Of a stretch of 64,000 bases of DNA, positions 1 to 64,000 are shown one piece after another. This DNA is from Caballeronia sp. Lep1P3 (GTDB lineage Bacteria; Pseudomonadota; Gammaproteobacteria; Burkholderiales; Burkholderiaceae). The stretch is taken from NCBI RefSeq assembly GCF_022879595.1, contig NZ_CP084265.1, forward strand, positions 682,001 to 746,000, written 5' to 3'. Position 1 is the first letter of the stretch, and each line of letters starts with the position of its first letter. The notes under the pieces were generated by a model. That model did no database searches. It was not told the DNA's origin and worked only from the letters and a program-made list of their open reading frames with translations. A program made the position numbers and the translations under genes.

Positions 1-506
1 GGCGGTCATGAAACGCAAGCGGCGGCTTCGAACCGGGCGCGCGACTTCAGACGATTGTCGCCGGACCGGACGGCGCCGCCGTCGGGAGTGGGTTAGCGTT
101 CGAGCATAAAGGATTTTGTGAGCTTTGACGAGGCCGGCCAGAAGCGCGCCAGAGGGCGTCGCGAGCGCCCGCCCACGCGCGCCGAAGCCTTGTGTGCGCT
201 GCGGAAAAGGGGGCGCTGCTGTATAATTGCTCGCGCTTGTTTCAACGAGTCTGCAACACTCAGTAACGCTCAGCACCGTTTTACGCGCATGTTAGGCGTT
301 GGCTCGCAAGAGTCCGCTCGGTGTTCTTTTGCGCTTGCGAATTCTTCGTGCTGCCGGGTCCGCCATCGTGTCGCGGGCGCGCCCAGTCCTCTCCGGACTG
401 TTTCGCAAGCACCGCCCGGCGCTCCTTGCATGCCGGCCAGCGCGGTTCCCGCGTCGAGCGTGTGCATTCGCCGGTGCCGCCACCGGCCGACAAAAGGTAT
501 TGCTAC
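1..506. other. Upstream region of the DUF3579 gene, no gene recognised
   Basis: I see no convincing coding region here. A TATAAT hexamer lies at 222-227 on the plus strand and could be a -10 element for the DUF3579 gene, which would give a leader of about 275 nt. No good -35 box sits at the right distance, so the promoter call is weak. In related genomes argF usually precedes the DUF3579 gene, but no argF coding sequence is visible in these 506 bases. Confidence 0.4.
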
Positions 507-842
507 ATGGCTGAATCATCCCCTACCGAGTACTTCATACAAGGCATCACCAAGAGCGGGAGGAAGTTTCGGCCCAGCGACTGGTCCGAGCGCCTGTGCG
601 GTGTGATGTCGGGGTTCGGGCCGAAATTGAAGGGGCCGAACGCACGGCTGCAATATTCCATCTACGTGCGTCCGACGATGATCGGCGACATCAAGGTCGT
701 GATCGTCGATTCGCGCCTGCGCGACATCGAGCCGATGGCGTTCGATTTCGTGCTGAACTTCGCGAAGGACAACGATCTCGTCGTGACCGAGGCGTGCGAA
801 TTGCCGCCGCATCACGGCACGCAGACGCAGCAGCATCGCTAG
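507..842 (+). CDS. DUF3579 family protein
   Basis: A small soluble 111-residue protein with no signal peptide or membrane segment. It matches the DUF3579 family, which is conserved in beta-proteobacteria and has no established function. The N-terminus beginning MAESSPTEYF and the core segment VIVDSRLRDIEP are typical of the family. The reading frame stays open upstream to about 321, but the ATG at 507 gives the usual family length and follows an AAAGG-like ribosome site at about 493-497. A bidirectional terminator separates it from rpsT on the opposite strand. The order DUF3579, rpsT, murJ is the usual one in Burkholderiales, so it is a core gene here. Confidence 0.85.
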   Translation: MAESSPTEYFIQGITKSGRKFRPSDWSERLCGVMSGFGPKLKGPNARLQYSIYVRPTMIGDIKVVIVDSRLRDIEPMAFDFVLNFAKDNDLVVTEACELPPHHGTQTQQHR

Positions 843-875
843 CGCGCGAAGCGCCAACGGAATGCAACCGAATGC

Positions 876-905
876 AAAAAAGCCCGCGCGAAGCGGGCTT
901 TTTCG
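876..905. terminator. Bidirectional terminator between the DUF3579 gene and rpsT
   Basis: A 7-bp GC stem (AGCCCGC at 881-887, GCGGGCT at 893-899) with a 5-nt loop is flanked by six A on the left and five T on the right. It can therefore end transcription from both sides. Confidence 0.85.
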
Positions 906-984
906 TTACTGCGCAGCGGAAACAGGAGGCTGCTTCGACGAACGCGACCGGAAACTCAGTGCGCGCGCCCGAAGCGAGCCGGAA

Positions 985-1263
985 TTACTGGGCTGCGGGA
1001 GCCTGCAGACCCTTGATGGCTGCAGCCAGGCGGCTCTTATGGCGAGCGGCCTTGTTCTTGTGGACGATCTTCTTGTCCGCGATGATGTCGATCGTCTTCG
1101 ACGACGACTTCAACACTTCGGCGGCCTTGGCCTGATCGCCGGCTTCGATTGCCTTGCGAACTGCCTTGATGGCCGTGCGGAACTTCGAGCGCAGCGCCGA
1201 GTTGTGCGAGTTGGCTTTGGCGGCCTGACGGGCGCGCTTGCGAGCTTGTGCGGTATTTGCCAT
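985..1263 (-). CDS. rpsT: 30S ribosomal protein S20
   Basis: A 92-residue, very basic protein beginning [16 protein letters not shown], the S20 signature. The Lys/Arg-rich helices and the [13 protein letters not shown] segment near the C-terminus are characteristic. S20 binds 16S rRNA early in assembly of the small subunit. The ATG at 1263 follows an AAGGAA ribosome site. A strong promoter at 1462-1491 places the start about 190 nt upstream, leaving an untranslated leader long enough for the autogenous control known for S20 in Escherichia coli. The gene ends at the bidirectional terminator near 890. Confidence 0.98.
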
Positions 1264-1461
1264 GACGGTTCCTTATCCTGTTCCTGCTGTTACTTGTCGG
1301 AGCGGGCTTCACCCTCTGGCCCGGCGTGGGGCCGGAAGCGGTGATCGGTGCGCGCTGCCTCTGATCTGAAATCCCGGGAGCGATTGCCCGAGAACCTGTA
1401 ATACATCGCCGACGGAGTCGGAAAGACGCGAAGTCGCCAGAACGGAGCTTCGAAACCCGCG

Positions 1462-1491
1462 ATTATAGCAAGCCGATACGAGATATGACAA
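1462..1491 (-). promoter_or_regulatory. rpsT promoter, sigma-70 type
   Basis: On the minus strand the -35 is TTGTCA (complement of 1486-1491) and the -10 is a perfect TATAAT (complement of 1462-1467), 18 bp apart. Transcription should start near 1455, about 190 nt before the rpsT ATG. Confidence 0.8.
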
Positions 1492-1601
1492 GCGCGCGAT
1501 GTCGCCCGCGCCGCGAGGCGGGTTCGCCGCAAATCTGATGCAATCCGTCATTCTCGCGGATCGGGACGCCAGCATTGCGAAGCCCGACCATGCGCGGCCC
1601 G

Positions 1602-1607
1602 TATAAT
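1602..1607 (+). promoter_or_regulatory. -10 element immediately before murJ
   Basis: A perfect TATAAT ends 9 nt before the murJ ATG, so transcription from it would start at or within a few bases of the start codon. A TTGCGA lies upstream at 1575-1580, but the 21-bp spacing is too long for a standard promoter. The call rests on the -10 alone. Confidence 0.4.
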
Positions 1608-1616
1608 AAGCGCCCC

Positions 1617-3167
1617 ATGAATCTATTCCGAGCCCTCCTGACGGTCAGCGGCTTCACGCTGCTGTCGCGCGTGACCGGCCTGATCCGCGAAACGCTGATC
1701 GCCCGAGCCTTCGGCGCCAGTCTCTACACCGACGCGTTCTACGTCGCATTCCGCATCCCCAACCTGCTGCGGCGCCTGTCCGCGGAAGGCGCGTTCGCGC
1801 AGGCGTTCGTGCCGATTCTCGCAGAATTCAAGAACAGCAAGGGTCACGATCCGACCAAGGCGCTCGTCGATGCCATGTCCACTGTGCTGACGTGGGGCCT
1901 CGTCGTGCTGTCGCTCGTCGGAATGGCGGGGGCGAGCTGGGTCGTGTTCGCCGTGGCGTCGGGCCTGAAGCACGACGGCGGCGCGTACCCGCTCGCCGTC
2001 GAGATGACGCGGATCATGTTCCCGTACATCGTCTTCATCTCGATGACCACGCTCGCCTCGGGCGTGCTCAACACGTACAAGCAGTTCTCCCTGCCCGCGT
2101 TCGCGCCCGTGCTGCTGAACGTGGCGTTCATCTTCGCGGCGGTGTTCGTCGCGCCGCATATGAAAATTCCCGTGTACGCGCTCGCGTATGCGGTCATCGC
2201 GGGCGGCGTGCTGCAGTTGCTCGTGCAACTGCCGGGCCTCAAGAAGATCGACATGATGCCGGCCGTCGGTCTCAACTTCCGGCGCGCGCTCGCGCATCCC
2301 GGCGTGAAGCGCGTGCTCGCGAAGATGGTGCCCGCGACGTTCGCCGTGTCGGTCGGGCAACTGAGCCTCATCATCAACACGAACATCGCGTCGAACATCG
2401 GGCAGGGCGCCGTGTCGTGGATCAACTACGCCGACCGGCTGATGGAGTTCCCGACCGCGCTGCTCGGCGCGGCGCTCGGCACCATCCTGCTGCCGAGTCT
2501 CTCGAAGGCGCACGTCGATGCGGACGCCGTCGAATATTCCGCGCTGCTGGACTGGGGCCTGCGCATCACGTTCCTCCTCGCGGCGCCGAGCGCGGTCGCG
2601 CTCTTTTTCTTCGCCGAGCCGCTGACCGCGACGCTCTTTCACTACGGCAAGTTCGACAGCCATTCCGTCGTGATGGTCGGCCGCGCGCTCTCGGCCTACG
2701 GCATCGGGCTGGTCGGCCTGATTCTCATCAAGATTCTCGCACCCGGCTTCTACGCGAAGCAGGACATCAAGACGCCGGTAAAAATCGCCATCGGCGTGCT
2801 CATCATGACGCAGGTGAGCAACTACATCTTCGTGCCGATCTTCTCCCACGCGGGTCTCACGCTTTCCATCGGTCTCGGCGCGCTCGCCAACGCGTTCCTG
2901 CTCTTCATCGGTCTGCGCCGCCGCAATATCTATCGGCCGTCGCCGGGCTGGGTGCGCTTTTTCGTGCAGTTGATCGGCGCGTGTCTCGTGCTCGCCGGCA
3001 CGATGCACTGGGTCTCGACCAACTTCGACTGGATCGCGATGCGCGCGACACCCTTCGCACGAATCCTGCTGCTCGGAGCAAGCCTGGTTCTGTTCGCGGC
3101 GCTGTATTTCGGTATGCTTTCCGCGATGGGCTTCAAGTACGCCTATTTCAAGAGACGAACGCTTTGA
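1617..3167 (+). CDS. murJ: Lipid II flippase MurJ (MviN)
   Basis: A 516-residue polytopic inner-membrane protein of the MVF/MATE-like superfamily that flips lipid II across the cytoplasmic membrane for peptidoglycan synthesis. The N-terminal segment RVTGLIRETLIARAFG and the following FRIPNLLRRLSAEGAFAQAF are hallmarks of MurJ and include the conserved arginines of the central cavity. About fourteen hydrophobic segments run through the protein, the family's usual number and length. The ATG at 1617 is preferred to an in-frame TTG at 1575 because it matches the conserved MNLFRALLTVSGF start. The stop codon overlaps the next start (TGATG), so the two genes are probably translationally coupled. 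Confidence 0.96.
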   Translation: MNLFRALLTVSGFTLLSRVTGLIRETLIARAFGASLYTDAFYVAFRIPNLLRRLSAEGAFAQAFVPILAEFKNSKGHDPTKALVDAMSTVLTWGLVVLSLVGMAGASWVVFAVASGLKHDGGAYPLAVEMTRIMFPYIVFISMTTLASGVLNTYKQFSLPAFAPVLLNVAFIFAAVFVAPHMKIPVYALAYAVIAGGVLQLLVQLPGLKKIDMMPAVGLNFRRALAHPGVKRVLAKMVPATFAVSVGQLSLIINTNIASNIGQGAVSWINYADRLMEFPTALLGAALGTILLPSLSKAHVDADAVEYSALLDWGLRITFLLAAPSAVALFFFAEPLTATLFHYGKFDSHSVVMVGRALSAYGIGLVGLILIKILAPGFYAKQDIKTPVKIAIGVLIMTQVSNYIFVPIFSHAGLTLSIGLGALANAFLLFIGLRRRNIYRPSPGWVRFFVQLIGACLVLAGTMHWVSTNFDWIAMRATPFARILLLGASLVLFAALYFGMLSAMGFKYAYFKRRTL

Positions 3168-4012
3168 TGACGACAACGCGTATCCTCGACTACTTTTCCT
3201 CGCTGATGGCGGACGACGAAAGTCTGCCGCTGACGGAGGCCGCCTTGTCGCTGGCGCAGGACGCGTATCCCGACCTCGACATGCAGTCGGTGCTCGCGGA
3301 AATAGACGAACTCGTGCTGCGCGCGCGCCGGCGGATGCCCGAGGATGCGGACGTTAGGCAAAAAGCCGATGCGCTCAATCGCTATTTCTTCCGCGAACTC
3401 GGCTTCTCCAGCAATCTCAACGATTACTACGACCCCGACAACAGCCACCTGAACGTGGTGCTGCGCCGTCGCCGGGGCATCCCGATTTCGCTTGCCGTCG
3501 TCTATCTGGAGATGGCCGAGCAACTCGGCGTGCCGGTGCGCGGTGTGTCGTTTCCAGGGCATTTCCTGTTGCGCGTCACGACGCCCGGCGGCGACCTGAT
3601 GCTCGATCCCACCACCGGCCAGACGCTTTCCGAAGCGCAGATGGTCGAGATGCTGGAGCCGTATGTTCAGCGCGTGGGCGAATCGATCGGCAGTGCGCTG
3701 CGCGTGTTGCTGCAGCCCGCGACGCGCCGCGAGATCGTCGCGCGAATGCTGCGCAATCTCAAGAGCATCTACCTTCAGACGGAGCGCTGGCAGCGTTTGT
3801 TGGCCGTGCAGCAGCGGCTCGTGATCGTGCTGCCGGAGAGTATCGAGGAAGTGCGCGACCGCGGTTTCGCATATGCGCGGCTCGACTATCTGCGCCCGGC
3901 GCTCGAAGACCTGGAGCGTTATCTCGAAGATCGCCCGGACGCGGAAGACGCGACGGTCGTCGAAACCGAACTGCGCGAACTCAGGCTGCGCACGCAGGAA
4001 AACGGCGACTGA
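3167..4012 (+). CDS. SirB1 family protein (transglutaminase-like plus TPR)
   Basis: A 281-residue cytoplasmic protein of the SirB1 family. The transglutaminase-like part spans about residues 30-170, with the segment GIPISLAVVYLEMAEQLGVP and the histidine-containing SFPGHFLLRV. The usual catalytic cysteine of transglutaminases appears replaced by serine, so enzymatic activity is doubtful. A helical TPR-like region follows from about residue 180. Its ATG overlaps the murJ stop by one base, which implies co-transcription and coupling. The family is widely conserved in proteobacteria, but its molecular role is not settled. A strong terminator follows. Confidence 0.85.
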   Translation: MTTTRILDYFSSLMADDESLPLTEAALSLAQDAYPDLDMQSVLAEIDELVLRARRRMPEDADVRQKADALNRYFFRELGFSSNLNDYYDPDNSHLNVVLRRRRGIPISLAVVYLEMAEQLGVPVRGVSFPGHFLLRVTTPGGDLMLDPTTGQTLSEAQMVEMLEPYVQRVGESIGSALRVLLQPATRREIVARMLRNLKSIYLQTERWQRLLAVQQRLVIVLPESIEEVRDRGFAYARLDYLRPALEDLERYLEDRPDAEDATVVETELRELRLRTQENGD

Positions 4013-4032
4013 CGCTCGCTGGAACAACGCGA

Positions 4033-4066
4033 AAACGGCGGGCCGATGAACTGGCCCGCCGTTTTT
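4033..4066. terminator. Bidirectional terminator between convergent genes
   Basis: An 11-bp stem (AACGGCGGGCC at 4034-4044 with its complement at 4053-4063) and an 8-nt loop, with A on the left flank and T on the right. It separates the SirB1 gene (plus) from the SDR gene (minus). Confidence 0.9.
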
Positions 4067-4068
4067 GC

Positions 4069-4827
4069 TTATTTGGGCTGCATGCGAATGGCGCCGTCCA
4101 GCCGGATCACTTCGCCGTTCAGCATCGGATTGTCGAAAATCTGCTTAACGAGCATCGCGAATTCATCCGGCTTGCCGAAGCGCGACGGGAACGGCACCAT
4201 CGCGCCGAGCGCCGTCTGTACGTCGGGCGGCATGCCGAGCAGCATCGGCGTTTCGAAGATGCCGGGCGCGATCGTCATCACGCGGATGCCGCTTCGAGCG
4301 AGGTCGCGCGCAATCGGCAGGGTCATGCCCGCGACGCCGCTTTTCGATGCCGCATACGCCGCCTGGCCGATCTGCCCGTCGTAGGCCGCGACCGACGCCG
4401 TGTTCACGATCACGCCGCGCTCGCCGGCGGCGTTCGGCTCGTTCTTCGACATTGCGTGGGCCGCGAGCCGGATCATGTTGAACGTGCCGATCAGATTCAC
4501 CGCGACGACCTTGCTGAAGAGATCGAGCGGATGCGGGCCGTCGCGTCCGACCGTTTTCGACGCCGGCGCGATGCCCGCGCAGTTCACGAGACCGCGCAGC
4601 GTGCCGAGCTTCGTCGCGGCATCGACGGCGACCTCGGCGTCTCTTTCCTGGCTCACGTCGCATTTCACGAACACGCCGGACAGTTCGCGCGCGAGCGCTT
4701 CACCCGCGGCTTCGTTCATGTCCGCGAGCACCGGCTTGCCGCCATGCGCCGCGACGAGGCGCGCGCTCGCCGCGCCCAGTCCCGACGCGCCTCCGGTAAT
4801 CAGCACGACGTTGTCCTTCATCTCCAT
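4069..4827 (-). CDS. Short-chain dehydrogenase, 3-hydroxyacyl-CoA dehydrogenase type
   Basis: A 252-residue classical short-chain dehydrogenase/reductase. The NAD-binding glycine motif TGGASGLG lies at about residues 11-18, the structural NCAG near residue 83, and the catalytic Ser and YAASK in the middle third. Overall it resembles the type II 3-hydroxyacyl-CoA dehydrogenase (HSD17B10-like) branch, which oxidises the 3-hydroxy group of acyl-CoAs in fatty acid or branched-chain degradation. The substrate is inferred from family resemblance only. The first ATG is chosen because an AAAGGAGA ribosome site sits about 8 nt upstream; a second ATG lies two codons later. It is probably monocistronic. 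Confidence 0.85.
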
Positions 4828-4936
4828 TCTGTCTTCTCCTTTTATGTGCGATGTGCGGCCCTCGCGGGCGACGCGTCGATTGTAGTCAAACGGCTTGCTC
4901 GACCAGCTCAGTCGACCAGCATACGGCCAGCGGGCG

Positions 4937-4965
4937 AAAAAAAACCCGCTCGTTTGGAGCGGGTT
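4937..4965 (-). terminator. adk terminator
   Basis: Read on the minus strand, a 9-bp stem (arms 4943-4951 and 4957-4965, 5-nt loop) runs into eight T. It lies just downstream of the adk stop codon. Confidence 0.9.
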
Positions 4966-4992
4966 CCTTCGCCGGCTTTGCCTGCCTTGCGG

Positions 4993-5952
<960 letters not shown>

Positions 5953-6732
5953 TCAGAAGAGCGCCTGAACGCGCGCGAGATCGGCGGGCGTGTCGACGCC
6001 GGGCGGGGGCGCGTCCTGCGTCACGCGCACGGCGATACGTTCGCCGTGCCACAGCGCGCGAAGCTGTTCGAGCGCTTCGGCGGCCTCGATGGGCGCCTGC
6101 GCGAGAGTCGGGAAGTCGCGCAGAAACTTCGCGCGATACGCGTACAGCCCGATATGCCGCAGCACGTTCTCCGGCACGGCAGGCAGCGCGCCGAGCGCGG
6201 CGACGTCGGGCCAGTGCGGTTGCCACGCGTCGCGCGACCACGGAATCGGTGCGCGCGAGAAGTAGAGCGCGCGGCTTCTCGCATCGAGCACGACCTTCAC
6301 CACGTTCGGATTGAACACGTCGGCGGGATCGTGAATCGGATGCGCGGCCGTCGCGATCGCGCATTCGGCGTGCGCGGCCAGATGCGTGGCGACGTCGCGC
6401 ACGAGTTGCGGATCGATCAGCGGCTCGTCGCCCTGCACGTTGACGACGATCGTCTCGTCGCTCCAGTTCAGGCGCGTCGCGACTTCGGCCAGGCGGTCGG
6501 TGCCGGTCGGATGATCGCCGCGCGTGAGCATCACTTCGATGCCGTGATCGCGCACGGCCTCGACGACCGCGTGAGAATCCGTCGCGACGAGTACGTGAGT
6601 CGCGCCCGATTCGCGCGCGCGCTCGGCGACGCGCACGACCATCGGCTTGCCGCCGAGATCGGCGAGCGGCTTGTTCGGCAGGCGCGTGGACGCGAGCCGC
6701 GCGGGAATGACAGCGATGAACGGAACCTGCAT
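5953..6732 (-). CDS. kdsB: 3-deoxy-manno-octulosonate cytidylyltransferase
   Basis: A 259-residue enzyme that activates Kdo with CTP to give CMP-Kdo for lipid A-core assembly. The N-terminal nucleotide-binding motif [17 protein letters not shown] is diagnostic, and NVQGDEPLI carries the metal-binding aspartate. [10 protein letters not shown] lies in the C-terminal half. Length is normal for the family. The gene lies 17 nt downstream of the Trm112-family gene, which itself overlaps lpxK, so lpxK, the Trm112 gene and kdsB read as one lipopolysaccharide operon. Confidence 0.97.
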
Positions 6733-6749
6733 GGCGGCGCTCGGGAGCG

Positions 6750-6956
6750 TCAGGCGTCGCCGACGGGCTTGAGCGGCTCGACGGGCGTGCCTTCGACCGT
6801 CTGGCGCGCCTCGTCGACGAGCATCACCGGAATGCCGTCGCGGATCGGATAAGCGAGCTTGTCCGCGTTGCAGACGAGTTCCTGCGTCGCGCGATCGTAG
6901 TTGAGCGGGCCCTTGCAGATCGGGCAGACGAGGATTTCAAGCAGACGTGCGTCCAC
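6750..6956 (-). CDS. Trm112 family protein
   Basis: A 68-residue protein of the Trm112/YcaR family with a single CPICKGPL zinc-knuckle-like motif near the N-terminus and [15 protein letters not shown] in the middle, the family signature. Bacterial members sit between lpxK and kdsB in many genomes, and their function is not firmly established. The start is taken as the GTG at 6956, giving the usual [16 protein letters not shown] beginning behind a GGAG site about 11 nt upstream. This start overlaps the last 20 nt of lpxK. Confidence 0.88.
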
Positions 6957-7953
6957 GGAGTTTCTCCACAACGAGAGCGATGAGGCGAGGCCTGAGCACG
7001 GCCTGCACGGGAACGACCCAGATGCGCGCATCGCGCCAGGCCCCGAATTTTACTGCATCCTTTTCGGTGATCAGGATCGCGTCGGCCTCCACCGAGGCGA
7101 ACGGATTCTCGCGGTAGGCGTAGTGATCGGGGAAGGCGCGCGTGGCAGGCGCGATGCCCGCCGCGCGCAGCGTCGCGAAAAAGCGCTCCGGCGAGCCGAT
7201 GCCCGCCGCCGCCACCACTTTGTCGCCCGCGAACGCCGCAAGTGGACGGCGCTGGTGCGGATCGTCGAGCAGCCACGCGTCGCCGGATTCGAGTTCCAGC
7301 GCGAAAGTGTCCGGCCACGGCGGCAGCGTGCGTTCGTAGGGACTGTTGATGAGCGTGGCATCGCGATGACGCGACATCGGCTCGCGCAACGGTCCGGCGG
7401 GCAGCAGGAAACCGTTGCCGCCGAGCCGGTCGTCGAATACGACGAGTTCGAACGCGCGCGCGAGGCGATAGTGCTGCAGGCCGTCGTCGCTCACGATGAC
7501 GTCCACGTTCGGATGCGCCTTCAGCAGCGCGCGCGCGGCGGCGACGCGATCCGGGCACACGAACACCGGCGCATGCGTGCGGCGCGCGATCAAAAGCGGC
7601 TCGTCGCCGACCTGCGCGGCGGCGCTCGCGGGCGTGACGCTCGTCGGCTCTGCGACCTTCGCGCCGTATCCGCGCGACACGACGCCCGGCTGAAAGCCGG
7701 CGGCGCGCAGCGCTTCGACGAGCGCGATCACGGTCGGCGTCTTGCCGGTCCCGCCGACGGTCACGTTCCCGACGACGACCACCGGCACGCCGACATCGAC
7801 GCGCTTCATCCAGCCCACGTCGTAGAGCGCGCGGCGCGTCGCGGCGATGGCGCCGAAAATGCACGCGAAAGGCGAAAGCGCCCACGCGACCGGCCCGCGC
7901 CGACGCCATTCGCGGGCGAGAAAGTTCTCGATCGGCGGCTTGAAGTCAGACAT
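6937..7953 (-). CDS. lpxK: Tetraacyldisaccharide 4'-kinase
   Basis: A 338-residue inner-membrane-associated kinase that phosphorylates the 4'-position of the tetraacyldisaccharide lipid A precursor. The P-loop [12 protein letters not shown] lies at residues 62-73. A hydrophobic stretch at about residues 22-40 is the expected membrane anchor. VVSRGYGAK, the [10 protein letters not shown] segment and ITEKDAVKF are all family features. The ATG at 7953 is preferred to far-upstream in-frame codons because it gives normal family length. The 3' end overlaps the Trm112 gene by 20 nt, indicating tight coupling in the lpxK operon. Confidence 0.96.
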
Positions 7954-8439
7954 GGACCGCCTTCGCGTCGGCGGCGCTGCGTTCGGACGGATGCGGGAAT
8001 GATCTCGGGTACGGCAGGGCGCGCAACGGCAACTCCTCGGATTTCGATCTGGCGTTGAACGGTTCGACCGGCGGTGCGCGTCGAAGGTCCGGAGAGGGGA
8101 CCGCGAACGACGCGAACCGGTGCAAGAACCCGGCACTCTAGCGCGCGAGCGTCCCGCGCGCCAGTCGATGCGCGCCGCGTCGCACTTGTGGATAACTCTG
8201 TGAAAAACTTGCCGCCGAAAACTGCCGATGCCGCTTCAGGAAAGAGTTGCTTCGGCAAAAGGTGCGTTCTGAGGCCCGCTTTCCTTATGAATCAACGACT
8301 TGCTACGAAGTCATGGGCTTCTGGCGCGCGCTATGAGCGCATGTCGGTAACTCTTTCTGTGTGGACACTTGCTAAACTGGCAGCGCTTTGCTAGGCCGGC
8401 GCGTGCCGGGCGACGCTTCCCTCTCGACGATAACCATCC
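7954..8439. other. Divergent intergenic region lpxK / xseA
   Basis: 486 bases between divergent genes with no credible coding region. A perfect 9-bp DnaA-box sequence (TGTGGATAA) lies at 8187-8195, but it is single. A TAAACT at 8373-8378 might be the xseA -10, without a recognisable -35. Confidence 0.5.
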
Positions 8440-9807
8440 ATGACACCCGATTCCCTGCCGACGCCGGAAGGCGACGCCGTCATCCCCGTTTCCGTGCTCA
8501 ACCGTGCGATCGGCACGATGCTCGAACGGTCGTTTCCACTCGTCTGGGTGTCGGGCGAAGTATCGAATTTCACGCGCGCGGCGAGCGGCCACTGGTACTT
8601 CTCGATCAAGGACGCCAACGCGCAGATGCGCTGCGTGATGTTCCGCAGCCGCGCGCAGTACGCGGAATTCGTGCCGCGCGAGGGCGACAAGATCGAAGTG
8701 CGCGCGCTCGTCACGATGTACGAGCCGCGCGGCGAACTGCAACTGAGCGTCGAGGCGGTGCGGCGCACGGGACAAGGGCGCCTGTACGAAGCGTTCCTGC
8801 GCCTCAAGGCGCAACTCGAAGCCGAAGGCCTTTTCGCTGCCGCGCGCAAGCGCGCATTGCCCACGCATCCGCGCGGCATCGGCATCGTCACGTCGCTGCA
8901 GGCCGCCGCGCTGCGCGACGTGCTGACGACGCTTGCGCGCCGCGCGCCGCATGTGCCGGTGATCGTCTATCCGGCGCCGGTGCAGGGCGCGGGCGTCGGC
9001 GCGAAGCTCGCGGCTATGGTGCAAGCCGCGAACGCGCGACGAGAAGTCGACGTGCTGATCGTGTGCCGCGGCGGCGGTTCGATCGAAGATTTGTGGGCGT
9101 TCAACGAGGAGGTGCTCGCGCGCGCGATTGCGGCGAGCGAATTGCCGGTGGTGAGCGGCGTCGGTCACGAGACGGACTTCACCATCGCCGATTTCGCCGC
9201 CGATGTCCGCGCGCCCACGCCGACCGGCGCGGCGGAACTCGTCAGCCCGCAGCGCGTGCTGCTCTTGCGCGAACTGGATCATCGGCACGCGGCGCTCGCG
9301 CGCGCGTTCGGCCGGACGATGGAGCGCCGCGCGCAGCAACTCGACTGGCTCGCGCGCAGGCTCGTGAGTCCCGCCGAGCGGCTCGCGCGTCAGCGCGTGC
9401 ATCTGCGGCAACTGGCGGGCCGTCTCGCGGCGGCGGGCGCGCGTCCGGTGCGCGATGCGCGCGCCCACTTCGCGCTCGTGCGATACCGCTGGGAGCGCAG
9501 GCGTCCCGATGTCGTCGCGCAGAGCGAACATCTGCTGCGGCTCGCGCAGCGTGTACAGAGCGCGAACGCGCGTCGCGGCGAGCGCGAGAAGGCGCGCGTT
9601 TCCGAACTGGCGGCGCGTCTGCAGGTGCTCAGTCCGCAACGCACGCTCGAGCGTGGCTACGCCGCGCTCATCGACACGCAAACGGGCCGCGCGCTGCGTG
9701 CGCCGAGCGCGCTCAAGCCGAAGCGCCCACTCACGGTTCATCTCGCGCAAGGCTCCGCGGACGTCTTTCTCGCCGATGTCCAGCCGCGTCTGCCGGATGA
9801 ACTCTGA
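8440..9807 (+). CDS. xseA: Exodeoxyribonuclease VII large subunit
   Basis: A 455-residue catalytic subunit of exonuclease VII, which degrades single-stranded DNA in repair and recombination. The N-terminal OB-fold (about residues 15-115, with [16 protein letters not shown] and GHWYFSIKD) is followed by the catalytic domain with GIGIVTS, a glycine-rich [14 protein letters not shown] and [16 protein letters not shown]. These are the conserved metal and nuclease motifs. A long arginine-rich coiled-coil region and the C-terminal LERGYAAL segment complete the family layout. The small subunit gene xseB is not in this window. The ATG at 8440 gives the family's normal N-terminus. Confidence 0.97.
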
Positions 9808-9923
9808 GCCGCTGCCGAAGCCTCCCGCAACGTAATTTCGACGCGCCGCCAAGCGCGGCCGAGAGCACTTTTTACGCCGCTTTCAGCGATGCGAAAGCGA
9901 TCTTCCTCATAAAGGCGGGCGGT

Positions 9924-9952
9924 TTGCGGCGTTATCCCAACTCGCCTACAAT
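9924..9952 (+). promoter_or_regulatory. sodB promoter, sigma-70 type
   Basis: TTGCGG at 9924-9929 and TACAAT at 9947-9952 are separated by exactly 17 bp. Transcription should start near 9960, giving a leader of about 55 nt. Confidence 0.75.
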
Positions 9953-10014
9953 CCATTGCTCCACTGCTTCACTCCTCACAGTCCCACAATCACATAGAAA
10001 GGAAGCTCGCAATC

Positions 10015-10596
10015 ATGGAACATACGCTCCCGCCGCTGCCGTTCGCCAAGAACGCGCTCGCTCCGCACATGTCGGAAGAAACGCTCGAGTTTCACTATGG
10101 CAAGCACCACCAAACCTATGTGACGAAGCTCAACGAGCTGATCCCGGGCACCGAATTCGAGAACATGCCTCTCGAAGAGATCGTGAAGAAGTCGTCGGGC
10201 GGCGTGTTCAACAACGCGGCTCAGACGTGGAATCACACGTTCTTCTGGAACAGCCTGTCGCCGAACGGCGGCGGCGCTCCGGCCGGCGCACTCGCTGACG
10301 CCATCAACGCCAAGTACGGTTCCTTCGACAAGTTCAAGGAAGAATTCGCGAAGGTCGCCGTGGGCACGTTCGGTTCGGGCTGGACGTGGCTCGTGAAGAA
10401 GACCGACGGCTCGCTCGACATCGTGTCGACGAGCAACGCCGCGACGCCGCTCACGACCGACAGCAAGCCGCTCATCACGCTCGACGTGTGGGAGCACGCT
10501 TACTACATCGACTATCGCAATGCGCGTCCGAAGTTCATCGAGGCTTTCTGGAACATCGCCAACTGGGATTTCGCTTCGAAGAATTTCGGTGCCTGA
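10015..10596 (+). CDS. sodB: Superoxide dismutase, iron type
   Basis: A 193-residue cytoplasmic superoxide dismutase. All four metal ligands are present: His27, His74, Asp157 and His161 in [11 protein letters not shown]. The [20 protein letters not shown] segment with Gln70 is typical of the iron-dependent branch, where the outer-sphere glutamine comes from the middle of the chain. The gene has its own promoter and an AAGGAAG ribosome site before the ATG, and ends at a strong terminator. Confidence 0.97.
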
Positions 10597-10651
10597 TCTC
10601 GGCGTCATGCCGATTCAAAACCGGCCTGCAACGCGGCGCCGGTTCGAGAAG

Positions 10652-10676
10652 AAGCCCTCCACACGGAGGGCTTTTT
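10652..10676 (+). terminator. sodB terminator
   Basis: A 9-bp stem (10652-10660 with 10665-10673), a 4-nt ACAC loop and a run of five T at 10672-10676. Confidence 0.9.
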
Positions 10677-10709
10677 GCTTCTCGTGCTGCCTTTCGTGAA
10701 CCGTCCATC

Positions 10710-10862
10710 ATGAAACGCCTCGCCACACTCTGCCTCGCAACGTGGTCGGCCGCCGCGCTGCTCTATTTCGGCCGGCATTCCGTCGCGTTCATCGTGCTGT
10801 CGGGCGTACTCGCGCTCGCGGGCTTCGATCTCGTGCAGCCGCAGCCGGGCGAAGGCCCGTGA
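10710..10862 (+). CDS. Small hydrophobic membrane protein, unknown
   Basis: A 50-residue reading frame starting MKRLATLCLATWSAAALLYF with two closely spaced hydrophobic stretches (about residues 5-20 and 25-43), consistent with a small inner-membrane protein. It lies after the sodB terminator and overlaps the 3' end of the convergent GT87-type gene by 74 nt, where that protein has a low-complexity tail. I do not recognise a family. It could be a real small protein or a chance frame, and no clear ribosome site is seen. Confidence 0.4.
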   Translation: MKRLATLCLATWSAAALLYFGRHSVAFIVLSGVLALAGFDLVQPQPGEGP

Positions 10863-12102
10863 CGCTCGCGGGCGCGAAGTAGCGCGCGAGACACAGCGCA
10901 TACAGCAGAAAAACCGCGATCGTGTAGTTCGTGCTGCGCGCCGCGACGACGAAGAGCAGAACCGCGCAAGCGGCAAGCAGCAATTCGGCGCGTCTGGGCA
11001 GCAGCGAAAGCCGCGTGTCCCTGCGCTCGAGCGCCGTGCCGAACAGAATGCCGAGCGGAATCAGCACGACGACCAGATGCACCGGCTCCAGCATCGGCGA
11101 TGCGACGAGCATCGTCATCGTCGCGAGCGCGAAGTCTGTGCGGCGGTCAGCGTGGCGTCGCGCGATCAGAACGACGGCGGTCACGCATACGACGGCGGCC
11201 GTCGCCAGCCATACCGCGCCGAGCATCTTCTGCGATGCGCTCATCCCGGCGTTTTCGATGAGCGTCTGAAGCGCGCCGCGCAGCGCGACGTTGATCGGCG
11301 CGCCGCCGAGCATCACGTTCTGCGCGTTGAGGCGCGGCATGTCGGAGACGGCGTAATGCCAGATCGTATGGAAGCCGAGCACGCAGCCCGTGACGCACGT
11401 GAGCGCGACCGATGTCGCGAACGTGGCGATCGCCGTGCGCCATTCGCGCCTCAGAAGCAGCAGCCCGGCGATGGCGAGCGGCGTCACTTTCAGCACGATG
11501 GCCGCGCCGAGGAACACGCCCGCGAGCGAGCGGTTGCCGCGGTCGATGAAGAAGAACGTCGCGGCGAGCAGGAAGAACAGCAGTTCGTTGGACTGGCCCC
11601 AGTAGACATCGTCGAAGAAGGGGCGGCTCAGCAGCGCGAGCGCGATGAACAACAGCGCGACGCCGCGATCCTCGCCCCGATACGCGAGCTTCGCGACCAT
11701 CGCGACGCCGAGCGCGAAGAGCAGCATCGATCCGAGCACCCACACGCTCTTCGCCGCAGCCGGCGACAGCGCGCCGAGCGGCGAGAACAGCAGCGCGAAT
11801 TGCGGCGGATACGCGTAGAAGACGTCCATGCCCGTCGTGCGCGCGCCGATCGAGCGCAGGAACGTGACGAGCCCGTGGTGATCGTAGAGCACGGTCGCAT
11901 CGGCGGGATGGCGCAGCACGGTCGTGAACGCGTACAGGTAGTAGTTGAAGTCGCTGAAAGCATCGGCGGGATCGGCGTGGAACTGCGCGAGCACGCGCGG
12001 CATGTGCGCCGCGATGATGCCTATGGCGACCGCAATCAGCACGGTCGAAATCGTGGCGAGACTGGGCGCGGATTTCCCCGCGCCGGCCCGTGTGGTGAGC
12101 AT
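10789..12102 (-). CDS. GT87/DUF2029-type membrane glycosyltransferase
   Basis: A 437-residue polytopic protein with about ten hydrophobic segments. FYAYPPQFALLFSPL and DVYWGQSNELLFFLLAATFF match the GT-C-fold GT87/DUF2029 family, whose characterised members are polyprenyl-phosphate-sugar-dependent mannosyl- or arabinosyltransferases. The early aspartates in DPADAFSDFNYY fit the first extracytoplasmic loop of GT-C enzymes. It is the last gene of a run with an SMR-like protein (49 nt upstream) and a HAD-UbiA fusion, suggesting it uses a lipid-linked sugar made and flipped by those two. The acceptor is unknown. The C-terminal 27 residues are Arg/Ala-rich and poorly constrained. Confidence 0.75.
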   Translation of the reverse strand: MLTTRAGAGKSAPSLATISTVLIAVAIGIIAAHMPRVLAQFHADPADAFSDFNYYLYAFTTVLRHPADATVLYDHHGLVTFLRSIGARTTGMDVFYAYPPQFALLFSPLGALSPAAAKSVWVLGSMLLFALGVAMVAKLAYRGEDRGVALLFIALALLSRPFFDDVYWGQSNELLFFLLAATFFFIDRGNRSLAGVFLGAAIVLKVTPLAIAGLLLLRREWRTAIATFATSVALTCVTGCVLGFHTIWHYAVSDMPRLNAQNVMLGGAPINVALRGALQTLIENAGMSASQKMLGAVWLATAAVVCVTAVVLIARRHADRRTDFALATMTMLVASPMLEPVHLVVVLIPLGILFGTALERRDTRLSLLPRRAELLLAACAVLLFVVAARSTNYTIAVFLLYALCLARYFAPASVTGLRPAAAARDRSPRARVRPTAR

Positions 12103-12151
12103 GGCAATTCCCCGTTGTGCGGCCTTTTGTTATGGATAAACGCGCCGGGCG

Positions 12152-12511
12152 TCAGGCCGTGGTTGCCGCCGGCGCGTAAAGCAGAACGACGCTTGCAATC
12201 AGCAGCGCGGCACCGGCGAGCGTGCGCAGCGACATCGCTTCGCCCAGCACGACGCCGAACGCCATGATTTCGAGCAGCGTTACGGTGACCATCAGCGGAT
12301 ACGCGACGCTCAGTTCCACGCGCTTCAACGCGAGCGCATAGAGCACGAAGCCCGCGCCATACGCGCCGATTGCGCCGAGCCGGTACACCAGCGCACGCGC
12401 GTCCATGCCGAAGAGAAGCGCGCCGCCTTCCGGCAGCCTTCCCGCGAGGCGCAACAGAATGCTCGCGAGCGCACCGCACGTGCCGCTGAAAAGAAGCGTG
12501 AGGTATTGCAT
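12152..12511 (-). CDS. SMR/EamA-type small membrane protein, possible lipid-sugar flippase subunit
   Basis: A 119-residue protein with four predicted transmembrane helices in the EmrE/ArnE-ArnF arrangement. SVAYPLMVTVTLLEIMAFGVVLGE in helix 3 and the final ALLIASVVLLY helix are typical of the superfamily. The start is taken at the ATG at 12511 (MQYLTLLFSG), which places helix 1 correctly and leaves a 20-nt gap to the upstream HAD-UbiA stop. Drug efflux is possible by family. Its place between a polyprenyl-phosphate transferase and a GT-C enzyme makes an ArnE/F-like flippase for a lipid-linked sugar the better inference. Confidence 0.7.
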   Translation of the reverse strand: MQYLTLLFSGTCGALASILLRLAGRLPEGGALLFGMDARALVYRLGAIGAYGAGFVLYALALKRVELSVAYPLMVTVTLLEIMAFGVVLGEAMSLRTLAGAALLIASVVLLYAPAATTA

Positions 12512-12531
12512 GAAGAGGAACGAGTTGGCGC

Positions 12532-13953
12532 CTAAATCGCGATGACCACCGTCGCGATGCACAGGCAAATGACGAAGAGACTCAGCCGGTTTTTGATGGC
12601 ATAGACGATCGGGTCATCATGCATCTCGCCGCGAAACGCGAGCATCCACACGCGGCTGACCCAGTAGAGCAAGAGCCCGAAGAGCACCCAGAGCGCGTGC
12701 GGATGCCGGTACAGCAGCCGCACGTCCGCCGAGTTCAGATACAACGCCAGCACCAGCACGGCGACATAGCCCGATGCCGTGCCGAACGAGCGCAGGATGC
12801 CGAGGTCCTGCGTGTCGTAGCCGCGCCCGGCGGCGGAGGCCTTGCCGTCGCGAAGAAGGGCGTCGAGTTCGGTGTAGCGCTTCACCATCGCGAGGCTCAG
12901 GAAGATGAGCACCGAAAACATGATGAGCCAGTCCGACAGCACGATGTCCGCCGCCGCGCCGCCCGCGACGATGCGCGACGTATAGAGCGCGGCGAGCGTG
13001 AAGACATCGACGAGCATCAGGCGCTTGAGCTTGAGCGAATACGCGAGCGTCGCGATGAAATAGCCGCCGAGCACGAGCTGAAAGCGCGGCTCGATCTGCG
13101 CCGCGAGCGCCGCCGATGCGACGAGCAGCGTCACCGTCAGCGCCATGCCGAAGGTGAGCGGCAATTGCCCCGACGCGAACGGCCGGTTGCGCTTTTTCGC
13201 GTGACGGCGATCCGCGTCGAGATCGAGCATGTCGTTGAGGAGATAGACCGCCGACGCGCAGAAGCTGAACGAGAAGAACGCGATGGTTTCGTCGAGCAGC
13301 ATCGCGGGATCGGTGAAGCGGTGCGATGCAAGCAGCGGCACGAAGATCAGCAGGTTCTTGACCCACTGATACACGCGCATTTCCTTGAGCGTGAGACGCA
13401 CGAGCGAACGTTTTTCCTCGAAAAACACGATCGTCTTGTTCACTTTCTCGGCCGCCGCCGCGATGTGCCGGTTGCCCACGACGATAGCCTGCCGCGACTC
13501 CTTCCACACGGGCACGTCGGCGAGCGCGTTGCCGCAATAATCGAAGCCGTGTGCGCCGAACTCCTTCGTGAGCGCGCCCGCCTTCTGGCTGCCTTTGAGA
13601 TTGCGCGCGTCGTCGCTCGCGAGCACGCCCTTGAAGATGCCGAAGTGCGTGGCGATCTGTTCGGCCACCTGCTGATTCGACGCCGTGCACAAATATAGAT
13701 CGCGTCCGGCTGAACGCTGCTCCTGCAAATAGGCGAGAAAGCGCGCGTTGTACGGCAGCACGGACACGTCGATGGCCACGCGCTGCGCGATCTGCGCCTT
13801 CAGATACGCCTTTCCGCGCAGCAGCCAGACGATGCACCACAGCGCATAGACCGGATTCTTCTTCACGAGCACGAGAAACGATTCGACGAGCAAATCGGTG
13901 GCGGTCAGCGTGCCGTCCAGATCGACGCACAGGGGAACGCGAGCTTCGGCCAT
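12532..13953 (-). CDS. HAD phosphatase-UbiA prenyltransferase fusion
   Basis: A 473-residue two-domain protein. The N-terminal HAD-like phosphatase (about residues 5-190) has the DLDGT nucleophile motif at 11-15 and LCTASNQQVAEQIA as motif II. The C-terminal UbiA domain (about 195-473) has eight or nine hydrophobic helices and the first aspartate motif NDMLDLDADRRH. UbiA enzymes closest in style include decaprenyl-phosphate phosphoribosyltransferase, which makes a phosphorylated sugar that then needs a phosphatase, and a fused HAD domain fits that order. It is the first gene of a three-gene run with the SMR and GT87 proteins. Substrate identity is inference. Confidence 0.85.
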   Translation of the reverse strand: MAEARVPLCVDLDGTLTATDLLVESFLVLVKKNPVYALWCIVWLLRGKAYLKAQIAQRVAIDVSVLPYNARFLAYLQEQRSAGRDLYLCTASNQQVAEQIATHFGIFKGVLASDDARNLKGSQKAGALTKEFGAHGFDYCGNALADVPVWKESRQAIVVGNRHIAAAAEKVNKTIVFFEEKRSLVRLTLKEMRVYQWVKNLLIFVPLLASHRFTDPAMLLDETIAFFSFSFCASAVYLLNDMLDLDADRRHAKKRNRPFASGQLPLTFGMALTVTLLVASAALAAQIEPRFQLVLGGYFIATLAYSLKLKRLMLVDVFTLAALYTSRIVAGGAAADIVLSDWLIMFSVLIFLSLAMVKRYTELDALLRDGKASAAGRGYDTQDLGILRSFGTASGYVAVLVLALYLNSADVRLLYRHPHALWVLFGLLLYWVSRVWMLAFRGEMHDDPIVYAIKNRLSLFVICLCIATVVIAI

Positions 13954-14191
13954 GATTTCCTCGTTGCGCGGATTCGTCTTGGGATTCGGACGGGCGTCGC
14001 CGAACCGTTTGGCTCACAGAATAACGAGCGCCCTTTTCCCGGCTCTGTGCGTTAGGACACTTCTGTTGCGCGCCTAAGAACGTACCGTATTCCTTCTCGG
14101 CGCTTTTGTGAATTGTTCGGGATCGCTTGCTTTTGCGGCGGCGCGGCGACGCGGCGGCGACAGCGGCGGCGCATGAATCGGCCGCCCGCAA
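13954..14191. other. Upstream region of the HAD-UbiA gene
   Basis: No gene seen. It probably holds the promoter of the HAD-UbiA/SMR/GT87 run (minus strand), but I could not identify convincing -35/-10 elements. Confidence 0.35.
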
Positions 14192-14217
14192 CAAAAAAGC
14201 CTTCCACGCGGAAGGCT
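14192..14217 (-). terminator. Terminator of the EAL-domain gene
   Basis: Read on the minus strand, an 8-bp stem (arms 14198-14205 and 14210-14217, 4-nt loop) runs into six T. Confidence 0.88.
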
Positions 14218-14242
14218 CTCGAGCGGAACATCGCACGATCCT

Positions 14243-15517
14243 TCAGAGGCGTTTCGGCGCGCCTTCCCAGTTGATATCGACGCAGAGCACCTGCAGGCCG
14301 TAAGGCGTTTGCGCCGCAATCGAAGCGGTCACGCACAGATGCGCCTCGTTGATCGACAGATACGGCGCGGTCAGATGCACGCGAGCCGGCGCGCGCAGCG
14401 CCTCGATGAAATACGGGCGGCGTTCCCAGCTCGCGCCTTCGGAATGAAGCAGCGGACTGAAGCGCTTCGCGCGCTGCGACGCGCGCACGACGGGCACGAC
14501 GTTGTCGCCGATCTGCCGGCCCGCGTGATCGAGCAGGAAGCAGCGGGCGGTATCGGCGAGCTGGCGCAGTTCGCTCGTTGCGGCGGCGAGCGTTTCGCCT
14601 TCCATCAGCTTGACCGATGCGCGTTCCAGCCCGCTCACGTAAGGCTCGAGCCGCGCGGCCTGCGCACGCTCGCGCGCGGCCACGCGTTCGCGCGATGCCG
14701 CCGAGAGCGCGTCCATCGTGCTCGCGGCGGCATCGCTGTGCACGGCATCGACGCTCGGTTGCGCGAAATACGCGCCCTGCACGAAGTCGACGTTGCATTC
14801 CAGCGCGATGAGCGCGTCGCGTTCGGTGGCGAGACCGCCCATCAGCACGAGCTGGCCGGATTCATGCAGCAGCGAGACGAGGCGCGGCAGCACGCGCTCG
14901 ATATGCGAATGCTCGGTGGCCTGCTGAAGAATGCAGCGGTCGAGCGACACGATATCCGGCCGCAGTTGCCACACGCGGTCGATGTTCGAATGCTTCACGC
15001 CGAAGCCGTCGAGCGCGATCAGAAAGCCCGACTTGCGCAGCGAATCGACGATTCCGGTGAAGCGCGTCGTCTCGCCGCCCGCCTGTTCGGGCACTTCGAG
15101 CACCACGCGCTGCGGCGGCAAGCCGATGTCTTTCAGCGCGGCGAGGAGCGCGTCGCCGTAGCTCGTGTCCATGAGCGCAGCCGGGTGCAGGCTCAGAAAG
15201 AGCCATTCGTCGTGGCTGTCGAACGCGTTGAAGTTGCCGAGATGAAGCGATTCCGCGAGCCGGCCCAGTTCCAGCAGATCACCGCGCCGCGCCGCCTGCG
15301 TGAAGACTTCGTGCGACGGCACATGCCGATGCGCGTCGTCGCGCGCTCGCAGCGACGCGTGATACCCGATCGCGCGCCGGTGCGACACCGAAAACACCGG
15401 CTGGAACACGCTGAAGACCGTGTATTCGCCATACAGCACCGTGCGACGCGAGCCGTCGTCGCCCGCGACGGGGCGCGGCGGCTGGAAGCGGGGAGGGTCG
15501 AGATCAACCATGCTCAT
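14243..15517 (-). CDS. Degenerate EAL-domain protein with C-terminal sensor-like domain
   Basis: A 424-residue cytoplasmic protein. Residues about 28-255 have the EAL phosphodiesterase fold pattern (FSVFQPVFS, VLEVPEQ, ALDGFGVKHSN), but the signature is lost. The EAL tripeptide is HAS at 53-55, so the metal-binding glutamate is a histidine, and other catalytic positions also differ (LDGFG for DDFG, SLDRCIL for the lysine motif). It is therefore unlikely to hydrolyse c-di-GMP and more likely binds a ligand or partner. The C-terminal part (about 290-424, with YLSINEAHLCVTASI) resembles the sensor domain that follows EAL in YkuI-like proteins. The gene appears single, with its own terminator. 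Confidence 0.8.
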   Translation of the reverse strand: MSMVDLDPPRFQPPRPVAGDDGSRRTVLYGEYTVFSVFQPVFSVSHRRAIGYHASLRARDDAHRHVPSHEVFTQAARRGDLLELGRLAESLHLGNFNAFDSHDEWLFLSLHPAALMDTSYGDALLAALKDIGLPPQRVVLEVPEQAGGETTRFTGIVDSLRKSGFLIALDGFGVKHSNIDRVWQLRPDIVSLDRCILQQATEHSHIERVLPRLVSLLHESGQLVLMGGLATERDALIALECNVDFVQGAYFAQPSVDAVHSDAAASTMDALSAASRERVAARERAQAARLEPYVSGLERASVKLMEGETLAAATSELRQLADTARCFLLDHAGRQIGDNVVPVVRASQRAKRFSPLLHSEGASWERRPYFIEALRAPARVHLTAPYLSINEAHLCVTASIAAQTPYGLQVLCVDINWEGAPKRL

Positions 15518-15767
15518 GGGTCGGGGCGTCGCGATTCGGCTTAATGAGATATGGGCAGTTTACAAGATCGGCCGTCCGACCGTTCGAGCAAAATCCGTGC
15601 GAATCCAGTGGCGGCGCGGTTTCGGGCGCATTCGTGTGCTTATTCCAGAGCGTGCCGGCGATGCGGCGCGCGCCCCGCGCCGGGCGTGCGTCGCATGGCG
15701 GTGCCGGTCGCACTCTGGCGGTGCGCGGCGCACGATGCGGTGGCGCGCGACGGCGCGGCTATCGCGG

Positions 15768-17201
15768 TCAGTTCGCCTCGGACGGGTCCGGCTTGCGCCG
15801 CGCCGCGCGCACTTCCGGCGCAAGCTGCCCGAAGATCCACGCGCTCGCCGCCGTGATGACGCCCACGCACAGAAAGGTCGCGTGGAACGCGGGCAGCGAG
15901 TTCGTCTCCGTCACGCGCGGCAGAAGTCCGGTGAACGTCGAGAGGATCGCGCCGGCGACGGTCACGCCGAGGCTCATCGACAGCATCTGCACCAGCGAAA
16001 ACAGGCTGTTGCCGCTGCTCGCGCCGCCGGTGCCGAGGTCTTTCAGCGTGAGCGTGTTCATCGCGGTGAACTGCATCGAATTGACGGAGCCGAAGAGCGC
16101 CAGTTGCGCGAGACGCAGCCACAACGGCTGATGCGCGCTCACGAGCGAGAAGCTCGCCATCATCAGGCCGACGAGCACGGTGTTCACCACCAGCACGCGC
16201 CGATAGCCGAAGCGTTCGATGAGCCGCGTCACGAGCCGCTTGCTGAGCATGCCCGCCGCCGCGACGGGCAGCATCATCATGCCGGCTTCGAACGCGCTGT
16301 AGCCGAGGCTCACTTGCAGAAGCAGCGGGATCAGATAAGGCATCGCGCCGCTGCCGATGCGCGCGAACAGATTGCCGAGCAAGCCGACGCTGAACGTGTG
16401 AATCTTGAAGAGATCGAGCGAGAAGATGGGCTGCGCGGCGCGCGTCGCGTGCAGGCCGTAGGCGACGAAGCAGCCGAAGCTCAGAATCAGCAGCACGAGC
16501 ACGATTGCGTGCTGGAGACCGAGATCGGCGAGGCCGTCAAGCGAGATCGTCAGCGCGACCATGCCGACCGCGAGCAGCAGATAGCCCGCGAGATCGAAGG
16601 GCGCGGTCGCGGGATTGCGGCTATCGGGCATGTAAAGATTCGTCGCGATGCAGCCGATGACGCCGACCGGCACGTTGATGAGAAAGATCCAGTGCCACGA
16701 CGCGATCTGCACGAGCCAGCCGCCGAGCGTCGGGCCGATGAGCGGGCCGATCAGCCCCGGAATCGCGACGAATGCGAGCGCCGAGAGATAACGCTCCGCC
16801 GGAAAGACGCGCAGCACGGCGAGCCGGCCGACCGGCAGGAGCATCGCGCCGCCGACGCCCTGAACCACGCGAAACGCGACGAGCGCCTGCAACGACTGCG
16901 CCTTCGCGCACAACAGCGAGCCGATGGTGAACATGAGAATCGCGCTGAAGAACACGCGCTTCGTGCCGAGCTTGTCCGCGAGCCAGCCGGAGAAGGGGAT
17001 CATCATCGCCATCGTGAGCGAGTAGGCGATCACGACGCCCTGCATCTTGAGCGGCGCTTCGCCGAGGCTTCGCGCCATCGCGGGGAGCGCGGTGTTGACG
17101 ATCGTCGAATCGAGCGTTTGCATGAAGAAGCCCGTCGCGACGAGCCACAGCATGAAGGAAAGCGATCGGTCGGACGGCTCTGCTGCGGCGGTATCGGTCA
17201 T
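15768..17201 (-). CDS. MFS drug efflux transporter, DHA2 family
   Basis: A 477-residue transporter with about fourteen hydrophobic segments, the DHA2 layout of EmrB/MdtD-type proton antiporters. Motif C-like GIPGLIGPLIGPTLGGWL is represented by AIPGLIGPLIGPTLGGWL in helix 5. The early DSTIVNTALPAMA segment with Asp in helix 1 and the loop 2-3 motif GWLADKLGTKRVF are typical. It starts 15 nt after the stop of the GntR-type regulator and is probably co-transcribed with and controlled by it. The substrate cannot be read from the sequence. Confidence 0.88.
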   Translation of the reverse strand: MTDTAAAEPSDRSLSFMLWLVATGFFMQTLDSTIVNTALPAMARSLGEAPLKMQGVVIAYSLTMAMMIPFSGWLADKLGTKRVFFSAILMFTIGSLLCAKAQSLQALVAFRVVQGVGGAMLLPVGRLAVLRVFPAERYLSALAFVAIPGLIGPLIGPTLGGWLVQIASWHWIFLINVPVGVIGCIATNLYMPDSRNPATAPFDLAGYLLLAVGMVALTISLDGLADLGLQHAIVLVLLILSFGCFVAYGLHATRAAQPIFSLDLFKIHTFSVGLLGNLFARIGSGAMPYLIPLLLQVSLGYSAFEAGMMMLPVAAAGMLSKRLVTRLIERFGYRRVLVVNTVLVGLMMASFSLVSAHQPLWLRLAQLALFGSVNSMQFTAMNTLTLKDLGTGGASSGNSLFSLVQMLSMSLGVTVAGAILSTFTGLLPRVTETNSLPAFHATFLCVGVITAASAWIFGQLAPEVRAARRKPDPSEAN

Positions 17202-17216
17202 GAGTGGGCGACGTCG

Positions 17217-17963
17217 TTATTTGCGCAGTTCGGCGACGAAATCGTAGTAATCGTTGCGGCAGTAGGTATCGGTGAGTTCGATCGCGCGCTGATCGGCCGT
17301 ATAGCCGACGCGCGTGATAAGCAAAAGCGCGTCGTGCGGCGCGATGCTCATTTGCTCAGCAATCTCCGGACTCGCGTTGACGGCGCGGAAATGCTGGAGC
17401 GCGCGGACGATGGAAAGCCCGCGCGTGTCGAGATAGCTGTAGAGGGAATCGCCGATGGCGAGCGGATCGGGAATCAGCGCCGACGGGAAGGTGGAGTTTT
17501 CGACGGCCATCACGGTGTCGTCGGCAAGACGCAGGCGCTTGAGGCGCGCGACCGTCGCCGCAGGCGAGAGACCGAGCTGGATGACTTCTTCGCGATTGGC
17601 CGGCTCGATGGTGCGCGAGAGCCACTTCGAACTCGGCTTGAAGCCGCGCCGCCGCAGCATTTCCGAGAAGCTCGACAGCCGCGAGAGCGGATCTTCGTAA
17701 CGCGGCTTGATGAAGCTGCCCGCGCCTTGCTCGCGGCGGATCAGCCCTTGCTCGACGAGAAGCGCGATCGCTTTTCTCGATGTGATCCGCGACACGCCGA
17801 GCGCTTCGGAAAGCACGCGCTCGGACGGCAGGGCTTCGCCCGCGTTCCAGCGGTTGTCGTGAATGGCGTTGGCGAGCTTGCGGGCGAGTTGAAGATAGAG
17901 CGGAGTGTCGCTGTCCGGGTCCGGGCGCAGATCGCGCCAGCGGTCTTCCGAGGTCGAGTTCAT
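17217..17963 (-). CDS. GntR family regulator with UTRA domain
   Basis: A 248-residue HutC/YvoA-type transcription factor. The winged-helix domain (about residues 20-85) contains PSERVLSEALGVSRITSRKA. The UTRA ligand-binding domain (about 105-240) contains LKRLRLADDTVMAVENS and ends ELTDTYCRNDYYDF. UTRA regulators of this type usually bind sugars, amino-sugar phosphates or small organic acids. The ATG at 17963 gives the normal N-terminus. The DHA2 transporter follows directly in the same direction, suggesting effector-controlled export. No operator could be defined from one sequence. Confidence 0.88.
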   Translation of the reverse strand: MNSTSEDRWRDLRPDPDSDTPLYLQLARKLANAIHDNRWNAGEALPSERVLSEALGVSRITSRKAIALLVEQGLIRREQGAGSFIKPRYEDPLSRLSSFSEMLRRRGFKPSSKWLSRTIEPANREEVIQLGLSPAATVARLKRLRLADDTVMAVENSTFPSALIPDPLAIGDSLYSYLDTRGLSIVRALQHFRAVNASPEIAEQMSIAPHDALLLITRVGYTADQRAIELTDTYCRNDYYDFVAELRK

Positions 17964-18172
17964 AAATCGGACGCAATGGGGCCAAGCGGCGATTTTAAGA
18001 CAAACGATGGAACGCGGGCGCGTGAGCTTGCGAACGCTCGGGCATCGCCGGATGGGTGGAACATGCGTGCGCGATGGCGGCGGCGATGCCGCGTTCATCG
18101 CGCGAAAGCGGCATCGGCGCGAGCGTCGCCGGAGCGTTCCTGGCGAGTTTCTAGCGGCGAACGATGCGCGAT

Positions 18173-19393
18173 TCAGGCCGTCGCCGGGCCGCCCACGCCG
18201 CGTCCGCCACGCACATACAGCGCAACCGACAACGCCACCGCCGCCGCCGCCGCGAGCGCGGCGAAGAGGAACACGGAGCCATAGCCGAACTCGCCCGCGA
18301 CATAACCCGCGAGCGGCCCGGTCAGACCGAGCGACAAATCGAGGAACACGGAATAAGCCGACAGCGCCGCGCCACGGCTCGCGGGCGGCACGAGACCGAC
18401 GGCTTCCACGCCGAGCGCCGGAAACACGAGCGCGAAGCCGCAGCCCGTCAACGCGGCGCCGGCCAGCGCGAAGGTCGGTTCGGCGGAGAGCCACAGCATC
18501 ACGAGACCCGCGCATTCGAGCGCGAACGAGACAATGGCCACGCGAAAACCGCCGTAGGCCTTGATCGTGTTCGCGAACAGGAGCCGCGCGCCGACGAACG
18601 TCGTGCCGAACACCGTCAGCGAAAGCGCCGCGTTCGGCCAGTTATGCGCCGCGTAGAAGAGCGTGATGAACGTCGCGATGGAGCCGAAGCCCGCCGAGCC
18701 GAGCGCGAGGCCGAAGCCATACGGCAGCACGCGGAAGAACACGCTGCGATACGACATGCGCTCGCCGTGCACGACCGGCACGCTCGCCATGCGCGACGCG
18801 AGCCAGTAGCCGATGCCCGCCAGCGCAATGACGATGAACGCGAGCGCGCCGAAGCCGAGCGAATGGTCGACGGCGACGCCGAGCGGCGCGCCGATCGCGA
18901 GCGCGCCGTAAGTGGCGATGCCGTTCCACGAAATGACCTTCGCGTTATGCGCCACGCCCACGCGCCCGATGCCCCATGTGATCGACCCGGTGCCGACCCA
19001 GCTCTCCCCGAAGCCCAGGACGAGCCGCGCGATGATGAGGAGCACGAGGCTCACCGCGTGCCACTGTGCCGCGAGCGCCGAGCCGAGCAGCAGCACGCCG
19101 CTGCCCGCGCAGGCGGCGAGGCCGTAGAGCACCGTTTTCTTCGGACCGAGCGTGTCGGCGGTGCGGCCGGCGAGCGGCCGTGACATGAGCGTCGCGAAGT
19201 ACTGGACGCTGATCGCCGCGCCCGCCATGACCGAGCCGTAGCCGAGGTCCGTGTGCACGAAGCCCGGCAGCACCGCGAGCGGAATGCCGATGGTCAGGTA
19301 GCAGAGGAACGTGTACAGCACCACCGACACGATCCGGAGAGTGACGGCGAAATCGCCTTTCGGCGCGGCAGCGGTGCGGGACTCGGAGGACAT
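18173..19393 (-). CDS. MFS transporter, YhhS-like
   Basis: A 406-residue twelve-segment major facilitator protein resembling the YhhS/arabinose-efflux-like group. Motif A is represented by [16 protein letters not shown] after helix 2, and [20 protein letters not shown] in helix 4 is characteristic of this group. Substrate is unknown. The ATG at 19393 ([14 protein letters not shown]) leaves a short cytoplasmic tail before helix 1; frames further upstream have no family character. It is transcribed divergently from the xdh operon across a 338-bp spacer, so control may be shared. Confidence 0.85.
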
Positions 19394-19731
19394 AGGGAAA
19401 GTGCGGGGTTGAATTCGGCCGGGAGGCGTGATTCTCCCATATGTTGCGGCGCAGCGTCGCCCCTCTTTTGTAACCGGATAGACCAAATCCGTCCTGCGCA
19501 CGATCGTGCAAACGCGCTGCAAGCCTTGTCGCACAAGGCTCCGACGAGTCATCGCGGAAGGAATATGTCGTTCATGCAATGGCGGCTATGGGTTGCGCAT
19601 TTTGGTGATGATAGTTTTGGGGCCATTGAGACAATCGGACGATTCCCAAAATTCGGCCGATTGTCGCCCGCCACCGGCTGCGCACCCCGCGCAACCAGCA
19701 AGAAGCCACGCACGCCCCCGAGACACGAGTC
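19394..19731. other. Divergent promoter region MFS / xdhA
   Basis: 338 bases without a gene. It must hold the promoters of the MFS gene (minus) and of xdhABC (plus). I did not find boxes good enough to mark. The stretch 19595-19660 is locally AT-richer than its surroundings. Confidence 0.45.
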
Positions 19732-21258
19732 ATGACACAGCCGATCCGCTTCTATCACCGCAACGCGATCCGCGAAGTGAGCGGCGCGTCCACCACGCGC
19801 ACCGTCCTCCAATATCTGCGCGAAGACGCGCGCTGCACGGGCACGAAGGAAGGCTGCGCCGAAGGCGATTGCGGCGCGTGTACGGTCGTCGTCGGCGAGC
19901 CGGACGGCGCGGGCGGCGTCGCGTTCAAGGCGGTCAACGCGTGCGTCCAGTTCCTGCCGACGCTCGATGGCCGCGCGCTCTTCACCGTCGAAGACCTGCG
20001 CCAGCCCGACGGCTCGCTGCATCCGGTGCAGCAGGCGCTCGTCGATTGCCACGGCTCGCAATGCGGCTTTTGCACGCCGGGCTTCGCCATGTCGATGTTC
20101 GCGCTCTACGAAAAGCACGGCCACGCGAGCACCGGCTGCGCGCACGAGACCACGCATAAAACGGTTCCCTCGCGCGAGGAAATCAGCAACGCGCTGACCG
20201 GCAACCTGTGCCGCTGCACGGGGTATCGCCCGATCATCGATGCAGCCGAGCGCATGTTCGATCACGCGCCGCTCGCGCCCCTGAACGCGCAGGCGCTCGC
20301 GCGCGCGCTCGACACGCTTTCGCGCGACGACACTTTCCACTACGAACACGCCGGCCGCCAGTTTCACGCGCCGCGAACCATCGAGGCATTGGCGAAGCTC
20401 AAGGCGCAGAAGCCCGATGCGCGCATTCTCGCGGGCAGCACGGATGTCGGCTTGTGGGTGACGAAGCAGTTGCGCGATCTCGGCGACATCATCTATGTCG
20501 GGCAGATCGAGGCGTTCAAGCGCGTCGAGACGGGCAGCGAGTGGATCGAGATCGGCGCGGGCGTGACCGTCGAGCGCGCGTACGAGGAACTCGCGAAGAC
20601 GTATCCCGAACTCGAAGAGATGTGGCAGCGCTTCGCGTCGCTGCCGATTCGCAATGCCGGCACGCTCGGCGGCAACGTCGCGAACGGCTCGCCCATCGGC
20701 GATTCGATGCCCGGCCTCATCGCACTGAATGCGCGCGTCGTGCTTGCGAGCATCGACGGCACGCGCGAGATGCCGCTCGAAGACCTGTACCTCGCGTATC
20801 AGAAGAAGGACATGGCCGCGCACGAGTTCGTCGCCGCCGTGCGCGTGCCGACGCGCGCCGGCAAACGCGCGAATCTGCGCTTTCGCACGTACAAGCTCTC
20901 GAAGCGCTTCGACTCCGACATTTCCGCGGTGTGCGCCGCGTTCGCGTTCATCGCGGACGGCGACGTGATTCGCGAGCCGCGCATCGCGTTCGGCGGCATG
21001 GCAGCGACGCCCAAACGCGCCGCGCGCGCCGAAGCCGCGCTCGCCGACGCGCAGTGGCACGAAGCCACGGCGCAGGCCGCGATGCGCGCTTTGAGCGACG
21101 ACTACGCGCCGCTCACCGACATGCGCGCGTCCAGCAGTTATCGACTGGAGACGGCGAAGAGCGTGCTGTATCGCTTCTGGCTGGAGACGCGGCCGCACGA
21201 TCCTGTTTCGAAGTCGAAGCTGGATGTGCGCGCGATCGAACTCGTCGAAGCGAAGTAA
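19732..21258 (+). CDS. xdhA: Xanthine dehydrogenase small subunit (2Fe-2S and FAD)
   Basis: A 508-residue subunit of the molybdenum enzyme that oxidises hypoxanthine and xanthine to urate. The N-terminal ferredoxin-like [2Fe-2S] domain has GCAEGDCGAC. The second helical [2Fe-2S] domain has QCGFCTPGF and NLCRCTGYRP. The FAD domain (from about residue 200) has ILAGSTDVGLWV and NAGTLGGNVANGSPIGD. All cluster cysteines are present and the length is normal. It is the first gene of xdhABC; its stop overlaps the ribosome site of xdhB. Confidence 0.97.
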   Translation: MTQPIRFYHRNAIREVSGASTTRTVLQYLREDARCTGTKEGCAEGDCGACTVVVGEPDGAGGVAFKAVNACVQFLPTLDGRALFTVEDLRQPDGSLHPVQQALVDCHGSQCGFCTPGFAMSMFALYEKHGHASTGCAHETTHKTVPSREEISNALTGNLCRCTGYRPIIDAAERMFDHAPLAPLNAQALARALDTLSRDDTFHYEHAGRQFHAPRTIEALAKLKAQKPDARILAGSTDVGLWVTKQLRDLGDIIYVGQIEAFKRVETGSEWIEIGAGVTVERAYEELAKTYPELEEMWQRFASLPIRNAGTLGGNVANGSPIGDSMPGLIALNARVVLASIDGTREMPLEDLYLAYQKKDMAAHEFVAAVRVPTRAGKRANLRFRTYKLSKRFDSDISAVCAAFAFIADGDVIREPRIAFGGMAATPKRAARAEAALADAQWHEATAQAAMRALSDDYAPLTDMRASSSYRLETAKSVLYRFWLETRPHDPVSKSKLDVRAIELVEAK

Positions 21259-21268
21259 GGAGACAAGA

Positions 21269-23632
21269 ATGAACCAGCAAGCCGAAGCCTTTCTCGCCGA
21301 AGCGCAATCCGCCGCCGACGCCGCCGACGCGTTCACGCAAGTCCACGTCTCGCGCCCGCACGAATCCGCGCACCTGCATGTGAGCGGGCGCGCGAGCTAT
21401 ACCGACGACATTCCGCTCGTCGCGGGCACGCTGCACGCCGCGCTCGGCTTGAGCCCGAAGGCGCACGCGAAGATCGTCGCAATGAACTTCGACGCGGTGC
21501 GCGCGACGCCGGGCGTGGTCGCCGTGTTCACCGCCGAGGACATTCCCGGCGTCAACGACTGCGGCCCGATCATCCACGACGATCCGGTGCTCGCGCCCGG
21601 CGTCGTGCAGTACGTCGGCCAGCCGATGTTTATCGTCGTCGCGACTTCCCACGATACGGCGCGTCTCGCGGCACGCCGCGCGAGCATCGAATTCGAGGAC
21701 TTGCCCGCCGTGCTGACCGCCGAAGACGCGCGGCGCGCGCAGTCGTATGTGCTCGATCCGCTGAAGCTCGCGCGCGGCGATGCGCGCGGCGCGATGTCGA
21801 AGGCCGCGCATCACGCGCGCGGCGCGATGAAGCTCGGCGGTCAGGAGCAGTTCTATCTCGAAGGGCAGATTGCCTACGCGGTGCCGAAGGACGACGACGG
21901 CATGCACGTCTACTGCTCGACGCAGCATCCGACGGAAATGCAGCATCTCGTCGCGCATGTGCTGGGCGTGTATTCGCACAACGTGCTCGTAGAATGCCGG
22001 CGCATGGGCGGCGGCTTCGGCGGCAAGGAATCGCAGTCGGGGCTCTTTGCGTGCTGCGCGTCGCTCGCGGCGTGGAAGCTCCTCTGCCCGGTGAAACTGC
22101 GCCCCGATCGCGACGACGACATGATGATCACCGGCAAGCGCCACGACTTCGTGTACGACTTCGAAGCCGGCTACGACGATGACGGCGTGATCGAAGGCGT
22201 CGCCGTCGACATGACTTCGCGTTGCGGTTTCTCCGCCGACTTGTCCGGCCCCGTGATGACGCGCGCCGTCTGCCACTTCGACAACGCGTACTGGCTGCCG
22301 CACGTCGCGATCGAAGGCTATTGCGGCAAGACCAACACGCAGTCGAACACCGCGTTTCGCGGCTTCGGCGGACCGCAGGGCGCGTTCGCGATCGAGTACA
22401 TCATGGACGACATCGCGCGCTCGCTCGGCCGCGATTCGCTCGACGTGCGCTTCGCGAATCTCTATGGCAAAACGGAGAACAACCGCACGCCTTACGGTCA
22501 GACGGTCGAGGACAACGTGCTGCAGGAACTCATCGGCGAACTGGCCGCGACGAGCGATTACCGCCGCCGACGCGAAGCCGTGCGCGCGTTCAACGCGAAC
22601 AACGAGGTTCTGAAGAAGGGGCTTGCGCTCACGCCGGTGAAGTTCGGCATCGCGTTCAACGTGACGCACTTCAATCAGGCCGGAGCGCTCGTGCACATCT
22701 ATACCGATGGCTCCATCCTCGTGAACCACGGCGGCACCGAAATGGGCCAGGGCCTGAACACGAAGGTCGCGCAGGTCGTCGCGCATGAGCTGGGCATCGA
22801 CTTCGGCCGCGTGCGCGTGACGGCGACGGATACGAGCAAGGTCGCCAATACCTCGGCGACGGCGGCATCGACGGGAACGGATTTGAACGGCAAGGCCGCG
22901 CAGGATGCCGCACGCCAGTTGCGCGAGCGGCTCGCCGCGTTCGCCGCCGAGAAGTTCGGCGCGGGCGCGGTGCCGGCGCAAGACGTGCGCTTTGCGAACG
23001 ACCGCGTGATCGTCGGCGACGATGCGATTCCGTTCGGCGAAGTCGTCGCGAAGGCGTATCTCGCGCGCGTGCAGTTGTGGTCCGACGGCTTCTACGCGAC
23101 GCCCAAGCTGCACTGGGATCAGGCGACGATGCAGGGCCGCCCGTTCTTCTACTACTCGTATGGCGCGGCGGTGTCGGAAGTAGTGATCGACACGCTGACC
23201 GGCGAGATGCGCGTGCTGCGCGCCGACGCGCTGCACGACGTGGGCGCGTCGCTGAATCCGGCGCTCGACATCGGGCAAGTGGAAGGCGCGTTCGTGCAGG
23301 GCATGGGCTGGCTCACGACGGAAGAACTCTGGTGGAACGACAACGGCAAGCTGATGACGCACGCGCCGTCCACGTACAAGATTCCGACCGTCAACGACAT
23401 GCCCGCCGATTTCCGCGTCTCGCTCTTCAAGAACCGCAACGCAGAGGACAGCATTCATCGCTCGAAAGCGGTCGGCGAGCCGCCGCTCCTGCTGCCGTTC
23501 TCGGTGTTCTTCGCGATCCGCGATGCGGTCTCGGCGGTTGGCGATCACGCGATCAATCCGCCGCTCAACGCGCCCGCGACGGCCGAGGAGATTCTGCGCG
23601 CGGTCAATGCGGTGAGGAGCGCGCGGTCATGA
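21269..23632 (+). CDS. xdhB: Xanthine dehydrogenase large, molybdopterin-binding subunit
   Basis: A 787-residue catalytic subunit carrying the molybdopterin cofactor. Diagnostic motifs are GGQEQFYLEGQ, RMGGGFGGKE, NTAFRGFGGPQG and GTEMGQGLN, and the catalytic glutamate lies in SKAVGEPPLLLPFSV near the C-terminus. The ATG at 21269 follows an AAGGAGA site 10 nt after the xdhA stop; an in-frame codon further upstream would overlap xdhA and is not needed. The 3' end overlaps xdhC by 4 nt (ATGA), so translation is coupled. Confidence 0.97.
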   Translation: MNQQAEAFLAEAQSAADAADAFTQVHVSRPHESAHLHVSGRASYTDDIPLVAGTLHAALGLSPKAHAKIVAMNFDAVRATPGVVAVFTAEDIPGVNDCGPIIHDDPVLAPGVVQYVGQPMFIVVATSHDTARLAARRASIEFEDLPAVLTAEDARRAQSYVLDPLKLARGDARGAMSKAAHHARGAMKLGGQEQFYLEGQIAYAVPKDDDGMHVYCSTQHPTEMQHLVAHVLGVYSHNVLVECRRMGGGFGGKESQSGLFACCASLAAWKLLCPVKLRPDRDDDMMITGKRHDFVYDFEAGYDDDGVIEGVAVDMTSRCGFSADLSGPVMTRAVCHFDNAYWLPHVAIEGYCGKTNTQSNTAFRGFGGPQGAFAIEYIMDDIARSLGRDSLDVRFANLYGKTENNRTPYGQTVEDNVLQELIGELAATSDYRRRREAVRAFNANNEVLKKGLALTPVKFGIAFNVTHFNQAGALVHIYTDGSILVNHGGTEMGQGLNTKVAQVVAHELGIDFGRVRVTATDTSKVANTSATAASTGTDLNGKAAQDAARQLRERLAAFAAEKFGAGAVPAQDVRFANDRVIVGDDAIPFGEVVAKAYLARVQLWSDGFYATPKLHWDQATMQGRPFFYYSYGAAVSEVVIDTLTGEMRVLRADALHDVGASLNPALDIGQVEGAFVQGMGWLTTEELWWNDNGKLMTHAPSTYKIPTVNDMPADFRVSLFKNRNAEDSIHRSKAVGEPPLLLPFSVFFAIRDAVSAVGDHAINPPLNAPATAEEILRAVNAVRSARS

Positions 23633-24135
23633 TGCACGTCGTGGTGTTCGGCGCGGGCCACGTCGGCCATGCGCTCGTGAAGGTGCTGGGCATGCTGCCG
23701 TGCGTCGTCCAGTGGGTCGATGCGCGCGACGAACTCTTTCCCGACGAAGTGCCGGCGAACGTGCAGATCGAAGCGACGGATGCGCCGGACGCCATCGTCG
23801 ACGAAGCGCCGGCTGGCGCGTACTTCATCGTGATGACGCACGATCATGCGCTCGACTTCGCGCTCACGCAGCGCATCATGCGGCGCGACGACTTCGCGTA
23901 TTTCGGGCTGATCGGCTCGAAGACGAAGCGCGTGAAGTTCGAGCGGCGGCTGATCGAGCGCGGGCTGGCGGCCGAGCGGCTCGTCGAGATGACGTGTCCG
24001 ATCGGGGTGGAAGGGATTGCGGACAAGGCGCCTCATGCCATCGGGCTGGCGGTGGCGGCGGAGGTTTTGAGGGTGAGGGAAGGGCGCGCGAGGCTGGATG
24101 CGTCGGACTGGCGCGCGGCTCGGCTGACGGCCTGA
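23629..24135 (+). CDS. xdhC: Xanthine dehydrogenase accessory protein XdhC, short form
   Basis: A 168-residue protein consisting of only the Rossmann-like XdhC C-terminal domain (MMHVVVFGAGHVGHALVKVL, then GLIGSKTKRVKFERRL and CPIGVEGIADKAPHAIGLAVA). Standard XdhC proteins are longer, with an N-terminal CoxI-like domain first; that part is absent and cannot be upstream because xdhB occupies the space. XdhC binds molybdenum cofactor and inserts the sulfurated form into xanthine dehydrogenase. The GAGGAG ribosome site and ATGA overlap with xdhB look well formed, so this may be a natural short version rather than a broken gene. Confidence 0.88.
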   Translation: MMHVVVFGAGHVGHALVKVLGMLPCVVQWVDARDELFPDEVPANVQIEATDAPDAIVDEAPAGAYFIVMTHDHALDFALTQRIMRRDDFAYFGLIGSKTKRVKFERRLIERGLAAERLVEMTCPIGVEGIADKAPHAIGLAVAAEVLRVREGRARLDASDWRAARLTA

Positions 24136-24153
24136 AGTTTCGACGGCGGCGCG

Positions 24154-25074
24154 TCACGCAAGCGAGCTGTTTTGCCGAAACCGCCCCGGCGTCACTCCAT
24201 AAACCTCCTTGAACCGCTTGCTGAACGCCGCTTCCGACTGATACCCCACGTCCGCCGCCACGTCCGCGATGCTCTTTTTCGTGTGCGTGAGCATGGTGCT
24301 CGCGAGCTGCATCCGCATGTGGCTCAGGAGCGCGAACGGCGAACTGTCCGAGTGCGCCGAGAACGCGCGCATGAAGGTCGCGCGCGACATGGCCGCTTCC
24401 TTTGCGAGCATGTCGAGCGTCCACGGTTCGGCGGGACGTTCGAGCATCGCGATCACCGATGCCGAGAGCCGCCGGTTCGCGATCAGCCCGAGCACGCCCG
24501 AAAGCGATGGCCGCTCGCTCAGCCACGCGCGCAGGATCATCGTGAAGAGCGCCGTCGACAGCGCCGCGACGATCGACGGCGCGCCGGGTTGCGCCTCTTC
24601 CGCTTCGCGTCGCATCGCGGCGACGAGCGGTCCCAGATAAGGCGCCGACGCGCGCGTGAACGACACGTGCACCGCGTCGGGCAGCACATCGATGAGCAAC
24701 GCGCGCGGCGCGTAGGCGAAGCGGCCGCAGAGCAGGTCGAGCGCGGGCAGCGCGCCGCCGCAATTGCTGCGCACCGTGACGGCGCCGTTGTCGTGCGCCT
24801 GCATCTCGCTCGCGATTGCTTTCGCGCCCGCGCTGGCGATATCGAGCACATGGGCATCGCCGCGCGGCAGCATCAGGATGTCGCCCGCGTTCAGCGCGAG
24901 CGGCGCGCAGCCCTTGCGCGTCACCGTGCAGCTGCCATCGAGCACGACGTGATATACCGCTTCGCCGACAGGTGCGGCCGCGTGATCGAGCTCGAGCGGG
25001 CCCGCGAGCAGGCAACGCAAATCGAGCGCGCCCGAGAGCTGTGCGAGCTGAATGAGTCGGTCGAGAGCGTCCAT
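24154..25074 (-). CDS. AraC family regulator with cupin-like sensor domain
   Basis: A 306-residue transcription factor. The N-terminal part (about 1-185) is a cupin-type AraC-binding domain (YHVVLDGSCTVTRKG, LNAGDILMLPRGDAHVL). The C-terminal pair of helix-turn-helix motifs (about 205-300) contains LDMLAKEAAMSRATFMRAF and IADVAADVGYQSEAAFSKRFK, followed by GVTPGRFRQ. Cupin_6-type AraC proteins often control detoxification or redox genes, but the target here is unknown. It is convergent with xdhC and sits 12 nt after the end of the LysR gene, so the two regulators may share a transcript. Confidence 0.9.
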   Translation of the reverse strand: MDALDRLIQLAQLSGALDLRCLLAGPLELDHAAAPVGEAVYHVVLDGSCTVTRKGCAPLALNAGDILMLPRGDAHVLDIASAGAKAIASEMQAHDNGAVTVRSNCGGALPALDLLCGRFAYAPRALLIDVLPDAVHVSFTRASAPYLGPLVAAMRREAEEAQPGAPSIVAALSTALFTMILRAWLSERPSLSGVLGLIANRRLSASVIAMLERPAEPWTLDMLAKEAAMSRATFMRAFSAHSDSSPFALLSHMRMQLASTMLTHTKKSIADVAADVGYQSEAAFSKRFKEVYGVTPGRFRQNSSLA

Positions 25075-25086
25075 GTCGCGGGCAGG

Positions 25087-26052
25087 TTATTTCGACATCG
25101 CGGCGAAGTCGTCGGCCATCGCCGCTTTCTTGCGCGTGAGCGAAGTCGACACGCTCGATATGAGCCCGCGCAGCCACGCGATATCCGTCGTCTCGTCCGG
25201 CTGCGGCTGCGAAAGCTGATAACACTTGATGCGCGGAAACGGCACCGGCGAATCGAGCACCGCGAGCGGCAGCATCGCCGCATAATGCTGCGCGAAGCGG
25301 CGCGGCGCGGTGAAGATCAGGTCCGACTGCAACAGCACCTGCGGCACGAGCCCGAAGTACGGAATGGTCGTCACGATGCGGCGGCGCACGCCCGCGCGCG
25401 CAAGACCGATGTCGATCGGATGCCGCTTCGCGCCGCTATACGGCGTCGGGGCGAGATGGGCGGCGAGCGCATACCGTTCGACCGTCAGCGGCTCGCGCGC
25501 GAGCGGATGATTCGCGCGCATGAGGCACACGAAGACATCGGTGAACAGGTCCTGCCGCTCGAAACGCGGCTCGGGCTTCGTCCAGTTGGCGACCATCAGA
25601 TCGATCTCGCCTTCGTCGAGCGCGCGTTCGTGATCGCGCATCGGATTGAGCGACTCGATCTCGAGACGCGCGTTCGGCGCGGCATCGCGGAAAGCGGCGA
25701 CGAGCGTCGGCATGAAGAAATCGTTCAGATAATCGGGCGCGGCGACGCGGAACGTGCGGCGCGAACTCGCGGCGTCGAAATCGCCGTGCGGCGTCGCGAC
25801 GAACTCGACTTCGCGCAGCGCGCGCTGCGCCGGCGCGAGCAGCGTTTCGCCGTACTCGGTCGGCACCATGCCCTGCTTGCCGCGCACGAGAATGGGATCG
25901 TTCAGGATTTCGCGCAGGCGGCGCAATGCGGTGCTGATCGCCGGCTGCGTCTGGTTCAGGCGCTGTGCGGTCTGCGTGACGCTGCGCTCCAGAAGCAGCG
26001 TGCGCAGCACGCGGATGAGCCAGATGTCGAGTGAATCGGCGGGTTCGTTCAT
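25087..26052 (-). CDS. LysR family transcriptional regulator
   Basis: A 321-residue LysR-type regulator. The winged helix-turn-helix at about residues 8-65 (LLLERSVTQTAQRLNQTQPA, then RLREILNDPILVRGKQGMVP) is in the style of the NodD/NahR/PcpR branch, followed by a periplasmic-binding-protein-like effector domain to the end. Members of this branch usually respond to aromatic compounds or flavonoids. The start at 26052 is the usual MNEPADSLDIWLIRVL. A tandem 11-bp repeat array lies about 105 bp upstream of the ATG and may be its operator. The gene upstream is an HCCA-isomerase-like protein of the type used in aromatic degradation. Confidence 0.9.
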   Translation of the reverse strand: MNEPADSLDIWLIRVLRTLLLERSVTQTAQRLNQTQPAISTALRRLREILNDPILVRGKQGMVPTEYGETLLAPAQRALREVEFVATPHGDFDAASSRRTFRVAAPDYLNDFFMPTLVAAFRDAAPNARLEIESLNPMRDHERALDEGEIDLMVANWTKPEPRFERQDLFTDVFVCLMRANHPLAREPLTVERYALAAHLAPTPYSGAKRHPIDIGLARAGVRRRIVTTIPYFGLVPQVLLQSDLIFTAPRRFAQHYAAMLPLAVLDSPVPFPRIKCYQLSQPQPDETTDIAWLRGLISSVSTSLTRKKAAMADDFAAMSK

Positions 26053-26157
26053 GGGCTTGGCATGAAACCGGATGACCGGGCGCGATGCCCGGCCCGGCGC
26101 GGCGAAACGGTTCGGAGGCGTTGAAAAGGGCGGCGCATGCGCGCGCACCGCCGCCAG

Positions 26158-26201
26158 CGCAAGTTGAGCGCAAATTAAACGCAAGTTAAACGCAAGTTAA
26201 G
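26158..26201. repeat. Four tandem 11-bp repeats upstream of the LysR gene
   Basis: Four uninterrupted copies of an 11-bp unit: CGCAAGTTGAG, CGCAAATTAAA, CGCAAGTTAAA and CGCAAGTTAAG. The unit is close to one helical turn, so identical faces would be presented. A T-N11-A motif of the LysR type (TAAACGCAAGTTA) occurs within it. Confidence 0.85.
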
Positions 26202-26275
26202 CGCGTTCCGATTTTTGACGCCATAGCGCATGCCCTATGTGCGGCATACGCGAACACGTTTCGCCGATACCGCGC

Positions 26276-26956
26276 CTACGCCCCGAGTTCGGCCGCATCG
26301 CCGAATTCGGCTCCGGTGCGGCCCATCGGCAGGTTGCTGATGCGCTTCACTTCCGCGGCGTCGAGCCAGTTCGGGGAACGCGCGACGTAGAGCACCATCG
26401 GCAGCGTGTCTTCGCCCCAGAAAATCTGATCGTTGACGAGGAAAGTCGGCACGCCGAAGACGCCCATTGCAACGGCGCGGTCGTTGTTCTCGCGCAGCTT
26501 CGCCTTCACTGCTTGGTCCTCGATGCGCGCTTCCGCTTCCGGCATGCCGACGTATTCGCACAGCGCGCGAAAGCCTTCGGGCGACGACGGATCGCGCCCT
26601 TCGCGCCAGATGAAGCGGAAGATGTCACGCACGCACGCGCTGTCGCCGTTCGCGAGCACGGCGAGGCGCAGCGCCTTGGTCGGATCGAACGGATGCGCGG
26701 GCGGCATCCTGAACGGAATGCCGAGCTGCTCCGCGCGAAATAGCGCGTGGCGGTACACGAAGACGCGCTTCGACGGAATGGTCGCCGCGTGCGGCTGCTT
26801 CCAGCGCTCGAAGAGCTTGAGCAACTGCACGGGCACGAATTCGAACGGCATGTCGGGCCACTTCTCGTGCTGTTCGAGCAGCAGGTACGAGAACGGCGAG
26901 ATGAAATCGAAAAAAAAGTACGGTCGACCGTCGCCGGTCGAATGCGGGGCACTCAT
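26276..26956 (-). CDS. 2-hydroxychromene-2-carboxylate isomerase-like protein (DsbA/kappa-GST fold)
   Basis: A 226-residue thioredoxin-fold protein of the HCCA isomerase/kappa-class GST family. The N-terminal FFFDFISPFSYLLLEQ has serine in place of the CXXC cysteine of DsbA, as expected for glutathione-dependent isomerases. The cis-proline motif GVPTFLVND and GEDTLPMVLY lie near the C-terminus. Known members isomerise 2-hydroxychromene-2-carboxylate in naphthalene-type degradation, but many homologues have other or unknown substrates. An AAGGAG site precedes the ATG. The neighbouring LysR regulator may control it. Confidence 0.85.
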   Translation of the reverse strand: MSAPHSTGDGRPYFFFDFISPFSYLLLEQHEKWPDMPFEFVPVQLLKLFERWKQPHAATIPSKRVFVYRHALFRAEQLGIPFRMPPAHPFDPTKALRLAVLANGDSACVRDIFRFIWREGRDPSSPEGFRALCEYVGMPEAEARIEDQAVKAKLRENNDRAVAMGVFGVPTFLVNDQIFWGEDTLPMVLYVARSPNWLDAAEVKRISNLPMGRTGAEFGDAAELGA

Positions 26957-27134
26957 GTCGTTTCTCCTTGCTTTTGCGCGCCTGGCGCTCGCCTCGTCGT
27001 TGGTCGCGGCTTCGTTGCGCTATCCGGCTTTCGCCGGCGTGCATCAGGCGGCACGCGCGTGTCCTGCATCCGGCGCGGCGAACGAGCGCCGCGCGCCTCA
27101 ACCGGCCGCTTTATCGCGATCGGATCGTTCGATA

Positions 27135-28589
27135 TTACGTGCTGCGCTGCTCCGTGTCTGCACGCGGCGCGGCCGCCCGGCGCGCCGCCGCGTCCGCGCT
27201 CGCGCCCGCTTCCGCCGCGAGCCGCTCGCGCACGAAGCCGATGTGCTCGCGCAGCACGTAGAACTGGTCGGCGAACGCGAGCGGCATCTTCATGCGATTC
27301 ACCGCCGATTCTATTGCGTCGATGCGGTCGAGCAGGGCGTCGCGCTGTGCGATGTCCGGCCCGCTGATCGCTTCCCGCTCGATCGCAATCAGCGCGCCAT
27401 ACCAGCGATAGATGCGCGATTTCACGCGCCATCGGTAAAGCCCCGGCACGAGCCGCAAGGCCGGAATCAGCACGACGACGAGCGGCACCAGCACGACCAG
27501 CACGCGATCGGCGAGGCTCGCGATCCAGAACGGCAGGATGCGGTAGAGAAAACTCTTGCCGGACTTGTAATAACGCTCGGCATCGTCGCTGATGCGGAAT
27601 TCGTGCGCGAGCGGCGCGGGAAACTCGTTCGCCCGCTGCAGCAGGTTCGCGCGGCTGTGCACTTCGCGCGCGGCTTCGATGAGCAGATCCGAAAGCGCCG
27701 GATGCAGGCTGTCGCGCGCGACGAGTTCGGCCGTCGGCGCGATGGTGTGGACGGGGCGCGGCGGCACGTTGTTGGCGAGGTCGAACGCGCCCATCGGCAG
27801 CTCGATCTCCGTGAGGTAAGGAAAGCGGCGCGCGTAGGCGTCGGCCTGCGCGAAATCCATGAAACGGATGCCCGGCGTGCGGATGAGCTTGGCCATCGTC
27901 GGCGGCTGGGCGGAATCGCCGGTGAGGAGCGCGACGTCGATGTCGCCGGCTTCGAGCGCTTTGGCGGCGGCGTCGCCCGCGAGCGGAAGCAGTTGCGTAT
28001 CGTGCGTATCGTGAATATCGCCGCCCGGCTCGATGCCGTTCGCCTTCAAAAGCGTGAGCGCGAGCGCGCGCGTACCGCTGCCTTCCGCGCCGATGGCGAG
28101 CCGCTTGCCCTTGAATTCCGACAGCCGCGACACGACCGGCCCGCGATAGAACACCGCGAGCGGCACATAAGCCACGCTGCCGAGCGATTCGAGCGCGTCG
28201 TGCGTCGCGCCCGGCTTCGACATGCCGCCTTGCACGAAAGCGACGTCGACGCCGGAATTCGGGTCGTCGAGACGCGCGAGGTTGTCGAGCGAGCCTTGCG
28301 TTTCGAGCACGTTGAGCTTCACGCGATTGCGCGCGAGGATCGTCTTGTACCGCTGCGCGCTGTTCCAGAACGAGCTGCCCTTCGGCCCGGCGGCGATGGT
28401 GAGCGTGCTCGGCGGCGCGGGCTGGATCAGCCGGATCGCGAGGTAGAGCGCCGCGATGCTCACGACGAGAATCGGCCCGAACGTGAGCGCCAGGTCGCGC
28501 CACGACACGGCCACGAAGCGCGCCACGATTCTCGGCTGCGCGCGGCGTCCGGGCCTCGTCTTCGGGGAGTTGCCTTGGGGTCGAGTCAT
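27135..28589 (-). CDS. Membrane-tethered TAXI family solute-binding protein
   Basis: A 484-residue protein. A hydrophobic segment at about residues 33-54 anchors it, followed by a TAXI-type TRAP binding domain (LTIAAGPKGSSFW, VDVAFVQGGMSK, LAIGAEGSGTRALALTLL). After about residue 340 a second hydrophobic segment (VLVVLVPLVVVLIPALRLV) leads into a cytoplasmic helical tail that ends with an Ala-rich stretch. Classical TAXI proteins are free periplasmic proteins that work with a DctQM-type permease. No permease gene is adjacent, so this may instead sense a ligand and signal through the membrane. The family assignment is firm; the role is inference. Confidence 0.85.
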   Translation of the reverse strand: MTRPQGNSPKTRPGRRAQPRIVARFVAVSWRDLALTFGPILVVSIAALYLAIRLIQPAPPSTLTIAAGPKGSSFWNSAQRYKTILARNRVKLNVLETQGSLDNLARLDDPNSGVDVAFVQGGMSKPGATHDALESLGSVAYVPLAVFYRGPVVSRLSEFKGKRLAIGAEGSGTRALALTLLKANGIEPGGDIHDTHDTQLLPLAGDAAAKALEAGDIDVALLTGDSAQPPTMAKLIRTPGIRFMDFAQADAYARRFPYLTEIELPMGAFDLANNVPPRPVHTIAPTAELVARDSLHPALSDLLIEAAREVHSRANLLQRANEFPAPLAHEFRISDDAERYYKSGKSFLYRILPFWIASLADRVLVVLVPLVVVLIPALRLVPGLYRWRVKSRIYRWYGALIAIEREAISGPDIAQRDALLDRIDAIESAVNRMKMPLAFADQFYVLREHIGFVRERLAAEAGASADAAARRAAAPRADTEQRST

Positions 28590-29160
28590 ATCGATAAATG
28601 CTTTGCGTCAACGTCGTGCCGAGAGCTTACCCGATGGTTCGGGCGGCTCGTTTCGCCGGCCGGCATGAAGGCGGTGGCGGCCCATATCCGTTTTCGCGCG
28701 CGGCCGAGTGTGACGCCCGTGTGGCGGCGTGCAGGCGTCACGCGCGGTGTTGCTAAATGTTTTGCGCTAATGGCCGCGCTGGGCTAAATTGACGTTCGCC
28801 GCCGCACGACAAGGATTTCCCGTCCGTCGCCCGCTATTTGGGTTGCATCGGACTTGCGCCGAATATCCTGGCGCAACCAACGCGCGTTCAAGCGCCGTGC
28901 GGCAGGACGCCGATACGAGCCGACGGGCTTTCGCCCGATCAACCGGCCGACTTTGTTTCTTCCGCCAGCCTCTCGCAGCACCGCATCAGAGTATCCGCGG
29001 CTTGTCCGCTGTCCGCCTCGCCGGCCCGTTCGGGTCGCCGGTCCGCGGGCATCGCAAGCGGCGCCGTCCGCCGTTGCGGGGATGATGCCGTCCGGATCGA
29101 AGTGCAAACGAGCGAAGTAGCAACTGTGCGAAGTCAACAAGCGAAACAAAAGGAGAAACC
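28590..29160. other. Divergent spacer TAXI gene / BON gene
   Basis: 571 bases with no gene I can support. It contains one clean inverted repeat, TTGCGCC (28854-28860) and GGCGCAA (28870-28876) with a 9-bp spacer, which could be a binding site. Promoters of both flanking genes should be here but I could not assign them. Confidence 0.45.
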
Positions 29161-29535
29161 ATGAAAGCAGTCGATCTGTTGAAGGCGCTGGGCGTCGTGG
29201 TGTGCGTGGCGGTCGCGTCGAGCGCCTACGCCCAGTCGAGCGATGCGGCGGCCACCAACAACGCCGAATCCGCCCCGACCACCAAGGCGCAGCGGTCAGC
29301 CACCAAGAAGACCGATCGCAAGCTCAGTTACGACGTGCGCCGCGCGCTGTCGAAAGCGCAGGGCTTCGACGTCTCGAACGTGTTCGTCCGCTCTCGCGGC
29401 GGCGCGGTGACGCTGACGGGCACGGTGCCGGAAGGCGCGCAGATCGCCCAGGCCGAGGAAGTGGCGAAGGGCGTGACGGGCGTGAAGTCGGTGTCGAACA
29501 AGATCACGCTCAGCCCGCAGAACGGCGGGAAGTAA
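29161..29535 (+). CDS. Periplasmic BON-domain protein
   Basis: A 124-residue exported protein. Residues 1-24 form a signal peptide ending in ASSAYAQ. A low-complexity linker (about 26-52) precedes one BON domain (about 55-118) with DVSNVFVRSRGGAVTLTGTV and GVTGVKSVSNKI, the family core. BON proteins such as OsmY bind or stabilise envelope components and are often stress-induced; members with this arrangement are common in Burkholderia. A strong terminator follows, so it is probably transcribed alone. Confidence 0.9.
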   Translation: MKAVDLLKALGVVVCVAVASSAYAQSSDAAATNNAESAPTTKAQRSATKKTDRKLSYDVRRALSKAQGFDVSNVFVRSRGGAVTLTGTVPEGAQIAQAEEVAKGVTGVKSVSNKITLSPQNGGK

Positions 29536-29568
29536 GCGGCGCGTCGCGGCGAGTTCGCGATACACCCG

Positions 29569-29600
29569 AACGGGCTCCGGTTTGCACCGGAGCCCGTTTT
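29569..29600 (+). terminator. Terminator of the BON gene
   Basis: A perfect 12-bp stem (29569-29580 with 29587-29598), a 6-nt loop and a short T-run. Confidence 0.88.
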
Positions 29601-29780
29601 CGTTTCCGCGAGCGAATAAGGTGAGTCATGGAGGGACACGCCGCGCGCGACGCGCAATACTGCGGAATCGCCGATCGCGCAGCGCGGGCAGCGAATCCGG
29701 CGGGCAGGAGGCTCGAAGTCGTATCAGGACGGTGACATCACTCAACCCAGAACGATTGGAACGGATGGCGGAGACAGACA

Positions 29781-31931
29781 ATGAAAAGATTCGCGCTTTT
29801 CCACGAAACCCCGCAGGAACATTCGAAGAGAACCGCCCGGGCGATGACGCTCGTCGCATCGGCGATGCTGGCCGCCGCGCTGGCCGGCTGTCACGGCGGC
29901 GATGACCACGGCGGCAGCACCGGCGCAGCGAACAACAGCCTGCCGGGCTTCATCTCCGGCTCGGTGAAGACGCAAACCTACGACGGTAACACCGACGATC
30001 TCCTGACCGCTGGCCTCGGCAAGACCGGCCTCGCATCGGCGACGCCGCCCGGCATCGCGAACGCGGCCGCGCCCACGGCGGCGGAACTGCGGCGGCTCGC
30101 GATCTATTCGAACTACCGCGCGCTCGTCGATATGTCGGCGAACGGCGGTTATGGGCGCTTCTGGGGACCTAACGTCGATCTGAACGGCAACGACACGCTG
30201 GGCGAAGGGAAGATCGCGGGCAAGGAATACCTCGCCTATGCCGACGACGGCAGCGGCGCGCAGAACGTGAGCCTGCTCGTGCAGATTCCGGCGAGCTTCA
30301 ATCCGGATCAGCCTTGCATCGTGACGGCGACATCGTCGGGATCGCGCGGCGTCTACGGCGCGATTTCGGCCGCCGGCGAGTGGGGCCTCAAGCGCGGCTG
30401 CGCGGTCGCGTACACGGACAAGGGCAGCGGCAACGGCGCGCACGAACTGTCGACGAATCGCGTGACGCTCATCGACGGCACGCTCGCAAACGCCGATATC
30501 GCCGGGAAAGCGGCCATCTTTCGCGCCAACGTGAGCGCGACGGCGCTCGCGCAGTACAACGCGGCGTTCCCGAACCGCTATGCGTTCAAGCACGCGCATT
30601 CGCAGCAGAATCCGGAAAAGGACTGGGGCAAGAACACGCTGCAGGCCATTCAGTTCGCGTACTGGGCGCTCAACGATTCGTTCGGCACGCTCAACGGCAC
30701 GACGCGCACCGTGCGCTACACGAAGGGCAGCGTGACGACGATCGCGGCGTCGGTGAGCAACGGCGGCGGCGCGGCGTTGGCCGCGGCGGAAGAGGACACC
30801 GACGGCTGGATTTCGGCCGTCGTCGCGGGCGAGCCGCAGATCAACCTGAACCTGCCCGCGCAGGTCGCGGTGAATCAGGGCGGCGCGCCGGTCGGCTCGT
30901 TCGGGCGTCCGCTCGCCGACTACATGACGCTTGCCAATCTGCTGCAGCCGTGCGCGGCGCTGGCTCCTGCCGCAGCGGGCGCGCCGTATCTGACGGCGTT
31001 GCCCGTCGCCACCACCACGGCGATTCGCACGCAGCGTTGCGCGGCGCTCGCGGCGAACGGGCTGATCTCGGGCGGCGATCCGGTCTCGCAGGCCAACGAT
31101 GCGCTCGCGCGGCTGCATCAGGCGGGCTACGAGGCCGACTCCGACACGCTGCACGCGCCGATGTGGGATTCGCAGGCGGTGCCGGCGGTGGCCGTGACCT
31201 ACGCGAACGCGTACATGAAGGCGAGCGTCGTCGATAACCTCTGCGACTTCAGCTTCGGCACGACGAACGCGGCGACCGGCGCGGCGGGCGTGACGCCGGC
31301 CGTATCGCCGATGCTGACCGTGTTCGGAAACGGCAACGGCGTGCCGCCGACCAACGGCATCAACCTCGTGTACAACGCGGGGACGAGCGGTGCGGCGGAT
31401 CATCGGCTCGCCACGCCCGATGCGGCTTATGCGGGCGCGGCCTGCCTGCGCTCGCTATGGACGAACGCGAACCCGACGATGGTCGCGAGCGTCAACGCGA
31501 TCCGCGTGAATGCGAACCTGCGCGGCAAGCCGGCGATCATCGTGCAGGGCCGCGCCGATGCGCTCGTGCCGATCAACCATGCGTCGCGGCCTTATCTGGG
31601 GGCGAACAAGGTGGCGGAAGGCGGCAAGAGCCAGTTGTCGTTTTACGAAATCGCGAACGGCCAGCATTTCGATGCGTTTCTGAGCGTGGCCGGTTTCGAT
31701 ACGCGGTTCGTGCCGGTGCATTACTACGTGCTTCAGTCGCTCAATCTGATGTGGAGCCATCTGAAGAGCGGCACGCCGCTGCCGCCGTCGCAGGTCGTTC
31801 GCACGGTCGCGCGGGGCGGCACGCCGGGCGCTGCGCCCGCGCTGACGACGGCGAATCTGCCGGCGATCGCGGCGAGTCCCGGCGCGAACGCTATTTCCGT
31901 CAACGGCGGCGTGGTCAACGTGCCGAATTGA
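29781..31931 (+). CDS. D-(-)-3-hydroxybutyrate oligomer hydrolase
   Basis: A 716-residue exported enzyme that cleaves soluble 3-hydroxybutyrate oligomers released from poly-3-hydroxybutyrate. The N-terminus has a long signal sequence ending in a lipobox-like LAGC (Cys37), suggesting a lipoprotein. The conserved LLTAGLGKTGLA, ATSSGSRGVYGAISAAGEWGLK and VSNGGGAAL segments define the family, with Ser326 of the last as probable nucleophile. Length is close to characterised members. Met22 is an alternative start that would still leave a signal peptide. Together with the IS66-split esterase further on, it points to a PHB-using lifestyle. Confidence 0.93.
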   Translation: MKRFALFHETPQEHSKRTARAMTLVASAMLAAALAGCHGGDDHGGSTGAANNSLPGFISGSVKTQTYDGNTDDLLTAGLGKTGLASATPPGIANAAAPTAAELRRLAIYSNYRALVDMSANGGYGRFWGPNVDLNGNDTLGEGKIAGKEYLAYADDGSGAQNVSLLVQIPASFNPDQPCIVTATSSGSRGVYGAISAAGEWGLKRGCAVAYTDKGSGNGAHELSTNRVTLIDGTLANADIAGKAAIFRANVSATALAQYNAAFPNRYAFKHAHSQQNPEKDWGKNTLQAIQFAYWALNDSFGTLNGTTRTVRYTKGSVTTIAASVSNGGGAALAAAEEDTDGWISAVVAGEPQINLNLPAQVAVNQGGAPVGSFGRPLADYMTLANLLQPCAALAPAAAGAPYLTALPVATTTAIRTQRCAALAANGLISGGDPVSQANDALARLHQAGYEADSDTLHAPMWDSQAVPAVAVTYANAYMKASVVDNLCDFSFGTTNAATGAAGVTPAVSPMLTVFGNGNGVPPTNGINLVYNAGTSGAADHRLATPDAAYAGAACLRSLWTNANPTMVASVNAIRVNANLRGKPAIIVQGRADALVPINHASRPYLGANKVAEGGKSQLSFYEIANGQHFDAFLSVAGFDTRFVPVHYYVLQSLNLMWSHLKSGTPLPPSQVVRTVARGGTPGAAPALTTANLPAIAASPGANAISVNGGVVNVPN

Positions 31932-32712
31932 CGGCCGACGCCGCGGCGGGCGCGGACGCCGTCGCGGTCGCCGAAGCCGTCGCCGTGGCTGCATCGGCGG
32001 CGGCCTGCGCCTGCTGTTTGGCGGCGGCTGCGGCTTCGGGCGTCTGGATCGCCGTCGCTGCGGCGGCGGGCGCCTGAACGACGATCGGCGTCGGCGTCAG
32101 TTCCGGCGAACTCACGATGAGCGAGGGCGCGAGCGGCTTGCTCTCGACTTCATCGGATGCGATCGGCGAACTGCGCGGCACCGTGTTCAGGTAGTGGCCC
32201 ACCAGATTGAAGAAGCGGTCGTAGAACCTCCCGGCCGGCACGGTTTCGCTCGAAATCTTGACCATCGCGTCGCTATTCGAGCGGATCGGCAGCGAAAGGG
32301 AGCCGAGCACACTCAAGCCCACGCTCGCGGACGTATCGCTTTTCTTGAGCGCATAGCCGTCCTGCACCGCGTTCACGTAAGCGATGCTCTGATTCGCCGC
32401 GTTCTCGCCCGGCGTGCAGACCACATGGAACGAGACGACGACGTGCGTTTCCGCCGACGGCTGGAAGTTCTTGGTCGCGTCGACGTTGTCCGGCTGGGTC
32501 ATCGTCGTCAGGAAGCCTTGCGACAACAGTGCGCGACGCGCGGCTTCGCAGGTTTCCTTCACGGTGGCGTCGAAATTGTGCGCGTAGGGACTCGCGCCGG
32601 AGTTGAAAAGCTCCTGCTGGTAGCTTGGAGTGGTCGCGGCCCGGCCCCCGCATGCAGCGAGCGAGAGAAGACCGAGGGAGACGATGGCGAGGCGCAACGA
32701 CGAGATGGACAT
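31915..32712 (-). CDS. DUF2242 family lipoprotein
   Basis: A 265-residue lipoprotein with signal peptide and lipobox SLAAC (Cys21). The central domain (about 45-185) with AHNFDATVKETCEAARRAL and QPSAETHVVVSFHVVC matches DUF2242, a beta-proteobacterial envelope family of unknown function. The C-terminal 55 residues are an Ala/Thr-rich low-complexity tail. The gene converges with the oligomer hydrolase gene and their 3' ends overlap by 17 nt, with no terminator between them. Confidence 0.85.
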   Translation of the reverse strand: MSISSLRLAIVSLGLLSLAACGGRAATTPSYQQELFNSGASPYAHNFDATVKETCEAARRALLSQGFLTTMTQPDNVDATKNFQPSAETHVVVSFHVVCTPGENAANQSIAYVNAVQDGYALKKSDTSASVGLSVLGSLSLPIRSNSDAMVKISSETVPAGRFYDRFFNLVGHYLNTVPRSSPIASDEVESKPLAPSLIVSSPELTPTPIVVQAPAAAATAIQTPEAAAAAKQQAQAAADAATATASATATASAPAAASAVNSAR

Positions 32713-32871
32713 AGGGCGCGGCTAGAACGAAATGTGTGACACGGCAGACACAAATTGTAGTGCCGTCGGACCGGCCGAGGAGAAAGCGGAATCCGAAAAC
32801 GCCGAAGAATCCGTGGCTTACAGCGAGATGAACGGTTGAAAGGCGCGAACGCCGCCGCTTTTTGGAACGCG

Positions 32872-32896
32872 AAAAAGCCCGGCACAAGGCCGGGCT
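32872..32896 (-). terminator. Terminator of the DUF4148 gene
   Basis: On the minus strand an 8-bp stem (arms 32876-32883 and 32889-32896, 5-nt loop) is followed by five T. Confidence 0.88.
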
Positions 32897-32926
32897 GCGC
32901 TACGCACTACCGCCGACTGGCGCGTC

Positions 32927-33244
32927 TTACGGGCGGCTGTAGTCGACCGGGTTGACGTTCTGCGCCGGGCGAGTGGCACGGCCGGATGCCGACGCGCCTT
33001 CGCTCACACCGCCGAACGAGGTCGCCGCCACGCCTTGCGACGCATCGAGGCGCGCTTGCGCGGCCTGGATGTTGGCGGGATAGGTCGTGTGGTCGCTGGC
33101 GGGGTTGTAGCCTGCGCGCTCGAGCTGCACGAGTTGCGCCTTCACTTCGGCGCGGGTCAGCGCGCCGTTGTCGCTCGCCTGCGCAAGGGCCGGCACAGCA
33201 AGGGCGGAAGCGATGACGATGGCGGGAACGATCGACTTGAACAT
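32927..33244 (-). CDS. DUF4148 domain-containing exported protein
   Basis: A 105-residue periplasmic protein. Residues 1-24 are a signal peptide (MFKSIVPAIVIASALAVPAL, cleavage after AQA). The DUF4148 core LTRAEVKAQLVQLERAGYNP is present, followed by a Gly/Ser-rich tail. The family is abundant in Burkholderia relatives and has no assigned function. A strong GGAGG site precedes the ATG at 33244; an upstream in-frame extension to 33340 is not needed. It is the last clearly core-type gene before the decayed region. Confidence 0.92.
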   Translation of the reverse strand: MFKSIVPAIVIASALAVPALAQASDNGALTRAEVKAQLVQLERAGYNPASDHTTYPANIQAAQARLDASQGVAATSFGGVSEGASASGRATRPAQNVNPVDYSRP

Positions 33245-33494
33245 GATGAACCTCCGAATTCCAATTGAGCGAAACGTCGCAGCCGGTAAGGTGTCTGTCG
33301 GTTGCTTCGTCGTTGAGAGGCAGTGTAGGCCGGTCGCCACCTAGTAGAAACCCTAATGCGACGAAATCAGAATTGTCGGATTGACATTAATCGGCTCTAT
33401 TGAAAGTGGTGGGTCGATTGGGCGAATGCGCTCGGTCCGTGGGTGCTTGGTCACAATCATTGCTCGTCCGAGCGCGCTGGTTTTCTTCGAGGGC

Positions 33495-33861
33495 TCAGTG
33501 TTTGTTGCCGATAAAGCCCACGATCACATACACCGGAATGCCGCTCATTTGCGCGATGCACGGCGCATGCGTGAGGCGCAGCGTGAATAGAACGGTGCCG
33601 AGATTGCACAGGTAAGAAACGAGCGCGACGACGAGAAAGCGCACTGCCGAATCGCGCATGGCGGCCGCCTTGAAGGTGAACTCGCTGTCGAGCGCGAAAC
33701 GGACCGCGATGCCGATGCCGTATCCGATCATGTTCGCGATCACAGGACGGCTGCCCGCCGCTTGGCGCCGAAGATGTCGCGGCCGAGAACACGGTATCGA
33801 GGTCACCGACGAGCGGATATCTCAGGAATTGCAGACGGATGTCGGCGACCGACGCGCGCAT
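33495..33861 (-). pseudogene. GtrA-like membrane protein remnant, frameshifted
   Basis: Two pieces of a GtrA family protein lie in different frames. The first piece, from the ATG at 33861, reads LQFLRYPLVGDLDTVF, the usual opening of GtrA proteins. After a disruption near 33770-33800 the frame changes and continues ANMIGYGIGIAVRFALDSEF, then RFLVVALVSYLCNLGTVLF and VYVIVGFIGNKH, helices 2-4. Part of helix 1 seems missing. GtrA proteins flip or present polyprenyl-linked glucose or similar sugars in surface polysaccharide pathways. The total of 367 nt is not a multiple of three, which supports loss of function. Confidence 0.65.
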
Positions 33862-34207
33862 AAGAAGTTGAATTAGGAGTGGATAACGCAGATGACAGGC
33901 TTTCAAAACTCCCGGCGCTTCTTGACGCTCCGTTGGCGCGCCCAGTTGTGGGCCATCATGCGTGCGGGCGCTGCCTTGCCCAACGCGCTGACGCGCGAGG
34001 CCGTCGCTCGTCGCTCACAGGACGAATTCCCGGTCCGATGGTTCGCTCACGTTGGCAGTGCAAGCGTTGGTGCGGTGGACCACCTTCGTGGCCAGAAAAT
34101 TCGGCGAACATGCGCATTCCGTTCGGAACGCTCGCACGACTTCATGCGGCTTGGGTGACACGGCACGCCGCGCTCACTGGAATCGCGCATAGCCTTTGGA
34201 GAACTAC
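33862..34207. other. Spacer before the 407-aa membrane protein gene
   Basis: A frame opening at 33892 shows no family resemblance and no hydrophobic or motif structure. I regard it as non-coding or as debris of the GtrA locus. Confidence 0.4.
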
Positions 34208-35431
34208 ATGCCCGATGCTCCGATTCGACGCCGCAGCGCCGCCTGGTTCCTGTTGGCCGTGATCTACTATCTGGTCGCGGCGGCAGCGTTCCACGGTTAC
34301 TTCGCGAAGTGGAAACTCCGAGACGACACCCCCCAGTCTGCGTTGCCCACCATGCTCGAAGGGACGAGCGATCGTCCTTTTGTCTACAGGCGGCTCTTGC
34401 CGGCCATCGCCAATGAAGCGGAGCGGGTCACACCGGAGGCGCTTCGCGCACGCGCGATAGATTGGCTTTTTGCGGACGGACGCGCGCACGGCCCGATTGC
34501 CTGGTTCTACCCGGACGCCTCGGACGCGCGCAACCCCAAGTACGCGCTTCGTTATTACATGGTGTTTTACCTGTCTTTCACGGCGCTGTTTCTGGCGATG
34601 TTCGCTATGCGCGCCGTGTGCCTGGCGTTGAAGGCAGACACAGTTTCGAGCACGCTCGCGCCAATGGTTATCGCAGCGGCTTTGCCGCTAATTCTTACGG
34701 AAGGGGGCTATTTCTACGACTTTCCCGAATTGCTGTTTATGGCGCTCGCGGTCTGGATGGCAGTCACGGGCCGCGGTTTATGGCTGCTCGTGGTGACGGT
34801 GGTCGCAACGTTCAACAAGGAATCGTTTCTGTTTTTTACGTTGACGCTGTATCCCTTTTTGCGGGCCAGTTTCTCAGAGCGGAAAACCTTGACGCTCCAG
34901 GCATGCATGTTGGCGCTTGCAGGGGCGGTCAACATGCTGATCAAGCTACGCTATGCGCACAACGGCGGAGGAATGGTCGAATATCACCTGCTGGACAACC
35001 TGGCTTTCCTTGCTCATCCGATGAGCTACCTGCGCTTCGAATACAACTACGGCGTGGTGACCCCCAAAGGCTTTAACGTCATCTTTCTTGCGATCGCCGT
35101 GTTGCTTCTGCGAGCGGGCTGGAGCCGCCTGCCCGACGCAGTGCGGCGTCACGTGTGGATCGCGCTTGCCGTCAATGTGCCGCTGTTTCTCCTGTTCGGT
35201 TTCCACGACGAGTTGCGGAACCTGAGCATGTTATTGATCGGCGTGCTGATGATCGTGAGCGTGAACATTTCGATTTGGCTCAATCAGCGTGAGGCCGTGG
35301 CTAATGTTCGCGAACGAGTCGGCGGCGCGGCGCTGAGCTCTTCGTCAAGAATGGGACATGGATCGAGTGCGGATTCGCCAGTCGCGAGAGGACAGTACCA
35401 AGCGCGCGGAAGCGAAGGAGGCGGGGAATGA
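34208..35431 (+). CDS. Polytopic membrane protein, unknown function
   Basis: A 407-residue protein with about nine hydrophobic segments between residues 15 and 355 and a soluble, Ser/Gly-rich tail of about 50 residues. Conserved-looking patches include RPFVYRRLLPAIAN, GGYFYDFPELLFMALAVWMA, FNKESFLFF and FHDELRNLSMLLIG. The pattern (Arg-Pro-Phe-x-Tyr-Arg early, Phe-Asn-Lys-Glu in the middle) resembles polytopic glycosyltransferase-like proteins of O-antigen regions, but I cannot name a family. The ATG at 34208 is preferred because GGAG lies 6 nt upstream. It follows the GtrA remnant, which would suit a polysaccharide context. Confidence 0.65.
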   Translation: MPDAPIRRRSAAWFLLAVIYYLVAAAAFHGYFAKWKLRDDTPQSALPTMLEGTSDRPFVYRRLLPAIANEAERVTPEALRARAIDWLFADGRAHGPIAWFYPDASDARNPKYALRYYMVFYLSFTALFLAMFAMRAVCLALKADTVSSTLAPMVIAAALPLILTEGGYFYDFPELLFMALAVWMAVTGRGLWLLVVTVVATFNKESFLFFTLTLYPFLRASFSERKTLTLQACMLALAGAVNMLIKLRYAHNGGGMVEYHLLDNLAFLAHPMSYLRFEYNYGVVTPKGFNVIFLAIAVLLLRAGWSRLPDAVRRHVWIALAVNVPLFLLFGFHDELRNLSMLLIGVLMIVSVNISIWLNQREAVANVRERVGGAALSSSSRMGHGSSADSPVARGQYQARGSEGGGE

Positions 35432-36885
35432 GCCTTTAATCGCGCGGTGCATGGCGTCGCGTATGAATTGACGCGAAGTCTTCTTCGAAGAATAGGCGGC
35501 CGGCCGAAGCAAGTACATGGCCTTGCGGCTCTGCGCAATGGCATTCAGGACATCGACAATGGGGATGTCTGCATGGGCAACTCGCTGTGAACTTGCCGAA
35601 TGACCAAGCGGTGGCCACGCTCGACATCGGTGGAATCGGCTTCTACAGCGTCAGAATATCGCCGATGTCGGCGGTCTGATGAATGCGGCGTTCGTGCCTT
35701 ACGTGAGCAAGACGCGCTGCCCATTTCTCGCGTCTCTCTGGGATCAACGAGTGAAGACGAAAGCGTGCCGGGAGACCCGCCAAAGCCTGCAGCGGTCGGG
35801 CGCTCGCGTGACCGGGCGGACCGGCCGGCTTAGTCCCAAGCGCTTGGTTCGGCAGAAAGCGTGCGCCGCTTCAGCAGCGGGATCGACGGGGCGCGTCGCT
35901 TAATAGCATCGTCGAGCGAGATTTAGAAAGCGTCGCTTCCGTGCGAGGAGGCGCGTCAGCGCAGGAGCGCTCTTTCGCGGAAAGGAAGTCGAGATGAGCA
36001 GCGCCTCCGGCGACCGGCGGTTCAGGTCGATTCGGCGCCCAAGCCCCGACAGCCGGCGGACTCGTGAAGACGTCACCTAGCGGCTCTCATCCTCGCTGCG
36101 ACGGATTACCTGTCAGCCTCCGTTCACACACGAGCGACCACCTTCGGCCGTTCGCCACGGCAATCAAACCGCGCAGCGTCGCCGCCATCTCTGCGGCGCG
36201 CGGCTGATTCGATCGTTGTGCGTCGCGTAGTCCATTCAACCGGTGCGTATCACGCCCACAGCGCGCGTTTCCATTCGCGCCGGTTTTCAGCCAGCAGACT
36301 TCCGCTCGGATCGAGACCGCTCATGGATGCTCCATGCGGCGCGCCCGTCGCTTGAATCGACTCGCGCATGCACGCGGGGCGCTGCCCGATATGCAGGCCG
36401 CCTAACGATGGCGATGACCGATCCACCCGCGCAGCTCGCGAACATTCCTGACTTCTTCGTGCACAGCCAACGCGAACCAGCCCGTCAAGAACGTCACGGC
36501 AAGTCTTGCCTGTCGCGTTCTACCGGGCGGTAAAGCCGTCTTCGCAAGAAAGCGCTGAGCAGAACGCGGCACCGGTAAGGCTTGTTGCGACGGTTCGCGA
36601 CCGCACAGCAATGCCCCACCGTTTGCGCGTCCGTCCTCGGCAAAAAATACGTAACTGCATCCGGTGTGCGTTTAAACCGATCCTATAACTACCGACGTCG
36701 TGGCTTTCTGCCGCAACAATGCGACGATTCTTTCCGAATACGCAAACGGTTGCGAATGTTTTTTCTACTTACGTTATGAACATACGACGCCTTTTGCTAT
36801 CTCGGAACTGTTACTTTTCGAAACGTTTGCGGTCGTTTTTGGACCATATACTTCGGCCTCCTTCAGCAAACATGAATAAATTCCC
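35432..36885. other. 1.45-kb stretch without a recognisable gene
   Basis: All reading frames are short and arginine- or serine-rich in the manner of chance frames in GC-rich DNA. From about 36640 to 36880 the composition becomes markedly more AT-rich than the rest of the window, which may mark a transcription control region for the Tat lipoprotein gene or imported DNA. Confidence 0.5.
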
Positions 36886-38271
36886 GTGTCGTCGAACCGT
36901 CTACCCCAAACGCAGGACGAAACTTCCCTGTTCAGCGTCTCTAGCAAGATCAACGCACCCCTTACGCGTAGAAACTTCCTGTCGTACCTGATGGCAAGCG
37001 CGGGAAGCGCCGCCTTGGCCGCCTGTGGCGGCGGCAGCGGAACCACCGATACCGACGCGGTCGCCGATACTGCGGCCGTCGCGAAGACCGCTTCGTCGAG
37101 TGGGACGGCTATTCCGCCGGCAGCATCCATCACCGATAGCACGGGCGCCGTCTGGAAGCTCGTGAGCGGCCACGCAACGCGCAATGGCACCACGGTGGCG
37201 ACCGGTTCCCCCGCCGCGTACACCATGATCCTGTACTTCAACGGCGTGATCTACGCCAAGAACTCGGCTGGCAACTGGTTCAAGAACGGCACATCGCCGT
37301 GGCAGAACCTGGGCACCGCAGACCCGCGCACCGCGGCAAGCACCGGCTCGCAAGGCACCGCCAACACCAGCACGAGCGGCGTGCTGCAGGACAAGTCGTT
37401 CGGCGTGAAGGGCGACGGCACGACCAACGATCGTGCGGCGCTTCAGGCCGCCATCGACGGCTCGGTTGGACAGATTCTCCTCATCACGGGCAAGAGCCGC
37501 ATCGACGCCACTGGCCTCACGCTGCGCTCGAACACGCATATCCGCTTCGCGCAGGGCGCCTCGATCAAGATGCTGCCGCACAACACCGCTACCTATCAGA
37601 TGATGCGCGTGTGGGACGTGAGCAACGTGAACATCGAAGCGCCGTACCTCGACGGCAGCAAGGAACTGAACTCGGCCGGTTCGGGCGAATTCGGCATGGG
37701 CATCTCGATCACCGGCGCGACGGGCGTCACGATCACGAACCCGACGACGATCAACTGCTGGGGCGACGGCATCTACATCGGCAATAGCGGGAGCGGCTCA
37801 GGCAAGACCAGCTCCAACGTGTCGATCAGCGGCCACCACGCGAACGGCTGCCGCCGTCAGGGCGCGACGATCACGTCGGGCAACGGCATCACGTTCACCA
37901 ATCCGCTGTGGGAAAACATTTCGGGCACCGCGCCGTCGTGCGGTCTGGACATCGAGCCGGACGACAACAGCGCCGTGCTGCAGGCCATCAAGATCGTCAG
38001 CCCGACGACTCAGGGTTGCGCGGGCCCCGGCATCCAGGTCTACCTCGGCGCGTTCCCCGGCCCGGTGTCGAAGAACGTCGACATCCAGATCACGAACCAT
38101 ACCGACAACTGCAAGATCGGCCCGTTCGGCGTCGGCGGTCTCGAACTGAATGGCCGCGTCGTCACCGGTGCGATCACCAGCACGAACCCGGTCTGGAAGC
38201 AGAACTGGTACCTCGGTGACTGGGACAGCAAGGGTCCGAAGGTCTCGGTCGTGAATCCGAAGATTGGCTAA
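36886..38271 (+). CDS. Tat-exported lipoprotein with beta-helix (pectate-lyase-like) domain
   Basis: A 461-residue protein with a twin-arginine signal (LTRRNFLSYL, Arg28-Arg29) ending in a lipobox LAAC (Cys47), so it should be folded, exported by Tat and lipid-anchored. After a linker, VLQDKSFGVKGDGTTNDRAA opens a right-handed beta-helix domain of the pectate-lyase-3/GH28-like superfamily that runs to the end, with repeated N-, G- and T-rich coils such as NVNIEAPYLDGS and GVTITNPTTINCWGDGIYIG. Its likely ligand is a polysaccharide. The only start upstream of the Tat motif is the GTG at 36886, without a clear ribosome site, so the start is uncertain. Confidence 0.8.
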   Translation: MSSNRLPQTQDETSLFSVSSKINAPLTRRNFLSYLMASAGSAALAACGGGSGTTDTDAVADTAAVAKTASSSGTAIPPAASITDSTGAVWKLVSGHATRNGTTVATGSPAAYTMILYFNGVIYAKNSAGNWFKNGTSPWQNLGTADPRTAASTGSQGTANTSTSGVLQDKSFGVKGDGTTNDRAALQAAIDGSVGQILLITGKSRIDATGLTLRSNTHIRFAQGASIKMLPHNTATYQMMRVWDVSNVNIEAPYLDGSKELNSAGSGEFGMGISITGATGVTITNPTTINCWGDGIYIGNSGSGSGKTSSNVSISGHHANGCRRQGATITSGNGITFTNPLWENISGTAPSCGLDIEPDDNSAVLQAIKIVSPTTQGCAGPGIQVYLGAFPGPVSKNVDIQITNHTDNCKIGPFGVGGLELNGRVVTGAITSTNPVWKQNWYLGDWDSKGPKVSVVNPKIG

Positions 38272-39363
38272 GCTCGGCGACATTCGCCAAACGGCTTCTC
38301 GCGTCAACGTCCTTCCGGTGCTGAACGCGTCGGCGTGCGGCGGGAAGGGCTCCCTCGGCGAACGTCGGTCTACACCCTTGGGTACAACCTTGCGACCGGC
38401 GTCACGCAGCAGTTGAAGCGCCTCGTGAAGCGCATCGAGTGCGGCAACCAACTCGATGTGTCGCTCAGGATGAGCGGCGACGGACACGACTCGAGCCAAC
38501 CATGTCGCACGCGCACACCGTGGCGTGATTCGCGGCTTGATCGATGGCGTGCGCGCCATCGACTCGTCGATCATGGGCGGCGTGGGCATCGGCAGTGCAC
38601 TGTCGTTGCGTGTACTGTCAATGCTAAGGAACGGGCGGCGTGCCTTTCGTTCGCTGGGATTTCACGTGCTATCACTGGTACGAAAGCGGCTGGCGGAACA
38701 GCCAGCGCTACGGCGTGCTTCAGGCGTTGAAAAATCCGTTCGGTCTGCCAATCTGGTTGACGGAATAGGTTGGCACGGCCAGGTCGACACGGCGACGCAG
38801 CACAACATTTAGTCGGTGGTGATGTGCGCGGTAAATCGACGACAAGTATGGCGTCGTCACGAAGATCGCGGCTTAAAGCGCCCGCAAGAGGAACCCCATC
38901 CAAGCGCGGTTCACCTCGGCCCTGTATCAATCGCTCCTGCTCCTTCGGACAGGAGCGACTTTGCGTTTGCGGGCCGGATGCGACGCGACAACCTTGAGAC
39001 GCGAGGCAGGGAAATAGTGCGCGCGACGTTTCCCGGAGCCAGTCACGCGCTGAACTCACAGCGCGGCGCATCCGAACCAGCGCCTGCCGAGCGCTTCCTT
39101 CCCACGCTCCAAAACCGCGAGTTCCAGCGACGGTCAGGCGCGCCTACAAACACCATCAGCGATGACGACGTGACGCGCTGTGCACATCGACAAGACGCAG
39201 TAAGGGTTTTCGGCGCAGCGGGCTAGCCGCGCGCAGTTCGCAGAAAAGCTCCGGCTGACCCCCGCGCTTTGTGTGCCCCCACACGAGCGAATCGATTCCA
39301 TCTACATATGTAGTAGGAATGCGTAATGCATAGAAGAGAAAACTGAAAACCTGGGACTCAGCC
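38272..39363. other. Gene-poor stretch with a glycoside hydrolase remnant
   Basis: No intact gene. The only recognisable coding trace is the fragment at 38628-38768. Other frames are short and without family resemblance. Confidence 0.5.
38628..38768 (+). pseudogene. Glycoside hydrolase C-terminal remnant
   Basis: A 46-codon open stretch bounded by stops reads FTCYHWYESGWRNSQRYGVL and then LPIWLTE before a stop. The combination of YHWY and PIWLTE is typical of the C-terminal half of (beta/alpha)8 glycoside hydrolases (GH5/GH39-like), where the glutamate of WLTE is catalytic. No start codon or upstream half is in frame. It lies just after the beta-helix lipoprotein and may be a leftover of a polysaccharide-processing cluster. 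Confidence 0.5.
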
Positions 39364-39478
39364 TTGATCGTCCGAATCGCACAATATCCCCCGAAGAAGC
39401 GCTTGTTGTTCGGTATCGTGTTTGCCGCCGTCGTACTGTCGGCCCAGCAGGCGCTGACGATGGTTGCTCATGGCCGCC
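39364..39478 (+). pseudogene. 5' fragment of the hybrid histidine kinase, cut by an IS3 element
   Basis: This stretch reads YPPKKRLLFGIVFAAVVLSA followed by QQALTMVAHGR, the first membrane helix of the kinase that resumes after the insertion element. Removing the element and one GCC copy joins the codons as GGC CGC CTG ACA TTC CTG, in frame with the kinase. The start is assigned to a TTG at 39364 because no in-frame ATG lies after the stop at 39331; this start is uncertain. Confidence 0.75.
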
Positions 39479-39537
39479 TGAACCGCCCCGGAAATGTAGG
39501 AGACTTCGGATCTTGGCTGTAACGGGAGATTTGAAGC

Positions 39538-39885
39538 ATGGAAAGCGAAGGCAAGGCAAGGAAGCCCACAGGGACGCGATATTCGGATGAGGTCCGTGAG
39601 CGAGCGGTGCGGATGGTGTTCGAGCACCAACACGAGTATCAAACGCAGGGAGCGGCGATCCGCTCGATCGCCTCGAAGATGGGGATGTCGCGCGAGACGC
39701 TTCGCAACTGGATCATTCAGGCTGAGCGTGACCGTGGCCAACGAGCGGGCGCGACAACTTCGGAGCTGGCGCGTCTGAAGGAATTGGAGCGCGAGAATCG
39801 TGAACTGCGCACGGCCAACGAGATCCTGCGCAAGGCCTCTGCATATTTCGCGCAGGCGGAGCTCGACCGCCGATCGAAGCCATGA
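39538..39885 (+). CDS. IS3 family transposase OrfA
   Basis: A 115-residue DNA-binding OrfA. The helix-turn-helix (about residues 12-60, [17 protein letters not shown] and [12 protein letters not shown]) is followed by a leucine-zipper-like coiled coil ([20 protein letters not shown]). Its stop overlaps the OrfB start (ATGA), with OrfB in the -1 frame as usual for IS3. Coupling or frameshifting would yield the fused active transposase. Confidence 0.93.
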
Positions 39886-40778
39886 TCGCGTTCATCGACG
39901 AGCATCGCGACGTCTACGGTATCGAGCCGATCTGCCGCCTGCTGCCGATCGCGCCGTCGACGTATTACCGCCACGCCGGGCGGCGCAGCGATCCGGAGCA
40001 ATGGCCAGCACGAGCGCGTCGCGATATTGAACTGAAGGCCCTTATCCGGGCGGTCTGGGACGAGAACTTCGGCGTGTATGGAGTGCGCAAGGTCTGGCGC
40101 CAGTTGTTGCGCGATGGCGTAAAGGTGGCCCGCTGCACGGTTGCGCGCCTGATGAAGGTGATGGGCCTCGAAGGTGTGCGGCGTGGGCGCCGGATCAAGA
40201 CGACGCAGCGCGACGATGCGGTGCCGTGCCCGCTGGACCGGGTCAAACGTCAGTTCCGGGCCGAGCGGCCTAACGCGCTGTGGGTCGCAGATTTTACCTA
40301 CTGTTGGACATGGTCGGGCTTTGTCTATGTGGCCTTCGTGACCGATGTGTTTGCGCGCCGTATCGTCGGCTGGCGCGTGTCGGCATCGATGAAGACTGAC
40401 TTCGTGCTGGATGCGCTGAACCAGGCGTTACACGACCGCCAGCCACCGCCCGGGCTCATTCATCATAGCGATCACGGGTCGCAATATCTCAGCATTCGGT
40501 ACACCGAACGTTTGGTGGACGTGGGCGTTGAGCCATCAGTCGGAACTGTCGGTGACTCTTACGACAACGCTCTGGCCGAAACGATCAACGGCTTGTATAA
40601 GGCCGAAGTCGTGCATCGGCGTTCATGGCGTACGCTCCAGGATGTCGAACTCGCCACGCTCGAGTGGGTGCACTGGTACAACTACCATCGGTTGCTCGGC
40701 CCGCTCGGGTACGTGTCGCCTGCGGAAGCAGAGGAAGTCTACAATCGGAATCTGGTGCGCTCCGCTCGCGCGGCGTAG
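39882..40778 (+). CDS. IS3 family transposase OrfB (DDE integrase)
   Basis: A 298-residue catalytic protein. The HTH_21-type region (about 45-100) is followed by the rve integrase core with the DDE triad: Asp in WVADFTYCW, Asp in HHSDHGSQY and Glu in [10 protein letters not shown]. The C-terminal [19 protein letters not shown] is the usual IS3 ending. It is intact, so the element is potentially active. Confidence 0.95.
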
Positions 40779-40832
40779 CCCCAAACTCGGCGGTCTCCGA
40801 CAAAGCCGGGGCGGTTCAGCCTGACATTCCTG

Positions 40833-42611
40833 TTGATCAGTGCGACGTTGCCGCTAATCACCGTGCTATTTGGCCCGTGGTCGGGTTTGCTGCTTTTGCT
40901 AAGCGGGATCTGGTTCGGCGCGCTCTGGATGCAGCCTTTCGGAAGTCTGGCTGTCGTGCAGCAGGACGACCGAGCCGTGCTGCTGGCGTACACGGTCGTC
41001 GGCGCGCTCCTGGTCGTGGCCGGACACCAACTGGCCAAGGTGGCCCGCCGCGCAGGAAGAGCGGAGGCGGCTACGCAGGATGCCGCGGATCGCCTTTTGC
41101 AGGTCGAGCGGGACGCGCGCAACCGGTTCGACATCGCGTTGAACACGGCTGGCGTGCCGTTCTTTCTCCTTACGCCGATCGTGCATGATGGCCGCGTCGC
41201 GGAACTCCGTTGGGATTACCTCAACGAGGCGGCCGCGCAGTTATTCAACCAGCCCGCCGCGGTCGTGATCGGCAGTTCCATCTCGTATGTGCGTCCGACA
41301 GGGTGGGATGCCAACCTCCTGCTCGACCGCCTGGCGCCACTCGCGAAACGCACCGGGCGGGAAGCATTCGACGTGCGCGTGGAAGGCGACAACGGCGAGC
41401 AGTGGTTTCACGTCATCGCGGCGTCGCTGCAAGGTTCGGTTGTGGCGTGGTTTGGCGACGTGACACCGCGCGTGCGCGCCGAACAGGCGCTCTCCGAAGC
41501 CGACCGCCGCAAGGATGAGTTCCTCGCGACGCTCGCGCACGAACTGCGCAATCCACTCGCGCCGATCAGACAGGTTGCCGAGATACTGGAGCAGCCCGGA
41601 CTGACGGATGAGCGCAAGAAGTGGTGCATCACCGTGCTGCGTCGGCAGTCGGCCGCCATGGCGCTGCTTCTGGACGACTTGCTGGACGTCTCGCGCATCA
41701 CGCGCGGGGCGCTCACGCTTCGCAAAGAAGCCGTTGCGCTTCGGGACGTTTTCGATGACGCAGTCGAGATCGCGAGGCCCATGATCGAGAGTAAGGGCCA
41801 CCAACTCGCCGTCAAGCACCATCCGCGCCCGATGAGCATCGAGGCGGACCGACTGCGGCTGGCGCAGGTGATGGGAAATCTCCTGACCAACGCCGCGAAA
41901 TACACGCCGCCGGGCGGCCACATCGAATTGACGGCAGAAGCAGACGACGCGGAGATCGTCCTGTCAGTCGACGACAACGGAATCGGCATCGAGCCGGATA
42001 AGCTGTCGGCCATCTTCTCGATGTTTTCGCAGGTGAACCCCGACCATCATCGGCAAGGCGGGCTGGGTATTGGACTTGCGCTGTCGAAATCGCTGATCGA
42101 GTTGCATGGGGGACGGATCACGGCGTCGAGCGCTGGAAGAAACCTGGGGAGCCGTTTCTCCGTTCATCTACCCGCGGCGTCCAGAGTGGTGCCGGAGCCG
42201 GTGCAGACGCGCGATGCGCCGACCATTGCATCGTCGGTCGAACGGCATCGCATCCTGGTGGTGGACGATAACGTCGATGCGGCTGACGCGCTGACGGCCC
42301 TCCTGGAGCTCGAGGGGCATCAGATACGCACAGTCTATTCAGGCGAGGAGGCTCTCGATATTCTCAGCCACTACAGCCCCGATGTAATCCTGCTTGACCT
42401 CGGTCTGCCCGGCATGAGCGGAATCGACGTCGCTCGCGGCATTCGGGCCATGCCGTCAACAAGGGACGTCACGCTTATCGCCATCACTGGATGGGGGCAG
42501 CCACAGGACCGTGCGCGCACGGCTGACGCCGGTTTCGACTTCCACTTCACGAAGCCCGTTGACGTGGGGCAACTCAACGAGGCGATCGATAGCGCGGTGG
42601 CCGCGCCATAG
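40833..42611 (+). CDS. Hybrid sensor histidine kinase, N-terminus removed by IS insertion
   Basis: Downstream 592 codons of a kinase whose first helix lies before the IS3 element; the rejoined gene would encode 634 residues. Two or three membrane helices (DUF4118-like) remain, followed by a PAS-like domain (about 95-210). The HisKA domain has FLATLAHELRNPLAPI (His236). The ATPase domain has NLLTNAAKYTPPGG, SVDDNGIGIE and GLGIGLALSKSL. A receiver domain (about 465-585) has ILVVDDN and Asp522 in ILLDLGLPGMSG. Numbers count from the TTG at 40833. It probably passes an envelope signal to an unlinked regulator. Expression from within the element is possible, but the sensor would be incomplete. Confidence 0.85.
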   Translation: MISATLPLITVLFGPWSGLLLLLSGIWFGALWMQPFGSLAVVQQDDRAVLLAYTVVGALLVVAGHQLAKVARRAGRAEAATQDAADRLLQVERDARNRFDIALNTAGVPFFLLTPIVHDGRVAELRWDYLNEAAAQLFNQPAAVVIGSSISYVRPTGWDANLLLDRLAPLAKRTGREAFDVRVEGDNGEQWFHVIAASLQGSVVAWFGDVTPRVRAEQALSEADRRKDEFLATLAHELRNPLAPIRQVAEILEQPGLTDERKKWCITVLRRQSAAMALLLDDLLDVSRITRGALTLRKEAVALRDVFDDAVEIARPMIESKGHQLAVKHHPRPMSIEADRLRLAQVMGNLLTNAAKYTPPGGHIELTAEADDAEIVLSVDDNGIGIEPDKLSAIFSMFSQVNPDHHRQGGLGIGLALSKSLIELHGGRITASSAGRNLGSRFSVHLPAASRVVPEPVQTRDAPTIASSVERHRILVVDDNVDAADALTALLELEGHQIRTVYSGEEALDILSHYSPDVILLDLGLPGMSGIDVARGIRAMPSTRDVTLIAITGWGQPQDRARTADAGFDFHFTKPVDVGQLNEAIDSAVAAP

Positions 42612-43324
42612 CGTTCCGCATAACGGTGGCGGTTGGACTCTGCGTTGTCCGTCTCACCGACGCCACGTAAAGCGCACCGTGCCGCGTAGCAGGTCGGAAC
42701 GTGCTACGGAAAACACCCGTTCACTCGAGCCTGACCGGTACGGCCAATACCGCCATGCAGAACCTCGGTCTCTTTTTGCGCTAATGCAGACTGCGATCCC
42801 AAGAAGATTGGCGCTTGGCCGGCGCACTGATGGCGTTGGAGAAGCGCTAGCAGCGCTTAAGCGTCCTTAGGAAGGAGCAATACGGATTACAACTCCGGCA
42901 CCATGCGCATGTTTGCGTGGGCCTCGCGGCAGGCGCGAACGCGCGCGACGTAGAACGTCGGTCGCGCGCGAGAAACCGCCGCCGGCTAGTCGGCCTGTCG
43001 TGCAGGTCCGCGCCTCGCAGTCGGGACGACGCGCGGCCCAAGCCTGAGATGGGATGCGAAGGTAAGCGACGCCTTGTTCAATGCAGGCCGTCCTTATCGA
43101 GCGAGCGATCGAGCCGGCCGAGGCTCGGCTATCAGCGGTTCCAGTTTTCGAAGTCGAAGCTCCGACGTCGGAAAGCGAAACCCGGCAAGGCTAAAGTTGC
43201 GGGGCGCTAAGACGACTGAATTTCTTCCACAAAACCCTCATCGCATCGTGGTCCTCTGCTGCGCGCGAGGCGAGGTATCCACGCGCGAAACCAGCGCCCG
43301 CTGCGGTTTCAGGCTTGCTCTCTC
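42612..43324. other. 713-bp spacer with no gene seen
   Basis: Only short frames without family resemblance. I see no promoter, terminator or RNA gene that I could support. Confidence 0.45.
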
Positions 43325-44729
43325 CTAGCGACCGGAGCAGTCGTCCGCCACGACGACATCGTTGCGCCAGCCGAGGTCGTCCTGCAAATCACTCAGTGCG
43401 CTTATGTAGTGCTTGACCGCGCGACGATCGAACAGGGAAGAGAAGAATTCGGTCGCATAGCGCACTTTCTTGGCGGCGATGCGCGCGCGATGGCGCGTTT
43501 CATCGTCCAACTCGGCCAGGCCGTGACCTCGTTTGAGCAGCTTCTTGTGCCGGCGCCTTAGCGTCTCGCTCGCAAAGCCGGTGATGGGATTATCAAGCGC
43601 TTTCAGCGATTTCTTCGACTGACTCGCGCGCCATCCCTTCTGGTCGATGCAAAGCGTGAACTGGATGATCAGACGCGTGTAGCGCACCGAGTTGACTGCG
43701 GCAACGGCGGCTTTACGATTCTCCGTCGCGATATTCTGTGCCGCCTGGTGGACCGCGGTAACATCCGCGTCGCTGGCAGCGGAGCCGAACGCTTTTTCCA
43801 GTGTGCTCCCCGCAAGCACTTCCCAGTCGCGCGATTGACCTAGCTGGCCGGCAATCCATCGAAGTTCATTGTCGAAATCAGCCGGCGCCGCGATGACCGG
43901 TGCGAACAGGTCGAGCGCCGAGCGCAGGCGGCGAAGCCCGACGCGCATCTGATGCACGCTCGAAGGGTCTTGTCCGAAGACCACGCCGCGCTCGTTGCCG
44001 TGGACCTGAGCGAGACAGTTCCTCGCGATTGCCTGAAAGGCTGCTTCGACGGTATCGCGCTTCTTCAGTTCGAGCGGCTCGGCTTTCACGGCGCCGCTTT
44101 GCTCTTGCACGAGCAGGCCATAGCCACGGTCCGCTTTGCTGAGATGGTCGATCCGAAGCGGTACGTCGTGTAACAGGGGCGAGCGCAAGGGTGTAAAGCT
44201 GCTCGGGATCGCCGTTTTTCAACTCCAGCTCGACGCCGTGGATCGGAGCAGACGCCCGGGCCGTAGCTTCGACTGCGCCATCGTCCATCGCAAGCTCGAG
44301 TTCGGTGCCGTCCGGCAATTGCAACGTGGCGGCGCATCGATTGATGCGGGTGAGGAAAAGCGGCTCCAGGCGCTCGGCGAGGTCACGCTCGGCGAGTATG
44401 TCGATGGCCTTCGAGTCTTTCGGTATGAGCGTCAGCAACGTGCCGAGGTCAGGTCGGTCGCCGTTCACCGGACACTCGAACTCATCGCGCTCGAAGAGGC
44501 CAGCGGTAATCGTCCCTTCCAGCTTCAGCGTCTGCAGCCGCTGCTCCCCGACGGCGCGCACACGCAAGGACGCGCCATTCTTGCGCAGATGCATCTCCGG
44601 CGTGTCGAAGTAAGTGCTCACAAGATCATTCGACTCTGCGGAGCCGTTCAACAGCCGGCTGACCGCCGGGGCATGCATGATCTGGCTTGCCTTGCCTGCG
44701 GTCACCTGGAGCTTGAGTTCCTTTTCCAT
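43325..44729 (-). pseudogene. CYTH-CHAD protein (inorganic triphosphatase-like), frameshifted
   Basis: From the ATG at 44729 (GGAAG site) the first frame encodes a CYTH domain: MEKELKLQV with the metal-binding ExExK pattern, STYFDTPEMHLRKNGASLRV and ELELKNGDPEQLYTLAL. At 44176-44179 a run of four G (C on the coding strand) throws the frame; with one base fewer it would continue LALLHDVPLRID into the second frame. That frame encodes a CHAD domain (VHQMRVGLRRLRSALDLF, ARIAAKKVRYATEFF) with its histidines. The C-terminus stops at LQDDLG, short of the normal CHAD end. Intact homologues (YgiF-like) hydrolyse inorganic triphosphate. The total of 1405 nt is one more than a multiple of three, as expected for a one-base insertion. 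Confidence 0.85.
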
Positions 44730-45046
44730 GGCGCTTCCGTCGTGAGATGACAGTGACGCATCCATGCAGCATTTTTTGTGCTTGGTTCGAGCTTGCGCGC
44801 GGCAAAAGAAATGCAGTGCTTAGGAACGAAGAAAGTCGGGACCCGTGTTACAGGCAACGCAACCTTCCTGAAGGGACCGAACATGCAGACCTAGACGGTC
44901 GTATCGGCTGCGCCTACATGCCGTGTACATGGGGCCTCATCGTCAAGCTCAGCGTTGGGCGTCATTCTGTATGTCAACGGCGTGACAAAAGCGACGAGCC
45001 GGACAGCAAGTCCAACACGCCACGCTCGACATACCGCCTTCCTCGC
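44730..45046. other. Spacer between the CYTH-CHAD and chemoreceptor genes
   Basis: No gene seen; the divergent promoters should lie here. The right end carries a sigma-28-type promoter for the chemoreceptor gene. Confidence 0.45.
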
Positions 45047-45073
45047 TTCAGTTTCTCGAGGGCCAGCCGATAA
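45047..45073 (+). promoter_or_regulatory. Sigma-28 (FliA)-type promoter of the chemoreceptor gene
   Basis: A perfect flagellar -10, GCCGATAA (45066-45073), has a partial -35 (TTCA at 45047-45050 for TAAA) at the consensus 15-bp spacing. Transcription would start near 45080, 35 nt before the ATG. Confidence 0.6.
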
Positions 45074-45115
45074 GTCTTTACCCAACTCGCGTAAACCCTT
45101 ATCGCCGGACCTTCC

Positions 45116-46671
45116 ATGAAACTCAGCCTCAAGATTCCCCTGGCTTTTGCAGCCGCGCTACTGTTTATGTTCGCCGCCGCTCTGTGCGGCGTTTTCGCCC
45201 TCCACCAGTCGATCGACGCTTACAGGACGGTGGTCGCGCGCAACGTCGCGCAGGAACGCATGGTGTCGGCGACGCTCGTCGCCTTCAAACTGCAAGTGCA
45301 GGAGTGGAAAGACACCCTGCTGCGCGGAAAGGACCCGGCCAAGCTCGATAAGTACTGGACGGCCTTCCAGTCACGCGAAGCGACGGTCGACCAACTCGCC
45401 GATGAACTCGAACGCACGTTGCCCGCCGGCGACAGTCGCGATTTGCTCGAACGCTTCGCAACAGCACATCGCGCGATGGGCGAAGGCTATCGACGTGGCT
45501 TCGACGCGTTCAAGGCGCAGGGCGACGAACCGTCGGCCGGCGACAACGCCGTCGCAGGCGTCGATCGTCAACCGGCGGCGCTTCTCGAGCAGGCGGCGAA
45601 GCAGATCGCCGCGGACAGCGCCAAAGTGTCCGAGGCCGCGGACCAGGCCGCGGATTGGGCCACCGGGATCAGCATTACGCTCATGCTGGCGGTCCTCGTG
45701 CTGGCTTCTATCGGCGCTACCTTTTCAGCCGGACGGTGTCGCGTCCGCTTGCGCGTGCGCTCGGATGTGCACAGGCAGTTGCGGCGGGCGACCTCTCGCT
45801 CGATTTCCATTCGAATGGCAAGGACGAGATCGCGGAATTGCTGGCCGCGCTCAAGCACATGCAGTCGAGTCTGGCGAGCGTCGTGAGCAAGGTGCGGGTG
45901 AACGCGCACAGCGTCGCGACAGCAAGCGCGGAAATCGCGTCGGGCAACCTCGATCTTTCGTCGCGCACGGAAGAACAGGCGGCGTCGCTCCAGGAAACGG
46001 CGGCCAGCATGGAAGAGATCACCTCGGCGGTACGCCAGAACGCCGAGCATGCGGCGGCGGCATCGTCGCTTGCCGGAGCCGCGTGCGAAACCGCGGCGAG
46101 CGGCGGGCAGATGATGGAGCGCGTCGTCGAAACCATGCACGGCATCTCCGAAAGCTCGGCAAAGGTCAGCGAGATCATCTCGGTCATCGACACCATCGCT
46201 TTTCAGACCAACATTCTCGCGTTGAACGCGGCGGTGGAAGCGGCGCGGGCGGGCGAGGAAGGGCGCGGTTTCGCGGTCGTGGCAAGTGAAGTGCGGGCGC
46301 TCGCGCAGCGCAGCGCGGCGGCGGCGAGGGAGATCAAGGGGCTCATCGCGCAATCCAGCGAGCGCGTGGAAACGGGCTCGGCGCTCGTGCGCGACGCCGG
46401 AACCATCATTGCGGACATCGTGACCTCGGTGCAGCGCGCGGCAGGCGTCGTTGGCGAGATCACGTCGGCTTCGCAGGAGCAGCGCACCGGTATCGAGCAG
46501 GTCAATCTCGCGGTGACTCAGATGGATCAGGTCACGCAGCCGAACGCCGCGCTCGTCGAGCAGGCATCGGCGGCCGCGCACGCGCTCGCGGAGCAGGCCG
46601 GGTCGCTGCGGGACGCAGTCGCGGTGTTCAGGCTGCGTGAAGATGCGTATGGCGCGTTGGCTGCGGCGTGA
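45116..46671 (+). pseudogene. Methyl-accepting chemotaxis protein, one frameshift
   Basis: The first frame (from the ATG at 45116) encodes helix 1 (about residues 7-31), a periplasmic sensor (about 32-180) and helix 2. Near 45705-45725 one base appears missing, and the -1-shifted frame continues [15 protein letters not shown] (HAMP) and the full signalling domain with the hairpin [20 protein letters not shown], then [20 protein letters not shown]. The gene ends near 46671. Its 1556 nt are one short of a multiple of three. All other features are intact, so it is either a very young pseudogene or a sequencing error. A FliA-type promoter precedes it, placing it in the motility regulon. Confidence 0.88.
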
Positions 46672-46687
46672 TCGCAGTCAGCGGGAT

Positions 46688-46707
46688 GGGCCGGCCGATG
46701 CCGGCCC
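46688..46707 (+). terminator. Hairpin after the chemoreceptor gene
   Basis: An 8-bp perfect GC stem (GGGCCGGC and its complement, 4-nt loop) lies 17 nt after the stop codon. There is no T-run, so it is only a possible terminator. Confidence 0.35.
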
Positions 46708-46716
46708 CGTTACGGC

Positions 46717-47040
46717 TCAGCGTTCACCAGCAGTTCTAGCGGGCGCGGGAAACCGGACGTTCGCCTCTATCCAGATGCGTCCCCAGGTCATCGCATATTC
46801 GAGAGCGTCGGCATCGTCGTGAAAGAAGTCGAGATCGCTGAAGCTGCGAGCCGGATGCCCTTGCTTCTCGATACTGACGCTGGCGGCGTGCAAGCCGTCG
46901 CGGCTCGACTGAGCGCAGGCGATCAGCCGGAATCCCCGATAACGGGATTTGAGATAACGCAACGTTTTTGCAGGAAACGGAAGTGGGGGGAGGGCTTTAC
47001 GAGCCGCCGCGCATTCTGCGCGCGGCTTGTGACCCGTCAA
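46717..47040 (-). CDS. Small hypothetical protein
   Basis: A 107-residue frame with protein-like character in its second half: YRGFRLIACAQSSRDGLHAA, then DLDFFHDDADALEYAMTWG and RIWIEANV. The pattern of a short beta-rich domain ending in an aromatic helix with WIE resembles small uncharacterised Burkholderia proteins that modify or bind small ligands, but I cannot name the family. The start is a TTG at 47040 with no clear ribosome site. The converging hairpin at 46688 is near its 3' end. Confidence 0.45.
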   Translation of the reverse strand: MTGHKPRAECAAARKALPPLPFPAKTLRYLKSRYRGFRLIACAQSSRDGLHAASVSIEKQGHPARSFSDLDFFHDDADALEYAMTWGRIWIEANVRFPAPARTAGER

Positions 47041-47435
47041 TGACGCCCGTGCCCGCGCCCGCTTTAGTCAAACCCGACGACGAAGAAACCGCGTGACATG
47101 ACGCTGTCACACACAGCGGCTTCACGCAGGACGCGCATGTGGCGCCATCCTGAAAGATCCAATCGCGTAACGTAGCTTCCCTGCGGACGCGAAGCCGCCC
47201 ACTTGCGGTCCCTCGCTGTCTCCCAGATCGACGCCGTCCGGACGGCTGGTTCACACGCGGAACCCGACAAATGAACAGCATCGAACGAAAGAGGCGACGT
47301 TGATGGCGGCTCCGCGCATAGGAAGCAGTCACGGACATCAGCGCAAAAGCATCGCGCGATGAAACGGCAACTGCTTGGAGCGACGCGTCGTCTCTCGGAA
47401 GGACGTCGACGCAGCCATCAAAGGCGCTCGCCGTG
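47041..47435. other. 395-bp spacer
   Basis: No gene seen. Frames here are short and lack family features. Confidence 0.45.
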
Positions 47436-48348
47436 TCAGCTACTACGACGCGGATGCTCGAGAAAAAATCGCACCATCTCGGCACTGGCGTCGGGGCCGG
47501 ATGGATCGGTGTACGTCCCGCTCGATGAACCTCCGGCCCACGCATGAGGCGCGCCGTGGATAACCCATAGTTCGGCATCGACTCCGGCTTGCGACGTCAT
47601 GTATCGGACCGTATGCTTTCTGACCCGGCTATCGCTGCTTGGCGCGCGCACGGGTATCACTTCACGCGCGGAAAACTCGCGTATCAATTCGTTGGCATTG
47701 GCGGGATGCACGGTTGCATCGGCATCGCCGTGAAAAACGATGAGCGGGCATGCCGACGCCTGCGCGCCGTGAGCATCCGCCCGCATGGATTTCTGCGCTT
47801 TGGATCTGACCTTGCCGCCGCGCATGGCCGCCAGCGCGGACGGCAGGTCGTGCGCGCATCCGACGGGCAGGCCGGAATGAACGCCTGCCGCTGCGTACAG
47901 ATCGGGATAGGTTTGCGCCATGATTGCCGCCATCGCGCCGCCGGCCGAAAGACCAGCAACGAAGACGCGTTTCGGATCGACGTTGTAATCCGCCATGACC
48001 TCTCTCGTAATGCCCGTGATCAATGACGGCTCGCCCCGGTCGCGCTGCTGATCGGCCGGTCTGAACCAGTTCCAGCATTTCGAGCTATTCGCGCCCTGCG
48101 GCTGCGTCGGATAAGCGACGATGAAGCCATGAGTTTCGGCAAGCGCGTTCATTCGCGTCCCGGCTGCGAAATCGTCGGCGTCCTGCGTGCAGCCATGCAG
48201 CATGACGATCAGAGGCAGACTTTCACCGCGGTGATGACCGGGAACGTAGACCTTGTAATCACGCTGACCAGCGGCGTCGACGTAGCGCCGCACGCTGAAG
48301 TGCCCGCAATCCTCCACGTCCACTTCGGCTTGCGGCGTACGAATGTGA
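47436..48348 (-). pseudogene. PHB-depolymerase-type esterase, 3' part, cut off by IS66
   Basis: This is the C-terminal 300 residues of an alpha/beta-hydrolase of the PHB depolymerase/LpqC family. It has the oxyanion-hole segment IVMLHGCTQDADDFAAGTRM, the nucleophile elbow VAGLSAGGAMAAIMA, PLIVFHGDADATVHPANA with the acid, and VIHGAPHAWAGG with the catalytic histidine. Its 5' part lies beyond the IS66 element at 50976-51186. Joining the parts and counting the 8-bp duplication once gives 372 codons in one frame (PRRHIRTPQAEVDVED across the junction). The enzyme would hydrolyse short-chain polyester or ester substrates. A GTG inside the element continues the frame but is an accident of the insertion. 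Confidence 0.88.
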
Positions 48349-48397
48349 GTAAGCGATCCATGTTTGACGTCTGGCAGTAAGCCGCAGGAGCGAGGAG

Positions 48398-48434
48398 CAT
48401 AGGTGTCCACCTACTTTGGAGGTGGACACCTATG
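48398..48434 (+). promoter_or_regulatory. Perfect hairpin covering the tnpA ribosome site and start codon
   Basis: Arms of 15 bp (48398-48412 and 48420-48434) are perfectly complementary around a 7-nt loop. The distal arm contains the tnpA ATG (48432-48434), and the GGAGG ribosome site at 48418-48422 spans loop and arm. In RNA this would hide the translation start. Confidence 0.85.
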
Positions 48435-48959
48435 GCCGAAAAAGACTCAGAGTTGAAAGTGGTGCGTCAGAGCCGCGACGGACGGCGGCAGTACGACGAG
48501 AAAGGCAAGCGCGCACTCATCGAGGCGGCGCTGTGCTCAGGCGTGTCGGTTGCCCGTCTGGCGCAGGAGCATGGGGTGAACGCCAACCTGCTGCGCAAGT
48601 GGATTACGAAATATCTGCTGGAGCGTGAAAAAAACACCGCGCAGGCACCGCCGGACACCATTGCCAGGGAGCACGATCTGTCACCGCCCGCAGGCCAGGT
48701 GATCGACAGCGTATCGGACGGAAGCCCGGATTTGATTAAGCCGACGGCGCAGACTCCAGCACTTTCGCCATTTGTGCCCATCGTTGCGGTGCAATCGGCG
48801 CTTCCAACGCCACCTGTGGTGCCGGTCATGGCGCTCGCGTTACATGTGCGCCTGTCCAATGGTGTCGAGTTTGACATCGGGGACGCTAGCGTCGAGGAAC
48901 TGACCACCGTAGTCCAGATGCTCGGGAGGATACCGTGTTCCGCTTCGACGAAAACCTAA
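48432..48959 (+). CDS. tnpA: IS66 accessory protein TnpA
   Basis: A 175-residue protein with an N-terminal helix-turn-helix (about residues 20-62, ALIEAALCSGVSVARLAQEH and NANLLRKWI), the usual TnpA/IS66 Orf1 domain, then a Pro-rich linker and a C-terminal conserved piece ending VEELTTVVQMLGR. It is required with TnpB and TnpC for transposition in studied IS66 elements. The ATG at 48432 sits inside a perfect hairpin, suggesting translational control. The 3' end overlaps tnpB by 25 nt. Confidence 0.92.
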   Translation: MAEKDSELKVVRQSRDGRRQYDEKGKRALIEAALCSGVSVARLAQEHGVNANLLRKWITKYLLEREKNTAQAPPDTIAREHDLSPPAGQVIDSVSDGSPDLIKPTAQTPALSPFVPIVAVQSALPTPPVVPVMALALHVRLSNGVEFDIGDASVEELTTVVQMLGRIPCSASTKT

Positions 48960-49288
48960 GGGTGTACCTGCACCGCGATCCCGTCGATTTCCGCTACGGC
49001 ATGAACAGCCTGTCGATTCTCGTCGAGCAGGCCATGCATCTGAACCCGATGGACTCCTCTCTTTATATCTTCGGAAACCGCCGTCGTGACAGGGTCAAAA
49101 TCATCGGTTGGGATGGTAGTGGTTTCTGGCTGATGACGAAGCGCCTTGAAACAAGCCGTTTTATCTGGCCCGACAGGAAGACCGAAGTTGTGGCATTGAC
49201 GTCCGCGACGCTGCACGCGCTGCTCGATGGCGATGACATCACTTCGATCCGCGGATATCCACGCGAGGAATATTTGCGCGTGAGCTGA
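48935..49288 (+). CDS. tnpB: IS66 accessory protein TnpB
   Basis: A 117-residue protein of the TnpB/IS66 Orf2 family. VYLHRDPVDFRYGMNSLSIL at the N-terminus and GWDGSGFWLMTKRLETSRF in the middle are diagnostic. It starts with a GTG at 48935 behind GGGAGGA, overlapping tnpA, which implies coupling. Its biochemical role is not established, but studied elements need it. Confidence 0.95.
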   Translation: MFRFDENLRVYLHRDPVDFRYGMNSLSILVEQAMHLNPMDSSLYIFGNRRRDRVKIIGWDGSGFWLMTKRLETSRFIWPDRKTEVVALTSATLHALLDGDDITSIRGYPREEYLRVS

Positions 49289-49320
49289 ACATGGGACGGG
49301 CATGCATGGTCTAATCCGGC

Positions 49321-50901
49321 ATGCCCGCCCAGATCACGATCTCCGCCGACGAGCTCAATGCGTTACTCGCCATGCGCGAGGCGTATGCCACCCTTGAGCG
49401 CGAGCACGAGGAAACCCGCAGCATGCTGCGCCTGGTGAGCGCGGAGCGCGACCTGGCCGAGGAACGGCTGCGTGCCTACCGGCGTGAGCTGTTTGGCGCA
49501 AAGAGCGAAACACGGGATTCGGAGCAGTTCGGGCTGTTCAACGAAGCTGAGGCACTTGGCGCGAATGCGGCGCCCGCCCAGGAAGATACGCCCGAAACGA
49601 AGGTCGGCGCGCATACACGCAAAAAGCGCGGGCACCGCAAGCCGCTCGATCCCGGTCTGCCCCGCGTGATCCGCCGCCACGAACTTCCGGAGGCCGAGCG
49701 TTTCTGTAGCAACGACGGCCATGCCCTGGTCGAGTTCGGCGTGGAAATCAGCGAACAACTCGACGTGATTCCTGAGCAGCTGCGCGTGATCCAGCATCAG
49801 CGGGTCAAGTATGCATGCCCGTGCTGTGATCTGGGCATCAAGGTCACGCTGGCGCCACCGCGTATCATCCCACGAGGACTCCTGACCGAATCTGCACTTG
49901 CCTGGATTGCGACGGGCAAATTCCAGTTTGGCATGCCGCTGTATCGTCAGGCTGGCCTGCTTCGCCGCTTCGGTGGTGATATCTCGTCAAACACGATCGC
50001 AGCCAGCATGGTCAAGGTCGGCCTCGCAACGCAGCCGGTGATCAACCTGATGCGCGACGCGCTGCTTGAGTCAGCGGTGATCCTCGCTGACGAGACGACC
50101 TTCCAGGTGCTCAAGGAGAAAGGGCGCAAGCCGCAGACGAAGAGCTACCTGTGGTGTCAGATAACGGGCACGGGAATCCCGATCTGTTGCTATACCTACA
50201 CGCCGGGTCGCGGGGCGAAGCTGGCTGACAAGCTGTTCGCCGGCGTGCAGAAAGGTGCTGCGCTGATGAGCGATGGCTACGAGGCCTATAACGGTATCGC
50301 CGAGCGGTACAAGCTTGTTCACCTTGGATGTCTTGTGCACGCGCGCCGCTACTTTGTGAAGGCAGAGGAGAACGTCCCAAAGGCCGCACGCACGCCAGAT
50401 CTGCTTGCGACACGCTTCATCAAACTGTTTGGCAAGTTGTTTGCCGCCGAGGCACGCAGTAAAACGTGGAATGCAGACCGGCGTCATCGCCTGCGTCAAC
50501 GCTATAGCGCCCGCGTACTCCAGGTCATCAAGGATCTCATGATCGAGCAGTCTCCAGGGGTGCTGCCCCAGAGCCTGCTTGGCAGGGCACTGACCTATCT
50601 GCGTGAGCAGTGGTCGAAGCTTGTGCGCTACCTCGAGAACGGCGACTGGCCGGCATCGAACAATCCTTGTGAGAATTCCATTCGCCCGTTTGTCGTTGCG
50701 CGTAAGGGCTTCCTGTTCGCAGATACGGTTGCCGGCGCACATGCCAGCGCAAATCTCTTTAGTCTCGTTGAAACCTGCAAGGCCAATGGTATCGATCCAT
50801 ACCGTTACCTGACCTGGCTGTTCGAGCGCCTGCCTCTGGCAAAGACCGCCGACGACTACGAGGCGCTCGTGCCTTGGCGGATGCCGTCCCCCCAGAACTG
50901 A
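49321..50901 (+). CDS. tnpC: IS66 family transposase TnpC
   Basis: A 526-residue transposase. A coiled-coil N-terminus (about 10-60) is followed by a zinc-ribbon-like region (ACPCCDLG) and the DDE_Tnp_IS66 catalytic domain, with Asp in VILADETTFQVL, Asp in MSDGYEAYNGIA and Glu in NNPCENSIRPFVVARKGFLF. The C-terminal LVETCKANGIDPYRYLTWLF is typical. Length is normal and the frame is open, so the element is likely functional. Confidence 0.96.
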   Translation: MPAQITISADELNALLAMREAYATLEREHEETRSMLRLVSAERDLAEERLRAYRRELFGAKSETRDSEQFGLFNEAEALGANAAPAQEDTPETKVGAHTRKKRGHRKPLDPGLPRVIRRHELPEAERFCSNDGHALVEFGVEISEQLDVIPEQLRVIQHQRVKYACPCCDLGIKVTLAPPRIIPRGLLTESALAWIATGKFQFGMPLYRQAGLLRRFGGDISSNTIAASMVKVGLATQPVINLMRDALLESAVILADETTFQVLKEKGRKPQTKSYLWCQITGTGIPICCYTYTPGRGAKLADKLFAGVQKGAALMSDGYEAYNGIAERYKLVHLGCLVHARRYFVKAEENVPKAARTPDLLATRFIKLFGKLFAAEARSKTWNADRRHRLRQRYSARVLQVIKDLMIEQSPGVLPQSLLGRALTYLREQWSKLVRYLENGDWPASNNPCENSIRPFVVARKGFLFADTVAGAHASANLFSLVETCKANGIDPYRYLTWLFERLPLAKTADDYEALVPWRMPSPQN

Positions 50902-50975
50902 CTCGGAGCATATCCACTCCACGAATCAACGCGCCTGTCCACTACTCAGAGGGACGGCGATAATGGATCGCTTAC

Positions 50976-51186
50976 GAATGTGACGCCGGGGTTGCAGAAG
51001 GTCGGCGAGGCGCGCTGTCGTTGTGTCCGTCGTGTCGTCATGCGAGTCTGCGTGCGCGGTTGTCGCGTCCGTCGGTTCCCCACGCATGGCGCGCTTGACG
51101 ATCTCTGCGGCCGCAGCGGGGTCGTTGCTGCGAAAGAGTGCCAATGCCTCTTTCATCGAGTCCAGAAATCCTTCGTTGAGTTTCAT
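50976..51186 (-). pseudogene. PHB-depolymerase-type esterase, 5' part
   Basis: The first 70 codons of the split esterase begin MKLNEGFLDSMKEALALFRS, the usual start of this esterase family, and run to PRRHIR, where the IS66 element breaks the gene. The ATG at 51186 lies 34 nt after the end of the ribbon-helix-helix gene, so the two were one operon. The out-of-family tail after the break comes from element DNA. Confidence 0.85.
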
Positions 51187-51220
51187 GTTTGTTCCGTTAG
51201 CGGGAAAGGAGTCAGGAGCA

Positions 51221-51637
51221 TTAGCGGATTCGATCCGCCAATGCGGCCTTGACCGCCGGTGATGCATGGAGCGCGCCTCGGACCACGATCGAGTCGATCG
51301 CTGCCTGCGCAAGTTCGGGTGAGACGTCCGTGGCAATGCTCGCCAATCCCAGCACCTGAATCCTGAGACGCTGATTGGCCGCGCACGCCACCTCGAGGTC
51401 CTGTTTCGAAAAGTGCTGAAGGCCCAGGACGAGTTCACGGCGCGTCACTGTGTCTTTGACGGCCGGTGCATGAATCGACAACTGATTGCGTATGGCCGTG
51501 CGGATCAAATCCGTCCGGTTCGAGTAAAAGCCCTCTTCGACTAGCAGATCGATCTGACCCAAATCGATTGGACCGAGATTGATGGTGATTTTTTCGGTTT
51601 CGCTACCTCGTGAGCGATCGGGCACTTCTTTAGACAT
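51221..51637 (-). CDS. Ribbon-helix-helix (CopG-like) transcriptional regulator
   Basis: A 138-residue protein with an N-terminal ribbon-helix-helix domain (about residues 14-58): ITINLGPIDLGQIDLLVEEG forms the strand and first helix, and YSNRTDLIRTAIRNQL the second helix. A helical C-terminal region (about 70-138) has no known motif. It precedes the esterase gene in the same direction and probably controls that operon. A perfect palindrome overlapping its own promoter suggests negative autoregulation. Together with the esterase it may respond to polyester or carbon status, but that is inference. Confidence 0.85.
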   Translation of the reverse strand: MSKEVPDRSRGSETEKITINLGPIDLGQIDLLVEEGFYSNRTDLIRTAIRNQLSIHAPAVKDTVTRRELVLGLQHFSKQDLEVACAANQRLRIQVLGLASIATDVSPELAQAAIDSIVVRGALHASPAVKAALADRIR

Positions 51638-51656
51638 CCGCGCTTATCCTCCGCTT

Positions 51657-51674
51657 ACCATCCATGTGGATGGT
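51657..51674. promoter_or_regulatory. Palindromic operator for the RHH regulator
   Basis: ACCATCCA-TG-TGGATGGT is a perfect 8-bp-arm palindrome. It overlaps the -10 by two bases and covers the predicted start point of the RHH gene promoter, a position that would block initiation. Confidence 0.7.
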
Positions 51675-51701
51675 TATAGGCTGTTTTTTTGAGGGCGTCA
51701 A
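51673..51701 (-). promoter_or_regulatory. Promoter of the RHH-esterase operon
   Basis: On the minus strand TTGACG (complement of 51696-51701) and TATAAC (complement of 51673-51678) are 17 bp apart. The start point would be near 51666, about 30 nt before the ATG. Confidence 0.8.
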
Positions 51702-52356
51702 CGGTAATTCAAGGGAGGAGACGGGTGATGCGGATCGCTAGTCAACGTGGAGCCGGCGAGCCGATTCGGGGTACCGGCGGCTGTTGAGCCGTTCATGACC
51801 CGCGCGGTAGATGCCGGAGACTTACCTCTGTATCGACGCAGACGACGCGCTCGAGATGACCGACTAAATTGAAGTCTGATAGCTATTGGCCGGTGAACGG
51901 GCGCGTGCCGGCCACGAAGCGTCATTCGTCCGCCGCTTCGCTCGGACGTCTAGGCGTCAGCCCTGCCCAGTAAACCGCCGTTCCATTGGCGAGGACGAAT
52001 GTTGCTGCATCGGGCTTACCAGACGTTCTCCGTTCCTTCACGGTGCGGCCGCAGCGCGCCGCTTTGCTGTCACTCGCTATGCAGCGCAACCGAGGCCCGT
52101 GGAAGTTTGTCGTCTCCTTACGTTCGCGGCGGCTTCTGCACGTACGATTGGCCGCGATTCTGGTCCGATAGACGGCTTCGTCGCCGACGTGTTGCGCTTT
52201 CCGCATCACCCAAAACGGCTTCTCAGGTGCCGTCCTAACAAGGTCGAACGTGGCACCGGCAGCTCCGGCGGCGGCTGTAACGGGCCCGGCCACAGTTGCT
52301 CTGTGACCGGGCCCAAGCTATATTCGCCCCTGCATGCCCTGTCCGCGAACACGCAT
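51702..52356. other. Spacer between the RHH and GloVer genes
   Basis: No gene that I can support. A minus-strand frame at 51922-52293 lacks any family feature. A long hairpin at 52282-52314 (8 bp plus 5 bp around one mismatch, 5-nt loop) lies about 40 nt after the GloVer stop codon and may end that transcript, although it has no T-run. Confidence 0.5.
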
Positions 52357-53931
52357 TTAGTTCAGCACGAACACCGTGCCGAGGCCAGCGGTTCCGCCCA
52401 TGTTGGTTGTGCCCAACAGGTTGCCCGTGCTATCCAGAATCAGACCGGCACTTGGCGCGTTGCCATCGGACCCCACCCCCGTGAACACATGCAGCAGTGA
52501 GATTGCCGACGCGTAAGTACCGTCACTGTTGTGCCTGATCTCGAATACGGTTCCAGAGTTGGCGCTGCCACCTGCGTTTGTAGTGCCAAAAATGTTTCCA
52601 GCGCCATCCAAGACGAGGCCTGCATCCGGATAGGCCCCGTCTGGCCCGCCGCCCGCGAACGAGTGAAGCGTCGTCGCCGGCGTGTATGTCCCGTCGCCGT
52701 TCCGCGTAAGCATAAATACGGTACCGAGGCTCGCCGAGCCGCCCGCACTGGTTGTGCCAAATAGATTTCCTGCAGCGTCAGCGACCAGAGGGGAATTTGG
52801 AATCGCGCCGTCTGATGCCGTGCCTGAGAACGAGTGAAGCACGACCGCTGGACCGAACACCCCGGTACTGCCGCGCACAAGTTCAAAGACGGTACCGCTG
52901 TTGGCGGCACCACCCGCGCTTGTTGTGCCGAACAAATTTCCGGCACTGTCTAGAACCAGCCCTGCCTCTGGTGCCTTCCCGTCCGAGGCGGTACCGGTGA
53001 AAGAATACAGTGTTGTCGGCGTCGCGTACGTCCCGTCACTGTTGCGCGCAAGCTTGAAAACTGTGCCTGCGTTTGCGCTTCCTCCTTGGTTTGTCGTGCC
53101 GAACAGATTGCCGGCAGTGTCCTGAACGAGGCTAGCATCGGGGTATGCACCATCGGTGCCGATGCCCGTGAAGGAGTGAAGCGTCACAGCCGGCGAATAT
53201 GACCCGTCGGCGTTCCGGGTTAGCTCAAATATTGTCCCGACGTTTGAGGTGCCGCCGGTGTTGCTCGTGCCGATGAGGTTCCCTGCGCGATCGACAATCA
53301 AACCAGCGTTCAACGTGTTCCCGCCGGCACCGGTGCCGGTAAACGCATACAGCGTGACGGGCGATGCATACGTTCCGTCGGCGTTTCGCTTCAACTGGAA
53401 CACCGTCCCGGGTCCCGCACTCCCGCCGCCATAGGTGGTACCGAAAAGGTTGCCGGCACTGTCCTGTGCTAGGCCCGCCTCCGGATACTGGCCATCTCCG
53501 TTCGCGCCGCTGAACGAGTACAGGGTGCTAACCTGACCTGGGCTGCAACTGACGCTCACGTTGTTGACATTGGCGGTAGCATTGCCCGATCCGTTTGCGA
53601 CGTTGCATTGCCTCGCGGCTGGATGTTGACTAACCGCAACGCTATATGGGCTGCCCGACGTTACCGACGAGAACTGGAACCCCCCGTCAGAAGTAAGTGT
53701 CTGCGTGTCTGTGCCGTTGTTCTGCAGCTTTAGAACGCCCCCGTTGAGTCCAACGGCGGTCCCGCCAATAGCGTATGACGTCGGTGCTGCCGGAGGGACC
53801 GCGGAACCGCTTCCGGGGTTGGAAGACGTAGCGGTGGTAGACGACCCACCTCCGCCGCAGGCACCAAGGGTTGCCGAGAATATAACGGTAGCTACGATGC
53901 TGGGGACAGCCTTGATTGTTTTTGGACGCAT
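52357..53931 (-). CDS. GloVer tandem-repeat lipoprotein
   Basis: A 524-residue surface or envelope lipoprotein. The signal peptide ends in a lipobox LGAC followed by a Gly/Ser linker. A beta-sandwich-like part (about 55-130) precedes about seven tandem repeats of 50-55 residues, each with the pattern LVxDxAGNLFGTTxxGG followed by GTVFxLxRNxDGTY and TLxSFTGxxxDG. These are GloVer repeats (TIGR03803-type), predicted to form a beta-propeller-like structure. The role is unknown; such proteins are thought to be secreted adhesins or binding proteins. The ATG at 53931 is preferred to the GTG at 53949. Confidence 0.88.
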   Translation of the reverse strand: MRPKTIKAVPSIVATVIFSATLGACGGGGSSTTATSSNPGSGSAVPPAAPTSYAIGGTAVGLNGGVLKLQNNGTDTQTLTSDGGFQFSSVTSGSPYSVAVSQHPAARQCNVANGSGNATANVNNVSVSCSPGQVSTLYSFSGANGDGQYPEAGLAQDSAGNLFGTTYGGGSAGPGTVFQLKRNADGTYASPVTLYAFTGTGAGGNTLNAGLIVDRAGNLIGTSNTGGTSNVGTIFELTRNADGSYSPAVTLHSFTGIGTDGAYPDASLVQDTAGNLFGTTNQGGSANAGTVFKLARNSDGTYATPTTLYSFTGTASDGKAPEAGLVLDSAGNLFGTTSAGGAANSGTVFELVRGSTGVFGPAVVLHSFSGTASDGAIPNSPLVADAAGNLFGTTSAGGSASLGTVFMLTRNGDGTYTPATTLHSFAGGGPDGAYPDAGLVLDGAGNIFGTTNAGGSANSGTVFEIRHNSDGTYASAISLLHVFTGVGSDGNAPSAGLILDSTGNLLGTTNMGGTAGLGTVFVLN

Positions 53932-54762
53932 GACTTCAACCGTGTGCAAAGGCGATTAGTGAGCCGTCGCGGCGTCTACCGCGGGCTGTGTCTCATTCTA
54001 CTTATCAAAAAGATAAGCTTCTTGAGAATCGAGCTCCTGGCTTTATAAGTGTTGTTTTGCCGACTTGCCTTCGCCGCGTTCAGTAGAAGCCCTAATTCTC
54101 GGAGTGTGTCGATGCACTCAATCGTTGGCGGTAGGGCGCCTCAAGATCTCTCTGCGCTTCTGATGCAATGCACCGCTTTCAGGTGTCGCAATGCAGTCGT
54201 TGCGACGCTCCAGCGTCATGGCGGCAGATGCCGATCGGCGTTGTGGCGGCCTGGCCACTGACCGAATCGGTTCATTGAGCCGGGACGTACACACGCCCAG
54301 CCCGACGGCGCGCGCAATTCTTGGTTCACTGCAAGGCCGTTGAACTGGACCGACTGAGTCAGACGACGTCGCGTGCGCAGGCATGGAAGCCGGGCGTGGT
54401 TTTCCGGCGATCCGAAGACCCACAATGGACGCATTCCTGATTCGTTTCGGGCATACCCCGCCGCCTGTTGCTCTCTGGTCGTCGCCGTTGTTGTGGAAGG
54501 TCACCACCCCTGACAGGACGACAGCCTCATTTATCGGTCCGAGAACCGACGATAAACTGAGTCCGGGTTGCGAATGACGGCATGCGGCGAATCACAGCCG
54601 CACGGCCGATGACCGACCACCGTCGGCTAAGGGGAAGACTTGCTGGCCGATGAGAGTACAGGGATGACTGGTGTCGCTTGAACCGGCCGTAACGGGTGCG
54701 GCCGGGTTCCATGTCCGGAGTGGGTCGCAATTTGCCAGTCGTTGAGCCAGCACCGCTACGCG
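53932..54762. other. Gene-free stretch upstream of the GloVer gene
   Basis: 831 bases with no supported gene. A short palindrome, CTTATC-AAAAA-GATAAG, lies at 54001-54017, about 70 bp before the GloVer start, and could be a regulator site. The rest looks like degenerate sequence. Confidence 0.45.
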
Positions 54763-55806
54763 TTAGCAGAAGTTCTTGCTGACCGTCGTCAGTCCGCCAA
54801 GCAAATGGGACATGTCGACGAGTCGCTGCGCGACCAGGTGACGGACTTCGCCCTCACATTGCCATGTGCCGTACACCGCGAGCAAGGCCGCGCCCAACGC
54901 TTCATGGCGTTGCTTCTCGAGCAGCGATGGCCATACGATGACGTTGACGTTGCCCGTCTCATCTTCAAGCGTCACAAACATGACGCCTTTTGCTGTCCCG
55001 GGTCGTTGCCGTACGGTCACCAGCCCACAGCCTCGCGCCAGACGGCCGTTTCGATAGGTCCGCAAGGTCGAAGCGGGCATTAACCGTTGTTCAAGCAGTG
55101 CCGGCCTCAGCAGCGACAACGGATGGCGCCCCAGTGTCAGTCCCGCAGTGTTGTAGTCGCTGACGATCTCCTGCGCCTCCGACGGCGCTCCGAGCGTCGG
55201 CGTGTCATCGTCGATTCGAGTATCGGCCAGCATGTCGCGGTCGGGCACCGCGGCCGCAGACTGCCACAACGCTTCACGACGATTTCCTGCCAGTGACCGG
55301 AGCGCGTTTGCTGCTGCGAGTACCTGCAGGTCGCGGCGATCGAGCTGCGCGCGACGCGCCAAGTCGCTCACGGTTGCGAACGGCTTCACGGCGCGTGCCG
55401 TTTCGATCCGCTCGGCGGCGCCTTCGCGCATGCCCTTAAGCAACGACAGCCCAAGCCGCACGACAGGCTTCTGCCGACCGGAGCGATTTTCGAGCACCGA
55501 ATCCCAGCCGCTGATGGTGACGTCGACCGGCGCCATCTCGACTCCGTGACGCCGCGCGTCTTGCACCAGCTGAGAAGGCGAGTAAAAGCCCATCGGCTGA
55601 GAGTTGAGCATGGCGGCCAGAAACGCGGCGGGTTCATGGCACTTGAGCCAGCTGCTCGCATAGACGAGCAACGCGAAGCTGGCGGCGTGGCTCTCCGGAA
55701 AGCCATACTCGCCGAACCCCTTGATCTGCTCGAAGATCGCTTCCGCGAAGGCCTTGTCGTAACCGCGCGCCTGCATGGTCACGGCGTGGTGCCGTCGCTT
55801 AAGAGG
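54763..55806 (-). pseudogene. dnaE2: Error-prone DNA polymerase DnaE2, C-terminal third only
   Basis: About 350 codons match the C-terminal part of DnaE2: GYDKAFAEAIFEQIKGFGEY, FPESHAASFALLVYASSWLK, MGFYSPSQLVQDARRHGVE, then the helix-hairpin-helix region and the OB domain (GVMFVTLEDETGNVNVIVWP) to the normal end SHLLGGLTTVSKNF. The first roughly 700 residues, including the PHP and polymerase catalytic domains, are missing; homology begins near 55795. DnaE2 normally acts with ImuA and ImuB in SOS mutagenesis, and neither gene is nearby. The fragment cannot encode a polymerase. The breakpoint adjoins an unrelated gene fragment and an IS3-like element. Confidence 0.88.
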
Positions 55807-55859
55807 ACAAAAAATTTCCAAAAGCGCCGTTACACTCGGCTCTGATGGCGCGGGCCGTG

Positions 55860-56250
55860 TCAGAAGTCATCGGCCCATCGCTCCCAGAAGCCCGGCTCGT
55901 CGTGATGCGCGTTTTCCATCGCCTGCGCGAGCGGCACGATCCAGAACCGCACGTCGTCGAAGCGCATGGCGCCATCTTCGAATTCGAGGAACGTCTGCAC
56001 GCTCTGGTAGGCCGGATCTTCGAGGTCGTACTGCACGTCGAGGTACATCTGGCCGGCGTAGGAGCGCAGCGCTTTCTCGCTGGCGAAGTGCCCGCACGGC
56101 AGCCAGCCGACGCCGTGCTCATCGAGCCACGCAATAATGAGCTCGCGGCTCTCGATCTCTTCATATCGCTGACGACCTTCCGCTCTGGACTCCGCGCGCG
56201 GGAACGACAGGTACAGCACGTCGCGGCGCTTTTCGCCCCCTGCGTCACAA
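55860..56250 (-). pseudogene. Hypothetical protein, 3' part, separated from its start by an IS3-like element
   Basis: An open frame running out of the element reads CDAGGEKRRDVLYLSF, then IAWLDEHGVGWLPCGHFASE, MYLDVQYDLEDPAYQ and RFWIVPLAQAMENAHHDEPG to a normal-looking end FWERWADDF. It is acidic, soluble and protein-like throughout. I do not know a function. A matching start (MPVLLQHIDAIARERK) lies on the other side of the element at 57901-57957. A GTG at 56219 could start a 119-residue product. Confidence 0.6.
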
Positions 56251-56299
56251 TAGATGTCGCCTCTGAATTTTCTTAGTTTGAAGAACTCGGAGGTGCAGG

Positions 56300-56800
56300 T
56301 TGAAGGCCAAACAGACGTATTCTGTTGAATTCAGGGAGCAGGCGCTGGCAAAGGTCCTGCAACGAGGCAACCGGTCCGTAGAAACGGTTGCCTCGGAACT
56401 GAATATGAACGTATTAACCTTGAGGAAGTGGATCCGGGTGTCTAACGCCGCAAACCGCAACCCGGGGCCAGTCGATGCACGGCGCCCGGAAGAATGGTCT
56501 TTGGAAGAGCGCCTGCTGGCATTGCAGCAGAGCCATGGACTGAGCGACGAGCCACTGAACGCGTGGTGTCGCGAACGGGGTCTGTTTGCCCATCATCTGG
56601 ACCAGTGGCGCGCCCAGTTCTGCTCGGCCGGCACCGCGGGCAGCGCACGTGCAAACGCTCCAGAGCTGCGCGAGCTGAAACATGCTAATGAGCAATTGCA
56701 GCGCGAACTGAAACGCAAGGAAAAGGCGTTAGCGGAGGCGGCCGCGTTGCTGGTACTTTCAAAAAAGTATCAGGCGCTGTTCGGGGACGAGGACGAATGA
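56300..56800 (+). CDS. IS3-like transposase OrfA
   Basis: A 166-residue protein with an N-terminal helix-turn-helix (YSVEFREQALAKVLQRGNRS, LNMNVLTLRKWI), a middle part unusual for IS3 OrfA (LNAWCRERGLFAHHLDQWR, perhaps a second DNA-binding unit) and a C-terminal coiled coil (ELKHANEQLQRELKRKEKAL). It starts with TTG at 56300 behind GGAGG. It is longer than typical OrfA proteins, as in IS2-like subgroups. Confidence 0.85.
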   Translation: MKAKQTYSVEFREQALAKVLQRGNRSVETVASELNMNVLTLRKWIRVSNAANRNPGPVDARRPEEWSLEERLLALQQSHGLSDEPLNAWCRERGLFAHHLDQWRAQFCSAGTAGSARANAPELRELKHANEQLQRELKRKEKALAEAAALLVLSKKYQALFGDEDE

Positions 56801-57876
56801 GCTCCCCCGAAGAGCGCGCGACATTGCGGGAGCTGATCGGTGAGGCGACGACAGCCGGGGCTCGTCAGGCCCGCGCATGTGCCGTGCTCGGGCTAAGCGC
56901 GCGCACCGTGCAGCGCTGGCAAGGCGGCGGTCCTGAAGCAGTGGATGGGCGCACGTTATGCCGTCATGATGCTGTTCACAAGTTGTCGACCGAGGAGCGC
57001 GCTGAACTGCTGGCGGTGGCCAACTCTGTCGAATTCGGTCATCTGCCGCCGAGCCAGATCGTGCCGCGCCTGGCCGACCAGGGCCGCTACATCGCCTCTG
57101 AATCGACGTTTTACCGGGTGCTGCGCGAAGAGAAGCAGCTCGCCCACCGGCGCAGTGAACGACCGGCCCGCGCCCGCAGCAAGCCACGCGCGTTATGTGC
57201 CGACGCGCCCAATCAGCTGTTTAGCTGGGACATCACCTACTTGCCGACGACGGTTCGTGGGCAGTATTTCTATCTCTATCTGTTCATGGACGTATTCAGC
57301 CGGATGATCGTCGGCTGGCAGGTCTATGCGGAGGAAAGCAGCGTGCTGGCCAGCGAAGTCCTCAGGGACCTTTGCGCACGCGAAGCGATACAGCCCGACC
57401 AGGTGATTCTGCATTCGGATAACGGTAGTCCGATGAAAGGTGCGACGATGCTCGCCACCCTGCAGGCTTTGGGTGTCATGCCGTCATTGAGTCGACCGGG
57501 CGTGAGCAACGACAATCCGTATTCGGAATCGCTGTTCAAAACACTGAAGTACCGACCGGCCTTTCCTTTGCAGGCGTTTGACACCCTGTTTGCCGCACGC
57601 ACCTGGGTCACCGGGCTGGTGCGCTGGTACAACCACCAGCATCGTCACAGCGCGATCCGCTTCGTCACGCCGGCAGAGCGGCACGCCAACCTAGACCAGC
57701 AGATTCTGGATCGTCGCGCGACGCTCTATGAGGCGGCAAGGCAGCGCAATCCGCTACGATGGAAAGGCCCTACGCGAAACTGGAAGCGCGTACACACGGT
57801 CTATCTCAATCCCGATCAGACCAACAACTCTGAACCCATCTCACACCCCCATCAACAGGAGCAAAAAGCCCCCTGA
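56797..57876 (+). CDS. IS3-like transposase OrfB (DDE integrase)
   Basis: A 359-residue transposase with N-terminal HTH (ACAVLGLSARTVQRWQ) and rve core: Asp in FSWDITYLPTTV, Asp in LHSDNGSPMKG and Glu in NPYSESLFKTLKY. The C-terminal VRWYNHQHRHSAIRFVTPAE is the usual integrase end. Its ATG overlaps the OrfA stop (ATGA). The frame is intact, so the element may be active despite the absence of a target duplication. Confidence 0.93.
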   Translation: MSSPEERATLRELIGEATTAGARQARACAVLGLSARTVQRWQGGGPEAVDGRTLCRHDAVHKLSTEERAELLAVANSVEFGHLPPSQIVPRLADQGRYIASESTFYRVLREEKQLAHRRSERPARARSKPRALCADAPNQLFSWDITYLPTTVRGQYFYLYLFMDVFSRMIVGWQVYAEESSVLASEVLRDLCAREAIQPDQVILHSDNGSPMKGATMLATLQALGVMPSLSRPGVSNDNPYSESLFKTLKYRPAFPLQAFDTLFAARTWVTGLVRWYNHQHRHSAIRFVTPAERHANLDQQILDRRATLYEAARQRNPLRWKGPTRNWKRVHTVYLNPDQTNNSEPISHPHQQEQKAP

Positions 57877-57900
57877 ATTGAATCGCTGAGGCGACATCTA

Positions 57901-57957
57901 GCTTGAAAATTTCCGTTCGCGAGCTATGGCGTCGATGTGTTGCAGAAGCACTGGCAT
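57901..57957 (-). pseudogene. 5' fragment of the hypothetical gene interrupted by the IS3-like element
   Basis: From an ATG at 57957 behind AGAGAGGA the frame reads MPVLLQHIDAIARERKFSS and then enters the element. It resembles the start expected for the protein fragment at 55860-56250. A direct join is off frame by one base, so some bases were lost or gained at the junction. Confidence 0.5.
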
Positions 57958-57970
57958 ATGTCCATCCTCT

Positions 57971-58087
57971 CTGGTGTCTCTGGTGTCTCTGGTGTCTCTG
58001 GTGTCTCTGGTGTCTCTGGTGTCTCTGGTGTCTCTGGTGTCTCTGGTGTCTCTGGTGTCTCTGGTGTCTCTGGTGTCTCTGGTGTTT
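57971..58087. repeat. 9-bp tandem repeat array (13 units)
   Basis: Twelve perfect copies of CTGGTGTCT at 57971-58078 are followed by one copy with a single change (58079-58087). There are no spacers. It lies directly upstream of the ribosome site of the interrupted hypothetical gene on the minus strand and about 120 bp before the small secreted-protein gene on the plus strand. Confidence 0.97.
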
Positions 58088-58208
58088 TTCGATGCGTGAC
58101 TATGCCGCGTGCAAGGGACATTTGTGGTCCTCTCATCTCGATGCAAGTGAGGACATCAACTGTCTGCTTCATCGGTCCCGATGGCTGTGATTTCGAAGGG
58201 TAACTGTC

Positions 58209-58520
58209 ATGGAACGAACCGTCGCGCTCGCGCTGCTGGCGCTTGCCATCGTGCAGACGCAGGCGCAGGCCGCGTGTAATCAGAACCCACCATCTTCGGG
58301 GAGTCGCCAGATGAGCAAGCAATACATTCGTGACAGTCAGTCCCACGTGATTGGCAGCATCGATACGTTGCCGGACGGGCGGCAGCGCGCCTACGACGCG
58401 CATTTCCGCACCGTGGGCACCTGCGACTGCCGCGCGGATCGCGCCCACGATTCGGGCTTTCGCAGCGTGGGAGATGGGAACCAGCTCGTCGGGCTCATCT
58501 GGCAGGCGGCGGGAAAATAG
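58209..58520 (+). CDS. Small exported protein, unknown
   Basis: A 103-residue protein with a signal peptide (about residues 1-21, LALLALAIVQTQAQA) and a mature part with three cysteines, two of them in GTCDCRADRA. SKQYIRDSQSHVIGSIDTLP and RQRAYDAHFRTVG look like a beta-hairpin-type domain also seen in short exported proteins annotated only as hypothetical. AAGGG precedes the ATG. It is the first of four same-strand genes. No function is proposed. Confidence 0.65.
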   Translation: MERTVALALLALAIVQTQAQAACNQNPPSSGSRQMSKQYIRDSQSHVIGSIDTLPDGRQRAYDAHFRTVGTCDCRADRAHDSGFRSVGDGNQLVGLIWQAAGK

Positions 58521-58608
58521 AGTCGTCGCCGGGACGGTTTCCAGGGGGGGCATCAAATGCCCCTGATGGCGAGGTATGATCGCGTACCTCCCACTTCGTG
58601 CGCGTGTG

Positions 58609-59949
58609 ATGACGAAGAACAATTACCTGAAAGACGAGCATGTTTCATCCTTCATCGAATGGCTGAGCGCGCATCTGGACGATAAAACGTTTGCGCATGT
58701 CTGCTTCAACCGCCGCAATCGTCAAACATGGCAATGCGGCAGTCTGTTCGATGCGTACAGGCAATATGAATGGCGGCATCCGGGCGTGGCGCGCCTGCGA
58801 GAGGCGGAAGGCGTCGACTTCGATTCGAGCGCGCGTGCACTGGGCGCGTTGCGCGGCGCATTGCTGGCCGCGCTCGCCCAGCGCTCCCCTTCGGCCACCC
58901 GCATTGCCTGTGTCGAGGTCATGTTGTGGGGCGGCGTCGCCCGGGGCAATGTGCCGTGGCTGATCGAGAACGAAGAGGGGCTGGTGGATCTCGTGGTCCG
59001 CACGCAGACGGCTATCGACTCGGAAGAGACGAATCATGCGGTGTTCGCGGAGGAGGGCTTTCGCTTCAACGCTGGCATGACGAAGGTGTATTCGCTCATT
59101 TGTCGCGACTTCATCATCTATGACAGTCGTGTGGCGGCTGCGCTTGCCTGGGCAGTGGTGAAGTACTGTCTGGAGCGCGGTTTGAGCGTGGTGCCTGAAG
59201 GGTTGCGTTTTCCGCCGATGCCCACGCGTTCGGAAGCGCGGCGCAATGCGAGCGAGGGCGCGTTGGTTTTTCCAAGGCTTACCGGCGCGCCTATGCATGT
59301 CGAGTGGAATATGAAGGCTAGCTGGCTGCTGGAGCGCGTGCTTCACCATGCGAAAGAAAAGGGCAGTGGCTTCGCACGCATCGAAGGCGAGGGGCGCGCC
59401 ATGCGTGCGCTCGAATCCGCGCTGTTCATGCTTGGCTACGATCTCGATAAGTGGGAAGGCGGCGTGATCGCGCGCGCGCCGGCCGCGCCGCACGAGGCAC
59501 AGGTAGCGCTGCAGCAATGGGAAAGCGCGCAAATGGCCGGTGGAGATATCTTGCAGTTCAGCGTAACGGACGTTGGCATCGACATCGAGTTCAAGCCTGA
59601 TCTGGAGAAGGTCAAGTCCTTTGGCGACGAGAAGATCGAGGCCACGTTGCTGTATTTGCTTAAGCACTTCGGGACCACGCCGTTTCCGCTTGCGAACATC
59701 GCCGACCGAGTCCGGGCGGGCGACGAACGTAACGGCATGGGCACGGCCTGGTTCCTCTCCGCCAACGGCAATCCACCCGACACTAGCCGCATTGCGCCCG
59801 CGCTGGAGAAGATCAGCATGCTGGCGCGGCGCGACGTGCCGGGCGAAACCGCCGCCCACTGGAGTCTCTCTGAAGACCTCGCCGCCCGTCTGCCCGAAGA
59901 AGGCGTGCGTCCCTGGCTCGACGCGTACCGGCAGCGTCCCCGGGCCTGA
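58609..59949 (+). CDS. Unknown 446-aa cytoplasmic protein
   Basis: A soluble protein in two parts. Residues about 1-260 are helical and include RFNAGMTKVYSLICRDFIIY and YDSRVAAALAWAVVKYC, then EWNMKASWLLERVL. The DF-x-IYDSRV-AAAL pattern recalls OGG-fold DNA glycosylase-like proteins, but I cannot confirm the catalytic lysine and aspartate. Residues about 300-446 hold a smaller domain (FSVTDVGIDIEFKPDLEKVK) that may be separate. The ATG at 58609 gives a natural start (MTKNNYLKDEHVSSFIEWL); an ATG at 58576 is possible. The sirtuin gene follows 79 nt later. GC and codon use are like the core genome. Confidence 0.6.
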   Translation: MTKNNYLKDEHVSSFIEWLSAHLDDKTFAHVCFNRRNRQTWQCGSLFDAYRQYEWRHPGVARLREAEGVDFDSSARALGALRGALLAALAQRSPSATRIACVEVMLWGGVARGNVPWLIENEEGLVDLVVRTQTAIDSEETNHAVFAEEGFRFNAGMTKVYSLICRDFIIYDSRVAAALAWAVVKYCLERGLSVVPEGLRFPPMPTRSEARRNASEGALVFPRLTGAPMHVEWNMKASWLLERVLHHAKEKGSGFARIEGEGRAMRALESALFMLGYDLDKWEGGVIARAPAAPHEAQVALQQWESAQMAGGDILQFSVTDVGIDIEFKPDLEKVKSFGDEKIEATLLYLLKHFGTTPFPLANIADRVRAGDERNGMGTAWFLSANGNPPDTSRIAPALEKISMLARRDVPGETAAHWSLSEDLAARLPEEGVRPWLDAYRQRPRA

Positions 59950-59988
59950 GGACAGATTCCGTCCCCTCGCGGCGGTATCGTGATGAAC

Positions 59989-60009
59989 ACGCGCCCATGC
60001 AGGGCGCGT
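59989..60009 (+). promoter_or_regulatory. Hairpin before the sirtuin gene
   Basis: A perfect 8-bp stem (ACGCGCCC and its complement, 5-nt loop) ends 19 nt before the sirtuin ATG. It has no T-run. It may be an attenuator or an RNA-processing or stability element. Confidence 0.4.
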
Positions 60010-60028
60010 CTTCACACACGGAACCCCC

Positions 60029-60856
60029 ATGACACGCGAGCAGGCCATTCTTCGTGCAGCAAGACTCATCCGTTCGGCGGATGCCATTGTCATTGCAGCG
60101 GGCGCGGGCATGAGCGTGGATTCGGGCCTGCCCGCATTTCGCGGCTCAGACGGTCTCTGGACCGCGCTATTGCCCGAGGGGATGAGCGAGCGGGAAGTCG
60201 GCTCGCTCACTCAGGGCGACTGTTTCGTCATCCGCCCCGAACAGGCCTGGACCTTCTACGGGCACGCACTCGACGCGTGCCGCCATGCAACGCCTCACGA
60301 CGGTTATCGACTGATCCGCGCATGGGCGGCGGACAAGCGCCATGGCGCTTTCGCATACACGAGCAACGTCGACGGGCAGTTTCAGACAGCCGGCTTCCCG
60401 GACGACCGGGTGGTCGAATGCCATGGGACCATTCACTCACTGCAATGCACGGTGCCTTGCACGCAGTCGCTATGGCACACGGGCCGGGTGAGTCGCGAAG
60501 CCGGCGACGCGCTTCCCGCCTGCATCCACTGCGGCGCGCTTGCGCGTCCCAATTTCCTCATGTTCAGTGACGTCGACTGGGTGCCGGTGCGCACGGCCAC
60601 TCAGCAGGCGAATCTGCGCAAATGGAGGGCCGACATCGAGCGGCCCGTGGTCCTCGAAATCGGTGCGGGCTTGGCGGTGCCGAGCATTCGTCTGTTTGCC
60701 GAGACTTTTGGTGCGCCGCTCATCCGTATCAACCTCGAAGATGAGCGCGTCGATCGCGTGACGGATGTGGGCATTCGCGGCACGGCGCTCGCCGTACTGC
60801 GCGAAATCGATGCCGCGCTGACTGCTGGCGCGCGCCTGGTCGAGACGATCAGCTGA
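60029..60856 (+). CDS. Sir2 family NAD-dependent protein (sirtuin)
   Basis: A 275-residue sirtuin. The NAD-binding motif GAGMSVDSGLPAFRGSDGLW (about residues 25-44), YTSNVDGQFQTAGF for the TQNID segment, the catalytic histidine in VVECHGTIHSL, zinc-type cysteines CTVPC and CIHCG, and EIGAGLAVPSIR for the second NAD loop are all present. It is therefore probably an active deacylase, ADP-ribosyltransferase or NADase, using NAD+ in the cytoplasm. Length and single-domain form are those of protein deacetylases rather than fused defence Sir2 proteins. Its close, same-strand spacing with an unknown 446-aa gene and with the IS21-split gene suggests an operon. Confidence 0.88.
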   Translation: MTREQAILRAARLIRSADAIVIAAGAGMSVDSGLPAFRGSDGLWTALLPEGMSEREVGSLTQGDCFVIRPEQAWTFYGHALDACRHATPHDGYRLIRAWAADKRHGAFAYTSNVDGQFQTAGFPDDRVVECHGTIHSLQCTVPCTQSLWHTGRVSREAGDALPACIHCGALARPNFLMFSDVDWVPVRTATQQANLRKWRADIERPVVLEIGAGLAVPSIRLFAETFGAPLIRINLEDERVDRVTDVGIRGTALAVLREIDAALTAGARLVETIS

Positions 60857-60949
60857 TCGACTAAGCGGCACGCTGCACCGTTTTTCCATTTGCCGCAGGC
60901 CTAGGATGCGGCTGCGGGTTCAAGCACGGCATCAATACAAGGAAAAGTT

Positions 60950-61026
60950 ATGGTTGCGATAACCCGAGTCATCGCCGGTAAAGAACCGCCTTATGGGCTG
61001 TTCCATATCACGTCCACGCCGCTTAC
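60950..61026 (+). pseudogene. 5' fragment of an unknown gene split by IS21
   Basis: An ATG at 60950 behind AAGGAAAAG opens a frame reading MVAITRVIAGKEPPYGLFHI and TSTPL, which runs into the IS21 left end. Removing the element and one CTTAC copy joins it in frame to 63596 onwards. It lies 93 nt after the sirtuin gene in the same direction. Confidence 0.7.
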
Positions 61027-61194
61027 TGCGTATTTCGGACGAAGGTGACCGGCCGTTTCGGGATCGTGACCGGCGATTTCGGCAACGTGACCGGCCGTTT
61101 CGGGAACGTGACCGGACGGACCGGAGGACAGGACTGGCGTTGCGCATGACATCAACCACGCGAGCTATGCTCGCCGGCTTTTGCCGGAGAGAGC

Positions 61195-62718
61195 ATGCCC
61201 GCGCACCGGATGAACATGCGCATGATCAAGGACGTTTTACGACTTAAGTTCGACGGCGGTTTCTCGCATGATCGAATCGCCGCGTCGCTGGGCATTTCCA
61301 AGGGCGTGGTCACGAAGTACGTCGGACTGGCGGGTGCCGCCGGGCTGGATTGGGCGATCGCCTGTGATATGGACGAAGGCGAACTCGAGCGACGGCTTCT
61401 TGGCAAGCCCACCGGACCCGCGGCCTATGCACAGCCCGACTACGGTCGCATACATCAAGAGCTGCGCCGCAAGGGCGTGACGCTGACGTTGTTGTGGGAG
61501 GAATATCAGGCGGAGTTCGCGAATCGGAAGACTTACCGTTACACGCAGTTCTGCGAGCACTATAAGGCGTTCGCAAAACGGCTGAAGCGCTCGATGCGGC
61601 AGATCCACCGTGCTGGTGAGAAGCTATTCGTCGACTTCGCCGGTCCCACATTGCCGTTGACCACGGGGCGTCGCGCGCACATCTTCGTGGCCGCCATGGG
61701 CGCATCGAGCTATACATTCGCGTGTGCCACGCCGGCCGAGACGATGGAGGACTGGCTGAGTGGTATCGCCCGCGCGCTAACCTTCTACGGCGGCGTTCCA
61801 CAACTGATCGTGCCCGACAACCCGCGCGCGATGATCGCCGACCCTGATCGCTATGAGCCTCGCGCCGGCGACACCGTGCTGGACTTCGCGCGTCACTACG
61901 GCACCTCATTTCTGCCTGCACGCGTTTATCGCCCGCAGGATAAGCCGAAGGTTGAAGTGGCGGTTCAGGTGGTCGAACGTTGGATCATGGCGCGCCTGCG
62001 TCATCGCCAGTTCGAGTCGGTCCAGTCGGTGGACGACGCGATCCGCCCGCTACTGAAGAACTTGAACGAGCGCCCGTTTCAGAAGCTGCCTGGATGCCGC
62101 GCCAGCGCGTTCACCGAACTAGACGCGCCGGCCCTACAGCCACTGCCGGTGCAGCCGTATGAGCTCGCGCGGTTCAAGGCAGTAACGGTCGGCATCGACT
62201 ACCACATCGAGATCGATAAACATCGCTACAGCGTTCCGCACGCGCTTGTGGGACTCAAGCTCGATGCGCGCATCACAGCGGGTGCTGTCGAGTTGTTGCA
62301 TCGCGGTCGCCGTGTGGCCAGCCATGCTCGCAATGATCGCGTAGGAGGCTACACCACCGTCGTCGAGCACATGCCGGCGGCACACCGCGCCCATCTCGAA
62401 TGGACTCCGCAGCGGCTTATCCACTGGGGTCAGCAGATTGGCGGCGCCACCGGCGCGCTCGTCGCGCGGCTTCTGCAGGAACAGCGCCATCCCGAGCACG
62501 GCTATCGGGCGTGCCTTGGTTTGCTCTCACTCTCACGTCGCTATGGTCGCGACCGTCTCGAAGCGGCGTGCGCGTTGGCGCTCGAATTGGGTGTACATCG
62601 TTACCGCCACGTGCGCGACATCCTCATCAACAACCGCGACCGCGCGGCAGCGACCACGCCTGTCGAATGGGTCAGTCCAAGTCACGCGCATGTGCGCGGC
62701 CCCAGCTACTACCAATAG
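61195..62718 (+). CDS. istA: IS21 family transposase IstA
   Basis: A 507-residue transposase. The N-terminal HTH (about residues 20-45, FSHDRIAASLGISKGVVTKY) is followed by the rve catalytic core, with Asp in KLFVDFAGPTLPL, Asp in QLIVPDNPRAMI and Glu in PKVEVAVQVVERW, and a C-terminal beta-barrel region (VGIDYHIEIDKHRYSVPHAL). Length and order match IstA. The frame is intact. The ATG at 61195 lies 79 bp after the last terminal box. Confidence 0.96.
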   Translation: MPAHRMNMRMIKDVLRLKFDGGFSHDRIAASLGISKGVVTKYVGLAGAAGLDWAIACDMDEGELERRLLGKPTGPAAYAQPDYGRIHQELRRKGVTLTLLWEEYQAEFANRKTYRYTQFCEHYKAFAKRLKRSMRQIHRAGEKLFVDFAGPTLPLTTGRRAHIFVAAMGASSYTFACATPAETMEDWLSGIARALTFYGGVPQLIVPDNPRAMIADPDRYEPRAGDTVLDFARHYGTSFLPARVYRPQDKPKVEVAVQVVERWIMARLRHRQFESVQSVDDAIRPLLKNLNERPFQKLPGCRASAFTELDAPALQPLPVQPYELARFKAVTVGIDYHIEIDKHRYSVPHALVGLKLDARITAGAVELLHRGRRVASHARNDRVGGYTTVVEHMPAAHRAHLEWTPQRLIHWGQQIGGATGALVARLLQEQRHPEHGYRACLGLLSLSRRYGRDRLEAACALALELGVHRYRHVRDILINNRDRAAATTPVEWVSPSHAHVRGPSYYQ

Positions 62719-62730
62719 GGAGAACCCGCC

Positions 62731-63498
62731 ATGATGATGCAACAAACCTTGACGCAACTACGCACCCTGAAGCTGGATGGGTTCGCTGACGGATTGGAAG
62801 AGCAACTGACGCAGCCCGGAACGGCGGCTCTGAGCTTCGAGGAACGCCTGTCGTTGCTGGTCGACCGGGAAGCAAGTTTGCGCGATGATCGTCGCCGCAC
62901 CCGACTGCTCAAGCAAGCGCGCCTGAAGTATCCGCAGGCCGCCATCGAAGATCTCGACACTCGCGCTGGTCGAGGCGTGGACCCGCGTTCGCTCACGAGC
63001 CTCGCTCTCGGCGACTGGGTCGAATCGGGATACAGCCTGCTCATTAGCGGCCCAACCGGCGCCGGTAAATCATGGCTTGCTTGCGCCCTCGCGCAGTATG
63101 CCTGCCGACGCGGGCACTCCGCGTTGTACCTACGTGTGCCGCGCCTCGGCGAGGAACTGCGCGTCCTCCACGGCAACGGCGGCTTCACCAAATGGCTGCT
63201 GCAGGTTGCTCGCGTTGATGTTCTTCTGCTGGACGATTGGGGAATGGCTCCGCTCGATGCGATGGTCCGAAACGATTTGCTGGAGATGATTGACGACCGA
63301 TCCGCCGGCAAAGCCACGATAGTGACCAGCCAGCTACCAATCGAACACTGGCATGGCTGGATAGGCGACGAGACGATCGCCGACGCAATGCTAGATCGCC
63401 TTATGCAGCGTCATCACCGCATCAAACTGACGGGCGAATCTCTCAGAAAACCATCTCCGCAACCCAGCGGGCTCGAACCAGAACTCGACCAAAACTAG
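62731..63498 (+). CDS. istB: IS21 helper ATPase IstB
   Basis: A 255-residue AAA+ ATPase related to DnaC/DnaA that selects the target and assists IstA. Walker A is LLISGPTGAGKSWLA, Walker B is VDVLLLDDWGM, and sensor-1 is TIVTSQLPIEHWH. It begins 12 nt after istA with GGGAGAA before the ATG. The frame is intact and the length normal. Confidence 0.96.
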   Translation: MMMQQTLTQLRTLKLDGFADGLEEQLTQPGTAALSFEERLSLLVDREASLRDDRRRTRLLKQARLKYPQAAIEDLDTRAGRGVDPRSLTSLALGDWVESGYSLLISGPTGAGKSWLACALAQYACRRGHSALYLRVPRLGEELRVLHGNGGFTKWLLQVARVDVLLLDDWGMAPLDAMVRNDLLEMIDDRSAGKATIVTSQLPIEHWHGWIGDETIADAMLDRLMQRHHRIKLTGESLRKPSPQPSGLEPELDQN

Positions 63499-63590
63499 CG
63501 AGGAAATCTACAATCGAAACCGCGCAACGCCCGCCCTTGCCGAAACGGTCACGTTCCCGAAATCGGCGGTCACGTTCGCCGAAATACGCA

Positions 63591-64000
63591 CTTACGGTCT
63601 TGCAGGAAAAGAGCTTGCGTGCGCAGTCGCGTTCGGTGAGGGCGGTGCATCGCCTGATTGAACGGCTGCAGCAGCGGCTCGCTCCGTTGCTCGACGAACT
63701 GGCCGTGCGTCATCGCCGGACCGGAGATGACACCTATCCCCTGGAACTGACGCTTGCCGAGCAATTGTCGATCGCGCCCAAGCATTACAGTGGCGTGCTC
63801 TTGACGCTGACGGTGGAGGATGCGGCCGAGGCCGCGCATGCGTTGTCGGAGCCGGTTCGTAAGGCGCGGGCGCTGGTGGCCGTCGCGCGCCAGTATGCGC
63901 CCGAGGCGCTCCAGACAGTCTCGCGTCTCTACGACACCGATACCGCCCACGCATTCGCCGCGCTTGACGAGGAAAGCACTGAACCTTTTCAGTTGCTGCG
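63591..64000 (+). pseudogene. 3' continuation of the IS21-split unknown gene, runs off the window
   Basis: After the second CTTAC copy the frame continues LTVLQEKSLRAQSRSVRAVH, RLIERLQQRLAPLLDELAVR and EDAAEAAHALSEPVRKARAL without a stop to the window end. It is Leu/Ala/Arg-rich and helical, with no recognised motif. At least 155 codons are visible in the rejoined gene. Function is unknown. Confidence 0.6.

Follow-up and report, generated by a model that had tools for sequence, protein, structure and literature searches.

The window analysed here is a 64,000 nt stretch of Caballeronia sp. Lep1P3 (NZ_CP084265.1, positions 682,001–746,000 of the forward strand), and its source genome is designated G000 in the survey. 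The window carries three neighboring genes that encode a HAD-UbiA fusion, a small SMR/ArnE-like membrane protein and a GT87 transferase (Table 1). An earlier note on this DNA had described three adjacent minus-strand genes separated by 20 and 49 nt, the motifs DLDGT and NDMLDLDAD, and a GT87-type enzyme. The coordinates agree, the motifs are residues 11–15 and 240–248 of the fusion, and the third protein matches the Pfam GT87 model with 110.7 bits against a cut-off of 25. The SMR-like open reading frame is counted from its ATG; longer alternative-start frames overlap the upstream gene. A scan of positions 10550–14400 gave no promoter sites (0.6 expected) and five terminator-like sites (4.0 expected), and operon boundaries are not given by these scans. 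No polysaccharide genes adjoin the triad.

Table 1. Features of the window that bear on the triad
Feature	Position	Strand	Basis
HAD-UbiA fusion, 473 aa; candidate polyprenyl-phospho-ribose synthase with its own 5′-phosphatase	12532..13953	−	Pfam, NCBIfam, PDB 8j8j match
HAD phosphatase domain, residues 11–147	13513..13923	−	Pfam and alignment of 40 sequences
UbiA-fold domain, residues 207–446 (Pfam match); PRPP-pocket residues at 193–377	12616..13335	−	Pfam, 8j8j alignment
NDMLDLDAD motif (N240–D248), equivalent of the Mg/PRPP-binding N73/D77 of Rv3806c	13210..13236	−	Alignment; roles from PMC10994848
Small SMR/ArnE-like membrane protein, 119 aa, predicted flippase	12152..12511	−	ORF, Pfam, NCBIfam, linkage
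GT87 GT-C transferase, 437 aa, predicted periplasmic-side pentose transfer	10789..12102	−	
D51 codon of the GT87 protein, equivalent by motif of PimE catalytic D58	11950..11952	−	Motif, alignment of 34 sequences; role from PMC12041525
Orphan c7 protein (Pfam-less GT-C-fold family), 20 kb from the triad	34208..35431	+	
GtrA-family ORF, possible remnant	33495..33743	−	50.1 bits, profile positions 29–114 of 117

The fusion matches the Pfam HAD model with 32.8 bits (cut-off 27) and the UbiA model with 68.8 bits (cut-off 34.2). Among NCBIfam models NF006088 gives 647 bits, and the next three are decaprenyl-phosphate phosphoribosyltransferase models, which score under their cut-offs. The closest solved structure to the UbiA half is Rv3806c (PDB 8j8j, E-value = 1.8e-29); the best PDB match other than Rv3806c is digeranylgeranylglyceryl phosphate synthase (E-value = 4.5e-5). 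Ten of 12 PRPP-contact residues are identical to those of Rv3806c, and none of the ten varies among 40 aligned sequences, the window fusion included. These are, with the Rv3806c residue in parentheses, R193 (R22), K199 (K28), Y237 (Y70), N240 (N73), D244 (D77), K254 (K87), R257 (R90), Y305 (Y138), K310 (K143) and Y324 (Y157). The two positions that differ are T302 (Q135) and R377 (K208). In the Rv3806c study, N73 and D77 bind Mg/PRPP and Q135 contacts the ribose O3 (PMC10994848). The HAD domain displays invariant D11, D13, T90, K124 and D146 across 40 aligned sequences; at position 142, 32 of them have N and eight have D. The loop I Asp of the phosphoribose phosphatase HAD domain is present in the window fusion.

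A UbiA fold with an Asp-rich motif is common to the whole superfamily, and on that ground the UbiA half might be an ordinary aromatic-acceptor prenyltransferase whose gene linkage is incidental. This reading is barely credible and was rejected, as the score is far under the cut-off and the pocket is unlike the aromatic type. The ubiA_proteo model gives the fusion 21.9 bits against a cut-off of 275.45, whereas the genome's own aromatic-acceptor UbiA (L002), a 4-hydroxybenzoate octaprenyltransferase by NCBIfam, scores 317.5 bits. At the positions of Rv3806c K28, Y70, K87 and Y157, L002 has G, C, T and F; the 5′-phosphate-site residues are found in the fusion but missing from L002. There is also biochemical precedent for a like HAD-UbiA fusion (PMC11127046). 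The pocket is thus of the Rv3806c type, in line with the decaprenyl-phosphate phosphoribosyltransferase comparison proposed in the earlier note.

The precedent is that of Kelly et al. (2024), where a HAD-UbiA fusion makes polyprenyl-phospho-ribofuranose and the other two components are an EmrE/ArnE-like protein and a GT-C transferase; the experiments include the effect of a HAD Asp mutant, with reported products of m/z 435 for the fusion and 513 for the mutant (PMC11127046). In Citrobacter youngae O1/O2 the system consists of ORF15, ORF14 and ORF12, and the flippase role of the EmrE/ArnE-like protein is putative (PMC11127046). The triad shares with it the HAD(PRP)-UbiA(PPPRS) fusion, the small EmrE/ArnE-like protein and a GT-C enzyme, and the O1 form is likewise without DprE1/E2. 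However, the Citrobacter transferase is a GT136 enzyme with a carbohydrate-binding module, whereas that of the window is GT87/PimE-like with no extra domain seen (GT136 being compared by description only). The Citrobacter genes lie in an O-antigen locus but the Caballeronia triad stands alone.

The earlier note had likened the triad to the mycobacterial decaprenyl-phospho-arabinose pathway (Rv3806c, Rv3807c, DprE1/E2, Rv3789, Emb/Aft). The likeness holds, as both have a PRPP-dependent UbiA-fold synthase, a phosphatase, a flippase and a GT-C enzyme, but the three-component system described from Citrobacter in 2024 is a closer precedent, so the logic is not new. Differences from the mycobacterial pathway are that the window phosphatase is a fused HAD domain, that DprE1 is not detected in the genome, and that the SMR/ArnE-like protein replaces Rv3789 and GT87 replaces Emb/Aft.

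The SMR-like protein falls short of both Pfam cut-offs (EamA 24.4 bits, cut-off 28.2; SMR 22.0, cut-off 23.7). ArnE is the best NCBIfam model with 26.3 bits against an equivalog cut-off of 92, and ArnF gives 19.5 against 99. Weak matches to the EbrB, MdtJ and EmrE models might suggest an SMR drug or polyamine exporter that lies outside the pathway. These matches are all below curated cut-offs, however, and the translation shows no D or E in residues 1–27, the stretch that in SMR drug exporters contains the essential helix-1 Glu (Glu14 of EmrE). Moreover, the SMR clade (E < 1e-10) is confined to HAD-UbiA genomes; it is found in 9 of the 120 genomes of the family survey, all nine carry HAD-UbiA, and the two genes are at most 1.3 kb apart in eight. 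An exporter is thus very improbable and was rejected.

In the Arn (Ara4N) branch, which consists of ArnC, ArnE/ArnF and ArnT, ArnE/ArnF is a small flippase and the GT-C enzyme uses an undecaprenyl-phospho-sugar. The triad resembles this branch in having a GT-C enzyme and a predicted flippase that is likewise small and of broadly similar type, but the Arn donor synthase has a fold unrelated to that of the UbiA-type synthase. An Ara4N branch was rejected because the SMR-like protein is far under the ArnE/ArnF cut-offs.

With regard to the pentose, the earlier note had left ribose and arabinose side by side; a lipid-linked pentose is supported but arabinose is not predicted. A DprE1 query finds no match in G000 at E ≤ 1e-3. 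As positive control, 13 of the 23 genomes with HAD-UbiA match the query strongly (E < 1e-120); the remaining 10 show none or a weak partial match (best 8.8e-5), and so do the nine genomes without HAD-UbiA (best 2.6e-6). A DprE1 homologue was not found in the genome, therefore ribofuranose and not arabinose is predicted, and an arabinose branch in G000 was rejected on the empty search against strong controls. Beside the synthase a GtrA-like (Rv3789) gene is absent and the SMR-like gene is in that place; the only GtrA-like gene among the window's called genes is a short open reading frame 20 kb from the triad (Table 1).

An SDR/GalE-type epimerase could convert the donor to xylofuranose, as with ORF13 of Citrobacter youngae O2, or to another pentose. 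The prototype has such an enzyme (PMC11127046), SDR genes are abundant genome-wide, and a general SDR gene is found in the window at positions 4069–4827. But the prototype keeps its epimerase gene in the same cluster (PMC11127046), and no epimerase gene directly adjoins the triad. The SDR gene lies approximately 7.7 kb downstream with several genes between, and is best matched by fatty-acid-type reductases below cut-off, with no equivalog over its cut-off among the matches listed; a DprE2 profile free of general SDRs gives it an E-value of only 9.6e-13. That profile finds nothing in 15 of the 17 loci with an SMR gene, and in L034 and L036 it finds only two general SDR genes, that of the window being one. 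Conversion of the donor is therefore improbable, and D-ribofuranose is the preferred product.

The arrangement was surveyed in 99 non-redundant HAD-UbiA loci, with counts from six-frame profile searches. In 17 of the 99 loci an SMR gene lies on the same strand as HAD-UbiA and no more than 1.5 kb from it; with such recurrence the arrangement is not due to chance. DprE1 is present in 67 loci, that is, in all DprE loci, and never together with SMR (SMR without DprE1, 17/17). GtrA is found in 33 of the 67 loci with DprE1 and in none of the 32 without, always alongside DprE1 (33/33). The Fisher value of 1e-10 for these counts ignores the relatedness of the loci, among which there are few independent switches, and is not to be relied on. 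For SMR against DprE on a tree, a quick one with long-branch warnings, there are five changes and four independent pairs, all agreeing, with a sign test p of 0.125, which is not significant.

The GT87 protein shows a predicted PimE-like GT-C fold. In the profile alignment Y98, Q170, K205 and H342 correspond to PimE Y92, Q163, K195 and H322, and by motif, outside that alignment, D51 and Y55 correspond to D58 and Y62. D51 is invariant among 34 aligned clade members, and the Y55 position is Y in 32 and F in 2. PimE is a GT87 mannosyltransferase in which D58 is reported to be catalytic and H321 to contact the mannose C6 hydroxyl (PMC12041525). The H321 place is V in 21, I in 12 and Y in 1 of the 34 members, and the W319 place is E339 across the whole clade; the comparator P0169 retains W and H at these places, as read off the alignment. 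Unlike PimE, the GT87 protein is partnered with a donor synthase whose predicted product is a lipid-linked pentose. New with respect to the prototype is a GT-C enzyme of the GT87/PimE type, whose clade, to judge from its residues, has lost the mannose-C6 contact of PimE. The base for the H321 comparison is small, as a wider survey of 60 genomes gave GT87 matches in three, two of them over the cut-off.

GT87 is the least certain component of the proposed pathway. The clade (E < 1e-100) is found in 8 of the 120 family genomes, seven of them with HAD-UbiA, but the genes adjoin in only three; in four DprE1-type genomes it is unlinked, and near HAD-UbiA it is found in 4 of the 99 loci. The earlier note had named independent distribution of the three genes as evidence against a joint pathway; the SMR clade keeps to HAD-UbiA (8 of 9 within 1.3 kb), and the GT87 clade mostly shares a genome with it (7 of 8) but seldom lies beside it (3 of 8). 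With this and the pocket type both tested, the pathway reading as a whole is supported.

In this pathway the UbiA half would transfer phosphoribose from PRPP to a polyprenyl (presumably undecaprenyl) phosphate, and the fused HAD half would strip the 5′-phosphate. With DprE-type epimerisation absent the product would be polyprenyl-phospho-D-ribofuranose, which the SMR-like protein may flip and from which GT87 may pass ribose to an envelope glycan in the periplasm. The triad is thus probably a compact three-component pentofuranose glycosylation operon with ribose on a lipid carrier. Besides the loose linkage of GT87, points against this reading are E339 in the PimE W319 place, the changed ribose O3 contact (Q135), the SMR scores under the Pfam cut-offs, the lack of adjoining polysaccharide genes, and G095, where the SMR-like open reading frame is present on the opposite strand only. 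The domain make-up, PRPP-pocket conservation, empty DprE1 search, predicted GT-C fold and recurrent linkage come from computation; from there we infer each reaction, the flippase role, the GT87 donor use and the envelope glycan as acceptor.

A second candidate transferase is c7, a Pfam-less family of roughly 400 residues with one copy in the window. It is assigned to GT-C by predicted fold alone; a profile search of the PDB gave no convincing sequence relative (best E-value 0.06) and Foldseek nothing at E ≤ 0.001 (best 9.1e-3). c7 holds the transferase place at related HAD-UbiA/SMR loci, which is also new with respect to the prototype. It is found inside the split operon HAD / UbiA / SMR / c7 / c7 of L159 and the operon SMR, HAD-UbiA, c7 of L160. 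Of 10 proteins searched against Pfam, eight gave no match; these are further membrane proteins encoded close to HAD-UbiA or SMR at other loci.

The fusion and SMR might accordingly form a ribose donor branch with c7 as the real transferase, GT87 using another polyprenyl-phospho-sugar or being redundant. In addition to the two operons, c7 is near HAD-UbiA-SMR in 7 of the 17 SMR loci versus 3 of 17 for GT87, and 11 of 12 family genomes carrying c7 have HAD-UbiA. Furthermore, G071 has GT87 but no HAD-UbiA, and its GT87 adjoins a GT2-family gene, a possible maker of another polyprenyl-phospho-sugar. On the other hand, an EAL gene, HAD-UbiA, SMR and GT87 adjoin in G000, G081 and G116 (3/3 genomes), while c7 is 20 kb off the triad in G000 and on a separate contig in the other two. 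Replacement of GT87 by c7 is thus unlikely, if a serious contender, and transfer by GT87 is retained as the preferred reading.

The chances are about even for a wider proposal, that two locus types tell the sugar (SMR with ribose kept, GtrA and DprE1/E2 with arabinose) and share a swappable GT-C slot, which Caballeronia and relatives would fill with the GT87 clade and c7, both as unrecognised pentofuranosyltransferases. The three-component kit is already known from 2024; the new elements are the unusual final enzyme and a possible ribose/arabinose rule. If correct, the 2024 pentofuranose pathway would also exist in environmental Burkholderiales, as a chromosomal operon standing on its own; ribosylated envelope glycans would be worth seeking in these organisms, and a simple gene rule would foretell ribose or arabinose in a lipid-linked pentose from sequence. 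It would also provide two candidate GT-C families, with donor specificity assayable in the existing farnesyl-phosphate assay.

A phage search gave one partial UbiA match (37.8% identity across 37% of the query), and a plasmid search gave 83 records with relatives at E ≤ 1e-30, every one with less than 60% identity.

The earlier note's reading of three adjacent genes as a possible polyprenyl-phosphate sugar pathway (a UbiA-type synthase with its own phosphatase, a small membrane protein and a GT-C transferase) holds up, and from their predicted functions the three genes would form a system of the kind described in PMC11127046. The window's triad has a GT87 enzyme, whereas that system has a GT136. 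No polysaccharide genes adjoin the triad.

Features of the window around the triad and beyond
Feature	Position	Strand	Remarks
Gene 1, HAD-UbiA fusion	13953-12532	minus	
Gene 2, SMR/ArnE-like	12511-12152	minus	
Gene 3, GT87	12102-10789	minus	
EAL-domain gene (Pfam)	upstream of triad	minus	same strand as triad
Superoxide dismutase gene	downstream of triad	opposite to triad	Fe-SOD model 327.6 bits, cut-off 348
General short-chain dehydrogenase (adh_short)	4069-4827	minus	7.7 kb downstream of triad
Short GtrA-family ORF	33495-33743	minus	lacks first 28 profile positions; beside c7 gene
Orphan c7-family GT-C-fold protein	34208-35431	plus	
rve integrase-core	39882-40778		mobile element
IS66 Orf2 and IS66 transposase	48935-50901		mobile element
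Mu-transposase C-terminal-domain protein	61210-62718		mobile element

The gene 1 product shows both HAD and UbiA domains above the Pfam cut-offs. Its top NCBIfam model is NF006088 (UbiA family prenyltransferase, 647 bits), and ranks 2–4 are decaprenyl-phosphate phosphoribosyltransferase models, each below its own cut-off; an aromatic UbiA identity was rejected (NCBIfam model score 21.9, cut-off 275). The closest solved structure is Rv3806c, the mycobacterial phosphoribosyltransferase. Of the PRPP contacts named in PMC10994848, 10 of 12 are identical in the gene 1/Rv3806c alignment (R22, K28, Y70, N73, D77, K87, R90, Y138, K143, Y157) and two differ (Q135 to T, K208 to R, Rv3806c numbering). 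All ten are invariant in 40 aligned sequences, hand-picked from the retrieved loci with the window's included, as are HAD residues D11, D13, T90, K124 and D146. The 4-hydroxybenzoate octaprenyltransferase of the same genome (317.5 bits) retains 6 of the ten, with G, C, T and F in place of K28, Y70, K87 and Y157; PMC10994848 has K28, Y70 and Y157 binding the PRPP 5′-phosphate in Rv3806c. A fusion of the same two domains makes farnesyl-phospho-ribose from PRPP experimentally, and its HAD Asp mutant mostly retains the 5′-phosphate on the product (PMC11127046).

Gene 2 encodes a 119-residue membrane protein that falls slightly short of the EamA and SMR cut-offs in Pfam. Among NCBIfam models ArnE fits it best, with 26.3 bits against a cut-off of 92. 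Relatives at E ≤ 1e-3 occur in 77 of 120 family genomes. The close clade (E < 1e-10) is found in nine of the 120, all nine carrying HAD-UbiA, and lies within 1.3 kb of it in eight; one clade match (G104) runs through a TGA. The exception is G040, of DprE1/GtrA type, where the distance is 33 kb and the clade gene is followed by a 535-residue membrane protein with no Pfam match (L152, 5829-7792).

A DprE1 query (from locus L041) finds no match anywhere in the 6.2 Mb genome that contains the window, and because of this ribose is the likely sugar of the predicted system. The query was run on 32 genomes, 23 that match HAD-UbiA strongly and 9 that do not. Of these, 13 show strong DprE1 matches (E < 1e-120), all HAD-UbiA-positive with DprE1 adjoining the fusion. 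In seven more the query yields nothing beyond weak partial matches (2.6e-6 at best); three of the seven carry HAD-UbiA. Eight of the ten HAD-UbiA genomes lacking strong DprE1 carry an SMR gene on the same strand, at most 1.3 kb away. In G095 an SMR-like ORF lies 1.1 kb away on the opposite strand; G023 has none close by, and its HAD-UbiA protein, missing profile stretch 194-263, may be inactive.

The short-chain dehydrogenase at 4069-4827 could conceivably be an epimerase acting on the donor. It reaches no NCBIfam cut-off among the 25 models listed, and DprE2 identity was rejected, a clean DprE2 profile giving just E 9.6e-13.

The locus table combines the best 80 of at least 561 confirmed GTDB matches with the family-survey loci (105 rows, 99 after dropping five near-identical and one short). 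Of these 99 loci, 17 have SMR (≤1.5 kb, same strand), 67 have DprE1 (≤6 kb), none has both and 15 have neither; GtrA (≤6 kb) is near 33 of the 67 DprE1 loci vs 0 of the other 32. Among the 15, L061 is at a contig edge, SMR is more distant or on the opposite strand in L039, L064 and L060, and further loci have other large membrane proteins. Placed on a tree, the SMR/DprE labels change five times and give four independent pairs, all agreeing (p 0.125). Thus the SMR/DprE1 rule has no exception among these loci, yet it rests on few events. A literature search, mostly at listing level and covering the main text of PMC11127046 (whose supplements hold further systems), found no published tie of GT87 or of SMR/GtrA choice to pentofuranose type.

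One HAD-UbiA clade has neither SMR nor DprE1 (L089, L128, L130, L134; two Pedosphaera, one Verrucomicrobia subdivision 3). The genes downstream in L089 and L130, which include one for a protein of about 620 residues and, judged by eye, ones for epimerase-like proteins, may mark a further pentose branch. G071 lacks HAD-UbiA; there a GT87-clade gene adjoins a GT2-family gene (L144, 6663-8976), a possible pairing with another donor synthase; the GT87 match runs through one TGA.

Few confident genes are seen at 36-64 kb of the window. The GtrA-family ORF is possibly a remnant. The c7 protein, of a Pfam-less GT-C-fold family, is 80% identical over 389 residues to c7 of the HAD-UbiA-SMR-c7 operon at L040. 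Window DNA 33986-35437 is 86% identical to part of L145 in G116, where HAD-UbiA gene fragments (12066-12385) lie near a c7 gene; elsewhere G116 carries HAD-UbiA in complete form and again at a contig edge (92% identical).
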